Shown here piece after piece: positions 1 to 64,000 of a stretch of DNA of 64,000 nt (the stretch's first letter is position 1; each line of letters starts with the position of its first letter). The DNA comes from Allomyces macrogynus ATCC 38327. Its lineage: Eukaryota > Blastocladiomycota > Blastocladiomycetes > Blastocladiales > Blastocladiaceae. The notes below the pieces were generated by a model, which saw only the letters and a list, made by a program, of their open reading frames with translations, was not told the DNA's origin and searched no databases. The stretch covers positions 730,154 through 794,153 of the forward strand of contig GG745329.1 in NCBI GenBank assembly GCA_000151295.1, written 5' to 3'. The position numbers and the translations under genes were made by a program.

Positions 1-122
1 TCGACGGTCGGCACGGGTTCGTTGATGCCCTTGTCCCTGAACTGCGCATTGTCGTGCCAATCAATGTCCATGGCTGACATGTCGACATACTCGTCCGGGT
101 CCTGTTTGATCTTGGGCTCCAT
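1..122 (-). CDS. 5' end of an unidentified protein (partial)
   Basis: On the minus strand an ATG at 122-120 opens a frame that stays open to the window edge, about 40 codons. The peptide starts Met-Glu-Pro-Lys-Ile-Lys and is rich in Asp, with several Met residues, typical of a soluble acidic N-terminus. No family can be recognised from so little sequence. Codon choice is GC-rich like the neighbours. The real start could lie further upstream if an intron is present. Confidence 0.45.
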   Translation of the reverse strand, partial: MEPKIKQDPDEYVDMSAMDIDWHDNAQFRDKGINEPVPTV

Positions 123-1448
123 GGTGCACGATCACGGCCAGCGGGCCCGGAGGGTAGGTACGGCTGTTCGGGTGCTGCGTTCGCGCCGCGTGCGCGGTCG
201 GGGCGAGGGTAGACGCGTTGTTGATCAGGACAGCCTGCTGGTGGTTGGCGCCAGCGGTCGGAGCTGAAGGAGAGTGACACGCGCTCGGGACGCAGCGCGA
301 GGGTGGCGGAGACGCGATGCGGCAGGTTGCCGCACGCGTCGTTGTGATGGATGACGGGATTGCTGATCGTTCGCGGCAGTTGCGACGGCATCAGAGTCGG
401 CCGCGCGTGGGTGTGCCCAGTCATACCCACGCACGTGATCCGTTGCCTGGCTCGAATCATGGCCATGTTTGCAGCACCGCTCCGCTCGACGATCCCGGAC
501 CAGCCGTTCAACGTTGCATTCCAAGCGCGAACGCGCGTCGTCCGCCCGTCTGCTCAAAAATAATTGCAGCCCTGTAATCTTCAAGGAGCGACTAGCGCAG
601 AGTGTGCAGCACTCCACCGTGTCATGGGACAACATGGGTGATGACTAAGGAGGCGCCCACTCCAAAATGCGCCTTCCCCAATGGAAAGCTGAAGGATGTT
701 TTGGACGAGCCTGGTTCTCTTTTGTTTTTTTTTAATATCCAAGCAGCAACGTCTGCCAAATGGCGCTTGGCAAGGCTCGCTTCCATCTGAAGGTGGAGAC
801 GCTCATGGCACTTGTCCGGGCCTAATGATCGAGGCGGTGATCTCCTGGCATGCGATTGTGGTACCCAGCGGGCCATGCTCTGAGTCAAAGATGGTGGAGA
901 GAGTTGACATGCTCTGATGTGACAAGGTGAGACACAGGGGAGTACCTACCCAGCCAGCTAATTCCGCCTGCCCCAAGGCAGTTGTCGGGTGGTTGGACGA
1001 ACCTGGGTCCCTTTTGTTTATGTGCCTCGGAGATGCGTTGTCTCTGCCAGAAACTGGTGCCGGTGGCCAGCCAGTCGATTGGAGCACGGTGCAGCTGGAA
1101 GAGCAAGAGATGCGGTGAGGTGAGACGTGCTTTGATGGTTTGACTCAAACAGGCGGACTAGCCTGTCACAAACATCGAATGCGCCGTGCCTGCTGGCCGG
1201 CAATGCCGCCACGAGCGTTACCAGCACGGCGACGCCCTCGACCAACCACGGCGACGGGGCCATCGCAGCGCAGCAAACAGCAAAGATCAGGCGCACCGAG
1301 GTCGAGTGCCGACCTTGCGCCGACTGCAGCAAGTTCCGCGCGCGCTGTGGCGAGCTCGAAGACGACTAGCGTCACCCGTTCGTCACCGACCCGAAAGGCT
1401 AGGCGTCCCTTTGACCAACGGCTGGCCGCGACGACGCCGCCAGCCAGC
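123..1448. other. Intergenic region with a diverged direct repeat
   Basis: No convincing gene. Short open frames here lack codon bias and conserved motifs. Two stretches around 640-731 and 925-1021 look like diverged direct repeats offset by about 290 bp; the best match is the segment containing ttggacga-cctgg-tc-cttttgttt at about 703 and 993. The region lies between the divergent starts of the partial gene at 1-122 and the NTO1-like gene, so it should contain both promoters. Confidence 0.5.
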
Positions 1449-4400
1449 ATGAAGCAGCAACAACAGCAGCAGCAGCACGCGTGGCCTGGCGTGTCCGGCG
1501 CCGCACCCAGCGCCAACACGGGCCCAGCTGGTAGAGTATCACCTTCATATGCACCGTCGATTGATGGAGCTGGGTCCAAGCCGACAGCGCGAGAGAGGGA
1601 GCTCGAGCACGCTTGACACCCAGTTGCCGGCCCGACTGCCGACCGACAGCTGACTGGGTCGACTTGCCATGCCTCTGTAGCCGCCAAAGCACCCTACCCG
1701 TACCCGTACTCGCCACCCCCGCAAACGCACCCGCACCCGCACCCGCACCCGCACCGCGCGCCGGACTTGACCACGCACAATCTCTTGCCGCTTACCGGCC
1801 TGCCGCCGCCCGTGCCGCACCCCACAGCTACCCTCGCTCTGCCTGCACCTGACCCCGTCGATACGCACGCACCGCCGCCCGCGGGCAGCCGCCGACGCGC
1901 CTGGCGCTCCGATCAGGGCCACGCACCGCCACCCCCGCCCGCTGCAGCCATTTCGCTGCACTCTCCACCCCAGAGCGATCCTCTGCCAGACCTCCCGGAC
2001 TACCACCCACCACCACCGCCGCCGCACGGGCCATCCATGAGCAATGGCCACGCGCCCGCTCCCTGGCCGGGACTCTCGCTTCGCGGCGGCGCTGGCGGAT
2101 CGACCGCACCTGCGCGTGCTCCACCCAAGTCATCCCGCACCACCGCGATGCACCCCAACGACCAGCCCACCATGCTGCCCAGCAGCAGCAACGGTGGCGG
2201 CAACAAGCCCCGCGGCAAGGCGCCGCGGATCACGGCCGGTCCCGCGAGCAAGGCGCCGCGCGCCAGTCCCGCATCACCTACGGCCGCTGGCGCGCCACGC
2301 CCGCGCAAGGGCAAAGTCCCGCGCGCAGCGCCGAGCAAGGTGCCGCGGACGACCGCGAGCAAAGTGCCGCGATCCTCCTCCTCGAGCAAATTGCCGCTCG
2401 AGGGCCCCGCGCCCACGAATGCCGATGGCGACCCGACCTCGCCCGAGGACGACGCGCCGCCACCGGACCCGATCCTGTTACTCCCTCGCGAGGAGCAGCC
2501 GTACACGCTATATTTCCCGGACCTCGATGTAACGACGGCGCTCGACGTGGTCGTGAAGCCGGCCGCACCGGTACCGCTGCCGCCCTCTGCGGGGCCAGTG
2601 GATTCCGCGCGTGGGGCGATGGCGAGCCCGCGACGAACTCGAGCAACATCCACGAGCCCACGACGAGCGAATGCAGCTCCCGTGTCGACGGCACTCGATG
2701 CCCCTCTTTCATTTCCGCCGCCGCCGGCACCTCCGAACGCAGTCGGGTCGATCGGGTCGGTCGCATCATCGATGCTGCAGTCGGCAAAGCGGCTCTTCTT
2801 TGGCACCCAGGACGCGGTCACCGAGAATCCTGAGCCGATTACTGCTCCTGCACCTCTATCCTTTCCGTACGGCGACGGGTCTGCTGGCGTGAACGATGGA
2901 GCAGCCGCAGGTACTTCTTTCGACTGAACTCGAGGAGCCGATGACCATAGATTCACCATTTTTTGCGCGTGTAGAGCACCCGCACCCATCGCCACCGCCG
3001 GCCCCTGGGACGGGAAAATGGCCGCCCACCTCGTTCCCCATGGGCCCCACGAAACCGATCCCCGTTGCCGAATTTGAGGTGCTTCCGGAGCCCGACGACG
3101 ACGAGGTCCGCGACGAGGCGATGCCGGAAGACGCTGACGGCGACGCCGCGACCGTCCGTTACCTGCCGCGCCGACCGTCGTTCTCGCTCCCGACCGACAC
3201 GTACCTGACCTACCACGACTCGGACCACGTCGAGTACGACATGGACGACCGCGACCGGCAGTGGACCGACGCGCACCAGATCGGCCACGACCTGTTCGAA
3301 GTGGTCATGGACACGCTCGAAAAGGAGTGGCACCATCTGACCGCTCACCTGTCGCAGGATGCGCACGCGACCACCGGCGACCATCCGGACGACGACGGCA
3401 ACTGCATCATCTGCGACGACGGCGAGTGCGAGAACGTGAACGCAATTGTCTGGTGCGACGGGTGCAATATCGCCGTGCACCAGGAATGCTACGGCGTACC
3501 ATACATCCCCGAGGGTCAGTGGCTGTGTCGCCGGTGCATGCACCCGGACTCGCCCGCGATTTGCGTTTTGTGCGGGCAGTCGGAGGGCGCGCTCAAGCGG
3601 ACCACCGACCACAAGTGGGCGCACGTTCTCTGCGCGCTGTGGATTCCCGAGGTCACGATTGCGAATACCGTCTACATGGAGCCGATCGACGTGTCGGAAG
3701 TGCCCGAGGAACGGACCGCACTCGTGTGCGCGCTTTGCAAGCGCAAAACGGGAGCGTGCATCCAGTGTATTCACCCGAAATGCTACGCGGCGTTCCACGT
3801 GTCGTGCGCGCGCAACCATGGACTCTACATGCAGCACGACCGCGTGTATTGTGAAAAGCACTTGCCGCCGAGCTATCGCCGCAAGAAGCGACGCCGCCGG
3901 CGTGTCTCGCATTTGCCCGATTTGCCTCTCGAGGCGCCGGTTTCGGATGGTATCGACGTGGCAACGGGTGCGGACGGACTGGGTGCTGCCGAGTCGAGCC
4001 ATCCCAGTGCGGCCACGAACGCGACCGCGAGTGGGTCTAGTCCCGGTGCTGGCTTACTGATCCCGTCGCCGCGCGCGCGGCACAAGGGGAAGTCAGGCTC
4101 AGCCGCTCGCAACGCCGCGGCATCGACCAAAAAGACGGACCCGCACCCGTACGACTACGTGCAGTCGAAACCCGTTGTCCCGGCCTACGTGTTCAAGCGA
4201 CTCGCCGCGGGGTTCCCGGCAGTCGCGCATGAGTCGCTCGTACAGATGTGCCGGTACTGGGCGATGAAGAGGCAGTCGCGCGGCGGCATGGCGCTCCTGC
4301 GCCGCCTCTTCCTCGACCCGCACCCGGCGCCCGCGACCGACGCGAAACGGCGGTGCCTGGAGCTGATCCGGTACGACCTCGAGCGCGTGCGGTCGATGTG

Positions 4401-7293
4401 CGACGACGTGCGCCGGCGCGAACGGCTGAAAGTGCAGGCGCTCGCGCAGTGGTCGGCCGCGTGGACTGCGGCCATGGCCCCGCTCGCGCCGCCGCTCTCC
4501 AAGGCGCTGAACGCGATTCGCGCTCTCGACGTGAAACGCATCTTCCATGAACCCGTTGACTCGGAGGAAGTGTCAGATTACTTGACGCTCGTTACACGGC
4601 CCATGGATTTCCGCACGATGCAGCGCAAGATCGACTTGATGCTGTATGACTCGGTCGACGCGTTCAAGGCCGACCTCGAGTTGACCTGGACCAATTGCGA
4701 GACGTTTAACCCGCCCGACACGATTTACCACCGCGCCGCCGTGCACATGCGCGCCGCGAGCGCGCCGGTGTTGCGCCACTTGGACGCGGCGGTCGCGAGC
4801 ACGCTGATTTTGCCCGAGTTCCCAGCCGAGTTGTGGCCGCAGAAATTCGTGTTCGAGGACGAGATTTCTGCGACACGATTGGCGACCGAAGCCGCGCGGG
4901 TCAAGGCAGCAGCAGCGGCAGCGGCAGAGGCGCCCACTCTCCCGTCCGCGGCGGCCCCAAGGTCGCGCAAGGGGAAGGGCAAGGTCAAGGACGCCAAGGA
5001 CGCCAAGAGCCGGCGCAAGTCGGCGCGCATTTCGGGCCAGCCCGAGCAGATGGGAGTCCCGCTGCCCGAGGTCGTCGACGAGCCCATGGATGTGGACATA
5101 CCCGTCGACGCGCTCACCGACGCCGCCGCGATCCCCGCGACTGACGAGCACCCCGCCGACCCACTCGCCGCCCCCGCTGCGCCGCTCCCCGAGGAGCCCT
5201 TGTTCGCCTCGGACGGTCCGCAATTCGCCGTCGGCCAAGCGATCTGGTGCCGCATCAACGAACTGTGGGTGCCGTGCGAAGTCCTCGCGCTCGACCCGCG
5301 GTACCATCGCAACGCGCAAACCGCTCCTGGGGCTGCGCAACGGCACAAATTCTCGGCGCGCAGCGAACATGTGTATGTGCGTGTGTGTTACCACGGGCAG
5401 GATACGCAGCCGTGCGTCTGGGTGCTGAACCGGCGGTCGGATCCGCTTGGCGAGGATCCGGACGTGGATGGCCGGAAACTGGATCTGATGTACGAGTGGC
5501 GCGGTGGGCCGGTGCTGTTCCAGGCCGCGCGCGACGCGTACCCGGAGTTGGCCGCTGCGCATGGGGTCACGCCGGAAATGATTGCAGCGGCGATGGCCAA
5601 GTGCGACGAGTTGCGTGAAGAGCGGCAGCAACGTAAGGTGCAGCAGAAGTTGCGCGAAAAGGAACGCAAGGCGAAGAAACGGAGTCGCAAGGGGCCGACG
5701 GTGCCGACCGAGGGTGGCGAGGTCGGCGACGAGGCCAAGGAGGGTGATGGCGCGGACGCGGACGCCGCGGCGGTCGAGCACGGCGGTGACGATCAAGCCG
5801 ACGCACAACCAACGGCCGAAGACGTTGCGGCCGATGGCGAGGGTCACAGCGAGACTGACGACCAACTCGGCGCTGAACACGTCTCGGCCCAACCCTCGAC
5901 CCAGCCGGCTGGCAAAAACTACGCTTTGTCGCGCCGAAAGCTGCGATCCCACGCTGGCGGCTCTGCCCCTGCCAAGTCGGCCGATTCGCTCTCGGTTCCC
6001 GCGTTCCCACGCTCGCCCGGCGCCGTCCGCGTCTCATCGCACGAGGACAACGGCGTCGTGTTCTTGGTCGACAGTCCCAAGGTCCAAACCGCCGCCGGGT
6101 TGTCAGACCACGCTGAGGGTCTGCCGTTCGGCTTCTTCATTGGGCTGCATCCGGACCCGCCCATTTCGCTCGACGAGACCACCGACAACACGATTGTCTT
6201 GTCCCCGACGATTCGGTTCGCAGGCGAGCCGCAAGTCGCCGAGGTCGAGGACGAGGATGTGCGCATGTCCGAAGCAAGCGACGCCGAGGCCGACCCGTTG
6301 GACCACGAAGACCAGCCGCTCAAGAGCCCCGTCGGCGTCCGCACCCGGTCAACGCGCCAGGCGACCCCTCCTGCCAAGCGCATGGCCCCGGACGAGGACG
6401 GCGAGAATGACTCGGACGCGGCAAGGAATACGCGCCCGACCAAGGTTCGCAAGACGGCGCAACGTGGTCGCGGCCGGGGCCGTGGTCGGAGAGCGCGCGC
6501 GCAGAAAGAGTCGCAGCTGCGGCTCACCGACCTCGGGTTCCGGCGGCGCACACGGTCGCAGGCGGTGCTCGGTGGCGACGAAGAGAGCGCTTCGCCCGCC
6601 GCTATCTCTGAGGCCAGCGACTACGACGACGAGGAGGTCGAGGTCGAGTCCGAGAATGCCACGCCCGCGCCATCCGACACCGAGTCGCACGACCTCGTCC
6701 TGGCCTCCCACTCGGCCTCGGACACGTCGGATCTGTCGGACGTCGACTCGCCGTCCACGTCGCCGGCGCGCAAGTCCGGTGCTGCGAAAGAGTCTGGCCC
6801 TACGACTCCCCCGCGCACCCGCACTCGCTTACGGCCCAAGGACCCAACAGCAGCAGCGACAGCGACGCCGGTCGGGCCGATGCGCAGATCGTCGACGCGC
6901 CGGCTTGTGATTGGGTCCGACTCGGTCCCGCTCGGCGACGAGTTTGTGCTGATTGTCGAGGCTGCGGCCAAGGCGGCGGCAGCCGAGCACAGTCTTTCAG
7001 CGTCGACGGCGTCAACGCGCGCGCCGTCGGCGCCGGAGAGCGAGAGCGAGAGCGAGGCTGAGAGTGACGCAGAGGAGAAGGAGGATGCGAGCGAGAACGC
7101 CGAGAATGCGAGCAGCAGTGACGAGGTGGACATCGTCGTTGACGTCGATGGCGACGGTGCGGAAAAGGATGTGGTCGTGGGTGACGACGGCATGAAGGTT
7201 GACGCAGTGGACGATGGCATGATGGTGGATGCGGTGGACGACGAGAGCGACCTCGATTCGTTGAGCTCGTTGAGCGACATCGACGACGATTGA
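1449..7293 (+). CDS. NTO1: NTO1/BRPF-like histone acetyltransferase scaffold (PHD-Zn-PHD, bromodomain, PWWP)
   Basis: Proposed exons are 1449-1530, 1681-2910 and 2975-7293, with introns gt...tag at 1531-1680 and 2911-2974; both keep frame, giving about 1,876 aa. Family knowledge: BRPF/NTO1 proteins tether MYST acetyltransferases to chromatin. Seen in the last exon: an EPL-like stretch ending in a Tyr-Asp-Met-Asp run; a C4HC3 PHD finger at about 3400-3540; a zinc knuckle and extended PHD to about 3870; a bromodomain with Pro-Met-Asp-Phe and Cys-Glu-Thr-Phe-Asn (about 4510-4770); a PWWP-like module with Val-Trp-Val-Leu (about 5215-5510); then a Lys-rich and Ser/Glu/Asp-rich tail. The N-terminal exons are low complexity: polyGln, His-Pro repeats, and repeated Lys-Val/Ala-Pro-Arg units at about 2210-2400. 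The start is uncertain: ATG 1449 precedes the polyGln, while 2037 and 2896 are fallback starts. The 2896 start would need no intron but would lose the coding-like upstream exons. Confidence 0.85.
1726..1755. repeat. Hexanucleotide repeat encoding His-Pro
   Basis: About five copies of cgcacc in a row lie inside the second proposed exon of the NTO1-like gene and would be read as alternating His-Pro. The same hexamer expands to nine copies in the 5' leader of the UDP-glucose pyrophosphorylase gene at 22171-22224. Confidence 0.85.
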
Positions 7294-7896
7294 TTGACGC
7301 GGATTGAGAGTCTAGTTTTATTTATTCTCGCGCATGGCGGCCGGGCCCATGGCCTTGCGCTCTGGTCCATGATACATATTGACATTTTCTGGAGCATCTC
7401 TTCGTCTTTTTCTCGCGAGTCTGGGAAGAGCTGGTGGACGGCGGCTGCCGTCGCAGCTGGCACGCTGGCAACGGTTTCGAGCAGTGATCATGGGTACATC
7501 TGTTCAAAAGCACATGACCGCGTCGATGTCAACACGGGTCAGAACGATCAAACTGGAGGGTGCAGCCTCTGGACCTGATCGCACCTTCACCCTCGAATGA
7601 CCTGCCCGCTGCACATTTGACAACTGCCCGCAAATTACTCTCGACGCTCCACTTATTCGACAAGACCGGCCCTCGAGGGCCGCAACGATCATTGGTCGCG
7701 TTCCGACGCCCATCCCAACGTATGCCAAATGATCACGAATCCCTCGTTCCGCCATCTTGAGCCCAGTCAACCCGAATGCAGCGCCTTGCCTCCTTTCACA
7801 CTCGATCAACATCTGATGATCCAGCGGCGACGGCGGCCTTTAAACCCGTAGCGCTATTGACACCCGGCCAAGCCTCTTCGAATCCACCCGCGGGCT
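7294..7896. other. Intergenic, NTO1 3' flank and RSP3 promoter
   Basis: About 600 bp with no supported gene. An AT-rich stretch, ttttatttattctcg, shortly after the NTO1 stop may belong to the 3' end signals. No clear TATA box precedes the radial spoke gene. Confidence 0.5.
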
Positions 7897-9385
7897 ATGA
7901 TGAATGCGCAGTATGCGTATGCCTCGGAGCCGCGGCCGGCCGTGGCGGCGACGCAGCGCAAGGCAAAATACCGCTCCGATGAGCCAGCGGGGTACGCAGC
8001 GCCAACTGCGTCCCATAGCCGATGCGCAGCGTGCACCTGATGGCTCCGCTCCTACCCCAGCAACTTGCCGCCAAACCGGCCCGTAAACATCATGTACGAC
8101 CGCCGCATCTATCGCGGTAATACGTATGCGTCGCCGATCCTCCCTGCCGTACGCTTTTTAGTTCCCCGCGTCAGTCGCGGTGGCACGACCGCTGACGCCC
8201 CTTGATTTTGGAATAGTACACGCAACCCGATGCGCTCGACCAGCAGCGGCAAATGCAGCTAAAGCGCAAGCTCAAGGCCGCGCGGCGCGCCGAGCTGCAG
8301 CGCCGCCCGCGCACGCCCGACGCGGTCGAAGGCCGCATCCACATGGAAGTGCAGACCGAGCTCTACCTCGAGGAACTGAGCGACACGGTGCCCGAGGCCG
8401 CCGTCGGCACGCAGACCGATGCCTTTCTCGACCGTGCACCGTCGCCGCTCTACATCCCGGCCAAACTCGGCGTCGACGTGGCAACGCAAATCGCTGACGG
8501 CGATCTGTTCGACTTTGACGTGGAGGTGGAGCCGCTGCTCGAGGTGCTTGTCGGCAAGACGCTCGACCAGGCGCGCGCCGAAGTGCTCGAGGAGGCCGAG
8601 CTTGCCGGGTTGCGCCGCAGGCAGCGCGATTTCGCGGCGCGTCGTCAGGCTGAGCTCGTCGAGGTGCAGCGGCTCGAGCAGGCCGAGCGCCGCCGTGTCG
8701 AGGAAAAGGAGCGCCGCAAGGCCGAGGCCGCGCGTGTGCTCGCCGAGAAGCAAGAATCGGCGGCCAAGGTTGCGGCCGCGTCGTTTGCCGCCGTCTACTT
8801 GGCCAACTTGGTGCCCGCCGCACTCGCATCACTCCAAGACGACGGGTTCTTCTACAATGCCCGCGAGCGGGAGATTCAGCAAACGTTCTTGCCGTGGCTC
8901 ACGAGCCAAGTCGACGCGCGCGTCCAGCGGCTCGCCGTGGCTCGGCAGCTGCTCGATGGTACGATTCTGTCGTGGTTCGATGACGGTACCGCTCGCCTGA
9001 CACACTGTTCTCGACATCAATAGGGCTCCTGGAAGCGGCCGTCAAGCAGATCACGCCCGCGGCACCAGCACCTGCTCCTCAAGCGCCCGCATCGGCCGCC
9101 GACCCAGTCGCGTCGACAACGTCCAACAACTCGATGGCGGTGGACTCGACTAACCAGCCCGACCAGCCCACGTCGCCCGCTAATGGCAGCGAGTCGGGCA
9201 GCGCCGCACCGTCCACGGACGAAGTGCCCGCCAAGGCCACCGACGATGGCGATGGCGATGCAGACGCCGCTGCAGCCCCAGAATCGGAGGCGCAGCCCGC
9301 TGACGCACTCAACGACCAGCAAGGCGATCAGAAGCCATCCGAAGGAGAGACGGCTGCGGCGGACGCCAGCGCCGAGGAGACGTGA
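7897..9385 (+). CDS. RSPH3: Radial spoke protein 3 (RSPH3), axonemal
   Basis: Exons 7897-7991, 8061-8148, 8217-8985 and 9024-9385 join in frame to give about 437 aa. Family knowledge: RSP3 forms the spoke-stalk dimer and is an A-kinase anchoring protein in motile cilia. The start encodes Tyr-Ala-Tyr-Ala-Ser-Glu-Pro-Arg-Pro and a Lys-Tyr-Arg motif, the conserved RSP3 N-terminus. Exon 2 supplies Asn-Ile-Met-Tyr-Asp-Arg-Arg and Arg-Gly-Asn-Thr-Tyr-Ala. Exon 3 has Gln-Thr-Glu-Leu-Tyr-Leu-Glu-Glu-Leu and a later Thr-Gln-Thr-Asp, then a long charged helix (about 8500-8760). The C-terminal exon is an acidic, Ala/Pro-rich tail. The third intron (8986-9023) is only 38 nt. A second ATG directly follows the first, so the start may be one codon later. 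Presence of this gene implies a motile flagellum. Confidence 0.95.
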
Positions 9386-10043
9386 CGACGTGACGTACTG
9401 GGAAAGGGGTGGGATGGAGACTTGACGTGGGGCCGGTTGACTGCTCACTGCTGCTCGGGCCCGCGCGGGGAACCTCGGTTTGAATGGAATATTTGTTCTC
9501 TTTTCATCAGTCGCGTTTCAGTCCTTGTTTCGGGCCTACTTGTCGTCAAGATCGTGGAGTGACGAAGAGACGGGTCGGCGGATGGCGGGCGCTTGTTGCA
9601 CCGAGTTGGCGTGTGTCATTGCCTCTCCTCTCCCTGGTCCGGTCGGCACTGGCCAGCACCAAGGGGCACCCAGCCATTCCACCGGCGCCAGAGAGAATCC
9701 TTGCGCGATGTTGCAAACCAGCACGCGGACGCAACAAACGATGCACGCCGCCGCTGCACGGCTGCTGTCGACCTGAACCAGCAACGCAGGAACCGGTTGG
9801 AGGTCGCCCCGGCATTTTTCCCGCCGCGGCCGCGTCAACTCGCTTGCCTCGACAACGACGACAACGGGCTCGCGCAACGTCAACGTTTGGCGAGCGGCGC
9901 CGAGCCGCTATAAATGCAGCGCGTCCCCCACTTGGGGCAGCTTGACGACGAGCAATCGACTTGCATCAACGAACAATCACCGCGTCCGTCAACCGTTCGA
10001 ACTCTGGCGAGCGCGAACTTTCAGCAACCCCACCACTGTCAGC
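9386..10043. other. Intergenic, promoter of the aminopeptidase gene
   Basis: About 650 bp holding the 3' flank of RSP3 and the promoter of the next gene, including a TATA-like box at 9909-9915. No gene is supported; the open frames at 9480-9945 show no coding bias. Confidence 0.5.
9909..9915 (+). promoter_or_regulatory. TATA-like box upstream of the M1 aminopeptidase
   Basis: The sequence tataaat lies 129 bp upstream of the chosen ATG (10044). It places a transcription start near 9940, so the upstream in-frame ATG at 9942 would be at or before the cap site. This is the main reason for choosing the later ATG. Confidence 0.5.
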
Positions 10044-12943
10044 ATGCCGTGCCATTGCGCCCACCAGCGCACCTCGTTCCGCGACCGCGTGAGCGGTGCT
10101 GCTCGTGCCGACGAGCCCGACTTTGACCACGACCTGGTCGGTTTCGCCGAACCTGATGCACGCACGCACTATGCGCCCAACATGGTCCTCGAGCCCGTGC
10201 ACATTGACGTGCACACCGATTTCGATTTCGAGCATGCGACGGCCAAGTTTGCCGTGACGCACACGGTGCGGTGCAACCGCGACGTGCCCGCCGCGCCGGC
10301 AGCGACGCCCGCGATCGCGAAAGCGGCGTCGCAGCTCAAGCTGCACGCCGTGAGCTTTGACGACGTCGAGGTCGAGGGCGAGCTGTTGGCCGGGTTCGAG
10401 TACGACGGCAAGGAACTGCACGTCCAGTGGGCGGCGCCGTTTGCCAAGGACGAGGAGCGGCACGTCACGATTCGGTACTCGGTGACGAAGCCCGTCTCGG
10501 GCCTGTTTTTCGCGCACCCGAGCTACGACCGCGAGTCGTACGGCGAGTACGTCGTGACCGACCACGAGACGGAGCGCGCGCGGTACTGGCTGCCGACGGT
10601 TGACGAGCCGACGGTGCGCACCAAGCTGTCGTTTGCGCTGACCGCCCCGGCGCACATGCACGCCTACGCCAACGGCGCGTTGGTCGGCGAGGAAGAGTCC
10701 GAGGACGGCAGCAAGAAGACGACCAAGTACCACCTCGACTTCCCGTGCCCGTCGTACCTGATTTGCATGGCTGTCGGCGATTTTACGGTCGTCGATGACC
10801 GCGACGCGCATGGGATCCCGATCAAGTACTTTGGCCCCAAGGCGCACCAGGCCGAACATATCTTGAAGGCGTTCGACAGCACGCCCGCAATGGTCGAGTG
10901 GCTGTCGACGCGCGTCGGTGTGCCGTTCCCGTGGCCCAAGTACTTCCAGTTTACGGCCCCGTTTATCGGTGGTGCCATGGAGAACATTTCGCTCGTCTCG
11001 TGGGGCGATTTCGTGACCATGGACGACACGCACGCGCGCGACTGGAAGTTCCTGATTGACACGGTCAACATTCACGAAATGGCGCACACCTACTTTGGCG
11101 ACATGACGGGCATGTCTTGCTCTCTCTTCTCCACCGCTAATACCGCGCGTGGTAGTTGAAACTGACCCAACTGTGCTTGATAGTCATTCGCTACTTTGAG
11201 CACGCCTGGCTCAAGGAGTCGTGGGCCACCTACATTGAGGGCGTCTGGGTCGAGGAGAACCATGGCGCGACCCCGGAGGAGCGTCACGACAATGCTCGTC
11301 TCTACCGGTTCAACGACCAGGAACGGTACACTCATCGCTATTTCTCACTTACGACCACGTCCGTGTTGTCGCTCAGACCCTGACCGTGCACTGCACCTGA
11401 CAGCTACATCTCCGAGACGCAGCGGTACCTGCGCCCCGTCGTGTGCCGCAAGTACGACCACAGCTGGAACATGTTTGACATGACGACCTACCCCGGAGGC
11501 GGCGCGCGCATTCACATGCTCCGCTCGCTCCTCGGTGACGCCGTCTTCTGGCCGGCCGTCGCCGCGTACCTGCAGCGGTACGCCGGCAAGACGGTCGAGA
11601 CCGAGGACTTCAAGCGCGTCATGGAAGAGTTTTCGGGCCTGAACCTGACGCAGTTCTTTGACCAGTGGTTCCACTCCAAGGGCTACCCGATCTTCAAGGC
11701 GTCGTTCCAGTACGACGCCGACCGCAAGGTTGCGGCCGTCATGATCGAGCAGACGCAGGCCGACCTGAAGAAGCGCGTGCCGCTGTTTGCCATGGACGTG
11801 GCCGTCGAGTTTGCCACGGCCGACGGCACCGTCTACCGGGCCGTTGCGCAGTTCACGGGCGATAACGCGCGCGCGCAGGCGGCGATTGCCGTGCCCACCA
11901 AGCCGGCGCGCGTCGAGATTGACCCGGACGGCCATCAGCTGTTTGGTTTCGCCGAGGACTTCAAACCCGCGCAGGAGATTCTGCTCGGTACGGCCAAGAC
12001 CGGCCGCGATGTGGTCAACCGCATTCGCGCGTACCGCACGCTCATCAAGGACGCTGATTTCGGGACCCTGCGCAAGATCCACGCTGCGGCGATTGCCGAA
12101 CCCGTGCCCGGCGTGCGCAAGGAGGTCGTGTTTGCTCTCGCGCCCTTCCGGCACGCCGCCGCTGTGGCGGTGCTCGTTGACGTTGTGCGCCACGAGACGG
12201 CCGACAGCGTCAAGGCCGAAATGTACAACGTGCTGCGGTTCAAGCACGCGCAGATCCGCCCCGTCGTTCTCGAGCTCCTGCAGCAAGATGACCTGACGTA
12301 CATGCAGCGCGGTGCCCTTCTCCGCGCGCTCGCCGTGCAGCGCAACCCCGAGGACTGGGCCACGATTGCGCCGTACTACGAGGACACGTCGCTGCCGGAT
12401 CTCATGGACACGGTACGCGCGGCGGCGCTCTTGGCGCTGAGTGAGTACCGCACGCCCGAGGCGGCGCGGTACCTGCTTGCGCAGGCGGCGCTCTTGGTCA
12501 ATGTCGACGTGCACGACCAGTTGCGCGGAGCCGTCTACACGGCCCTTGCCAAGTTGGCGCCGTGGGTCGATACGCCGCTGCGCTCGGCCATTGTCGAGAC
12601 GATTGCGCAAGGGCTGACAGACCGGTCCGCGACGGTGCGCTACTACCGTGCCTTGGGTGCTCTCAAGAACCTCGGCAAGGAGGCGCTGCCGTATACGGCC
12701 GCGATCGAGGCGTCGTTGCCGCTCTACGCGGAGCAGGACAAGGGTGACGTGCGCAAGGCCATTAACCGGATTCGCAAGGCCGGCGCGCCGCACGGGTCCA
12801 AGGCTGCGGCTCTGACGACTCGGATCGAGGAGCTGGAGAAGCTGGTGCGCAAGCTCGAGGCCAAGAACCTGACTTTTGAGGATGAGCAGGCGCAGGCCAA
12901 GGAGACCGCGGCCCAGGAGAGTGAGGCCAAGGCCGACGAGTAG
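10044..12943 (+). CDS. M1-family zinc aminopeptidase
   Basis: Exons 10044-11109, 11184-11325 and 11404-12943 give about 915 aa, the usual M1 length. Family knowledge: these gluzincins remove N-terminal residues from peptides. Seen: the exopeptidase motif Gly-Ala-Met-Glu-Asn (about 10974-10988), and the zinc site His-Glu-Met-Ala-His (11073-11087). Eighteen residues later comes the third ligand Glu in Lys-Glu-Ser-Trp-Ala. That 18-residue spacing is kept only if intron 1 (11110-11183) uses a GC donor (gcatgt). Intron 2 (11326-11403) is gt-ag. The third exon carries a helical C-terminal domain ending in a Lys/Glu-rich coil. No signal peptide or membrane segment is visible, so a cytosolic enzyme of the puromycin-sensitive/Aap1 kind is likely. 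The start at 10044 has a good context (cagcatg). Confidence 0.93.
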
Positions 12944-13788
12944 ACAGAACATTGTGTTTGGAGCGACGATTTTGCTTCATTATAATCTCGAGTAGATTTG
13001 CCTCTTTCTCCACCCGTTTTTGAATGATGAATGAGAGACGGATGGCGGTGATTGATGCTGCTGTCCTTCATAGCTTTGTTTGGTTTAATCATGAACTCGT
13101 TCAGCATGGCCGTCCACAGTCTGCTCGCTCTATTTACTCTTCTGCGGCCTGGCCTCTTCGCCTTTCAGTCGCAAAATAACGCTCTCAAGGAAGGGGACAC
13201 GGTGGGCCGTCAGGTTCCCTGAGTACCAGCGCGTCAGCGCGCACTTTCAGAGTAGTAGCTTGACCAGCCCGACACGATGTGGCCCGTCTCGCAGCGACCA
13301 GCTCCTCGTAACAACCTCTCACATGATCCAAATCAACTACTGCGCAGCACACCATTTAGTCCGGTTGTTGCACCGTCCTGTCTTGATCTTTGTTATCCTT
13401 CCGGCCCCCCTTCGGGGGGGCTCTTACTATCGCGGCCGAGGATGACCGAGTGTTTGAGAAGGTGTTCGGCAGACACCTCGGGTTCGCTCGGGTGCGTCTG
13501 ACGCGAATACAGGCTCGCGCGTGCCGCTCCCAAACCACCTTGTTACTTGAAGAGCACGCAAACATCATCAGAGGCGCCCTAAATCATTTTGCTGGCTTTA
13601 TTCTTCTGAAGTCCGTGTCGCGAGATGTCGGAGACGCTCCACTGCTTCACTTTGGCCCCTTCTTTCCAAAGCACAACTTCTTCGCCCCACAATCATGCTG
13701 TCGATCGCGCACGGCCAACGAAGGCCCACGGCCTCCACATCGTCCGCCCCCCGCCCCCCGCGCCCCCCCCCCCCCCCCCACGGCTTTT
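12944..13788. other. Intergenic between convergent genes
   Basis: About 840 bp between the aminopeptidase and TRM82 3' ends. It holds a UUCG-capped hairpin at 13404-13421 and a run of 17 C at 13763-13779, close to the TRM82 stop. Open frames here have no recognisable motif. Confidence 0.5.
13404..13421. other. Perfect hairpin with a TTCG loop
   Basis: A G followed by six C, the loop ttcg, then six G and a C form a 7-bp perfect stem closed by a C(UUCG)G tetraloop. It lies between two convergent transcripts, about 460 bp past the aminopeptidase stop. No T run follows, so a polymerase III terminator role is not supported. Confidence 0.7.
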
Positions 13789-15275
13789 TCAGTCAAACCA
13801 CCGATTTTGCGAAAATGAGAATGAATACATGAGGGGCACCTTTTTCTTTTGCTTGGGGTTTTTGGGCTTTGACCCGGAATCCTCCACCTCCCCGCCGTCC
13901 TTCTCCCACTCAAAGTCCTTGCGCAGCGTGTCGAACAGGTACAGGTCGCTCTCGGCGACTTGCAAGTCGCCAAAGCTCACTGCAACGCTCTCGGTTGCCG
14001 ACGCCGACGCCTTCTACGACGTGAATATGCGGCGGTGAGCCAAATGATCGCCGCCACCACGAGCAGCGCAAAAATGCCGTACCAGATCCACGACACCGAG
14101 ACCGCCCATGGCACCGATCCACAACCGACCCGTCGTGTCGAATGCAGCCGAGAGGACCTGGCCGAGGTTGGCCGACGTGGTCACGCGGCGTGCCAGGTCG
14201 AGCGTGCTCGTGTCCGGGTTCCACCGGAACACAATTACGGCGTTAGTGCCCTCAACGACGGCAGCGATATGGTGGCCGTGGTGCACGAGAGCGCGGACGG
14301 CAATAGTGCCGTGCGACGGCTATGCGCAGAACAAGCGTTAGAAACCGGGTCCAGACCCAAAAAGGGCGAAGAAAAAAAAACAGTCGCACCTCGACGTACG
14401 CGCGCAAGTCGCCACGCGCAAGAAGCTGGCCGGTCCGGTAGTCCCAGAGCGCGACAAAGTCGTCGCCACCGGCCGAGGCGAGCAGCCGCTCGTCGCCAAT
14501 GACAGTCAAGTGCGCGACAAACTGCGTGTGGCCGAGGCAGAACGCTTCAATGATATGGCCGGCCGGGAACCGCGACACGCGAACGTGCTCGTCGCGGTCG
14601 CCCGTCACAATCAGTGAGTCCTGCGCCGCGAGCTTGGCGCACGTCACCATCGAGACGTGGCCAACAATGATCGAACCACCGTCGCCGGGCTTCGTAGACG
14701 GCGGGGTTGCGGGCTCGAGCGGGAAGCTAGATTGGACCGAAATGTCAGGCACGTGTATCGGGTTCATGGTGGCGAGGGCAATTACGCACGTCCAGACATC
14801 GCCGTGCTTGTCGGCGCACACCAATGTCGCATTGTCGCGGCTGACGCATACCTCGACCATGCGCTTCTCGGCGACGCGCTCATTGGAGAGCGTCCACGAT
14901 GATGGGCCAGCAGTTTGCTTCCAGACCTTGATGGTCTTGTCTTCGCCCGACGTGACAAAAAATGTGCCATCGGGGGAGAAGCACGCCGTGCGAATGGGGC
15001 CGGTGTGCTTGTGTGCGTCAAATTGCTCGGGTGCTGCAAGAACCTTGTGGGTGCTGGCGACGGACACGACGGCAAGGCGACTGGTCAGCCAGAGAAATTC
15101 ACCATGGTGACCAAAATGGGCACAGGTCGTTCTTGAACGAAACGCGCGTCGTTTTCCAGGCCAGGTCGCAACTTGATCATTACCTGCAGTCCAAGATGGC
15201 AAAAATGGGACCGCAGACGGCGGCCACGATGGCGGACGCCGGGCTTGCAACAGTCAGGCTGACGGGCTGCGGCAT
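13789..15275 (-). CDS. TRM82: tRNA (guanine-N7) methyltransferase non-catalytic subunit (TRM82/WDR4-like)
   Basis: Exons, in transcript order, are 15275-15184, 15080-14390, 14319-14083 and 14013-13789, joined by three gt-ag introns (103, 70 and 69 nt), giving about 414 aa. Family knowledge: this WD40 protein binds TRM8/METTL1 for m7G46 methylation of tRNA. Seen: WD-type blades with Ser-Pro-Asp-Gly and Asp-Lys-Thr-Ile-Lys-Val-Trp-Lys; the family signature Gly-His-Val-Ser-Met with Thr-Gly-Asp-Arg-Asp-Glu-His-Val-Arg-Val-Ser-Arg; and Gly-His-Thr-Gln-Phe-Val followed by Gly-Gly-Asp-Asp-Phe-Val-Ala-Leu-Trp-Asp. The C-terminus is acidic, then Lys-rich. The ATG at 15275 was chosen because the upstream frame looks non-coding. 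The gene diverges from the kinesin gene with 300 bp between the starts. Confidence 0.9.
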
Positions 15276-15575
15276 GTTGCTGGTGATTGGGCTCGTTGAC
15301 TGCGGCGTGCAGCGCGTCGGCCAGAGCCGTTGCCGCCGCAGGGACAATCCGCGAACGGCGCGGCGAACGGTGATGTGGTCACGGGCGCTCACCTGCCTGG
15401 TCGCTGTCAGACCTCAACTGCGAGACGCGTGCATTGCCCGATCATTTTGCGATGTGCGCCGGCGCTGATTTCGCTCCAACATTCGACACCCGCAGCCACG
15501 ACAACTTGCTGCAACCAGCCCTCCTCGTGTGGTGGAGATGCCTTGCCTCTGCCGAACCCAGGCATTTCAGCGACC
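15276..15575. promoter_or_regulatory. Divergent promoter region of TRM82 and kinesin-9
   Basis: Exactly 300 bp separates the two proposed ATGs, which point away from each other. No TATA box is evident. Any shared control elements must lie here. Confidence 0.45.
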
Positions 15576-18500
15576 ATGACCGACATGATGAATAACAAGC
15601 ACGTCCGCGTCGTCGTGCGCACACGACCAACGACCCGGTTTGCCAGCCAGGCCATTGAAATCATTCCGGACAAGAATGTATGATCATTGCGAATAAGATA
15701 TCGCTCCCGGTGTGGTCGCTGTCTTGCAAGTCTTGAGGCTCTTTGCGATGAACCTATTTGGGCAGCTGCACTCCTCCGCAATGTCCCATCACCCACCGTC
15801 ACGACGTGCACTCTGACGCGGCAAATGGCGTGTGAACCGTTGATAGATTGTCAACATCCACGTCCCGAAACCCGAGGACGCGGGCTTCATCAACAACCAG
15901 CAGTCGGACTGGTCGTTCAAATTTGACAAGCTCCTGCACAATGTGAGCCAGGACGCGGTTTACGAGGAGTGCGGCACGCCGATTGTGCGGTCCTTGCTTG
16001 ACGGGTACAACGGTCCGTCTCACCCCAGCGAGCGGCGGTGGGGCGGCAAGTGGAGTTCTGTTTTCTAAAATGCCGTTCTCCGCATTGTAGGCACACTCCT
16101 TGCGTACGGTACGCGGATGTCGCCCATACTCTCGCTTTTTCGTGACGCGCTCTCATGTGCGCCTCGGCGGTCCGAATAGGCCAGACGGGCGCGGGTAAGA
16201 CATTTACCATGACGGGCGCAACGGAAAACTACCGACACCGCGGCATGATTCCGCGTGCAATCAGCCAAGTCTTCAAGGAGATTCAGGCGCGACCGCAGTA
16301 CGCCTACACGATCCGCATCAGTTATCTAGAAATCTACAACGAAAACATGATCGACCTGCTCGCGCCTGTCGGGCAGTCGGCCGACATGGCCGTCGTCGAG
16401 GACAAGAACGGTGCGCTTGACGCGCATTACCCGTTTTCGGCAAGACCCTTCATGTCCTCACTCGACACCTCACACAATAGGGTGCTACGTCAAGGGCCTT
16501 TCGCAAGTGATCGCGACCAACGAGGAAGAAACCCTGAACCTGCTTTTTGAAGGCGAGACGGCGCGGTCGGTTGGGGACCATGCACTGAACCGCAGCAGTT
16601 CGCGGTCGCACACGGTCTTCACGATCCACCTCGAGTCCAAGAGCCGCGTCGATAGTTCCGACGACGTGATTTTCTCCAAGCTCAACCTGGTCGACTTGGC
16701 GGGCAGCGAGCGGCTCGCCAAGACGGCGTCGAGCGGCAAGACGCTCAAGGAGGCCATGTTCATCAACAAGTCACTCACGTTTCTCGAGCAGGTGATTATC
16801 GCCCTCGCCGACAAGAAGCGCGACCATGTGCCATACCGCCAGTCGCGGTTGACGAACGTGCTGCGCGATTCGCTTGGTTCGTGTTGGCATTGGGTGCGGT
16901 TTTCTGTCTGTCAGGGCGCTCGCTGACTTGTCGTCGTTTCCGGATTCTAGGAGGCAACTGCAACACCCTCATGATCGCCAACATTTGGGGTGAGGCCGAC
17001 CATCTCGAGGAAACGATCAGCACGCTGCGGTTCGCGACGCGCATGAGCTGCGTGACCAACGAGCCCGTTGTCAACGTGCAATACGACCCCATGGTGCGTC
17101 TGTCCGAGCGGTCCTACCCCCCCCCCCCCCCATTCCATCACGTCTATGCTGTCCTAATCTTCCCACCTCGCCCCTCTCACAGACGCTCGTCAAGAAACAA
17201 GAGCGCGAGATCAAGGAACTGCGACAAGAGCTCGCCATGTACGACACGCTGATCGGGCGCAGCCATGTGCAGTACGAGCCGTTCACCGACGGCCAAAAAG
17301 CCGAGCTCGCCAAACGCGTGCGCGCGTGGTTCGATGGCACCGACGACGAGATTGAAATTGTGACACTGCGGCAAGTCAAGGAAATCATGAATGTTTTCAA
17401 GGGCATGTACTTGCAGTGGGCGCAGGGCGGTGACCGGTGCGAGCTGCCGAAAGCCGGCGGCGCAACGGGGCCCGCGACGGCGGGTGGAATGGAGCGCGAT
17501 ATTTCGGCGGCGCTCGAGGAGGAGGACGGGGTGGGGGAGACGGAGGGGATGGGGTTCAGTATTGGCGTGGTACGTGCTGAACCGTGTTCTTGAACGCGTA
17601 ACATCGCGGGATACTGACTGGGGTGTGCGATCGTGTAGGCACCCGTCAGCGGCCCCAACGGCCGCCGCAAAGTCATCAACAAGAAGGCGCCGCCCGCCGC
17701 CAAAAAGGAGCCGTTTGTCCCGAACGCCGCGTCGCGTCAATCGAGCACAAGTTTCGTCTATGGCAGCTCTCCCGCTCCGACCACAGGCACCACCGGATCT
17801 GGTGGAGACGACGCGGGCCATTCCCCCGGCGGGAGCCCCGAGGTCCAGGGCGCGTCGCGATTCGGGGATCAAGGTGCTATGGGTCCAGTCGGCATCCCAG
17901 CACTGCAGCCGCTGCCGCCGATTCCGGCACGCGCCAAACCCGACCGCAACGAGGAGTTTGAGACATTCAAGCGCGGGCCCGGCAAGGATCTCGCGCAGGC
18001 GTTGATTGAGAACAAGCGTGCGTTCTCTCCACCCATTTCATCGCGTCTGGGCTTTGCGCTAACTGTTTGTTTCCACCTCCACCTAGGCATTCTCCGCGAC
18101 AAGAAACGCGCGCTCGTCGACCTGACCGCGCGCGTGACCACGCTCAAGGCATCAATCACCGACCTCAAGACCGCCGTCGCGCGTGACCGCGACCAGGCGT
18201 TGCAAGCCGACACCGAGCACGACCCGGCGCTCTACTCTGCGCCGATCCCGGCCGACGTGCAGGCCAAACTCGACTCGCTCGCGACGCTCAAGGCCGACGC
18301 CAAGCGGCACCTCGAGGCGGTCGCGCAGACCAAGTCGGAGCTCGAGTACGCAGCGCGCGTCGTTGACACGTGTCGCGAACGGCTCGTGCGCGAGTTCGAC
18401 GCGTGGTACTTGCAGGTGTATTGCGATGCGCCAGCGCCGGCGGGGGTGGGGGAGGCGCGGCCGACGTCTGTGGCAGAGCGCCGGACGGCAGCGGCGGCGG

Positions 18501-18685
18501 CAGCGGCGGCGGTTGCGGGAATGACGACGGATGCGAGTGTGGCCGATCCGCTCGACTTGGCTGAGCAGTTTGACCTGATGCTCAACGACAAGCTCATGGA
18601 GGACCCGGCGTCGTACTCGTATTATGCGGCGCTGAAGCGTCGGCAGCGGCGTGGAGCCAAGCCGCAGGCGAGGACCTTGATGTGA
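15576..18685 (+). CDS. KIF9: Kinesin-9 family motor (KIF9-like), flagellar
   Basis: Nine exons: 15576-15677, 15847-16012, 16091-16108, 16180-16410, 16481-16876, 16951-17093, 17183-17569, 17639-18017 and 18087-18685, about 806 aa, close to animal KIF9. Family knowledge: kinesin-9 sits on the central pair or axoneme and supports ciliary beating. Seen: Asn-Asn-Gln-Gln-Ser-Asp-Trp-Ser-Phe, typical of KIF9; the P-loop Gly-Gln-Thr-Gly-Ala-Gly-Lys-Thr, which begins at the end of an 18-nt exon; switch I Asn-Arg-Ser-Ser-Ser-Arg-Ser-His; and switch II Asp-Leu-Ala-Gly-Ser-Glu. The neck and stalk follow, with Ile-Val-Thr-Leu-Arg-Gln-Val-Lys-Glu and a C-terminal coiled coil (about 18100-18400). The intron at 18018-18086 is 69 nt without a stop and could be mistaken for coding. 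The ATG at 15576 has an accatg context. The 169-nt first intron is the least certain junction. Confidence 0.94.
16091..16108 (+). other. 18-nt micro-exon of the kinesin-9 gene
   Basis: This exon is flanked by ttgtag and gtacgc. It supplies Thr-Leu-Leu-Ala-Tyr plus the split Gly codons needed to reach the P-loop. Without it the motor domain would lose part of its most conserved segment. Confidence 0.85.
17117..17131. repeat. Run of 15 C in a kinesin intron
   Basis: A homopolymer of 15 C lies inside intron 6 of the kinesin-9 gene, upstream of a pyrimidine-rich acceptor. Confidence 0.95.
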
Positions 18686-18898
18686 TTTGAACGAAGGGTG
18701 GAGAGACTGGGCGAGCGTGCAGGGACTGTGAAATGCAAACGAGGAGACGGTTGAATGTGCTCTGACAATGCCATTCCATTACAAAAAGACCGCGTGGAAT
18801 CCGAAGAAGTTGAGGAAGAAAGAGAAAGACTGACGAAGCCAAAACAAAAAAGCGAGCGCGCCCACGACAAAAAGCAACAATCAACGCAACGCACGACC

Positions 18899-20640
18899 TT
18901 ACTGGTCAATCGGCCCCTGTGACTTGAGCGACGCCCGACCGGCGCGCATCATTTCGTCGACAAGCAGAAGGTTGGACGCAATGACGGCAATCGAGTGCAG
19001 CATGTGCCGCTGGACGCGGTAATTGTCGAGCACGCCCTCGGAGACCGGGTCCATGGGCTCGCCCGTCTTCAAGTCGACACCGACGACGTGGCCCGCGGCG
19101 TGCTCGTCCTGCAGCTCAACCAGCACGTCCTGCGCGTCAAGACCGGCGTTCATGGCGAGAACCTTCGGGATCACAAGCATCGCGTCGGCAAACGCCTGAA
19201 TACCAAACTTGGCGCGGCCCTTGACCGCGTCCTTGTACTTGAGCAAGTGGCGATGCAGCGCGACCTGGAACGCGCCCGCACCAGGGATCACACACGTGTC
19301 CTCGACGGCGTTCTTGACGGCGCGGAGACCGTCGCGCACGGCGTCGTTAATTTGCGCGAGCGTGTGCGCGTTCGGGCCCTTGATCAAGATCGTGCACGAC
19401 GCCGGGTTCTGCACTTCCTCGACAAACGTGTACTTTTCTTCGCCGAGCACGTGCTCGTAGACGAGCCCGGCGTAGCCGAGCACATCCTTGGTCAGGTCAT
19501 CAACCGAGTTCTGCTCGACACCGCCGCACACGAGCTGCAGACGCTCCATGTTACGGCGCTTGGCGCGGCGCAGCGCGAGAATGCCGTTCTTTTGCAGCAC
19601 GTCGAGCGAGAGCGGGTCGATACCCTTCTGGTTGATGACGACAAAGCCCTTGTCGGTGCCGTCGCAGACGCTCTTCTTGAACTCGACCAGCTTCTTGAGC
19701 CGGTTATCGATGAACCGGCGCTCCGACTCGACGAGCTTCTCGCGCTGCTCGGCCGACGAGTAGAAGAAGCTCGAGTTGACCTCGGTCTTTTCGTACTCGA
19801 GCGAGACGTTGAGCGTGAGAATGTAGGCGTTCTTGACGCGCTTGGGCATGTCCGGGTGCCGTGCACCGTGGTCGAGGACAAGACCCTTGACGAACCGCGT
19901 GTCCATGTCGGTGCGGTGCATCATTTTCATGATCTCAATCATGTAGAGGTCGATGGGCTTGCCCTCGCGGTGGATCGTAAGGACGGCATCGACGACGGCC
20001 TCGGTCAGGTTGTCGGCCAGGTCGGCGTGCACCTTGGTGCGCAGAGCGGTGCGCGCCACGTCGCACAAGAGCGACCGGTCAACCTTCTTGGTGAGCTTGA
20101 ACGACTCGAGGAACTAGTTGGCGGGTAACGACGGTGAGCATGGAATGGCTGAGAGCAATGAAAAAGTGAGCGGTCAAAGCGCACCTGCAACGACTCCTTC
20201 TTGGCGAGCTCAAAGCCCTCGGTGAGGACGCGCGGGTGCAGACCCTCGGAAATGTAGCGCTCGGCCTGCTTGAGCAGTTCGCCGACGAGCAAGACAATCG
20301 AGGTGGTGCCGTCGCCCGTGATTTCGTCCTGCGCGGTGGCCGCGCGCGCAATCATGGTGGCAGTCGGGTTCTGGATCTGCATTTCGCTCAGCAGGACCTT
20401 GCCGTCCTTGGTGAGCTTGATCTGGCCCGAACCGTCAACGAGCCTGAACGAGCACATGAGAACGAGCGTCAGCTCAAGGCCCACGATCCACACGGTCAAA
20501 CGAACAGCAACACCGTACATCTTGATGGTGCCGCGCGGGCCGAGGTTGGACCGCAGCACGTCCTGGAGACCGAGCGCCGCGTGGATGTTGATCTTGAGGG
20601 CCTGGCCGCGGCGCGCGACCTCCGAGTTGGGGTTGACCAT
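18899..20640 (-). CDS. CCT6: T-complex protein 1 subunit zeta (CCT6)
   Basis: Exons, in transcript order, are 20640-20519, 20443-20185 and 20113-18899, about 531 aa, the normal length for a CCT subunit. Family knowledge: CCT6 is one of eight paralogous subunits of the cytosolic chaperonin that folds actin and tubulin. Seen: Asn-Pro-Asn-Ser-Glu-Val-Ala near the start; Gly-Leu-Gln-Asp-Val-Leu and Asn-Leu-Gly-Pro-Arg-Gly-Thr; the ATP site [15 protein letters not shown]; and Gly-Ala-Gly-Ala near the hinge. [10 protein letters not shown] is characteristic of the zeta subunit. The frame is also open for several codons upstream of ATG 20640, so a short upstream exon could add a few residues. The 3' end converges on kinesin-9 with 213 bp between the stops. 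Confidence 0.97.
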
Positions 20641-21481
20641 TTGCACGGCGGATGACGCGGACCTGCGCGTGCGTGTAACGCATCGTGGGCAGAGGCGGGA
20701 TAAACGCAGAGCGGGATCACGGTCAGCGTATTGACCACGGGTCCCACGAGCGACATGGCCACGACATGGCCACAGAGACAGCACGACGTCGCAGTCACGG
20801 CGGAACGCGCGCGCGCGTCCAGCGACGCCGGGCAACGTCACTCGTGGTTGTTCGGGACTGGCGGCGCGCGTACATGGTGGCGGAATTGGTGGTGGTGGTG
20901 GGAGGGGGGGGAGGGGGTCGAGGGTGCGGGACGACGGGATCAGAGCAGTGGCGGCGGCGTGCGGTTGGTGCCGGGTGGGGAAAGCGGGCGGTCCAAGGCG
21001 GGCGACGAGTGCGGCAGCGGCACCAGGATCAAGTTGCAGCGGCAGGTCGCCGATGAAGGGGTGGTCGAAGTTGAGGTCGTCGTCGTCGTTGTCGTCGTCG
21101 TCGTCGTCGTCGTCGTCGCTTGGCCGGACGCGCCAGTTGGCTCGCCGCTCAGGCTGATCGCGCCCGCCGTCACTCGCTGGCGCGCTCTTCGTAGCGCTTC
21201 GAGGTGTTGCACGTGCACACACATGCCCTGCGCCGTGCGGTGTAAACCTGATAAAGGCCGAAAACCGCATCTTGTCTCGCACCCAAATCCTGTCCCCTGC
21301 CCTCACGCAAGTCGCAATGGCCCCACCACCAGCAGCGGTCCACCACCGCGCGGCAAACGCCTGGCCACGCGCGCCGTGATGCAGTGATGGCAGCCGGCCG
21401 GTGCCGCCCGTCGCCACCGCGCGCGACTTCTGCTGTCGGCCGCGGGTCCCTTGGAGCGCTGCTCGTGCCGATGGTGCAGCG

Positions 21482-21581
21482 NNNNNNNNNNNNNNNNNNN
21501 NNNNNNNNNNNNNNNNNNNNNNNNNNNNNNNNNNNNNNNNNNNNNNNNNNNNNNNNNNNNNNNNNNNNNNNNNNNNNNNNN
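21482..21581. other. Assembly gap of 100 N
   Basis: Exactly 100 N. The round number suggests a gap of unknown true length. It falls between CCT6 and UGP1 and interrupts no supported gene. Confidence 0.99.
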
Positions 21582-21992
21582 TTCAGTGGCGCCACCGCCC
21601 GTCCCTTGCTCGCTCGAGAGTGCAGTCGCCGCGGAGACCACGCGCAAATGAACTGGGCGGGCGTGTTTTCTGCGCCCTGCAGCGTGAATCGCTCGTGCGC
21701 ATGGCATGGTGGCCGAGGATGGCCGCGGGCACGTGTGGGTCCGTCTCGCAGGCGTTGGCGACGCGCCGAGGCTTCGTTGGTGGGCGTGATCCACGGCGGC
21801 GCGACAACAGCCGTCCAACACGCCTGCTGGCGAACCGTGCCGCGCCCAACACTGGACGCACCTTTGCCCGCAGTCCGACTCGCCCGCACGCGCGCCGAAT
21901 CCTGGGTCGCCCCGACTGGTCCCGCGCGCCCGTCCGCCTCCCACGCCCAAAGCAAATCCCGACCGCTGAGCGCACAAGCTGCTGCCGATCCC

Positions 21993-21999
21993 TATAAAA
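21993..21999 (+). promoter_or_regulatory. TATA box of the UGP1 gene
   Basis: The sequence tataaaa in a GC-rich context lies 263 bp upstream of the UGP1 ATG. It is followed by a pyrimidine-rich leader (ttcttctctcc) typical of strongly transcribed fungal genes. Confidence 0.6.
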
Positions 22000-22170
22000 G
22001 CCAGCTCGCGCGCTCGCTCGCGATCCGCTTCTTCTCTCCATCACGGTCCACCATCAACCGTGACTGCTGCTGCTGCCCGACCGATCCGCGACGCGTCTCG
22101 CTCCGCGCTCCAGCACCAACGAACGCGTCGGATCGACCGCTCGCTGCACGCAAGCCGCCCCTCCTGCATT

Positions 22171-22224
22171 CGCACCCGCACCCGCACCCGCACCCGCACC
22201 CGCACCCGCACCCGCACCCGCACC
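22171..22224. repeat. cgcacc hexanucleotide repeat in the UGP1 5' leader
   Basis: Nine copies of cgcacc (54 bp) end 31 bp before the ATG and run into a cac-rich stretch. They lie between the TATA box and the start codon, so they should be transcribed as 5' UTR. Confidence 0.9.
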
Positions 22225-22255
22225 ATCACCACCACCACCGTTCTCGCGCTCCACC

Positions 22256-24364
22256 ATGGACTTCAGCCCGTTGACGCCCACGACGCCCATGGGCAACCCC
22301 ATGTCGCACGACCGTACGCGGTCGCTGTCGATGCAGGGCTTTGAGGAGGTCAAGAACAGCGTCGCCGCCAAGACGATGCGCGCCGAGCTCAACAAGCTCG
22401 TCAACATGCTGCCCGATTCGGACCGTCGCGAGGCACGTTTTTCACTTGCGCGAGCCGATCCGACGCGTCGTGAGACTTGCGGTCGACGCGTCGCCGTCTG
22501 AGGCGGGCACCTCTCGATTCCGAATCTGACGACTCGCGCATGCGATTTTGGAAATGAATAGACGTTCCGCACGGAAATGGACAACTTCTACATGCTCTTC
22601 ACGCGCTACCTCGCCGACCGCGCCAAGGGCCAGAAGCTCGACTGGGCCAAGGTCAAGTCGCCCGGGCCCGAGACGATAGTGCCGTACGCCAAGTTGCGCC
22701 GTGACGAGGCCGCCCCGCCCTCGGACGCGCAGCTCCTCTCCAAGCTCGCCGTCCTCAAGCTCAATGGGGGTCTCGGCACGACCATGGGCTGCGTCGGGCC
22801 CAAGTCGGCGATTGAAGTGCGCGACGGGCTCACGTTCCTCGACTTGACAGTGCGCCAGATCGAGGTACGTTTTTCTCTTCGGGTTGGACGCGTCCGGATC
22901 CGCTGTGCGATCAGTCGATTGAAACTGACGGGTCTCGTGCACCGATTTCTAGTACCTCAACACGACGTGCAAGGTCAACGTGCCGCTGATTCTCATGAAC
23001 TCGTTCAATACCGACGACGAGACCAAGCGCATCGTGCAAAAGTACATGGGCCACCAGCTGTCGATTCTGACGTTCAACCAGTCGCGGTTCCCGCGCATCT
23101 TCAAGGACTCGCTGCTGCCGTGCCCCAAGCACCCGGACGAGGACCCGGCCGTCGGCAACTTTTACCCGCCGGGTCACGGCGACTTGTTCGAGTCGCTCGA
23201 GAACTCGGGTCTGCTCGACCAGCTGATCGCTCAGGGCAAGGAGTGGATTTTCGTCTCCAACGTTGATAACCTCGGCGCGACCGTCGACACCAAGATTCTG
23301 CACCATTTGCACACGACGGGTTCCGAATTCGTTTTGGAGGTTACGGGCAAGACCCGGAGTGACGTGAAGGGTGGCACGCTCATTGAGTACGACGGACAAG
23401 TCCAGTTGCTTGAAATCGCCCAGGTCCCGCCCGAACACGTCGATGACTTCAAGTCTATCAAGAAATTCCAGATTTTTAACACGGTACGTCTTTTATTTTC
23501 CCTCTCCATCGGTTATTTTTTGTTTTTGCAGGTCGCTGCGGAGATTGACGCGAACCCCCCTTCCCCTCCCCCCTCCTCCCCTCCCTCCGTCGACATGCAG
23601 AACAACCTGTGGATCTCGCTCAAGGCCATCAAGCGCATCCTGGCCGAGCGCGAAATGAACATGGACGTGATTGTCAACGTCAAGACGTCCAAGTCGGGCG
23701 AGAAGGTGATTCAGCTCGAGACGGCCGTCGCCGCGGCGATTCGCTTCTTCAAGTCGGCGCACGGTATCAACGTGCCGCGGTCGCGCTTCTTGCCCGTCAA
23801 GTCGACGTCGGATTTGTTCTTGATCACGTCCGACCTCTACTCGCTCGACCACGGCCAGCTCGTCATGAACCCGCAGCGCCTGTTTGGCACGATCCCGATT
23901 GGTACCGTCGTCATCTTCAGCGTCTTGCCGTGCGCTGGCCGCAACTAACTGTGGCGCGCCGACCCGACCTGCTTGTAGTCAAGCTGGGCGACCACTACAA
24001 GAAGGTCGCCGACTACCAGGCGCGCTTCAAGGGCCGCCCGCGCATCATCGACCTCGACCATCTCACGCTCAGTGGCAACGTTTACTTTGGGTCCGACGTA
24101 CGTTTTACGATGTTTAACTTCGCGTATTTGAGTGGTTTGAGATTGACGCTCGGGTGCTGGTCACGTAGATTACGCTTGGCGGCACTGTGATCATCGTCGC
24201 GAGCGAAGGGTCCCGAATCGACATTCCGTCGGGCGCCCGGCTCGAGGACAAGGTCGTGACGGGCAACCTTCGGTACGTGGGAGTTCTCGTTCCGCCATCC
24301 CCGCGACCTTGCACGCCCCTAACCACAATTATCCGCGGCCGCGACCAGTATTCTCGACCATTAG
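22256..24364 (+). CDS. UGP1: UTP-glucose-1-phosphate uridylyltransferase
   Basis: Seven exons: 22256-22432, 22562-22864, 22953-23483, 23601-23901, 23979-24097, 24169-24272 and 24349-24364, about 516 aa. Reaction: UTP + glucose-1-phosphate to UDP-glucose + PPi, which feeds glucan, glycogen and trehalose synthesis. Seen: the nucleotide-binding loop [34 protein letters not shown]; and Asp-His-Leu-Thr-Leu-Ser-Gly with a beta-helix end Gly-Asn-Leu-Arg-Ile-Leu-Asp-His. Intron 1 (22433-22561) needs a GC donor (gcacgt) to keep phase. The last exon is only 16 nt including the stop; it restores the conserved Ile-Leu-Asp-His terminus. The start has an accatgg context after a TATA box and leader. Confidence 0.96.
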
Positions 24365-26046
24365 AGCGTTTCGGTTTCGCCCGTGCACGGTTCTCGTTTG
24401 GCGCGGCTCGCGCGGCGTGTCTTTTGCTTTCCCGCAGGGTTTCCGGCGCTCGGTCTGCGACGTTTTGGAGCCTTGCTTCCATCATCATCTTTCTTCGTGA
24501 TTTGTCGACGTTTTGGGCGCGGTTGCGTTGGGTCATTGTGCCTGCTGGTCTGTTATTACGGACAAAATTATGTACATGTTGCTGCCTACCTCCTTGGCTG
24601 TGTCGTTCCATGTCGTTTGCTCGTTGCTCGAAGCCGCGGCTCTTGATTATAACGTGTCTGCTTCGCGACGATTCTCGATGCGATCTGGACGCGAACGGAA
24701 AAAAAAAATCTGCCGAGAGCAGTGTGAGCGAATTGCACTGAGACGCAACCACACACAACCAGGCATAGACGGTGAGCCGAAAATCGCCGACGACAGTTGC
24801 AGCGCGCCAATAAGTTGGCACTTGCGCGACATGGAGCGATGACGGTGAAGTCGATGTTTTGCCCCCTGGCATTGTCGATCAAAAACCAACAATACACTCT
24901 TGACGCGATCGACACAACGGTACTGCTAGCTACTGGGGTTGCGGGTTCTATTTTCCATTATTGTCGCACTAGCGTGCGCTCCCAACAAACCAAGTCAAAG
25001 TAAATTTCTCTTCTCAATGGTTTCATTTGTCCAAGCTGAACGCGAACAAGAACAGTAAGGGCGACAGGCAGGCCGGGTCGGCGCAATTGCTGCGTCGCTG
25101 GCCAGTCTTTTAAGGTTGAAGAGACGATGAAGTATCGCGTGGAGCTGCGGGGGAGCGACAGTCAAAGCGGGTGAAGAAGACGGAGAAACGGAGAACATCT
25201 GTGAAGAGGGCCCACCATGTCGTAGTTGGTCGTTTCCGTCACAATTTTGGCAAACCGCAAACGGCTGCCATCTGTCGCATTCGTATTTAGCGCTCTGCGC
25301 TGGCGCTCGATGACCGGCCCTGGTCCTGCTGCTGTTCTTTGCTGGTTCTGGACGCGTTTTGCTGCGAATTTTCCGGTGCTAGTCTGATCATGGGGAGATC
25401 TCGCGCCGCGCCCAGCCTGCGCCCCCCAGCGTCCGGCCGTGCATCGAGAACCATCGCACACGAGCAATTGCGAGCCGCCAAAGCGGCAGCACCCACGACG
25501 GTTCTCGATGTACCTGCAGGAAGCGGGCCGGCTGCTGAGCGGCCGCGGTGCAGCATGACCGCGCGCATTGCCGCGAAACGCCTGCGAGACGCGCTGTGCA
25601 AAGCGAGCCAAAGGTGGAGAAAAGTGGCAGCGAATGAGACGAAAGGCGGCGAAACGTGAGACCGCCGGATCTGTCGCATGAAAACCCGGAAAACCTGGAG
25701 CGACCGGCGCCACACAAACCCTGAGCCGGCAGCCAAGCACTCGCAAACCCTGGCCAGTCTCGCACTGCAACCAACCTGCAACCACCACCCAGGGCCCTGA
25801 CCACCAACCACCCTGGCAGTTGGCGTCAGCACCGCCAACTTGTCCTCGCCTCCCTGCGACCGCCACTACGATCCACAACCCCGCCCACGACGGCCCGCGA
25901 GCCGAGTAACCTGCCGCATTGCTCTCGCCCGCCGCGCGCCTCGCGGGTCCACCCTTCCGCGCTCCTTCCTCGCCCTTGCATCGCCCGTACCATCGAGCCA
26001 ACAGGTCGTGACCTGACACGGCTAAGCCGCCCTTTGTACGGCTACC
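24365..26046. other. Large intergenic region without a supported gene
   Basis: About 1.7 kb with no recognisable product on either strand. The longest frame (25162-26019, minus) has uneven composition and no conserved motif. No tRNA-like A and B boxes were noticed by eye. Confidence 0.5.
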
Positions 26047-28683
26047 ATGCCGGCCGCTGACGCTGTCGAGGCGCCCGACACGTCTGCTGCCGCCGCGACC
26101 TCCAATACCGCATCCGCCGCCAGCAGCACCACAAGCAATGGCTCAAGCACCAGCACCACCGCCTCGGGCGGCCGCCGCAAAAACCCAGGATTGACGATTG
26201 ACATTGTTGACACGGCGTCCGCGTCCGCATCCTCATCTAACGGCGACGGCACCGCTGGCGTCGGTGCCGCTGCCGCCGCGAGCCCGTCGGCTTCGTCCAC
26301 GTCGTCGTCATCCGACGGCGGCGCGTCCCCAATTTCGGCGCAGAGCAGCAACCTCGGCATGCTGACGCCGACGACCCCGCTTGACGACGATATCGACTTT
26401 TCCCTCGTCTACGCGCTGCACACGTTTGTGGCCACCATGGAGGGCCAGGTCGCCGTCGTGCGCAACGAGCCACTGATCCTGCTCGACGACTCCAACTCGT
26501 ACTGGTGGCTCGTCAAGCCGCTGCGGTCCAACACGATCGGGTACATCCCCGCCGAAATTGTGGAAACGCCCTACGAGCGGCTCGCGCGCGTGAACCGCCA
26601 GAAGAACATTGAGCGCGCGCTGTTCCGGTCCAACGACGTGCCAGGCGCACCGTCCAAGTCGACGCGGCCGTCGGAGAACCCAAAATCGGTCCAGTTCCCG
26701 CTCGACCCGCGTGGGGGTTACTTTGAGTACTCGCCCGCGCAGTCCGAAGTGTCGTCGGATGACGATGACGACGATTACGACCCACAGCGCACGACCGCGG
26801 CGGCCGCGGCGGCCGAGCACCAGCAGCACCAGCAGCAGTCGCAGGAGCAGCTCGTCGAAGACCCGAGCGAGCAGGACGACGACCACGCGAGTCTCAATGA
26901 CCAGGAAGACGAGGACGAAGCGGCCGCCGAAGCTGCGCGCAAACGGTCGTCGCTCGGTGCTGGCCTCCTGCTGCGCAACCGCGACGAGTTTGACGACGAG
27001 GACGAGAACGAGGCTGTGCCCGTGGCCAATAACGCCGCCACTGCCGCGGCAGCAGGTGCCTCGCCGAACAACGCCACCGCACCCGCCGAGTCGCCGAGGC
27101 CAGACCTCGATGCCGAGGAGCTGGAAGACTCGGCGCCGCTCAAGCCAGCACCGCCACGCAACCACAACCTCGAGGGCGCCCACGGACCGCCCGCTCGGTC
27201 GAGTTCCGAACATGCCCTGGTTACGCCCAACATCACCGTGACCCCGACCGACGAGGACGCGGCTGCCCATGGGCCGTCCGCGTCGGGACCAGCAACAGGT
27301 GGTCAGAACCAGGAGATTGACCCAATTACCGTGCTGCGCATCTACCCGGGCAACTGCTCGATTCCGGCCGATATTGCCCAGTTCAAGACGGTGGTCGTGA
27401 CCAAGTCCATGACTGTGCACGAGCTTTTGCGGCAGGCCATTCTCAAGTACCGCGTGTTTGGCCCGCTCGCCGCCGACCAGCACATGCACGAGGACGAGAT
27501 CCTGTCCGACTGGTACATGAGCGTCGGCATGTCGTCCAACCCGAACCACTACGTCCTGGACCCAGAGGACTGCGTGCTCGACGCGCTGCAAGTCTACCAG
27601 CAGCAGTCGGTAGGCGCGCCCTCGGCGAACGCGGCGCCGTCTCAACAGGGGCAAGACGGGTTCCTCGCGCGGTTCGCGTCCAAGCTCTACACGCCCACGC
27701 TCAGCGGGTCAGCGCGGCCGTCGGAGCACCATCTCGCCAAACCGATTCTGCAAGTCATTTCGCCGCAGGACACGTCGATCCGGCTCATGCTTCACCAGCA
27801 CTCGGTCGTTGCGTCGGGTCGGGGGTCGCTCGCGCGGCGCGCCGGATTGCCCGCCGACACGGCGCTCATCAAGGTTGTCTTGGACGGCGAGACGCCCTCG
27901 ATTGGCATCGCACCGCCCGAGGCCGGCGCTGACCCGCACGCGCACCACCACAAGGCGCGCGCCACGGCCGTTGCACTTAACATGGTCCAAGGCGAGCCCG
28001 TGCGCGTGACCAAGACGGTCAAGGTGCACCGCTCGGAACCGGTCGAAGCCGTGGTCCAGCATGTGCTCGACAAGTTTGCAAGGATCGAGGGCCGCGCTCT
28101 CGGGCATGCTGCCGAGTACGACCTGTTTGCGATCCCTGACCAGGGACTCGCGGGTGCACCTCTGCCGAGGCTCACGCCGCTCCCGCTGCCGCCACCGCAG
28201 CCCGTGCCGACGCTGCTTGGTCCTCACCCCAAGTTCTTGCTTCGGCGAGTCGCGCCCGGTGCGCGCAACATTATCGCAGCACCAGCACCTGCGCTTGCAG
28301 CAGCTCCAGCACCAGGACCGGCTCTGATGGCACCGGCACCAACACTCACTGCGCCGGCCGCGGCCATGACGCGCCCGCAGCGCGCCAGCTCGCTGTTCGT
28401 GGACAGGCCCGCCGCGTCCGCGGCCATTGTTGACACACTGATTACACAACCGGCGCCGCCCGTCGCGTCGCGCGCTCCGCCCACCGTCACGACGTCAGGC
28501 AACCTCGTGCGCACGGGGTCGAACGGGTCCGAGAAGCGGTTCTCGGAGCTTTTGTCGGAAGCACAAAGTCTCGACCTGTCTCACCTCTTCGACCACGACT
28601 CCGGACTCGCCGTGGCTGCCGAGCCGACGACGACCACGACGCCGACCACGGTCACAACGACGTCGTTTGCACGCGGGTCGTGA
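26047..28683 (+). CDS. SH3 and Ras-association-like domain protein (fungal cell-polarity type)
   Basis: A single exon of 878 aa from an ATG in an accatgc context. The first 115 residues are Ser/Thr/Ala-rich. The SH3 domain follows at about residues 118-185: Val-Tyr-Ala-Leu-His-Thr-Phe, then Leu-Asp-Asp-Ser-Asn-Ser-Tyr-Trp-Trp-Leu-Val and Gly-Tyr-Ile-Pro-Ala-Glu, close to the conserved fungal SH3 that starts Tyr-Ala-Leu-His-Thr-Phe. A Gln/Asp/Glu-rich linker leads to a ubiquitin-like RA segment at about 425-515 (Val-Leu-Arg-Ile-Tyr-Pro-Gly; Thr-Val-His-Glu-Leu-Leu; Leu-Asp-Pro-Glu-Asp). The C-terminal third is Ala/Pro-rich with one more folded-looking stretch (about 565-725). Such proteins act at cortical polarity sites; the exact orthologue is not established here. 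A run of 17 C begins 7 bp after the stop. Confidence 0.85.
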   Translation: MPAADAVEAPDTSAAAATSNTASAASSTTSNGSSTSTTASGGRRKNPGLTIDIVDTASASASSSNGDGTAGVGAAAAASPSASSTSSSSDGGASPISAQSSNLGMLTPTTPLDDDIDFSLVYALHTFVATMEGQVAVVRNEPLILLDDSNSYWWLVKPLRSNTIGYIPAEIVETPYERLARVNRQKNIERALFRSNDVPGAPSKSTRPSENPKSVQFPLDPRGGYFEYSPAQSEVSSDDDDDDYDPQRTTAAAAAAEHQQHQQQSQEQLVEDPSEQDDDHASLNDQEDEDEAAAEAARKRSSLGAGLLLRNRDEFDDEDENEAVPVANNAATAAAAGASPNNATAPAESPRPDLDAEELEDSAPLKPAPPRNHNLEGAHGPPARSSSEHALVTPNITVTPTDEDAAAHGPSASGPATGGQNQEIDPITVLRIYPGNCSIPADIAQFKTVVVTKSMTVHELLRQAILKYRVFGPLAADQHMHEDEILSDWYMSVGMSSNPNHYVLDPEDCVLDALQVYQQQSVGAPSANAAPSQQGQDGFLARFASKLYTPTLSGSARPSEHHLAKPILQVISPQDTSIRLMLHQHSVVASGRGSLARRAGLPADTALIKVVLDGETPSIGIAPPEAGADPHAHHHKARATAVALNMVQGEPVRVTKTVKVHRSEPVEAVVQHVLDKFARIEGRALGHAAEYDLFAIPDQGLAGAPLPRLTPLPLPPPQPVPTLLGPHPKFLLRRVAPGARNIIAAPAPALAAAPAPGPALMAPAPTLTAPAAAMTRPQRASSLFVDRPAASAAIVDTLITQPAPPVASRAPPTVTTSGNLVRTGSNGSEKRFSELLSEAQSLDLSHLFDHDSGLAVAAEPTTTTTPTTVTTTSFARGS

Positions 28684-28690
28684 CCGTTCT

Positions 28691-28707
28691 CCCCCCCCCC
28701 CCCCCCC
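28691..28707. repeat. Run of 17 C directly downstream of a stop codon
   Basis: Seventeen C start 7 bp after the tga of the SH3 gene, in its 3' UTR. It matches the length of the C run at 13763-13779. Confidence 0.95.
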
Positions 28708-29015
28708 TGTACTCTCTCTCTTGCTCATTCGGGTACCCTCCCTCCCCTGCGGTTTTGGGTGCACCCCTCGCTCGACTAGGCCTGCTATTTGTCGTTCTGT
28801 TCTCTGTTGGGATTTTGTGCCGTTTTCTACTCCTTCGCCTTCCCCACCCCTCCAACTTGTTGTTCTCCGAATCGATTCGCGACTTTCCTCTTCGCGCGCA
28901 GCCTCGCCCGGCCCGTCCTCCCTCGGTTCGCTCGTTTTTGATGGCGCTGGCCGTGCTGGCAATGCAGATGCAATAATACAAAGGCTCATAGACGGGACAC
29001 TCCTCGATTTCTGTC

Positions 29016-29396
29016 TTATTGGTTGCGCGGCCGCTTCTGTGCGCGCTCCTCCTCAGGCGCTGGCCGTGCTGTCGTCGTGGTCGACGCCGTCATCGTCGCG
29101 GGATCAACGTCCATGGCTGCGCTCTCGTCGTCATCGTCGGGTCCTGGCTCGTCCTCGTCGTCCTCGTCGTCGCTCCCGTCGTCCTCAGATTCGGCATCGG
29201 CCGCGGCAGCCGCGGCGGCGGGCGCATCGGGGTACTCGGCCATCTTGGCTGTCAGCGCCGTGTTGAGGGTCGCCTGGAACGCGATTAGCGCGTCGGGGTA
29301 CGCGGCGAGGTCGGTCGTGGGGAAGGGTGCGGCCGCGAGCGGCGCGGAAGGCGCGGCGCGGCGTGTCGTGGTGAAGACGGCGGTTGCGTGGGTCAT
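29016..29396 (-). CDS. Small acidic protein, unrecognised
   Basis: On the minus strand an ATG at 29396 opens 126 codons. The middle holds a short helix-like stretch (Ala-Phe-Gln-Ala-Thr-Leu-Asn-Thr-Ala-Leu) followed by Ala-rich and then strongly acidic sequence (Asp/Glu run), ending in Lys-Arg-Pro-Arg-Asn, a possible nuclear signal. No family is recognised. On the opposite strand the same DNA reads as Ser/Ala/Gly low-complexity sequence, as expected from the antisense of an acidic gene. It is read divergently from the GCP gene, with 187 bp between the two ATGs. Confidence 0.55.
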   Translation of the reverse strand: MTHATAVFTTTRRAAPSAPLAAAPFPTTDLAAYPDALIAFQATLNTALTAKMAEYPDAPAAAAAAADAESEDDGSDDEDDEDEPGPDDDDESAAMDVDPATMTASTTTTARPAPEEERAQKRPRNQ

Positions 29397-29583
29397 GGTT
29401 GTGCGCGGTGCGGCTGGTCGCTGTTGCGGTGGTGTCGTGATGGCGGTTGATCGTCGTGATGGTCGCGAGAGCGAGCAGATTCGAGGTGGGGTGGAGTGGA
29501 GTGGAGTGCGGAGATCCGGATCCCAGGGATGCGAAGGCGAGATTCGCGAGCGGGATGGAGGCACCTTTGGATCATCACCGACC

Positions 29584-32500
29584 ATGGCCAGCTCGGCACA
29601 CTCACGACGATCACGACTCGCTGCAAATGATTCTGCCGACCAGCATGTGCGCGGCGTTGGCGCGGGCAGCACGGTCCCATCGATCTCGGTCGTATCGCTC
29701 ATCGTCGACTTGGTGACCCGGCTCGCGACGACCGAACCAGACGCGAACGCAACCACACCCTCAACGACATCCGGCCACTGGTGGCGCGAATTGCCGTCGT
29801 CCACGAGCACGCCATCGCTCCGTTCGCCTGCCGTCGCGCGCGCATGGGCGACGCTGCTCGAGTCGACCATAACGTCGCCGCACAAGAGCGCGGCAAGTCT
29901 GACGCTCGCTGACGCGCACCGCCCGCTCGCCGAGATTCTGTACCTGATGCGCGTGAGCGCGCGCCGAATCGACCGCGCCGACCGGCTCGACACGCTACTC
30001 CAGCCGTGGCTCGATGCCGCGGGCGCGACCGACGGGGACGGCATGCAAGTGCCTTTCCCACGCACGCCACACGACGTGGCCGCAATGCGCCGCGCCCTGG
30101 TGGTGGGGAACGAGGAGCGTGTCGCGCACGCCATGCCGGCACGGCGCGTGTCGCGCGAGGGATTGCGATCGTTGTTGTATTTGCTCGCGATGCTCTCGGT
30201 GCCACCGCCCGTCGACGACGAACCTGTCGCGGTGGACTTGGTCCCGCAGGTGGTCATCAGCAAGCCCACGACGGCTGCGCCGTGGGCTCCAGCACCAGCT
30301 ATGCCCAGTAGCGCGCTCGATCAAGCGATCCTGTCGTACCAGGACATCAAGCACAACCCGTCGCTCCGCACCGACCATGTCAGCAACGTGTGGCGCGTCG
30401 CGTACTCGGCCGAGGACTATGCGCGGCCGCTGCCACCACCGACGCTCGACGACGGATTGTACGCGGCAGCGTGGAATCCCAACGTCTCGTCGGTGCTTGA
30501 CCTGCCCGCGATTGGCGAGTATTCGTCCGAGGCGCGGTCGATTCTACTCAGCGACCAACCCACCAGCACCGGACCAAGTGACGCAGCGTTTGCGCCGATA
30601 CCGCCGCTGTCGGCCGTGCTGTCGGTCCCGCCGCTCCCGCCCGAATCCGAGGAGCCGTTTGGTGTGCTCGACTGGATCTCGATGCCGTACGAGACCCCGC
30701 GCCAGCGCGGCCGCGATCCGCCACCACCTGACCCGATCCCTTCACCCGAATCCGATCCGCCAACCTGGCTCGACTTGACGTCGTCGTTGCGCGCCAATCC
30801 GCCCGGCGACCTGCCACACGCGGCGAGTCTTGATCTCAACCAGTGGCTCGAGACGGGCACCGCGCGCGACCCGACACAGGTGCCGCACCGACTCCTGACA
30901 TGGGAAGCGCTGCGGCACCCAACGACTGACGTGCCCGTGGCCGTACCCGCTCCGCCTGTCGCGTATTTCGGCGGCAACGACATTGTCTCGCCGTTCCTGA
31001 CCGAGTGTTCTCCGGCCATCTTCAATTCGCTCTACCTGCACTTGTTCGCCGACGCACACGACCGCGACCGCACAGGGCCCGTCATCCCGGAACGTCGGCT
31101 CGTCGACCACGTGGCCATGATGCTCAATGGGCACGCCAGCACGTCGTTTGACTGGCTCGCGACAGCATGGACGTTTGAGTGGCGACGCGACGCGCCGACG
31201 CCGCGCGTCGAGGGGGTGTCGCTGACGAGCATGCTCCGGCTCGTGCAGCGTCCGTTACGTGTGGCCACGGCTCTGCGCCGGCTCGAGGAGATTGCGCGTG
31301 ATCTGCGGCACCGCATGCGGACCGTTGGGTTTGTCGGGTGCGCGTTGGCCGCAATTCTTGACCAACTCGCGGGTGCGGTGCGACGCGGGATTATCGAGGG
31401 CAAGCCGCTGACGACCTTGCGCAGTGTCCACGCGCGGCTTGCGTCCACCGACCAGTTTCTCGACCAGATCATGCACGCGCTCGGGTCGGCACCCAACCTC
31501 CTCTACGACGTGCCGTGCACAGGGCTCGCGTTAATCGAGTTTCTTGAGCAACTCGCAATCACCACGACCGCGCTGCACCCGCTCGATCCGTCTTCCCCCG
31601 CGGCGACGGACCCGAGCGCCATGGTCGCCGTCTGGGCGCAACGCGCGTTCGCCGCGACCTTGCACCCACTAATCCGATGGATCCAGCAGTGGCTGCCCGC
31701 AGCCGACCGCGGCGAGTCCGGGTACCTGTGGGAGTGCACCGACCCGTACCGCGAGTTTCTCGCGACCTGGACGCGGCACGAGGCCAGCGACGGTCGCACC
31801 CTCTCCTTCTGGGACGCCGGGTTTCTCGTGCACCCGAACCGCGCCGTCGTCTTGCCGGCATCTACGATTCGCATGCTCGTCGACGCGCAGAAAGTATCCA
31901 GCGCGCTTACCGCCACGGCCGTCCCCGAAACGCTCGCGGTGATCCCGACAGTGCACGGCTGGACGCGGCACCTCGCGTGGCCCACGACCGCGCGCGCGCT
32001 CGCGAACTTGCATGACACGCACGCAGAGCATGTGAACGCCGTGCACGCGGCCGTCCGGCACGCCGCGGCGCGAATTGATGCGGCCCGCACCGAGCGCCGC
32101 GCACGGGCCGCGCACCTCGCGACGGCGGGCGACGACGCGCGGTCTGATCGTGCGGCCGCGTGGTACGACCGGGCGCGGCAGGCGCGCGCCGCAAATGCGG
32201 CTAGGAAACAGGCACTGTTGCACGACTTGCAGGAGGTGCTTGAGATGCGCAAGAAGCTGCGCGTACAGGAAGCGCAGCGCGAGCGTGCGGCCGAACTGCA
32301 GCGAATGCAGGCGCGGCTCGTGCATGTGGGGAACTGGGCGCGGCTCGTGGAGGCGGAAAAGGCGCGGTTGCTCGACGAGTACGAGGCTAAGATTGCGCAG
32401 GCGAAGAAGGAGGCGCGACGGGTCGCGTGGCGGCGCGAGCGGTTGGCAGTGCAGCGAGGAGCTGGGGAGGCGGGCGCGGATGAGGACATGGAGATGCGCG

Positions 32501-34412
32501 ACGTGGGTGACGAGGATGAGGACGTGGAGATGCGCGAGGTGGGGGAGGATGATGCGGCTCTGCGCGGTGGAGTCGACGGCGACGATAGGTCGCGTCGCGC
32601 TGGGATCGAATCCGTGACCGGGTCGGCCGCTCAAGGGATGCGACCAAGCCAAGTGGGACCAGGATCCGGCGCCGGAGCGGCGCTTGCCGCTGCAATTCCT
32701 CCATTGTCACAGGACCCAGTGACTCTGGTGCGCTCGGTTACGAGTCGCGCGGTTGGTCCGGATCACGCGCAGATCGCTGCTGGGTCAGCACCCACGTCGT
32801 CGACGACGTTGGGCTCGCTCGGATTCGACGCCCAACCTGCCGCGCCGATGGCGTTCTCACCGGCCGTATCCCCGCCATCCAGCCCGTCGACCGCCCCTGA
32901 CGCCTCGGCCGTGTCCAGTTTCCCATGGTCGACGGAGCCCATGTCCGGTCTTCTCTCGACATTGACCACGACCGACGCTGAGGCAATGTCTGAAATACCG
33001 TCGACGGTTCCATTATTCCGACTCGAACCAGACGCGGTCCCGTTTGCTGTCGCGCAGGACGAGTTTGTGCGCTTCGTCACGACCAACCTGCTCCTCGCCG
33101 AGTACGCACTGCTGGCCGTCTACTTGAGCAACGCCAAGCTCGACCAGTACCTCGACCTGCTCCACCGCTTCTATTTGCTGCGCGACGCGCCGTTCCGCGA
33201 CCAGTTGTGCGACATTTTGGTCGCCAAGCCCGTGCACCCAGGCGCCGTCATGCGCGATTTGACGCACCGGCTCAACATGCTCTTGACCGACGTGGAGGAC
33301 TTGTCGTTTTCGATCAACACCGAGCACGTTGGGACTGAGCCACATGGTACGACGCTCTCTCTCGACCGCAATGTTCCGTTCCCGCACATTGTTACTAATC
33401 TCCAACCACCTCGGTCATAGATGCCAAGTTTTACGACTTTCTGTCGCTCAACCTGACTGTCACGGGCCCGCACGTCGCTGTCCTGACGCCGTCGATCCTG
33501 GGCAAGTACAACCGCATCTTCCGGTTCCTCCTCTCGCTCCTGTCGCTGCAACGGTCGACACAATCCATCTTTGTCGACGCGCGCGAGGCCCAGCGGCTCG
33601 CATTGCCCGTCGGCACCGATCCCACGGTCCGCGACCTCGTTAAGTCCATAGACGCGCAACTGGGCCGGTTCCGGATCGAAGCTCACCACGTCATCGCCGC
33701 GCTCTGGGGGTACGTCTCGGACGCGGCGCTCGGCGCATCATGGCAAGTCTTTGTCGACACGCTTACTGCTGCACGAACGGCGGTTGTCGACGCGGCACGT
33801 CGCGCACCCGCCGACTGGCGCGACCACGTGCTCGGCGGCGACACCGCTGAACTGCCGACCGACGCGGCACACCCGATCGTGCAACCGACCGGCACGCTCA
33901 CATCGGTGCGCGCCGTGCACGACCTGCACCACGAGACCGTCTGTGGCATGATTTTCCGGTGCCTCCTGCACCGCCGGCAGCGGCCGCTTCAGGACACCCT
34001 GTACGTGCAGGCGCGCAGTGTCGGCGCTGCGGAACGCGTCGCGCGCGCGTACTTGCACGCGCGACACGACCTCGCGCACGGCGCGCGGGTTGCGAGTGGC
34101 GCGCTTGTTGACCTCGCGGCGCGGCTCACGACGGCCGCCGACGAGTATCGCGACGCGACGAGGTTGCTCGTGCGTATTCTCATGTCGGTTGAGGAACGGA
34201 CTGCAGGGAACGGCGCGTACGCGGTCGTGCGGCGGCGGTCGATTGCGGGCGCGGCCGCGGCGGCCGGTGGGGTTGGGGGTGCTACAGGCCCGGTGACGCG
34301 CGTGTCGGGTGGGCTTAATGATCTGCTGGTGCGGCTCGACTTCAACCGGTTCTATGAGCGTGAGGCACCGCTTGGCGTGCGCGGGCTCGGGTACCAAGCA
34401 GGTCGATCGTGA
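29584..34412 (+). CDS. Gamma-tubulin complex component, GCP5/GCP6-like
   Basis: Exons 29584-33346 and 33421-34412 (intron 33347-33420, gt-ag) give about 1,584 aa. Family knowledge: GCP5/6 are large subunits of the gamma-tubulin ring complex, which nucleates microtubules. The first part contains GRIP1-like helical sequence: Val-Asp-His-Val-Ala-Met-Met-Leu-Asn-Gly, a following Thr-Phe-Glu-Trp, and repeated Leu-rich helices (about 31100-31900). A long Arg/Glu/Ala coiled segment (32030-32460) and an acidic, Ser/Pro-rich insert (to about 33030) follow. GRIP2-like helices come after: Leu-Leu-Ala-Glu-Tyr, Leu-Leu-His-Arg-Phe-Tyr-Leu-Leu-Arg-Asp, Tyr-Asn-Arg-Ile-Phe-Arg-Phe-Leu and Asp-Leu-His-His. 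The large inter-GRIP insertion favours GCP6. The frame is also open upstream to 29023, but that part is antisense to the acidic gene; the ATG at 29584 has an accatgg context. Confidence 0.82.
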
Positions 34413-35225
34413 TGGTGATGCAGGGTGGGACGAACGAGCCCGGATTTTAAACATGAAGCGTGCTTTGGTTCGGATCCGGTTCCTATTTATTCTTAGCGGG
34501 GAAATATCAGCCAAACAGAAAGACAATTTGAGAGAACACTGATGAGCAACAACGACCGACAAACTCCAATGGGAGTGTGGGGCCACGGGCTGCCAGAGGT
34601 CGTACTGTGAGCGCAACCAGGTGGAGAAGAAAGCCGCCTCACTGATTTTAAGATTCGAGAGCAAATCGTCCGAGAAAAAGGAGGTCCGAGGCCATCCGTT
34701 GGTTTTATTGACTCGCCTGAGATGCCACAACGATCAAATGCTTCTCGTCGTTAGCGAACAAAACCAAGGTCGTTATCATTCAGACAGCTGAAAACCCCTT
34801 GAAAACACGAGAGTCGGTCCGATTCAGTGCGAGAAGCCAACCTCGAGACTTGGCCGGAGGACTGAGCGGCAGCACAAACGTATTGCTCGAGCTTAGTCAC
34901 GCCCCACTCGAAGCCCAAGGCGTTGGCGATCACAGCTGGAGCATTGTGGTTGGAGGAGGTCGGGGTGCTGCGGACGCTGATGGAAACGGAGAGAGAAGGA
35001 CGAATGGCCAACCAGAATGTGAGAGACGCTCGTGCAGCGCGATGTCTGGGCCAACAACTCATTACCTACACGAACACATCTCATAATTATTTCAGTTCTC
35101 AATTCTCATACCTACTCGCGCAGCGGCTAAAGCAATGAACCTGACATTGGTCGATGTCTATTTCCATGCGCATCTCTACGAAACCAGCCTGTGCGGATGG
35201 CAACAGAGACGAATAAATGGACGCG
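34413..35225. other. Intergenic, convergent 3' ends
   Basis: About 800 bp, more AT-rich than the flanking genes, between the GCP stop and the stop of the first two-repeat paralogue. No gene is supported. Confidence 0.5.
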
Positions 35226-36062
35226 CTACAGCGCGCCGTTCGTCGGCGGCAGGTCCTTGACGACGACCCACGAGTCGATATCGCTATAATCGTCACTGCC
35301 GTTGTAGCGCATATCAATGGACGCATAGACTGTGTACCCACAGTTGCGCAAGTTCGCAAGCAACTGCGCAACCGTCCACCGTGCGGCCATGGACTCTTCG
35401 GTGCCGTACGCGTGCCAAGGATTCCCGTTCAGCTTGAACTCGACGGCGCCCTCATAGTCGCGAACGTGGGCAAGCCCGCGCGCCCAGTACTCGTCAAGGA
35501 CCGACCGCACGAGTACAGGCACATCGTCAGGCCCGCCAATCACGCGCAGCCGGTCGCTGCGGTTGAACGAGACGGCAAACACATATGTCGGGTCCGGCAC
35601 GACATAGGGCGCAGAACGTAACAGAATCCAGGCGTCTTTGTCGTGCTCGCGCTTGGACGTGTCGGACGTGAGTGCGAGCCGCCACCCGAGCGCCAGGAGC
35701 GTGCGGAACACGGCCACGACGAGCCGGCGCGCGGAGACCGCGTCGGGTCCCTGTGCGACCCACGGCGTGCCGTGCAACTTGAACTTGAACATGCGTACGC
35801 CGCGCGGCGCGTCCCTCGTATACTCCTTCATGCGGTCGATGCCGCGCGGCCAAGATGAGGCAATAGCGGTGCGAATCGCTGCAAAATCGTTGTCACTCGA
35901 GATACCGCACACGCGCAGCGTGTCAGTGCTGTGCAGCGACACGAGCGCGACGGCCTCGTCAAACTGGTACGCTGGCAAGTCGTCGTTCATCAGGGCCTGC
36001 TTGGCCGGCAGCGCCGCGGGCGCGGCGTGAGGGCCGCTGCTGGAGCTGGATCCGCCGAGCAT
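35226..36062 (-). CDS. Two-repeat protein of unknown family, paralogue 1
   Basis: A single exon of about 278 aa from ATG 36062. After a Ser/Pro/Ala-rich leader of about 30 residues the protein consists of two related modules. Module 1 (about 32-150) has Val-Ser-Leu-His-Ser, Arg-Val-Cys-Gly, a Trp-Pro-Arg-Gly turn, Phe-Lys-Leu-His-Gly-Thr-Pro-Trp and Asp-Ala-Trp-Ile-Leu-Leu. Module 2 (about 158-270) has Val-Ser-Phe-Asn-Arg, Arg-Val-Ile-Gly, Phe-Lys-Leu-Asn-Gly-Asn-Pro-Trp and Asp-Ser-Trp-Val-Val-Val. The pattern suggests an alpha/beta fold duplicated in one chain. No catalytic residues, signal peptide or membrane segment are evident. It is one of three copies in the same orientation (with 41544-36524, broken, and 42976-42128). 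I do not recognise a function. Confidence 0.8.
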   Translation of the reverse strand: MLGGSSSSSGPHAAPAALPAKQALMNDDLPAYQFDEAVALVSLHSTDTLRVCGISSDNDFAAIRTAIASSWPRGIDRMKEYTRDAPRGVRMFKFKLHGTPWVAQGPDAVSARRLVVAVFRTLLALGWRLALTSDTSKREHDKDAWILLRSAPYVVPDPTYVFAVSFNRSDRLRVIGGPDDVPVLVRSVLDEYWARGLAHVRDYEGAVEFKLNGNPWHAYGTEESMAARWTVAQLLANLRNCGYTVYASIDMRYNGSDDYSDIDSWVVVKDLPPTNGAL

Positions 36063-36523
36063 CGTCCGAGAGGTTTTGCTTTGCCGAGATACCGGTGCTG
36101 AACAAGATAGAAATGCGGTGGTGCGGGGTTGTTGAAGGAGAGAGAGGAAGCAGAAATGATCGAGAAGCGATGGAAAAGTGGGCAGGGGCAACACCAAAAT
36201 TTGTTGATGGCATGAACCTGGCAAGTGTGGCTTTGCTCTCATGTTTCGACACTTCCTGCAACTTGCAGACCACAGTTTTGTCGTCCATCCTCACCTCGCT
36301 CTTGTGGGCGACCAGATTGCACCAGCGTCTTGGATCTCATCGCGCGATGGTGGCGACCATAATGTCCACCCTCCCCATGTGCCTGACAGTGGCAGCCATT
36401 GCCCTTTGCGCCCACCACTCCAGATTTAGCAGCATGGGCCATTTGAGGTTATATTCCCTGCTGCCACCCTCCTTTGAGTACAACAACAACTCATAGAAAA
36501 CAGAAATCAGACGCGTTCGATCT
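36063..36523. other. Upstream flank of paralogue 1, sharing sequence with the flank of paralogue 2
   Basis: The segment gcgcgatggtggcg near 36340 also occurs at about 41932, in each case just downstream of another family member's stop. This suggests duplication of gene-plus-flank units. No separate gene is supported. Confidence 0.5.
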
Positions 36524-36604
36524 TTACAGCACGCCATGAACTGGCGGCAGGCCCTTGACAACAATCCACAAATCGATAAATGCTCTTGTTCTCACTCTAC
36601 TCTT
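36524..36604 (-). pseudogene. 3' fragment of a broken two-repeat family copy
   Basis: Read on the minus strand this ends in Ile-Asp-Leu-Trp-Ile-Val-Val-Lys-Gly-Leu-Pro-Pro and a taa stop. It matches the C-terminus of paralogue 1 (Ile-Asp-Ser-Trp-Val-Val-Val-Lys-Asp-Leu-Pro-Pro). Homology fades at about 36590-36604, where the mobile-element-like block begins. CpG sites of the intact copies are TpG or CpA here. With 41125-41544 it makes up the two ends of one ancestral gene, the second module having been lost. Confidence 0.75.
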
Positions 36605-39520
36605 GTCATGTGGCAGCCGCCTACCCGCCATGGCGCCCAAGTCCAACTCAGCCGACTTGCCATGTGGTGGGTTGGTCTTGATGCGGCTATTGCAGGTCCT
36701 TGTTGATCACATCTGTACACTGCTGCTTATGTTGCGCCTGTTAGATACAGTCACGCTCATGATGTATGTGATGGCCAAGCTGATGGTGCTGCTGATGCTG
36801 GCAACATGGACAAATGGGACTTGGTGGTCAAGGGTTCCAACCACATGCAAAAGATGCAGATTGATTCTAGACTGATTTGGCTCCATCAGAATGCAATAAC
36901 AAAACCCATGGAAGAAACTGATCATTGATGAAATCCACGTCCTCTTCCAGATCTTCCACTACCTGCCTGAGGCGCAACCATACCCTGGCATGCTGTCTTG
37001 GTCAAAAATGGCACTGGCTGACATGGTAGCCAAAAGCAGGCTGGGCAACTACCAGCCACACTCATGGATGGTCTCTTTGGCGAGTGCACAGCTGACATGG
37101 TTGGGAACCAGTCTGGTTGGCATGCACTGCTCAACTATGTGGCCATGGCACAGCAGGTGGCCAATGAACATTTTGACCATGTTGGTGTGTTTCCAAGCTT
37201 GACCCAATGACCCTGACACAGTCAAGGGCCAAGCAGCAATTGTTAGGCTTGTTGCGCTGATTTTTGGACAAGAAGCGGCCCAACTTGCAGGAAATGTTTT
37301 TGCATCTTGCTGCCAATTAGCATGCCAAGCTCATGAACTTGTTGCAGCAGCAGCAGCAGTGGCTCAAGTCAACTGGAATGCATATGCAGGTGCACATGGA
37401 CGCGTCTTTGGCGGCATGAGACAAGGAGTGCAAGGATGCCACAGCAGGCAAAAGGAGGAGATGCAGGCCAAGGTCAATCAGTGCCATACCTGCAACCAGC
37501 AGAAGGATGCTTGTTGTCATGCACACAAACGCGCTGAAAAGTTGCAGTACACAAGCGAGATGCACTTGCAGACGCACAATGCAGCCAGCAAGGTCTGGGG
37601 AGTGGCCTGGTGGTGGTGACGGGTTGGCCAGCACCATTGGCTGCTGAAGACCTTGAGACGCATGGGTTGTTGATTGCAATCCAGTGCATTATCCCAACAC
37701 CACAGATCACAGCTCCAATCATGGACATGCATGCTCAGCAAGAGCGTCATGATGCTGATCATGAAATTCGCACATGTATCTGGCAAGATGAGGGCCCAGG
37801 TTGCATCATGAATAAGTGCTGCAATGTGTGCAAGTGTCACTGCCATGGCAAGGCACTGCTGGATTTGTGGCCAAAGCAGAATTGCAAGTGGTGTAAGAAG
37901 AAGTTGAAAAAGGCACATGGGAACTTGACAAAGCCCAGGGAACCACTGTGCACAACCAAGGACCAGATGAGGCCTTGGGAGCACAAACATGTTGCCAAGA
38001 TCTTGATGGCAGTGGCCATCACACACTGTGACAATTTGTGCACACAATTCACCAGTCCCATGCTGCACTGGATCCAGCTGATTAAGATTGCACAACAACT
38101 TGATGTGGTGGCACAGGACCTCAAGATGCTCAAGAATGGTGGGATACCCTACTCAGGTGCCAATCTCAACACAAACGTGATTGAGCAGCTCAAGCTCCCA
38201 ACACCAACAATTATGCTGGTCTTTGCTACAAAGTGCCACACAACTACTGTTGACTGTGTGTTCATCAATGATTATCTGGTCAATGGTGGAGGATGCCACA
38301 TTGCTGAATGCAAAAAGGAACACATTGAGGAAGAGCTCAGGGCAACAGGCTCAAAGTCAATGTGGGGCAAGGTGGTTGAGGATCTCAAGGAATTGGCCAA
38401 TGAGGTCCAGACCTGTGCATTGACAACTTGGCCTGTACTTCAGCCACAGTTTTGCAACCCAGTGTACTTGACTGTGCCTGTGTACAAGTACAAGGGCAAG
38501 TGCAATGGTGTGGAGGGTGAGGATGGCACCAAGGATGAGAACAAGGATGCTGGTGCCAATGTTGATGTGCTGGCATTGGACATGATGGTTGGCAGCAGGG
38601 TGTGGCACACCAAGATTGACAGCTGGATGTGGACCATGGATGGGTACATGGCCATGCTACTGCATTTACATCATGTATGTATCTTTGCTTGCTGTTCTGC
38701 ATCTTCTCCACCCAACAATTTTTTCTTTCCCAGCAGCCAAGGGCAAAAACTGACTGGCAACATGTTCAACTTTGGTGAGGAGGACCCAGTGTGGATTGTG
38801 GGGTTCATTGGTGACAAAGTCAAGAGGGGCAGGAAGCCCATGAAGAACTCAATGGTGTTCACAGCAACAGGACCAATAATTGCTGGAGTGTCCTGTTGGT
38901 GCAGGGCTTTGACAAGTTTGCACCATACAAGCTGCATTGGACCAACCTTGATGTGTTCTCAGGTATTTGTGCCCTAGATCCAGGTCACCACACTCTGTTC
39001 TGTGCATTTGAGGCCTCAACTGATCATGTCATGCAGCTTGTGCAAGATGACAATGTGGATATCAGTGCAATTCTCAAGTTGTACACCAAGAAAAATGACG
39101 TCACCAGTGCCCATGTTTTGTTAGCTTGGCACATCATGTATGTGGCACCACATGGGCACAATGCAGCACTTGCAGTTTGTTGCCAAGTTTTGGCACAAGG
39201 ACCTGGTGCTGCACAACTATGACTCCAACATGCCATAGTTCAAGATGGTCAAGTGCAAAAAGGTGCTTGAGGCTGATGAGTATCAAGATATGCACATGTG
39301 CTGTTCTCTCCCAATTTCACTTTGAAACTTGTTAAAAACACCCTTCTATCCTGTACATCATGTACATGCCTTAGCCCAAGTGAATTAGTGTACAGGATGT
39401 GTACAGGAAAGGAGACCCTACAGACTCCTGAGCGATTCTCAATTGTGTACACTTTGACCATTCACTGTAAGCATGTTCTCAATGTGCACAATGTGGTGAG
39501 CACCTGAACCAGGCCAGGGG

Positions 39521-39564
39521 TGAACCAGTGCAAAACACACAGTGCAGCATCTCCCACTGGTTCA
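39521..39564. repeat. Inverted repeat, 10-bp arms
   Basis: The arms tgaaccagtg (39521-39530) and cactggttca (39555-39564) are perfectly complementary, with a 24-nt loop. It lies in the extra DNA between the RuvC-I and RuvC-II remnants. Confidence 0.75.
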
Positions 39565-40151
39565 TGGCAGAACTTTCCAGATGCAACCTTGATTGTGTTC
39601 ACCTCATACAGCCAGGTCCCTGCCATTGTCTCGCCAAGTCATGCTGTTGCATGTTGTTGATGGCTGTGTGCAAGACATTTGTCGCCATACAGTGTGACCA
39701 GGAAATTTACAGCATGACCTTGAAAACCTCCTGGGTCTGACTCACACCAAGAGGACTATGTGCCTGTCCCTCACACACTCATCAAAACTGTTCACCCTGA
39801 CCAATGTCAGAAGTTCCCCCAGCCCTTCAAAATCAAGAGAGCTCTATATAGAATCTGTCTTAAATGAAGGGCAGGGGGAATTCTTTGAGCTCTTACCCTG
39901 AGTGCCTACTCCCAGATGCTCCCAGATGCTGCCCTGACCTACCACAGATTGTGCCCCACTCATTGTGCCATCATTGACATGACCACCACACCATTCCTTG
40001 ATTGCCTACTGCACACACCCTTTATTCACTGACTGCTGCCCTTTGGGCACCATGGCACTGCCATTACTCTGAGTCACTCTGCCCCAGGGCACATGGTATT
40101 TCATAGTGGGTCATGACTAAATCACTTGGGGTAGTGAATCAGCGATAATAC

Positions 40152-40240
40152 TGCTGCCCTACAGGCAGCCCCCCTGCCCCCACCCCCACCCCCATGCTGC
40201 CCTACAGGCAGGTGTGGTGCTGCCCTTAAGGGCAGCACCA
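40152..40240. repeat. Direct repeats and a 26-nt perfect palindrome
   Basis: The segment gctgccctacaggcag occurs twice (about 40152 and 40196), separated by a C-rich tract. It is followed by a perfect 26-nt palindrome at 40215-40240 built on tgctgccctt/aagggcagca. It lies in the insertion-like DNA within the Fanzor remnant and may mark the end of a nested small element. Confidence 0.75.
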
Positions 40241-41124
40241 AGGACTGTGTGTGAAGTGTGTGAGACAAACTGTACAGCAGACCTTCTTCAGGAGAACTGT
40301 GCAGTAGGCTTCTTTGGAACAATGCACTGTCTTTGGGCACACGTTTTGGCGATTCATACTGCTTCTGTTGGTCACAGGCTGTGGTGTGACTGTCAGCTTT
40401 GCAGCAAAACAGGCACCTGCAAAACCCTGTATTTTCTTGCTGGGCTATTCGCCTCTGCTATATTGTCCATTCCACCTACCTGATACTCCTGTGTGCCCCC
40501 CCACAACGTGTGTGTTCTGGGCTGCATTGATTGCAGACTTGATGAAGGTGATTGGTGACTTGACCAAGCTGCCACTCCTGCTTGTTGGCCATGGTGGGAG
40601 GTACAACCCATGCAGCTTGTTGATGCCTGTGAAGAGTTTTTTTCGCATCAGTGTACACATGCTGGTGCACATGTGGTGTACATTGATGAAGGTTGGACAG
40701 GTCAACATTGTGCAGTCTGTGGTTGGTTGCTGGTGCAAGTTGATGGTCAGTGGGGCTCAAAAAAGTGCATGGGTGAGGGCTCATGTCGTCACATGCACAC
40801 TCATGATTGGTCAGCTGCATTCAACATCCTCCAGTGCATGATTTGTGATGTGATCATAAACTTGGTCATGTTGGGTGTGTGGCAGCAGCACCCACTTACA
40901 CAGGAACTGCAGTACCATTATGTCAGCAATGAACAAGTATTTCCAAACCAAGACGTGGAGGGTGGTGGTGATGGGGAAGAGGCCTTTTATGAGCACACCT
41001 CCCATTTTTGTATCCAGACATTTTTTGTGGCTTTGTGGACACTCTTGTCTATGATAGCCAGAGCCCCATTGGCTAGCACTTGCTTGCAAGCGAGAGCAGC
41101 ATGCAGGGGTGAAAATATGTATTT

Positions 41125-41544
41125 AATACACGCGTCTTTGTTGTGTTTGTGCTTGGACATATCAGCTGTGAGCACAAGTTGCCAGCCAAGCACTGTGAGT
41201 GCAAGTTGCCAGCCAAGTGCCAAGAGCATGCAGAATATCATGGCTACAAGCTTGCACACGAGCATGGCGTCAGACCCTTGTGCATTCCACCATGATCCGT
41301 TCAGCTTGATCTTGATCATGTGCACACTGTGTGGGGCATTGACAGTGTACTCTTGGACCTTGGCAATGCCCTGCAGCCACACTGACGCGATTGTTGTACA
41401 CAATGCCATGGGCTCACTGTCGCTTGAAATGCCCATTATGCACATCTTGTTGTCATTGTGCAATGAGATGAGCGTGATGGCTTGGTCATACTGGTACACA
41501 GGGGCTGCACCACTCGACATGGCCTGTTTGGAGTCACTGAGCAT
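41125..41544 (-). pseudogene. 5' fragment of the broken two-repeat family copy
   Basis: From ATG 41544 the minus strand reads as module 1 of the two-repeat family (Tyr-Gln-Tyr-Asp-Gln-Ala, Leu-Ile-Ser-Leu-His, Leu-Ala-Leu-Gly-Trp-Gln-Leu) down to Lys-His-Asn-Lys-Asp-Ala. Homology then stops at about 41125 and element sequence begins. Arg-Glu-His-Asp of the intact copies has become His-Lys-His-Asn, exactly what CpG to CpA changes produce. A 27-bp tandem duplication at about 41175-41217 repeats the Gly-Trp-Gln-Leu segment. About 115 codons of the second module are missing before the remaining 3' fragment at 36524-36604. Confidence 0.8.
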
Positions 41545-42127
41545 GGTGGAGGGTCTTGATCTGGTGGGTGGGAAGAGAGCGGCACGGTGGCGAGCTGCCA
41601 TGGAGGTTGAGGGTGGAGAAGAGAGAGAACGTGGAAGGAACCACGTATTTATGATTGATCGATCAAGGAAGACAGGCAATGCGCGCATTGATCGCGGACG
41701 AACGCGCAATGGCGTATCAGGCACCAGACCTACCTAAACTCGTGACAAGAACAGTTACTGATGTCCCTAGCGAGGACATATACAGAACAGATGTGGGAAC
41801 AGTGCTTTATCCACATTTCGATTGAGACAGGGTCGATTGCGCGCGCACCGGCCTTGTCGTCCAGGCTCAATGACCGTAGTTCATTCCGTTGGCCAATCGC
41901 AGCTGTTTCGCCCACTAGATTGTGCACAATAACGCGCGATGGTGGCGGCGACCTTCATCCTCGCCCCTTTGACGCTGCCGAGTCGGACAACCAATTGACG
42001 CGAAAAACAACTTGGACGCTGCTGTATTATCCACCCAGCCGCTCGTCCAACATGAGATACAGAAGCCATTATTTATGTTGATACCCCCGAAATCAGATCC
42101 GCGCCCCCGGCGCGATCCTCCACACAT
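41545..42127. other. Spacer between the broken copy and paralogue 2
   Basis: CpG-poor up to about 41640, then normal GC-rich sequence. It contains the flank motif gcgcgatggtggcg shared with 36340. No gene is supported. Confidence 0.5.
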
Positions 42128-42976
42128 CTAATACGCGCCATACGTTGGCGGCAAATCCTTCACAACAATCCAGGAATCTATATCGCTCTCGTCGTCGCTA
42201 TTCGTGTTATACCGCATGTCGATCGACGCGTAGACCGTATACCCGTAATTCTTCAAGTGCGCCAGTAACTGCGCAATCATCCACCGCGACGCCATGGTCT
42301 CTTGCGTGCCCAACGGGTACCACGGCTTCCCATTCAATTTATACTCGAGCGCGCCCTGATAATCGAGCACTTGCGCGACCCCCTTGCTCCACACGCGATC
42401 GAGCACCGACCGCACCAGCACCGGCACGTCGTCGGGCGCATCAATCACGCGCAGTCGGTCGTACCGGTTGAACGAGATCGCAAACACGTGCCGCGGGTCC
42501 GCGACCGCGTAGGGCGCCGCACGCAACAAAATCCACGCATCTTTGTCGTGTTCGCGCTTGGACGTATCGGAGGTCAGCGCGAGCCGCCAACCGAGAGCGA
42601 GCAACGTGCGGAAAATGGCCGCCACGAGCCGCCGAGCCAGCACGGCGTCGGGCCCCTGCGCGAGCCACGGCATCCCGTGCAGCTTGTACTTGACCATGCG
42701 CACGCCGGGCGTCGGGGACTCGGCGTCGGTGTATTCCTTGACGCGGTCGATCCCGCGTGGCCAGGACGCGGCAATCGCGGCACGGAGTGACGACACGTCC
42801 GTGTCCGACGAGAGGCCGCACACGCGCACCGTGTCGTGGCTGTGCAGCGAGACGAGCGCGACGGCCTGGTCGTACTGGTACAGTGGAAGTTCGTTGCCGG
42901 CCTCGGCCGCGAGCTTGGGGGGTAGCGGCGGCGCTTGGTAGTCGTGGCCGCTGGAAGAGCTGGACGCGTCGATCAT
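42128..42976 (-). CDS. Two-repeat protein of unknown family, paralogue 2
   Basis: A single exon of about 282 aa from ATG 42976. The longer frame upstream would start with a non-ATG codon. It is highly similar along its whole length to paralogue 1: shared Ser-rich leader, Tyr-Asp-Gln-Ala-Val-Ala-Leu-Val-Ser-Leu-His-Ser, Trp-Pro-Arg-Gly-Ile-Asp, Ser-Lys-Arg-Glu-His-Asp-Lys-Asp-Ala-Trp-Ile-Leu-Leu, and the second module ending Val-Val-Lys-Asp-Leu-Pro-Pro. Differences are scattered substitutions and a few small indels, so both copies appear to be under constraint. Function unknown. Same orientation as the other copies, consistent with tandem duplication. Confidence 0.8.
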   Translation of the reverse strand: MIDASSSSSGHDYQAPPLPPKLAAEAGNELPLYQYDQAVALVSLHSHDTVRVCGLSSDTDVSSLRAAIAASWPRGIDRVKEYTDAESPTPGVRMVKYKLHGMPWLAQGPDAVLARRLVAAIFRTLLALGWRLALTSDTSKREHDKDAWILLRAAPYAVADPRHVFAISFNRYDRLRVIDAPDDVPVLVRSVLDRVWSKGVAQVLDYQGALEYKLNGKPWYPLGTQETMASRWMIAQLLAHLKNYGYTVYASIDMRYNTNSDDESDIDSWIVVKDLPPTYGAY

Positions 42977-43456
42977 GTCTGCTTGGGTGTGGTGGTGGTC
43001 GTTGAGGATTTGTTGTTGACGAGGTTGGTGAGCCAAGGCAGCGATGGGCGTGAGGGAGAAACGAGGATTTTAAGGAGCTCGATCGCGATGTTGAGCAGGC
43101 TGCGCCAGCAAAGGAAGCGCGAGCCTAATTCCTGGGAGCCCCACCAAAAAGACGCAAGAAAAAGCCGAGGAACAACACGTCAAGCTGAAGTGCCGCACGT
43201 CAAACAAAAGCCCAACACGTCAACGTAAAGAATGTTGAAATTTACGTGCATTGAATTGCTTCCAGAACAAGGAATCCCCACAAAATGATTCGAGCTTTCG
43301 GCGATCTTAATAAGCACATGCACCACGAAAGGGGCGAGGAAATACGGCCGCTCGTGTGCGGCCTGGCACATTGCCGCCAACCACGCGCCAACACAACGCG
43401 GCACGGCACGGTGCCGCCATCTAAAAGAGTGGGTGGGTTACGCGACAGCGGCCCGC
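42977..43456. other. Intergenic, promoter of paralogue 2
   Basis: About 480 bp. An AT-rich stretch (ttttaagga, near 43068) about 95 bp upstream of the ATG could act as a TATA element on the minus strand. Nothing else is supported. Confidence 0.4.
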
Positions 43457-45226
43457 CTAGTGAATCCAGCTCTTAATTCGCGACGACGACCGTGACGACG
43501 ACGTCGACGAGGTGCGCGACGACGGGCCCCTGCTGCTGGTCGGGAGCGGTGGCAACGGGCGGTTCGGCAATGGCGACGGCACGTCCACGTGCACGTCCTC
43601 GTCGGGCACCGAGCGCTTGGCGGCGGCATCCGCAAACGTCGGCTCGACGGCCGAGGGTGGCGGCGGCGGTGGTGGGGCCGGGTGCGCAGCCTCGGCGTGC
43701 GCTGCCGACGACGATGTGCGCGATGGCTGCAGTGCTGCCGAGAGCAGCGGAAGGGAAATCCACGAGAAACGCTTCGATGCGCGCTTGTTTTCCACGATCC
43801 GCCGCGTCGGTGCGCGCCGTGGTGGCGTGGGCGGCGGGGACGTCGCGGCAGCGGCAGCAGCGGCAGCAGCAGCGTCGGAGGGTGTGTAGTCGTGCGCGAG
43901 CAGGGTTTGCAGTTCCGGGTGCGCGAGGATGCGTCCGAGGATCTTTTGGATGTAGAGGTTGAGCGCCTTGTTCTCGGCGGTCAGCTTGCGAATCTCCTCT
44001 TGCGGCGCGTGAATCTCGTCTGCGAGCGACGTGCCGCTGGGAGGTGGCGACGAACCAACACCGCCGTTGCTGTCGCTGGTATTGGGTGAGGCACCGAACA
44101 GCGATCCGCGATGGCCAGCGGGGCCGTACGGGTCGTCGCGCTCGGGCACTTCGGAGACGGGCGGGAGCATGGACGGGCGGCGCGAGTGCGGGACGGAGGG
44201 CATGGTGCTCGGGTTTGGCATGTGCAGGAAAAAGTCGCCGCTCATTGTGTGCTCCGAGATGAGCATCTGGAAGGCCTCGTTCTCCTCTTGGAGCTGAACG
44301 GAGGAGTTGCATCGGAGATCAGCCGCAATCTCAGCCACCGTCGCCAAGAAAAGAAAAAAACGTGAATTACGCACCGTCTGGTTGATCTCCGTGAGCTGCA
44401 TGAGCTCATTCGACAAGTCGACAACGCGGTCCTTGAGCTGGTTGTTTTGGTTGTTGGCCGAGTCGAGCGTGTTGCTGAGTTCGAGAATCTCGGCGCGCAA
44501 ATCCTTGATGAGCGCCTCTTGCCACTTGATGGTGCGGGTCGCCTTTTTGATATCGCGCGCCGTCTTGGTCCCGAGCATGCGGCCGTCCTGCTGCTGGTCC
44601 TGGGCGTCCTCGACCGCCGCGTCGTCGCCGTTGCCATTGGCCGAACCCGATGCAATCGACGCGGCGTCGCTGCCCGTACCGCCGCCGGCACCACTGCTGT
44701 TGGCGTTTGTACTGCTGGGCGGCGACGACCGGCCGACGGCCTGCAACGCCTTGCGCAGCTCGGCCATTTCCTCTTCGCGCTGCACCCAGGTGAGCCGCTC
44801 ATCGTCGAGCAGGGATACTTCCGAGTCGAGTTTACGCTCGAGCTGGCGGCGCGTGGCCGTGAGCTGCGCCTTGTCGCGCACTAAGTCGTCGATCTGCGCC
44901 TGCGCCTTGAAGAGCGCCTGCTCGAGCCGCGCCACGGTCGACGTAAGTTTGGACGCTTCGGTCGCCTGCTGCGCGAGCTTGCGCTGCAGGTACTCGTTGT
45001 TTTCGACGAGCGACGTGTTGGCGTCACGCGTCTCCTGCAGGAGTGTGGCCAGGTGGTCGACTTCTTCCTGCGCGGCGTCCGAGAAAAAATCGCCGCCGAT
45101 CCCGCCTGCACCGTACATGATGGAGGGGCGGCGCGGGGCCATTGACGGCCGACGCGGCGGGAAGGTGCTCGAGAGCAGCGGCGGCGAGGTGGGCGGGTCG
45201 GTAGCGGTGGCCGCGGGCGAGAGCAT
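43457..45226 (-). CDS. Fungal coiled-coil protein, unknown function
   Basis: Exons, in transcript order, are 45226-44375 and 44293-43457, about 562 aa. The intron 44374-44294 (gtgcgt...ttcag) is 81 nt, a multiple of three without a stop, so an unspliced frame also exists. After a Ser/Pro/Thr-rich head come two long coiled coils (about 45110-44740 and 44590-44380), separated by a Ser/Gly/Ala linker. Two short conserved-looking blocks follow: Glu-Asn-Glu-Ala-Phe-Gln-Met-Leu-Ile-Ser-Glu, and Lys-Leu-Thr-Ala-Glu-Asn-Lys-Ala-Leu-Asn-Leu-Tyr-Ile-Gln-Lys-Ile-Leu. They resemble a family of fungal cytoplasmic coiled-coil proteins often labelled M-protein-repeat. The tail is Ala/Pro/Ser-rich. The ATG at 45226 was chosen over the upstream open frame, which contains a 15-G run. 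Confidence 0.78.
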   Translation of the reverse strand: MLSPAATATDPPTSPPLLSSTFPPRRPSMAPRRPSIMYGAGGIGGDFFSDAAQEEVDHLATLLQETRDANTSLVENNEYLQRKLAQQATEASKLTSTVARLEQALFKAQAQIDDLVRDKAQLTATRRQLERKLDSEVSLLDDERLTWVQREEEMAELRKALQAVGRSSPPSSTNANSSGAGGGTGSDAASIASGSANGNGDDAAVEDAQDQQQDGRMLGTKTARDIKKATRTIKWQEALIKDLRAEILELSNTLDSANNQNNQLKDRVVDLSNELMQLTEINQTVRNSRFFLFLATVAEIAADLRCNSSVQLQEENEAFQMLISEHTMSGDFFLHMPNPSTMPSVPHSRRPSMLPPVSEVPERDDPYGPAGHRGSLFGASPNTSDSNGGVGSSPPPSGTSLADEIHAPQEEIRKLTAENKALNLYIQKILGRILAHPELQTLLAHDYTPSDAAAAAAAAAATSPPPTPPRRAPTRRIVENKRASKRFSWISLPLLSAALQPSRTSSSAAHAEAAHPAPPPPPPPSAVEPTFADAAAKRSVPDEDVHVDVPSPLPNRPLPPLPTSSRGPSSRTSSTSSSRSSSRIKSWIH

Positions 45227-46067
45227 GGCGGATCGCGGGTTAGGGGGGGGGGGGGGGTGGTCGTGGAGGGTCACGTCGCAGTGGTCGTGGTGGTGGTTTG
45301 GTCGGCGAGCAGCGTCAAGAACCAGAAGCGGGTATGCAAGGAGCGGCGGCTTGGCGTCGCGACGGACAGCAACAGGGGTATTGGCGGGCACGAGCCGGGC
45401 GGGGGTGGCAACAGCAATACCAGTACGTCGTCGTCGAGGTCGATGGTGATCTATGGCCGGGCCTTGGGCGTTGTCTGAGCGGCCAGCGCCCTCGGATCAG
45501 CGGTCGGCAGGGTGGACAGTGTCTATGCGCGCGGCGCGGTCGAGTTGGCTGGCACGAGTGTTGGTTGTTGGTCCTCGGCAGCGGTTTGAGGGAAAATCGG
45601 CCGCGGTGACGGTGGTTGGGTGCGCGTGCAGCTGAGAGAAGACGCCAAGCGGGCGGGCGGTGATCGAAATCGAGGCCGTGCAGAACGACGGCGCGCGCGC
45701 GTCGTCGTCGTCGTTCAGGTTGGCCGACCTCGTCGTGCGCCACCGCCGCGTTGGTGGTGGTGGGCGTCGGTTTGTGGGGCGTAAACCGGCGCCACGGCGA
45801 AGGGGGCCCACACAGTTGCGCATCACGCGACTTGCACGCGCACAGTGCTGAACGTCTCGCACCGTCTCGCGCCACGTACCTGCCACACGTGTCGCCTGCG
45901 CGTGCCACGCTGCTGCTATTCGCGTTTGTCGTCCACGTCAAACGAACGGCGTTCTGCTCGTCTTCGGCTTCCTCGCGCAACAAGCCCGTCGGTCTCCCTG
46001 CCTGCTCGCACCCGACATCGCCGCCTGCAAGCACTCCATCTCGTACCCGCACGGCCCCCGCTCCGCC
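45227..46067. promoter_or_regulatory. Divergent promoter region of the coiled-coil and VPS10 genes
   Basis: About 840 bp between two outward-facing genes, with a run of 15 G at 45243-45257 only 17 bp upstream of the coiled-coil ATG. Open frames here have no motif. Confidence 0.45.
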
Positions 46068-49000
46068 ATGCCGACGCGCTGCAGCACGATCGCGTCGACC
46101 TTGTCCACTGGGTCGCGATCAATCTGCCACAAGACGCACGCGCCGGCCTTGATGGAGCCAACGCAAGCACGAGCTCAAGCACCCACACCAACACCACCAC
46201 CAGCAGCAGTCCGGGTACCAGCACCAATGCCAGCACGCCGCGCGCACGCGCGCTCAGGTCGCCCGCGCGCCGGCGGGATCGCCGCGCTCGTCGCGACCAC
46301 ACTGCTCGCTGCGTTAATCGCGATCATGAACCTCCCAACAACACACGCTGGGTCGGTCGTGCACACTGTTACCAACCTCGACCACGCGCCGCGCCAAGTC
46401 GTTACTTTGCGCGACTCGCCCGCCGTCCTGCTCATTGACGAGGACGGCACCACGATCCGCCAGTCCGCCGACCGCGGCAAGTCGTGGACCAAAGTCGACG
46501 CAGCCGATCGGTTCCCGGCACGGTTTGCCGCGCTCGTCGTACACCCGTTTGCCAAGGACACGGTATATTTCATGGCCACGTGGAACGGCGATAGCGCAGC
46601 GCGAATCTGATCTCCATTCTCTCCACCAGATCTATGCCCTTTCGACGGCGCAAACACACCTCAAATCGACCGACGCCGGCGCGTCTTGGCGGCGCTTCTC
46701 CACGCCCGGCCCTCTCGCGTCCGCCAACCTCGAGTTCCACGCCGACGAACCCGACGCGATCCTGTTCCTTGTCAACTCGCGCTGCGACGCGCGCAAGTGC
46801 CATGTCGACGCGCACGTCACGACCAATGCCTTTGACGCGACGCGGCTCTTGCGCACTGACGTGGCCCTGTGCAAGTACGCGCGGTCCACGTCGCACTTGC
46901 AGCTCGTCGAGCCCAAGACGGTGTTTTGTATCGAGTACAAAAACAAGCAGCGGCCCAAGCCGGGCGCGCTCGAGACGCGGCTCGTGCAGTCGAGCGACTA
47001 CTTTCAGCACGACACGGTCATTGTCGATTTCAATGGCCAAGTCGCGCCGCAGGATGGGGTGCTCGGGTTTGCCGTGGTCGAAAAGTATTTGACGGCCGCG
47101 GTGGTACGTTTGTCTTTGCGTCCATTGTGAGCGGCGCGTGCGCGAGATCCATTGCTGACATTTCCACGACAGTCCCCCGCCGTCCCCAATGCCGACCTCG
47201 ATATGTACGTCAGCCTCGACGGCAAGATCTGGGCGCTCGCCAAGTTCCCACTCTTTGCGTCGCTGCGCGAAAACGCCTACACCGTGCTCGAGTCGCAGCC
47301 CTACTCGCTCACCGTCGATGTGCTGACGGCAACGAGCAGCGGCACGCTCTACACGTCCAACTCGAACGGCACCTACTTCAAGGCCGCGCTCAACAACACG
47401 CACCACGAGTCGTCGGGCCGCGTCGACTTTGAACGCGTCGAGTGGATGCCGGCGCTCATGCTCGCCAACACGTTCCACCCAGAGACTAAATTCATCCAGT
47501 CGCAGATTTCCTGGGACGAGGGTGCGCACTGGGTCCCGCTGGCGCCACCCGAAAAGGACGCGCAGGGGAAACCTTATGTCTGCGCCGGCCGCGGGCTCGT
47601 CGAATGCTCGCTACACCTGCACTCGGTCACGTCCGCGCCTGGCGTCGTTGGCAAGATCTTCTCGGAAAAATCGAGCCCGGGCGTGCTGGTCGGTGTTGGC
47701 AACGTCGGTAGCCACCGCGTCGAGTACGCCGATGCCGACGTGTTTATTTCGCGCGACGGCGGCGTCTCGTGGACGTGCGTCATGGTCGGTGCGCACCATT
47801 ACCGGCAACTCGATTCAGGTAACGTGCTCGTGCTCGTCGATAATGAGCGGCCCACGGACTTGGTCAAGTACTCGGTCGATGGCGGGAAGTCGTGGACCGA
47901 GTACCGCTTGCCTATCACGGTGCGCGCGCGCGTGCTCGTCACGGACCAGCACTCAACGGCCGCGTCGCTGATGCTGCTCGGGTCGAGCCGCCAGGCGGGC
48001 GGGTTCGCGATCGTGCATGTCGATTTTGAGGGGCTGTTCAACCGCAAGTGCGCGGACGGGGATATGGAGCCGTGGCGGCTGCACGTCAAGGGCGAGTGTG
48101 TCATGGGCCGCACGATGCAGTTTAATCGCGTCAAGCCCGGCGCCGGCTGCTTGGTGGGCCGATCGGACGTGCCGCCGCCGCACATCGTCGAGTGTGCGTG
48201 CGAGGACGACGACTACGAGTGCGATCTCAACTACGTGCCGACGATCGACGGCCAGTGCGTGCTTGCTGAGGGCGCGCTGGACCCGCTCGTTCCGACGCCA
48301 TGCAAGGGCAAGTACGAGGGGAGTTCGGGCTTCCGCAAGATCCCGGGCAACGTCTGCCAAGGCGGTGTCGTGAAGGACAAGGCCGTGGAGCGCGAGTGCC
48401 CGCTCGTCACGCAGGTCGAGGTCTACTCCAAGTCGCTCGACGCGCCGCTCGACCAGCACCTCGTACTCTCGCCCATGGTCGTCATGATGCGCGACCAAAA
48501 GGGCAACACGCTGCGGTCGGCCGATAACGGCAAGACGTGGGAGTCGGGGCTGCAGGGCGTGCTGATGCTTGCGCCGCACGAACACGCCAAGACGCGCGTC
48601 TACGCCCTGACCAACAGCGGTGAAGTGTGGTACTCGGCCGATGCGGGCGAGAAATTCACCAAGCTCGCGGTGCCCGCCCCGCCCAATATGCTCGGCAAGC
48701 GCATCTTTGATTTCCACCCAGAGGAGCCCGACTGGATCGTGTTCACGGCGGCCAAGGGCTGCTCGCCCGCGACCGACCAGTGCCACACGGAGACGTACGT
48801 CACGCACAACCATGGCGGCGACTGGGCGCTGCTCGACAAGTACACCGACAAGTGCGTGTTTTCACGCGACCTCGAGTTCCGGCGCATGGACAAGGACATG
48901 GTCTACTGCACTGTCTTTACCAAGCAGACCGGGTCGCAAGCCTCGCCCGGGTTCGAGCTCGACAACACGCTCGACCTGGTCGCGTACAAGGGCAGTTCCG

Positions 49001-52000
49001 GCGGCCGGCGCACCGTCCTGCTCAACAAGGTCGTCGACTACTTTGTCGTGCACGGGTACCTGGTCGCCGCCGTGCAGCTGAGCGACCGGCTCGAGCTGCG
49101 CGTTTCGCTCGACGGGATCGCGTTCAGCCCGATCCAGTTCCCGCCCAACATGCACCTCGACAGCCGCATTTTCACGGTGCTTGCGTCGTCGCCACAGCAC
49201 CTGTTCCTCGACGTGATGCGGTCGAGCCCTGTCGCCGAAAAGCAGGGCGTCATCTTCTCGTCCAACGAAAACGGCACCTTTTATTCGCTCTCGCTCGAGG
49301 ACAGTCACCGCGGTGGCGCTGCGGGTATTCTCGTCGACTTTTTCCGTCCCGCAGGGATGACGGGCGTTGCCATCGCCAACCAGGTGGCCAACGCCGACGA
49401 GATTCGTCAAGGCCGCGCGACGAGCAAGCACGTGCGCACGCTCATTTCGCACAATGACGGTGGCCGCTGGGACCGGTTGCCGAGTACTGAGTGCGACGAT
49501 TTTTGTATTGTGCACTTGCACGACGTGGCCACGGCGCCCGCTCGCATGACCAAGTCGGTCGATAGTGCTGGTGGGGTCATGGTCGGTGTCGGCAGCTCGG
49601 CGAAAGTGGGCGAGTTTTTGCGGCCGTACCAGGAGTCGGACACGTTTGTCACGGCCGATGGCGGGAGGTCATGGAAGTTGGCGGCCAAGGGGCCGCACCG
49701 GGCCGCGATTGTTGACCGTGGCGGGATTATTGTCCTCGCGCCCGATGCCGTGTCGCGCACGGTCACGTACTCGTTCAACTATGGCGCGTCGTGGGAGTCG
49801 ATCACGCTCGATGCGCCAATGCACGTCACGGAGGTCACGCAGGACCCCAAGGGCGAGCATGCGGTGGTGGTGTTATACGGGCGCACGACCAATGCCGATT
49901 ACCGCGCCGTCACGCTCGATTTCACGCACTGGGCGCGCAAGTGCACCAAGGACGATCTGACGCTGTGGACGTTGACGGGGCCGCGCGGAAACGTGTGCAC
50001 GCTCGGACACCAGATTCATTACCCGCGCCGCAAGGCCGACGTCAAGTGCGTCGTGGGTGATTTACACGTGGAGACGGAATCGACGCCGTGCGAGTGCGAG
50101 CTCGACGACTATGAATGGTACGCTCGCGGTCGCCTTTTTTGGTGGGATGACCGTGCACGGGCCGCTGACGAGTGAACGGATTCCCTTCTACTAGCGACGT
50201 TGGGTTCTGGCGCAACGAGGCCGGCGTGTGCGTGTCCAGCGGCAAGAACCCGGACATGCCCGCAGACTGCCCTGTCGGCGAAAAGTACATTGGCCGCTCC
50301 GGGTATCGCAAGCTGTCGTCGAGCACGTGCACCAAGGGGTTGGACCTGACGCACCCGGTCGAGCGGATTTGCGGCGTGGACAGTCCGAATACGCCGATGA
50401 TCTATCACAAGCAGGTACAGGCGCTTCTCCATGCCGCGCGGAGGGGGGGCCACGCTGACGTGGTACTCTTGTTCGCGTCCAGATGGAACTTCCCGAGGCC
50501 GTGCGCGATATCCAGTACTCGAAGACGGGCCGTGTCGCGCTGCTCGGGCAGGCGGGCCATGTCTTGGTGAGCCCGAACGAGGGCAAGGACTGGGTGCCGG
50601 TCCAGGAGCGCGCGGTGGGGTTGTTCAGTCACCCGATTGCAGACACGGTACGAATCAAGTCGCATCCTTGCGACCTACATTGCTATATTTGGCCGCTGAT
50701 CTGCGACTATGTGCTCGGTGTCTAGATCTACATTATCACAACCGACAAACTCATTGCCTACAGCAGCATCGTCTCCGTGATCGACCTGCCCGGCACCGTG
50801 CTTTCCGACATCCCGCCGCTCTCGGTGCATGTCGAGGAGGCCGAGTGGCTGCTCTTCACGGGCCGGTCGTGCACTGACTCATCGCGGACCAACTGCGTGA
50901 CCGCGTCCTACTTTTCCAAGAACGCCGGCAAGGAGTGGCACCTGGCCATGTCGGGCGTCTCGTCGTGCCAGTGGGCGCGCACCAAGGACTTCAGCATGGT
51001 CGCGCGCACGGGCATCTTGTGTACGGCCGGGTCGGCGCTCTACTACTCGGACGACTACTACAAGACGCGCACCAAGGTGCTCGACAATTTGGCCGACGTG
51101 ACCATGTCGGGCGAGTACCTCGTCGGCGCTGTCAAGTCGGGTGCCACCACGGAGCTACGCGTGTCCATGGACGCCGAGCACGCGAGCCCCGTGCAGTTCC
51201 CGGCCAATGTCGCCGGATTCTCGGAGGGGTACACAGTGGTGCCGTCGCACCGCGGCGCACTGTTTGTCGACGTGGCCATGCACACGGGCGAAAAGGCCGC
51301 GTTTGGACGGCTGTTCAAGTCGAACCTGAATGGCACACTGCTCACCATGGTGCACGATGACACGAACCGCAACACGCGCGGGTTTGTCGATTTCGAGCGC
51401 ATTCAAGGGATTCAGGGGCTCGCTGTGCTCAACACGGTCGTCAACAAGAACGCGGTCGTGCGCGGTGCCGAACCGAAAAAGGTGGTCACGGTCATGACCT
51501 ACGACGACACGCAGTCGTGGACGCCGCTGACCCCGCCCATGTACGACTCGCGCGGGCAGCGCACCGATTGCACGCCCGGGCAGCAAGGGTGTTTCCTGCA
51601 CCTGCACTCGTACACGGAGCGCCGCGATCCACAGAACGTGTTTGACGCGCGGTCCGCGCCAGGCGTGTTTTTGGGTGTGGGTAACGTTGGCGACGCGCTG
51701 CGGCCGTACAGCGAGGGCAATGTCTACGTGACGCGCGACGCGGGCCACACGTGGACCGAGGCCGTCAAGGGCGCGCACCAGTACGAGTTTGGCGACCACG
51801 GCGCTATTTTGCTGCTCGTCAATGACGAGTTGCCGACGCGCGAAGTGCGGTACTCGGTCGACGACGGGCGCACGTTCCGCACCGAGTCGATTGTCCCGAT
51901 TGCCGATGGGGCCGCCGGCGCGCCGGTGCGAATCTCGCTCGTGACGACCAAGCCCGACGCGACGAGTATGCGGTTCCTGCTGGTCGGGACCCGTGAGGGT

Positions 52001-52932
52001 GATCATATGCCCGTGCTGCACTTCCTGGATTTCGAGACGCTGAACCAGCGGAAGTGCGTGTTTGATGAGAACGATCCGGAAAAGAGCGACTTCGAGCCGT
52101 GGTCGTTGAGCACGGGCGAGTGCTTGTTTGGCGTTCGGGTACATTGTCGTTTTCAATGGCATCTGTTGCTTGGGTCGGGTTGCTCACTCGCCTCAACGTC
52201 ACCAGACCGTGTTCTACCGCCGCAAGGCCACGTCGACGTGCGCCATCAAGGACGGGTCGTTCCTGACGCACTCAACGACGCTCAACTGCGCGTGCACGCC
52301 AAAGGACTTTGAATGGTCCGTTTTCTCCGCGACTCATTGTTTCTATCACGGCGCTAACCTATCCATGGGCGAACTTCGTAGTGAATTCGGCTTTGATCGC
52401 GACAGCGAGGGCAACTGCGTTCCATCGACCCCGATTCCCGAGCCGCCATGCGACGGCCGCACGTACCTCGTCCCGTCCGGATACCGCAAGCACCCGCTGT
52501 CGCATTGCGCGGGCGGCGTCGAACTCGCGAAACCAAGGGAGCACTACTGCTCTCAGGGTCTATCGGGCGGAGCGATTGCCGCGCTCGTAATTATCCCGCT
52601 GACTGTGGCGGGTGGTCTCATGTTTGTCATGCAGCGCGCCGGTGCCGGGCGGATCCAGTTGCCGGATTTCAGGTCCGTCTCAACCTCACTTGGTTCGCAA
52701 TAAGTCTCTCGGCATGAACTAACGTCTTCCCGCTCGTCCTTCCAGTGCACCACGAGGTAGCCTGCCGCGATTCGACGTACGGCTCCCCGACTGGCGGTTC
52801 CCGGACCTGCATCTGCCCGACTGGGTCCGCGTGCCCGATTTCATTGCCAATTTCCGCCGGCGGTTCACGTATGTGCCGCTGCAGAACCAAGGGTTCGCCG
52901 CTCATGGCACGTCCTTGATGGATGAGGATTGA
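46068..52932 (+). CDS. VPS10: VPS10/sortilin-type sorting receptor with three VPS10 modules
   Basis: Nine exons: 46068-46562, 46630-47103, 47173-50117, 50195-50414, 50483-50647, 50726-52138, 52206-52315, 52382-52672 and 52746-52932, about 2,099 aa. Family knowledge: VPS10 receptors carry hydrolases from the Golgi to the vacuole/endosome. A signal-anchor-like hydrophobic stretch lies at 46260-46350. Three beta-propeller domains rich in Ser-x-Asp-x-Gly-x-x-Trp boxes are each followed by a Cys-rich 10CC module: at about 48050-48400, 49940-50390 and 52050-52560. A transmembrane helix (about 52570-52636) precedes a 70-residue tail with Tyr-Val-Pro-Leu, a Yxx-phi sorting motif, and an acidic end. 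Yeast Vps10 has two modules, so a third is unusual. The junctions restoring Asp-Tyr-Glu-Cys (50117/50195) and Asp-Phe-Glu-Cys (52315/52382) support the splicing. The start is uncertain; an ATG at 46149 is an alternative. Confidence 0.93.
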
Positions 52933-53159
52933 TTGACGCGCAGCAGATTGGGAACGAGTCGCGTTTATGTTTGTTACCTCTGTTCGTTTCCACCACCCAC
53001 CACCGAAAACGATTCCCGTCTTTTGAATCTGGAAATCATTTTTGTTACGGCCCCGCGGGATGATCTGTTCGCAACAGCTCAAACAAACGTGGAGAGACAA
53101 GATGAAAATGGAATAATGCTCCTAAATCGCTTACGCTCGCCTACACTCGTCCCGATCGC

Positions 53160-55885
53160 TCACCGGTTGCGCGTCGCCATGTAGGCCATGGTGTCGCCGC
53201 CCGACAGCGATGCCATGTTCCCTTGGCGGCGCTGCGCCGTGATCACCGAGCTACTGCTGCTTCCGCCGCCGCTCCCGACCGACACAGCCGCTGATCCTGA
53301 CCCACCGCGTTCATACCGGACCTTGGTCAGGGCCAGATCCGTCTCCTCGAGCGCGGCTGCGTCGGCGGCGAGCACGGTCGCCAACAGTTCCTGCTGCTCG
53401 CGCTGCGTCGTGAAGCTCAATTCTGCCGTGTCCTCGATGCCCGGCAGCTTGGTGATGACCTTGAATGCGTACCCTTGGTCGACCAAGAACTGCTGCCGCT
53501 TGTTCGAGTAGTACATTTCCTCGGTGTCCTTGGAGACGAGCGAGTAGAAGAAGGCGTTGAACCCTTCGTCGTTGCGGCGCTTGGCACGCAAGATACGGCC
53601 GAGCCGCTGCGCTTCTTGGCGACGGCTGCCGTAGTGCGACGAGATTTGGATCAGGCATGTGGCTTCGGGCAAGTCGAGCGACGTGTCACCGACCTTGGAC
53701 AGGAAAATCGTGCTGCAGTTCGGGTTGTGCTGGAACTGGCTCAAAATCACTAGTTGGAGAGAATGAACTTGACGGGTGAGTTCGAGCTCAAACGGTCCGG
53801 AACTGAAAGAGAAAGGGGCAACGTACGCGTGCGCTCGTGGTGGTTCAACCCGCCGTAAATGAACAGCTTGTTGAGCTTGGTCGCGTAGGCCTTGAGCGCG
53901 TAGACATTGTCCGAGAACACGATGATCTTGTCGCCGCGCGCCTCGTGGTACTTGATCAAGAACTGGCACGCCTGGAACTTGTTCGGGTTCATCGTGTAGA
54001 GCACTTGCTTGCGGCGCGTCTCGGCGTTGGCGTAGGCACGGTAAAACTCGGGCGTCATTGGGCACCACACTTCGGCACATTGCACGCGCGCGATGTGGCC
54101 CTGCGACGACAAGTCCATCCAGTTGGCCTCGTAGAGCTTGGGCCCGATCAAAAAGTTCAGGTCGCCAATCTTTTCGTCTTCGCGAACAAGCGTCGCGGTC
54201 AGCCCGAGCTTGGTGTGCGCGGCAATGTTGGTCAAGACGCGGCGGAACATGTTGGCGGGCACGACGTGCACTTCGTCGAGCAGCAAGAATCCCCACTCCA
54301 TGGACTGCAGCCGCCGCATAAACTCGGCCGTCTGGTGCGCGCGCTTGCGGTTGTTGGCGAGCATCGTGTAGGTCGAAATGACAATGCCCGACTCGCCCTG
54401 GAACCACAGTTTTTCCTCAGACGTGAAGCAGGCAATCTGGTTGGCCTTCAAGTCGCTCCACATCAGAAACTGCTGTTTCCATTGTTGCACCGACACGGCC
54501 GACGTGCACAGGACCAACGTGCTCTTGCGAATCGTGCACGCGGCCGTGATCCCGACGAGCGTCTTGCCTGCGCCGCACGGCAAAACAATGATTCCGGACC
54601 GCGCGCGACCGTTGCCAAACATTTTCGAGAGCGCCTTTTCCTGGTACGGCCGAATCTGCGTCGTGGGCTTGAGGTTCATTTCGAGGTTCTTGGTCGACGT
54701 GTCGTTGCGGAAATCGTATTCCTCGAGCATCGGGAAGTTGATGTCGGCACACTGCTTCTTGATTCTCTCGACTTTGGCCGCCTGGATCTCAAACGAGTGC
54801 ACGAGCACGTCGTCGGTCGCGTCACGGTCGTCGTCCTTGGCCAGCAGCATGCCGAGCACGTCCTCTTCCTGGACCGCCGCGGCCGTCGTCGCCGTTGCCG
54901 TCGCCGTCCCGTCCCCACCCTGCGCAGCCGCCTCAGCATCGGCACCCCCGTTCGCCGTGCCCGGCGCCGCCGGCTTCTTGGTGCCCGGCAGGTCAAAATC
55001 ACGTTTCGGCGCCTTGTCCTCGAGAAACCGCGTCGCTGCGTCGCCCGCAGTGCTGGCGCTCGGGAACACGCGTGCGTCACGAATGACCGAGTCTTTGAGC
55101 AGCCGCTGCAGAATGTCGGCTTCCTCGGACTCGATAAAGTAGCGGTTATGCTTGAGGACGAGCTTGACTTTCCCAAACGACTTGGTCGACTCGCGAATGT
55201 GGTCGACGGTCGACTGCGGCAGCTCCGTCTTGGACAGCCGGTTGAGCACCGACAGAATGTTGTCGATTTCGAGGCCCACCGAGACGGCGGCGTAGAGCGA
55301 GTAGGACGTGAGCCGATACTCGTGGATGTAGGTTGGGCTATCGAAACGAGGGAAGATGACGTTAGTCCTGGCCCACTCTCCACCTTGCCTTTTGAAGAAC
55401 CGATGCCGCGTACCGACTCACGGGCTCGGCAATCGCGACGAGAAAGTCCTGCGCCTGCTCGGCGATCGGCGAGAAGGCCTCGAGGACAATATACCCGTTC
55501 TCCGGGTTGATCCAGAGCGGGCGCGCGTGGTGGTCGGGCTTGAGTACCATTTTCGAGAAATCCATGGTCGCCTCGGGCATATCGCTGTCGGACGGCGCCT
55601 CCAGGCCGCCGGCCGACTGGCGCGCACTACGCGACTTTTTGCGGCGACCTCCTAGTGGACACCGGGCTCAACCTGGTCAACCAAATGTTCCCACCGCTTC
55701 CAGGCTCCTCTGACGAGGCATGTTCACCAGACTTGCTCAGCGAGAGTAGCAAACGACGAACCCACTTCCTCGTCGGAAACGTCCTCAATCGCCTCCTCAT
55801 ACTCTTCGTAGTCGTCCAAGTCGGGCGCCTCAAAGTCGTCATCGTGGGCGGCGGCCGCGCTGGCGCTCTTCCGCTTGGGCGGCAT
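53160..55885 (-). CDS. SSL2: TFIIH helicase XPB/SSL2 (RAD25)
   Basis: Exons, in transcript order, are 55885-55762, 55651-55414, 55337-53827 and 53749-53160, about 820 aa, matching XPB length. Family knowledge: a 3'-5' DNA translocase of TFIIH, needed for promoter opening and nucleotide excision repair. The N-terminus is basic then acidic. Next come Pro-Leu-Trp-Ile-Asn-Pro-Glu-Asn-Gly and [11 protein letters not shown]. Helicase motifs: Ile-Arg-Pro-Tyr-Gln-Glu-Lys-Ala-Leu, Walker A [19 protein letters not shown] with the RED motif, and Lys-Val-Gly-Asp-Thr-Ser with Gln-Glu-Ala-Gln-Arg-Leu-Gly-Arg-Ile. The C-terminal tail is Ser/Gly-rich. The exon 3/4 junction (intron 53826-53750) gives Glu-Arg-Thr-Leu-Ile-Leu, as expected for the family. 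Confidence 0.96.
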
Positions 55886-56487
55886 CGTGGCGACCAAGGA
55901 GGATGGAATGAGCGTCTCGCTCGACAAACTCAGTTGTTGCGGCAGATCCAAAGCCCAGACGAGCTTTGCAGAGAGAGAATGCGACCTGCCGCGGAAACCT
56001 TGGCCTTGAAGGAAACGACGCCGACACGGCACGTCGTCGAACGGGCACCGAGTCAAGGACGCGCGCGGTTCGACCTGATTTGGTCGGAGTGACGTGGATG
56101 CCCTGTCGGTTCTGCGTCACTGGAGCGAGCGACTTTGCTTCCCGTGCTGCACCCATTTTGACAGCGACCCACCTTCCAACTGGCAATCCAGCCAACTCTT
56201 TGAGCTGCCAGACCAAAGCAAGAAAGAAACAACGTCTTGGTCTTGGTCGTGATGGAAAGGAATCACCATGGCGAGCGGCTTCACGGCCGCGAAGAAACGA
56301 AATCGAAGATGGGCAGTTGATGATGATGGTAATGGTGAGGATGATTGAGGTGGAACAGTAAAAACGAATCGCTCCAGACCAGAATCCACCACGGTCGCAC
56401 CTCGTGCCGGCCCGCGGGTGACTTGCACCGGCAGCACAGCATCATGCCTTCCTGCCGGTCACCGCCGCTCTCTTCGTCATCAATGGC
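55886..56487. other. Intergenic, XPB promoter and 3' flank of the charged-repeat gene
   Basis: About 600 bp with no supported gene or clear regulatory motif. Confidence 0.4.
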
Positions 56488-57998
56488 TTAGCGGAACGCC
56501 GATCCGGGGCGCAGATCGCCCGGTTGGCCGTACCCGCGGCTCTCCGTCAGCCCGCGGTAAGGACCGCCGCCGTACCCACTATAGCGGTCGTCGTACCGCG
56601 AGTACGACTCGCTGCCGCCACGCGTCAGCGGCACGTCGGGCCCGCGCGACGCGTACCCGGGCGCAGGCGCGTACCGCTCGCGGCCGAGCAACGTGTCGGC
56701 CGCCCGCGTCAGCCCGCCACGAGGCTCGCCGACGCCGCGCGAGTAGACCGGCTCGCCCGACCGGTACGACGTGATGGGGGGCTCTCGCGCGTAGGACGCC
56801 CGCGGCTCGTCCGCGTACCGGCGCAGCGGCTCGTCGGCATACCGGCGCAGCGGCTCGTCGGCATACCGGCGCGGCTCGTCAGCGTACCGACGCGGCTCAT
56901 CAATGTACAGCGTCAAGCGGGGCAGCGGCTCGTCAATGTAGCGGCGCTCGGTGGTCGTGGTCGCGCCCGGCGCGAGCCCCGAGGCCGTGCGGCGCGGCTC
57001 GAGCGGGCGGCCGCCATAGAGATCGTCAAAGATGCGCTCGCGGCGCAAAAATTCGTCGTCCTGGCGCCAGCCTGCTGCCTGGTAGTGCGCGAGTCCGTGC
57101 GACCGCTCCCACTCGTCGCGCGTCATGGGCTTGAGCACCTCAATGTCCTCGGAGACGCGCACGCCCTCGATAATGCGCTCGCGCACGGGCAAGTACTCGC
57201 GCTCGATGCGCTCGCGGTCGATCTCGCGCTGCACGACCGGGTGGACCTCGTGGATGATTCTGTTTTTGGGCGGTGGGGCGACGAGTCAGGCCGCGGCAGC
57301 AGCAGTTGATCCCAACCCAAGTGATCGGCGACACGTACCGCGGGCGCACCACCTCCTCGACACGTGGCTTTGAGTAGCGGTACTCGTGCTCGGTGGGCAG
57401 CTCCTCGTGGTACCCGCGCGAGAGCCGCTCCGAGATCTCGCGGTTGCGGCGGCGCTCCTCCTCGCTACGATTCGAGGGAAAGCACGCGTCAGTCAGTTTC
57501 ACATCGCTTGCATCGCGCGTCGAGACACCAAGCAGCGTGCCTGATCCCGAGCCGGTAGTCCTCCTGGCGCAGCTCCGGCAGGACACGCTCCGTGACGACC
57601 GTATCCTCGCGCGCCTTTTCACGAATTGGCAGCACGGCATGGCGAATCTCGGCCACTTCGCGCTCGCGCTTGACCGTCGGAATAATCTCGTGGTACTGCT
57701 TGGTGCGCACGTGCTCCTCGACGACGGGCGCGTCCTCCTTGACATACTGCTCGACGCGCTCCACCTCGGCGCGGTCGGCGCGCTCCACGCCCGGGCCGCG
57801 GTAGTACCCGCGGCGACGCAGCGCCTCGAGCTCGCGAATCGCCTCCTCACGCGACAGCGACGACGTGCCGCCGGTCGCACCGGTCGTGCCGGCGGTCGTC
57901 GTGGTCGTGGTCGTCTCGGTCGTGACCATGCCGGAGCCGCGACGCGGCATGGCCGGGTTGCTCGTCGTGCGCGACGCCGTGGGGCCCACGTCGACCAT
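56488..57998 (-). CDS. Charged repeat protein, fungal allergen/LEA-like architecture
   Basis: Exons, in transcript order, are 57998-57541, 57464-57339 and 57259-56488, about 451 aa. The first intron (57540-57465) fits best with a GC donor (gcacgc) after atcag; a gt donor 11 nt downstream keeps the same phase but has a poor consensus. The N-terminal half is rich in Glu, Arg and Val, with spaced blocks such as Tyr-His-Glu-Ile-Ile-Pro-Thr-Val, Val-Leu-Pro-Ile-Arg-Glu and Ile-His-Glu-Val-His-Pro-Val-Val. This resembles the His-Glu/Pro-Val blocks of hydrophilic fungal allergen-type proteins. The C-terminal half holds tandem Arg-Arg-Tyr-Ala-Asp-Glu-Pro repeats and Gly/Tyr/Arg-rich sequence, probably disordered. 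No enzymatic motif, signal or membrane segment is seen. Role unknown, possibly stress-related. Confidence 0.75.
56797..56905. repeat. In-frame minisatellite encoding Arg-Tyr-Ala-Asp-Glu-Pro units
   Basis: About four copies of a 21-24 bp unit centred on ggctcgtcggcataccg lie in tandem inside the charged-repeat gene. Two neighbouring copies are identical, which suggests recent expansion. Confidence 0.8.
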
Positions 57999-58538
57999 GG
58001 TCTCGGATGCGTGGGGAGGTCGGTAGTCGGTCGGACGGGTGGAAGGGGGTGCGGCCGGTGCCGGGGGTCGGTCGCGTGCGGTGGTGGTGCGGTGCGGTGC
58101 AAATGGAACGGCGCGGTGCGGATGCTTGCGGTGCGCCTTGACGCAGTCGCGGTGCGGGATCGTGAGCAGGAGAGAAAGATGCGGTGCGGCGCGCGCGGGT
58201 TTTGGAGACGTGTCCTCGGTGATGCCGCGCATGATGTGCCGCGCGTGCGACCAAGCTGCCTGCGATCGGCCGGTGGCCGCGCGGCGCAATCTGTGGCGCG
58301 CGCGGGGCCTCCGCCCGGCTGCTGCCGGCGTGGACCTTGCGGCCGAGACGAGAGACGCGTGTCATGTTTCACTTGCCACTTGCCGACGAGAGACGGACCG
58401 CGCGTGATATCCACATGACGTTGACTTGGACGATCACCCTTTGCAAGTGTCCAAGCAGCGTCCGAGCAAATCCCGACACCCAGCGCATCGTCGAGCCGCG
58501 CGACTTGCTGCACGCGAACCGCGATCCGCCCAAACCTC
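57999..58538. other. Divergent promoter region
   Basis: About 540 bp upstream of the charged-repeat gene. Very GC-rich with gcggtg repeats near 58080-58130. The overlapping long open frames on both strands look like composition artefacts. Confidence 0.4.
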
Positions 58539-58944
58539 ATGTCAGTCGCAAGCTCGGCCCCCGGCACGCGCGCGCTCGCGACGCTGTGGGCGTCCTACGC
58601 GAACCGGCCCGTCATCTTCTTTGCCGCAACCACCAAAAACTACGGCAACCTCAAGGAATTGTCGTTGCGCGAGCATTTGCGCAATTTGGGCCTGTCGAGG
58701 GCGTGCGCGTCAACAAGGTCGATCCAGATGCAGCCTTGACCTCTCCAATGATCGGTTGTTCACTCGCTTGGCCTGGCAGGGTGTGATTACGCACCGGCAG
58801 CAAAAATGGGGTCTAGTCGTGTTCGGCGACGAGCAGGCGACGACGCGCGCGCCCGGGACCAGTGCCGCGGCCGTGGCCAATGCGCTTGTGGTCTCGGACA
58901 CGGCCATTGAGCGCGCGCTCAGCTGGACGGCGTCCAGCTCTTGA
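58539..58944 (+). CDS. Possible small gene, unrecognised
   Basis: An ATG at 58539 opens a peptide with Arg-Pro-Val-Ile-Phe-Phe-Ala-Ala-Thr-Thr and Leu-Arg-Glu-His-Leu-Arg-Asn-Leu-Gly, which reads like real protein but stops at 58737. A second coding-like segment in another frame, with Gln-Lys-Trp-Gly-Leu-Val-Val-Phe-Gly-Asp-Glu, runs to a stop at 58942-58944. Joining them would need an intron within about 58690-58780 that I could not define cleanly. Product unknown; it may be two artefacts. Confidence 0.3.
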
Positions 58945-59373
58945 TTCAGCGCGGGGCGATTGCACGTACGCTGCCTTCTTTCTCCACCGGTTTGGGCTCA
59001 CGCGAGAGCCCTGGATCGTTGATCTGACGATTTCGTTCGCTTTGCTTCGGCTAGTCAAACCGGACCTCAATGCGATTGATCATTTCGGGTTCACGGTTCT
59101 CTTTGCCAAGTGCTGCGAGCCGTGCCCCGCCACTGTCTTCTCCACCTGCGGCAAGGTCCCAATCGGACGGGCGAATCGAACGTTGAGATTCATAGGCCAA
59201 TTAAAAACCCGTTCTGCTGTCATTGAAGAAAGCATGCAAGAAAAAAAATGGATCGTGTCTGTGCAAAAACCTCCAACCGCACCCGCGGTCACTCTTGGAA
59301 ACGCCTACCGATTCCACGCACACCTCTCCACGAACGCAACACAACAAAAAAAAAAACCAACCACCGCGCGCCT
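58945..59373. other. Intergenic, 3' flank of the hydrolase gene
   Basis: About 430 bp, somewhat AT-richer, with several A runs (59240-59247 and 59345-59354). These are T runs on the hydrolase coding strand, downstream of its stop. No gene supported. Confidence 0.4.
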
Positions 59374-62063
59374 TCACGGCGCCATCCGCTCCACATCCAC
59401 CTTCGACACCCCCGCCGCCGGTGCCGCCGGCTTCTTACTCGGCGTGCCGATCTTGGAATGAAACGCGCGCTCGGACCCGCGCGCCTCCTCGCCAAACAGC
59501 CCATGGCTCAAGTGCATCGTGCGGCGCGCGAGCAAGTACTTCTGGTCGACGTGCGCGTTATCGCGGAACTCGAGCCACTGGTCGTCGTCGTCGGACATAA
59601 TGGACACATCTTCATCCCGCGCATCGCGCGTCCGCGCGGAGACCGGCATCGTCATGGACCGCGTCGGGCGCGCGGGTCTCGGCCCCACCGGGCTGCCCGT
59701 GCCCGACTCCGGCCCGTCAGCGCCAATCGTAAACGTGGCGCGCGCGTGTGCGGGCGCGTGAATGCGCGGTGCCGACGCAACGTCTTCGTCGACGGCCAAG
59801 TTGGGCGTATCGCGGAACGTATCCATGAACCACTTGTGGATCAAGTTGATCGCGTCGAGCGCCTCCGGCAAGAAGGCCGACATTTGCAGGACCGCGTGCG
59901 AGACGCCCTCGAGAATCGTGACTTCGGCCACGTCCTGGTCGCGCGGCCGCGGTTTCCCCGAATCGCGGCGCCAGGCGCGCTGCTTGGCGTCGCGCAACCG
60001 ACCCGCAAATATGATCGTGTCGTCGACGAGCGGGTCCTTTTCGCCGCAAATCAGATAGACTTTTGGGAATTTCACGAGCAGGGCCTCGGGCGTCAAAATT
60101 GGCGACAGGTGGTAGTCGGACTGCAAGTCGAACGGCACAGGCGACGGACCCGCGTAGAGCAGTGCGAGCGCGCGCATCATTTCGGGCGTGAGCACGCGGT
60201 CGTTGAAGTTGGCCATGTGTGACGTGAGCACGAGCGGGTTCTGGTGCTGCGGGGTCGCGGCCACGGACGGCGACGCGTACCGGCTCGACGTCGCATCGAG
60301 CTCGTGCGGGTGGTGGTCGGCGCCGCCATAGTCGTCGAAAACCGTGTGCGGCTTTTGCGTGCGCAGTGCCGAGAGCTTGGACGACGCGAGCTTGAGGAAA
60401 CTGCGCTTGCGCTGTGGCCCGTTCGTGGTAGGCGGCGCCAGGTCGCCATTCGACGCGTGCGGCGACGGTGTGCCGTTCGACAAGACGGCCTGGTGCAGGT
60501 CGACAAACTGGTTGACGTGCTTGGAGCTCTCGACGCGCAGCATCTGCGTCTCGCCCGGCTCGAGCCACGAACCCATGTTGAAGTTGAGGTGCGGGTAGAT
60601 GAGCACGAGCGCCGTCGGGACCATGACGCGCGACTCTATGGCGCGCAGCGTCACGCCCGTCGCCATGTTGCCGCCTGCCGAGTCGCCGCTCAGCGTGATC
60701 TTGATCGGTTCGCGGCGGCGGCGCTCCGTCGTCGTCGTCGCCTGGCCATTGTGGGACGTGATCACGGTCACGTCGTAGAACCACCCGCCAAGACCGAGAC
60801 ACTCGCCGTTGGTCTCACGGATCAGACGGTAGAACTCAAAGTTCTCCTCGAGGCCGTACGGGAACGGGTACTCGGGCGCCTTGCCGTAGTTGAGCGCAAC
60901 GACGAGGCAGCCGGGCGCCATGTGGGCCCACTGCGTCAGGTAATCTTCATGACATTCCGGGTCCATGCAGACGAACCCGCCGCCGTGAACGTGGAGAATG
61001 ACCTGGTGGTGGTTGGGTGACGACGGTGTCAGCAAGAGAAAGACGCGCGCGAGCCAGCGCGGCCATATAAAAACACGCGCAGACGTACCTGCGTGACACG
61101 CGGCAGGTTCTCCACCTTGCCGGCATAGTAGAGGAACACGTCCATGACCGTGGTCTTTGGGTCGGCCGGGTCGTACCCGTAGGCCGACGCGAGGCGCTGG
61201 ATCTGGATGCGCTTGCTGCGCCAGGTAATCCTGGGCATCATGCTGCGCGCCAGCTTCTGGATGTAGGGGTGCTTTTGCTTTTCCCACGAGACGCGCATCA
61301 TGCTGACCGTCGGTGTCGAGCGCAATCGGCGGACCTAGGAGGGTGAAGGCGAGCGTGAACGCATCGTCCACCCGAGTGGTGGAGAACGCTGCGAAAAACG
61401 CACCTTGGCCTCGGCCTGGTCGGCAAAGACGAGGTAGAACGTGGTAAAGACAATGCTCATCAAGTCACGCAGGAACTTGGGCTTGATGTTCATGGCCGTC
61501 CAGAACCCGGCGTCGAGCGCGGTCAAAATCCACGTTGCGCGGTAAAAGTTCTTGTTGTACTGTTTCGTTTCATAGCGTCATCAATGAAGTCAGCCATCGC
61601 AACTCCCATCGCACGGAAAGCTGGCACAACGTACGTAGCGCGCGTACGGTTCAGGAGCTACAGAGCGCGAACACCAACGTCGGCAACAAAACGTCAGACC
61701 GTGTTCGATGGACAGGATTCCGCCACAACAAGAACGCCCCGTTCATAAACGCAAACAGGCTCAACTTGGAGAGCAAGTAGCCAGAGGTCAGTGTGCCGAG
61801 CACAATCTGCCATGGTGCAAACGCCTGCAGCTTGCGGTTCGCGCGGTTGACGAGCGTGTCGCCGGGCGGCGACCGACCATGGTAGGCCTTGAGCACCTTG
61901 ATCCTTGTGAAAGTACGGATCAGCTTGGTGAGCAGATTTCAACGACGCGACGGCCCATCGCGCCCGCAATCGAAATAATCAATACGAACGAGGCCAAGGT
62001 GACCAACACGGCCTCGATGCGCTTCCACGTCGTGGAGGGCTTGCCGTAGACGTGGTCGAGCAT
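59374..62063 (-). CDS. Membrane-anchored alpha/beta hydrolase (hormone-sensitive lipase type)
   Basis: Exons, in transcript order: 62063 to about 61947, 61896-61714, 61559-61404, 61334-61089 and 61002-59374, about 775 aa. The first junction is uncertain; the other introns are gt-ag and keep frame. Two hydrophobic helices lie near the N-terminus (about 62010-61960 and 61825-61725), suggesting ER or lipid-droplet anchoring. The family-typical lead Ala-Leu-Asp-Ala-Gly-Phe-Trp-Thr-Ala-Met follows. Catalytic features: oxyanion hole His-Gly-Gly-Gly-Phe-Val, nucleophile in Gly-Asp-Ser-Ala-Gly-Gly (about 60670-60690), Asp in Gly-Glu-Lys-Asp-Pro-Leu, and His in Gly-Val-Ser-His-Ala. A Ser/His-rich insert of about 120 residues separates the Ser and Asp parts. 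Expected to hydrolyse acyl esters; substrate unknown. The C-terminus is acidic, then basic. Confidence 0.88.
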
Positions 62064-63360
62064 GGTCGCAGCGGGAGATAATTCAAGTGGCAGGGTCGAC
62101 TCGAAAGTACTTGCACCACCGGCAACAGGTCAGGGCCGCCTGGGTCCGAACTTCACGCGACAGCAATCGCAGGCGTGCAAGGAGCCGTGCGGCCGGAAGC
62201 GAGCGCTGGTCCAAAGCAGGGGGGCGTCGGTCGCGCTTGCAGCTTGCGGCGTCTGGCTGAGCGGGTCCTGGTCGGTGCGGCCAATGGGGGCCTTGCAGCG
62301 CTGCTAGGTCTCGACCGTGGTGCGGTTGCAGCGCAAGTCGGCTGCACAAAGTGGTTACCGGGGCTGGCCGTGAAAATTAAGGGACGAGAGGCGAGCAATA
62401 GAGCACACTCGCGGCGCCGTCGTCGTGGTCGTGGCCGCCGCCGTCGTCGTCGGCAAGCGTCGGTCGCCAAGGCCGCGCTGAGACAGAATCCGGCGGGATT
62501 GCGCAGAGCGGGGTGAGCGAGCGATTCAGGGGGATGCGCAAGAGCAAAGCCAGCGACCAGAATCACACGCCCGCCTCACGCATGACATCAACGCGACGCT
62601 TCTGGATACCGATGTGTGGACGCGGTTCTGGCAGCAGGCAGGCGTCCGGGCGCGGTCACGGCGGCTGGGATCCAAAGATCAGTTCCCCTGCAAAGACCGC
62701 GGCGCCGTTTGATGGCAGCGACGACAATGACGCAGCTCATCAAGGCGACGACGCTCGCAGTCGTCACGGCCGACCTCGCCGCGATCTGAGAAAGAATAAA
62801 GTAGTGGAGATGTATATCTGTATTGACGTTGTATCATCAGTCGTCCTGGACGGGGGTGGCCAAACGAAAACGGGGGAACAAATCCAAGCGAAAACCAAAT
62901 GGGGCATGGAAAACGACGATCAAGGGCAGCGGGGGAGCCAGGAAATCGCAAACCAAACTAGCAACAAATCAACAACGGGCGCAAGGGTCCGACCACGATC
63001 GAGACCGCGCGGTGGGTGGGGCGGGGGGATGAGAAAAAGACGCACGAACGGAACCGAGCAGGGAACGAACGAGGGAGAAGGAAGAAAAAAGACAAACGCT
63101 GTACAAGTTGGGCGAGACCCGCGGTAACGGGCCACCCCGCTACGGTAGTTTTGGTAGGCGGTAGGTAGGTCGTAGGTTGGCTTGGGGAAGAGGAAAAAAA
63201 GACGGCGACCCGAGTTCAGAAAATAAAAGAGAGGAACAGGGCGAGCGCGTGCCGCCTTCTACAATTGCGCGCACTTGCGAACCAAAGCACCGACCATTGC
63301 ATTGGGGCTCCCACCGCGAGGTTGGCATGCGGTCGAGCTTGGGCCCGCACGCACGCGCGT
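62064..63360. other. Intergenic region
   Basis: About 1.3 kb. An aataaa hexamer near 62793 is on the plus strand, where no gene is called. The stretch 62820-63250 is purine-rich (g/a) on the plus strand, i.e. pyrimidine-rich on the strand of the following minus gene, and probably part of its 3' flank. No gene supported. Confidence 0.4.
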
Positions 63361-64000
63361 CTAGGCGCGAACCTGGTTCTCGATCGACTTGGTGGCGGGG
63401 GTCGAGACAGGGCCTAGCGCAACCTGTGCCGAGCACGCCGCGATCGACACGACGTCGCCGCGCGCCGCCAGCGACCGCAGCGCCTGCACGAGCGCCTTGG
63501 CGCCGAGCCGTTCAGCAACCTCGTGCGCCGCCTCGCCTTGCACGTCACGGTGCTCGACCAGAGCAGCGAGCGCCGACCGGTCCTCAGCGTCCTGCGCCGA
63601 GGCCACAAACTGGAACAAGCACTCGAGGTAGTGCATGGCCGCCGGCTCCATTTGCCGCGCCGACGTGGCGGCCAGTGCCAAGTGGTGCAGGACCGTGCGC
63701 CCCGCATGGTCGACGTGCGCGAGGGAGGCGACACCAAGCAGCGCCATGACCTGCGCAAACATGCGCGTGTCGAACCCGTTGGGGCCCGAAACAGCACACA
63801 TGAGCGGGGTCTCGCCGAGCGCGTTCGTGCAGCACACGTCGCCGCCGCGGGCAATGAGCAGCTTGAGAATGGGCGCACGGGCGAGCGCCGCAGCAAAGTG
63901 CAGTGCCGTGTTCCCTTGGTCATCGAGCGCCTGGTTCACGTCCACGGCGAGTGCCGAGGCCAGTACGTCCGACGCGTGCGCCGTGTCATTGGTCAGGAAC
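63361..64000 (-). CDS. MBF/SBF-type ankyrin-repeat transcription factor, C-terminal part (partial)
   Basis: The minus frame is open from the window edge to a tag stop at 63361-63363, about 212 codons. Seen: ankyrin repeats Gln-Gly-Asn-Thr-Ala-Leu-His-Phe-Ala-Ala and Asn-Ala-Leu-Gly-Glu-Thr-Pro-Leu-Met, then Gly-Arg-Thr-Val-Leu-His-His-Leu. This wording and spacing are typical of Mbp1/Swi4/Swi6 proteins, which drive G1/S genes. The DNA-binding APSES domain, if present, would lie outside the window. The C-terminus is short, ending soon after the repeats, so a typical long coiled-coil end is missing or continues through an undetected intron. Confidence 0.75.
   Translation of the reverse strand, partial: FLTNDTAHASDVLASALAVDVNQALDDQGNTALHFAAALARAPILKLLIARGGDVCCTNALGETPLMCAVSGPNGFDTRMFAQVMALLGVASLAHVDHAGRTVLHHLALAATSARQMEPAAMHYLECLFQFVASAQDAEDRSALAALVEHRDVQGEAAHEVAERLGAKALVQALRSLAARGDVVSIAACSAQVALGPVSTPATKSIENQVRA

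Follow-up and report, generated by a model that had tools for sequence, protein, structure and literature searches.

Sequence anatomy of a degraded, CpG-poor Fanzor remnant in the blastocladian fungus Allomyces macrogynus

The locus and its parts

The stretch of Allomyces macrogynus ATCC 38327 DNA analysed here (64,000 nucleotides; the window) contains a degraded element that, judging from the alignments at its edges, lies within, and splits in two, a third copy of a host gene otherwise present as paralogs A and C (Table 1). No domain exceeded its Pfam cut-off in any of the six flanking and host frames. Between the tail and head parts of the split copy, some 319 bp of host-gene sequence is absent, and no target-site duplication was found for the outer element; simple insertion is therefore not proven. 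The right bound is given as a range, 41124–41130, because the letters AATACA at 41125–41130 fit the element end and the host gene alike. The right terminus is the best ungapped match of either strand within the window to the 3′ end of the other copies (22/34), and one of 638 chunks attained its gapped score. Among reverse-strand matches to the right-end motif, none stood out as a terminal inverted repeat, and no transposase was seen in the window copy. An earlier note had placed a Fanzor remnant at 37610–40841; a feature does lie there, but it is larger, reaching from about 36610 to 41124–41130.

Table 1. Positions of the element, its coding remains and the host-gene parts in the window
Feature	Position	Strand	Remarks
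Host-gene paralog A	35226..36290	-	Open frame, no Pfam match
Tail part of split host-gene copy	36532..36609	-	Aligned to 42136-42210 of paralog
Whole degraded element, ~4.5 kb	36610..41124	+	Left bound is the end of host-gene homology
N-terminal Fanzor frame, 479 aa	37538..38974	+	Spans likely intron and TxDG box; by itself matches C61 (E 2.8e-22) and C40 (E 1.4e-17)
TMDG box	38633..38644	+	TTNG in C64, TSDG in C40
Putative intron GT...AG, 59 nt	38675..38733 (or to 38736)	+	Directly after TxDG box
RuvC-I, ALDPG	38971..38985	+	VDPG in C64, C73 and C40; VDPS in C48; IDPT in C47; comparison excluded C53
Nested insert in RuvC region, ~1.2 kb	39286..40512	.	Left edge between 39286 and 39308
Terminal segment of repeat family	40241..40512	.	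Repeat matches; family ~0.95-1.1 kb long elsewhere
GHGGRYNP...MPVK block, frame 0	40587..40634	+	GHGGRYNP 40587-40610, MPVK 40623-40634; its frame by tblastn: C61 E 7.9e-13, C47 E 1.6e-8
RuvC-II DE, zinc ribbon and RuvC-III, IDEGWTGQHCAVC...KKCMGEGSC...THDWSAAFNI, frame 2	40682..40828	+	IDEGWTG 40682-40702, CAVC 40709-40720, KKCMGEGSC 40760-40786, THDWSAAFNI 40799-40828; tblastn C69 E 1.4e-15
Right terminus	41099..41130	+	Related to 3′ end of other copies; last six letters overlap host homology
Head part of split third host-gene copy	41125..41498	-	Aligned to 42530-42882 of paralog
Host-gene paralog C	42128..43069	-	Open frame, no Pfam match

The motif blocks all lie on the plus strand in the order that the earlier note had given, distributed over four frame segments (frames 2, 1, 0 and 2) rather than the five it had counted. 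The TnpB/Fanzor motif is printed as D-X(125,275)-[TS]-[TS]-X-X-C4-X(5,50)-RD (PMC3627910). Of this motif the window copy keeps the D (in ALDPG) and the four Cys, the latter with odd spacing; TS is now TG, RD is now HD and the parts lie in separate frames, and it is thus a decayed copy. With its motifs damaged and its CpGs almost erased, this copy is dead. The likely intron and the nested insert account for part of the frame breaks. The intron position coincides with that of an intron in a relative, C64, which the predicted protein of Allomyces arbusculus also skips. At the nested insert the repeat match begins already at 39286, the repeat segment stops at 40512 and Fanzor homology restarts at 40515. 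TGTTCT at 39302 and 40513 may be a target duplication of this insert, but the search that gave it found two common 6-mers, about the number expected by chance, and the start of the repeat match at 39286 also speaks against it. Large elements with ends resembling part of the insert were considered as Polintons, an idea that was dropped: no DNA_pol_B_2 domain exceeded the cut-off, and there was one weak match (C45:510k).

Family identity and relatives in the genome

Fanzors are eukaryotic relatives of TnpB, and RNA-guided DNA nuclease activity has been established for other members of the family. Sequence comparison supports the view that the window feature is a remnant of this family, as the earlier note had claimed. 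A profile search, which that note had proposed, matched the TNB zinc-ribbon domain PF07282 to residues 26–90 of frame 40559–41734 above the curated cut-off (27.6 bits against 26.3, E 3.4e-6; one of eight frames scanned). Among frames of at least 40 aa within 36610–41124, 3 of the 28 on the plus strand match the nine other Fanzor loci (tblastn, E ≤ 1e-3); so do 4 of the 38 minus-strand frames, which lie antisense to the matching places on the plus strand. A profile built from eight family pieces, excluding C61 and C40, was compared with the PDB: the first 20 hits are all TnpB/OrfB, Fanzor, Cas12f/Cas14, LaTranC, 'transposase' or designed RNA-guided nuclease entries, 11 of them at E ≤ 0.001. The best is the TnpB-like protein L79 of a mimivirus (PDB 9b0l, E 7.2e-7); Fanzor 1 of Parasitella parasitica (PDB 9cf0) reaches only E 0.17, which is not significant by itself. 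Both are distant relatives, with matches confined to the zinc ribbon and adjacent sequence.

A chance origin of the motifs, or an unrelated zinc-ribbon protein as their source, is extremely improbable. Zinc ribbons are short, and the zinc-ribbon piece of the window alone had no hit to PDB sequences at E ≤ 1; however, PF07282 is matched above its cut-off, five other copies have RuvC-I D-P where it is expected and, as strong counter-evidence, N- and C-terminal pieces searched separately each match C61 collinearly, both C-terminal frames finding it downstream of the N-terminal match. The surroundings are those of a Fanzor. The host is a eukaryote, in that a family copy is 100% identical over its 289 aa to AMAG_13307 of A. 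macrogynus and the Fanzor gene, as seen in C64, is interrupted; a mobile-element setting is indicated by a terminus present at five genome places, by the related end in the window and by the split host gene. The attribution to a flagellated fungus was also right, A. macrogynus belonging to Blastocladiomycota.

Counting the window, there are ten related Fanzor loci in about five nucleotide-level groups. A genome-wide PF07282 search found eight places, seven of them, including the window, over the cut-off. Relatives score 49.3 (C64), 43.2 (C69) and 30.7 bits (C73); C48 scores 25.5 as a frame and 27.1 in the genome search, and C71, with 24.0, is under the cut-off. C40 carries the stretch that follows the N-terminal part only as far as the RuvC-II DE, and no zinc ribbon was found in it. 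In C61, a decayed DDE_Tnp_4 transposase adjoins the Fanzor. At least C73, C48, C71 and C40 have stops or frame breaks; C73 and C48 had been considered as intact copies from their CpG richness, a view rejected on finding that their frames break near RuvC-I. The annotated C48 piece gave no usable AlphaFold model (pLDDT 36.6; alignment of four rows in all).

More intact copies elsewhere, which the earlier note had envisaged, come down to the single locus C64, which keeps all catalytic motifs and carries the printed motif: in frame L009:5978-7657, D67 is followed after 179 residues by T247-S248, two residues, C251/C254/C277/C280, five residues and R286-D287. Its catalytic part is 96% identical to a predicted A. 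arbusculus protein of 1227 aa, found in the protein database with the frame upstream of 5978–7657. Residues 40–330 of frame 5978–7657 itself had no protein-database hit at E ≤ 0.001, which is a limit of the search because the A. arbusculus protein lies outside the searched length range. Against the PDB, C64 alone reached E 0.091 with Fanzor 1 and E 0.13 with L79. Parts of the C64 locus (around 429.5k–437k) have look-alikes at C73:974k and C45:286k.

Spread of the copies and comparison with known Fanzors

Three Fanzor1 families (AMa) are tabulated for A. macrogynus ATCC 38327 in Table 1 of Bao and Jurka (2013; PMC3627910), and thus the system was already known. They share species, protein family and transposon setting with the window element and are probably the same set of elements as the loci described here, although that table has three families against our ten loci in about five groups. 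As a Fanzor remnant, the window copy is one more dead copy of a reported family; what is new is its anatomy, namely the bounds, the host-gene setting, the likely intron, the nested insert and the CpG loss.

How the copies moved can be read in two ways. A one-ended, Helitron-like spread that kept the 3′ ends and variably lost the 5′ ends would be compatible with the history proposed below and is a tentative possibility, somewhat short of even chances. A common 3′ terminus occurs at five genome places (≤3 mismatches; control 0), the window terminus not being among them because it has more than three differences; left ends vary among C53, C40, C69 and two short pieces at C64:779k and C62:865k, and broken Helitron N-terminal domains (Helitron_like_N) lie at three loci. 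There is also a precedent in the Chlamydomonas elements CRe-1, CRe-2 and CRe-3, assigned to Helitron2 in PMC3627910, with 5′-truncated copies and intact 3′ ends, whereas the Allomyces copies have no demonstrated target duplications or Helitron ends. Against such spread, the five places with the common 3′ end do not coincide with any of the three Helitron_like_N loci, a comparison of positions rather than of Helitron ends. No flanking repeat beyond chance was found in six of seven copies, and the 7-mer flanking C71 was reached by 15 of 300 shuffles, uncorrected for seven tests. The 3′ segment, moreover, folds no better than shuffles. Copies that are anchored at the 3′ side, truncated at the 5′ side and A-rich at the end could also have spread as spliced RNA through a retrotransposon, but C64 and, putatively, the window copy have an intron in the same position, which makes this distinctly unlikely.

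The conserved 3′ segment is where the earlier note had hoped to find a guide RNA and its rules, and these were not obtained from the copies. When its 135–160 nt were aligned and folded, helices were predicted with weak support: single folds gave z scores from -0.83 to +1.24, no better than shuffles in all seven copies, and in the six-copy alignment the covariation score was reached by 15 of 500 shuffles and the number of pairs with two-sided changes by 229 of 500. An Rfam search of the window returned no match. SpuFz1 and other active Fanzors described in PMC10432273 resemble the present element in being TnpB-type proteins (that of a flagellated fungus for SpuFz1) in a transposon setting, whereas the window copy is dead and no omegaRNA was found for it. 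Mucor MCi-5 Fanzors carry a Harbinger transposase according to PMC3627910, a likeness to the transposase beside C61; in Allomyces, however, such a pairing was seen at this one locus only, by a search that was not systematic for the remaining nine loci, and the two may adjoin by chance. The A. arbusculus counterpart of C64 is far longer than the 633 aa given there for Spizellomyces SPu-1.

CpG loss and a proposed history

The ratio of observed to expected CpG is 0.13 in the element and 1.34 in its flanks. The element has 37 CpGs in 4515 nt, a density of 8.2 per kb, whereas 56 kb from the remainder of the window has 130.7 per kb, and the 19 of 255 sub-windows with a ratio below 0.6 are all contiguous (36501–41500). 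By comparison of copies, the erosion is CpG-biased and extends into the flanking host gene: the split copy kept 3 of the 44 CpGs common with its paralog, and 35 of 88 CpG bases show transitions, compared with 18 of the 95 C/G bases outside CpGs, a test that is independent of any assumed direction of mutation and covers one gene. In a second repeat family, CpG transitions reach 35–41% against 3–19% in other C contexts in all six copies compared (L057, L058 and L061, short or more distant, were excluded), with the CpG-richer copies assumed to be the starting state, which favours this outcome. Among the ten Fanzor copies, the ratio is strongly low in four (C74 0.13, C69 0.15, C47 0.20, C61 0.31) and 0.76–1.24 in the other six. 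Since these six include the four copies named above with stops or frame breaks, CpG erosion was not the sole cause of death.

A DNMT1-like gene is present in the genome; at E ≤ 1e-20 it has 23 hits in the PDB, every one of them to DNMT1. The erosion fits silencing by 5mC, despite a 2026 review in which 5mC is near-undetectable in early-diverging fungi, and the striking loss in the window copy suggests how the host may have silenced the element. Decay of the AT-rich block by RIP-like, CpA-biased mutation or by general AT drift is unlikely. It would accord with CpA transitions (9–19%) above those at CpC and CpT (3–13%) in all six repeat copies, and CpG methylation of repeats is itself deduced from sequence; on the other hand, the same copies show the far higher CpG transitions given above, and TpA is not raised across most of the AT-rich island.

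It is highly probable that a Fanzor element inserted into a duplicated host-gene copy, died and lost its CpGs, with methylation and deamination as the best mechanism. A DNA-level Fanzor-bearing mobile element, which may once have provided a nuclease and a guide RNA, would have entered one copy of the A. macrogynus gene; a second repeat would have landed in its RuvC region and frames would have shifted; and CpGs, both in the element and over some hundred bases of the gene copy beside it, would have turned into TpG/CpA. This last step is best explained by deamination of CpGs that had been methylated, perhaps by an enzyme of the DNMT1 type. A broader reading is rather doubtful, namely that Allomyces, whose lineage has been described as having almost no 5mC, has or once had a defence by CpG methylation through which several Fanzors were mutated beyond function and an adjacent gene was affected as well, while C64, free of that erosion and with its catalytic part 96% identical in the two Allomyces species, may be an active or host-adopted RNA-guided nuclease.

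The erosion pattern makes it testable whether transposons undergo CpG methylation in blastocladian fungi. No Fanzor activity test was met in the literature for this lineage, and C64, with its well-kept predicted A. arbusculus relative, is a concrete candidate for one.

The window copy and its Fanzor relatives

The earlier note had placed five motif blocks on the plus strand in the order of Fanzor/TnpB, and all of them are present in that order, spread over four frame segments (frames 2, 1, 0, 2) instead of the five it counted. The profile check of the translation also came out positive: among the eight window frames given, the last matches PF07282 (Cas12f1-like TNB zinc-ribbon domain) at E 3.4e-6, with 27.6 bits against a curated cut-off of 26.3. 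The same profile finds eight places in the genome, seven over the cut-off, the window included in the seven. The motif segments, searched separately, lead in order to one relative, since the N-terminal frame (37538-38974) matches the Fanzor loci C61 (E 2.8e-22) and C40 (E 1.4e-17) and both C-terminal frames are matched by C61 too, downstream and collinear. In C40 the stretch after the N-terminal part is present as far as the RuvC-II DE, and its zinc ribbon was not found. As a control, every frame of 40 aa or more within 36610-41124 (66 in total) was searched against the nine other Fanzor loci; 3 of 28 plus frames match, as do 4 of 38 minus frames, antisense at the same places as the plus-frame matches.

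Features of the window, with the evidence for each
Feature	Position	Strand	Evidence
Open host-gene copy	35226-36290	-	open frame
Open host-gene copy	42128-43069	-	open frame
Third, split host-gene copy	head 41498 to 41125, tail 36609 to 36532	-	alignment
TMDG	from 38633	+	motif block
ALDPG (RuvC-I)	from 38971	+	motif block
GHGGRYNP, with MPVK	from 40587, MPVK from 40623	+	motif block
IDEGWTG, with CAVC	from 40682, CAVC from 40709	+	motif block
THDWSAAFNI	from 40799	+	motif block

The 54.0 Mb searched (75 contigs) hold at least ten Fanzor loci, window counted: C64, C69, C47, C73, C53, C48, C71, C61, C40 and C74, the window's contig. Nucleotide comparison sorts them into about five groups (C40/C53/C71; C47/C61/C69; C48/C73; C64; the window), with a few short cross-matches between groups, the first two being also connected at about 65-71%. 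A family profile made of eight pieces, C61 and C40 left out, finds TnpB-like protein L79 as its top PDB match (E 7.2e-7); the best 20 matches, 11 of them at E<=0.001, are all named TnpB/OrfB, Fanzor, Cas12f/Cas14, LaTranC, transposase or designed RNA-guided nuclease, and Parasitella Fanzor 1 reaches E 0.17 only. At RuvC-I the window has ALDPG where C64, C73 and C40 have VDPG, C48 has VDPS and C47 has IDPT; the site was not found in C69, C61 and C71 (C53 was outside this comparison). The 289-aa protein AMAG_13307 of Allomyces macrogynus ATCC 38327 is matched at 100% identity over its length by an open frame of the C48 copy. Beside C61 lies a decayed PIF/Harbinger-type transposase (L019:6430-7152; DDE_Tnp_4, E 4.1e-11). 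The host is a flagellated fungus as claimed, A. macrogynus being a blastocladian; the same genome encodes a rhodopsin fused to guanylyl cyclase, a mark of Blastocladiomycota.

More intact copies had been suggested, and the C64 locus (L009:2589-7657; C64:429.6k-434.7k) reads as a well-kept Fanzor gene with all motifs present. Two long open frames of 857 and 560 codons flank a GT...AG intron. The predicted Allomyces arbusculus protein GGF31_001143 (1227 aa) is 86% identical to the first frame over 58% of that frame and shares 334 of 349 residues with the second (96% in the catalytic part), switching between them exactly at the intron. Because its N-terminal residues are encoded in an additional upstream frame (L009:2589-3290), the C64 gene would have at least three exons. 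The second-frame motifs D67, T247-S248, the four cysteines and R286-D287 are kept in both. Downstream lies an Ulp1-type protease frame (L009:8653-9999; PF02902, E 2.3e-29). Several stretches of the locus resemble DNA at other places in the genome (L009 2695-4400 at C73:974k, 77%; 7630-9052 at C45:286k, 71%; the stretch with the protease at C63 and C55, 82%), which speaks for a repeated element rather than an adopted single-copy gene.

Element ends, split host gene and nested insert

Three copies of one host gene family form a tandem minus-strand cluster at 35226-43069, and no Pfam domain was found in the two open ones. The third is split, with about 319 bp of gene absent between head and tail, and the block between them is the element. 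The proposed alignment of copies for defining element ends yielded a right end common to C53, C40, C69 and two short pieces (C64:779k and C62:865k), of which C71 has the first part only. Scanning the whole genome for 25 nt of this end (<=3 mismatches) finds five places against none for the control; the window's right end is absent from these because it has drifted further. Searched on both strands of the window, the shared end matches best at 41099, exactly where the host gene resumes, with 41125-41130 fitting both alike; its gapped score is reached by 1 of 638 window chunks. At C62:865k, a fragment of the 3' end of the Fanzor element (L066:1462-1617, about 155 nt) directly follows a long frame's stop codon, perhaps in a host gene 3' UTR.

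An insert of about 1.2 kb is nested within the RuvC region. On the right the boundary is firm (a repeat segment stops at 40512, and Fanzor homology of C61, C47 and C69 restarts at 40515); its left edge is uncertain, as a repeat match starts at 39286 and a possible 6-nt duplication, TGTTCT, would give 39308, the duplication search having yielded two shared 6-mers, about chance level. The segment (40241-40512) is the end of a ~1-kb repeat family (L046-L049), some copies of which are 95-99% identical and others CpG-eroded, and a perfect 26-nt palindrome (40215-40240) adjoins it.

Loss of CpG and its likely cause

Observed/expected CpG is 0.13 in the element against 1.34 in the flanks, and the half-kilobase windows below 0.6 (19 of 255) are all contiguous, at 36501-41500. 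Of the 44 CpGs that the two open paralogs share, the head of the split host gene has retained 3, with 32 now reading TG or CA and 9 something else; transitions affect 35 of 88 CpG bases against 18 of 95 other C/G bases in the split gene, and 77 of 130 CpGs are kept between the open paralogs. In the ~1-kb repeat family, transitions are found at 35-41% of CpG positions versus 3-19% of other C positions in all six copies compared, window segment included and three further copies left out, given a starting state assumed from four near-identical CpG-richer copies, which favours this result. This bias points to methylated CpG, whose deamination would have eroded element and split host gene, and makes decay by RIP the less favoured account, although CpA transitions exceed CpC and CpT in all six copies. 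A simple story of CpG erosion is in turn weakened, since four of the ten Fanzor copies are strongly CpG-poor and at least four of the other six (0.76 to 1.24), namely C73, C48, C71 and C40, are broken nonetheless.

PF00145 has 16 matches at about nine places in the genome; the one place read in detail holds a DNMT1-like cytosine methyltransferase frame of at least 1025 codons (L069; C65:207000-210400). A full-text search of open-licence papers finds none that pairs Allomyces with 5-methylcytosine or with DNMT1. A 2026 review gives near-undetectable 5mC in early-diverging fungi, Blastocladiomycota included, and 5mC on repeats in Phycomyces (PMC13297926); a 2021 review counts Blastocladiomycota among fungi surveyed for methyltransferases (PMC7862722). 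The erosion found here would conflict with a general near-absence of 5mC, at any rate in the past.

Spread, guide RNA and other repeats

The Allomyces Fanzor system is already known, because three Fanzor1 families of A. macrogynus were listed by Bao and Jurka in 2013 (PMC3627910), the one paper on Fanzor and Allomyces that a full-text search of open-licence papers finds; the window adds a new member at most. As a dead copy of a known element it is unremarkable, and it gains value from its CpG-erosion footprint and its well-kept C64 relative. As established for the family, in part in PMC10432273, Fanzor takes a guide RNA from the element's end and cuts DNA at a matching site, and by analogy the Allomyces element would most likely have worked likewise. 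The guide RNA hoped for from the copies did not emerge: the conserved 3' segment shows no more folding than its shuffles (z between -0.83 and +1.24 in seven copies), and in a six-copy alignment its covariation score is reached by 15 of 500 shuffles, and its number of pairs changed on both sides by 229 of 500.

The Allomyces copies recall the 3'-anchored, 5'-truncated ones of the Helitron2-type Fanzors of Chlamydomonas (PMC3627910), and may have spread in like manner. Broken Helitron domains occur at three loci of the genome; none of the three is among the five shared-right-end places, and neither a Helitron end in common with Fanzor copies nor a duplication flanking the outer element was found. 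Spread as spliced RNA is argued against by a likely GT...AG intron in the window (38675-38733), at the same place as that of C64.

No DNA_pol_B_2 match over the cut-off was found in the genome. Long inverted repeats 15-22 kb apart at L053/L054 (C60), L059/L060 (C59) and L055/L056 (C67), of 1236 nt (99.9%), 1224 nt (99.8%) and 574 nt (95%), mark the ends of large elements that look young.
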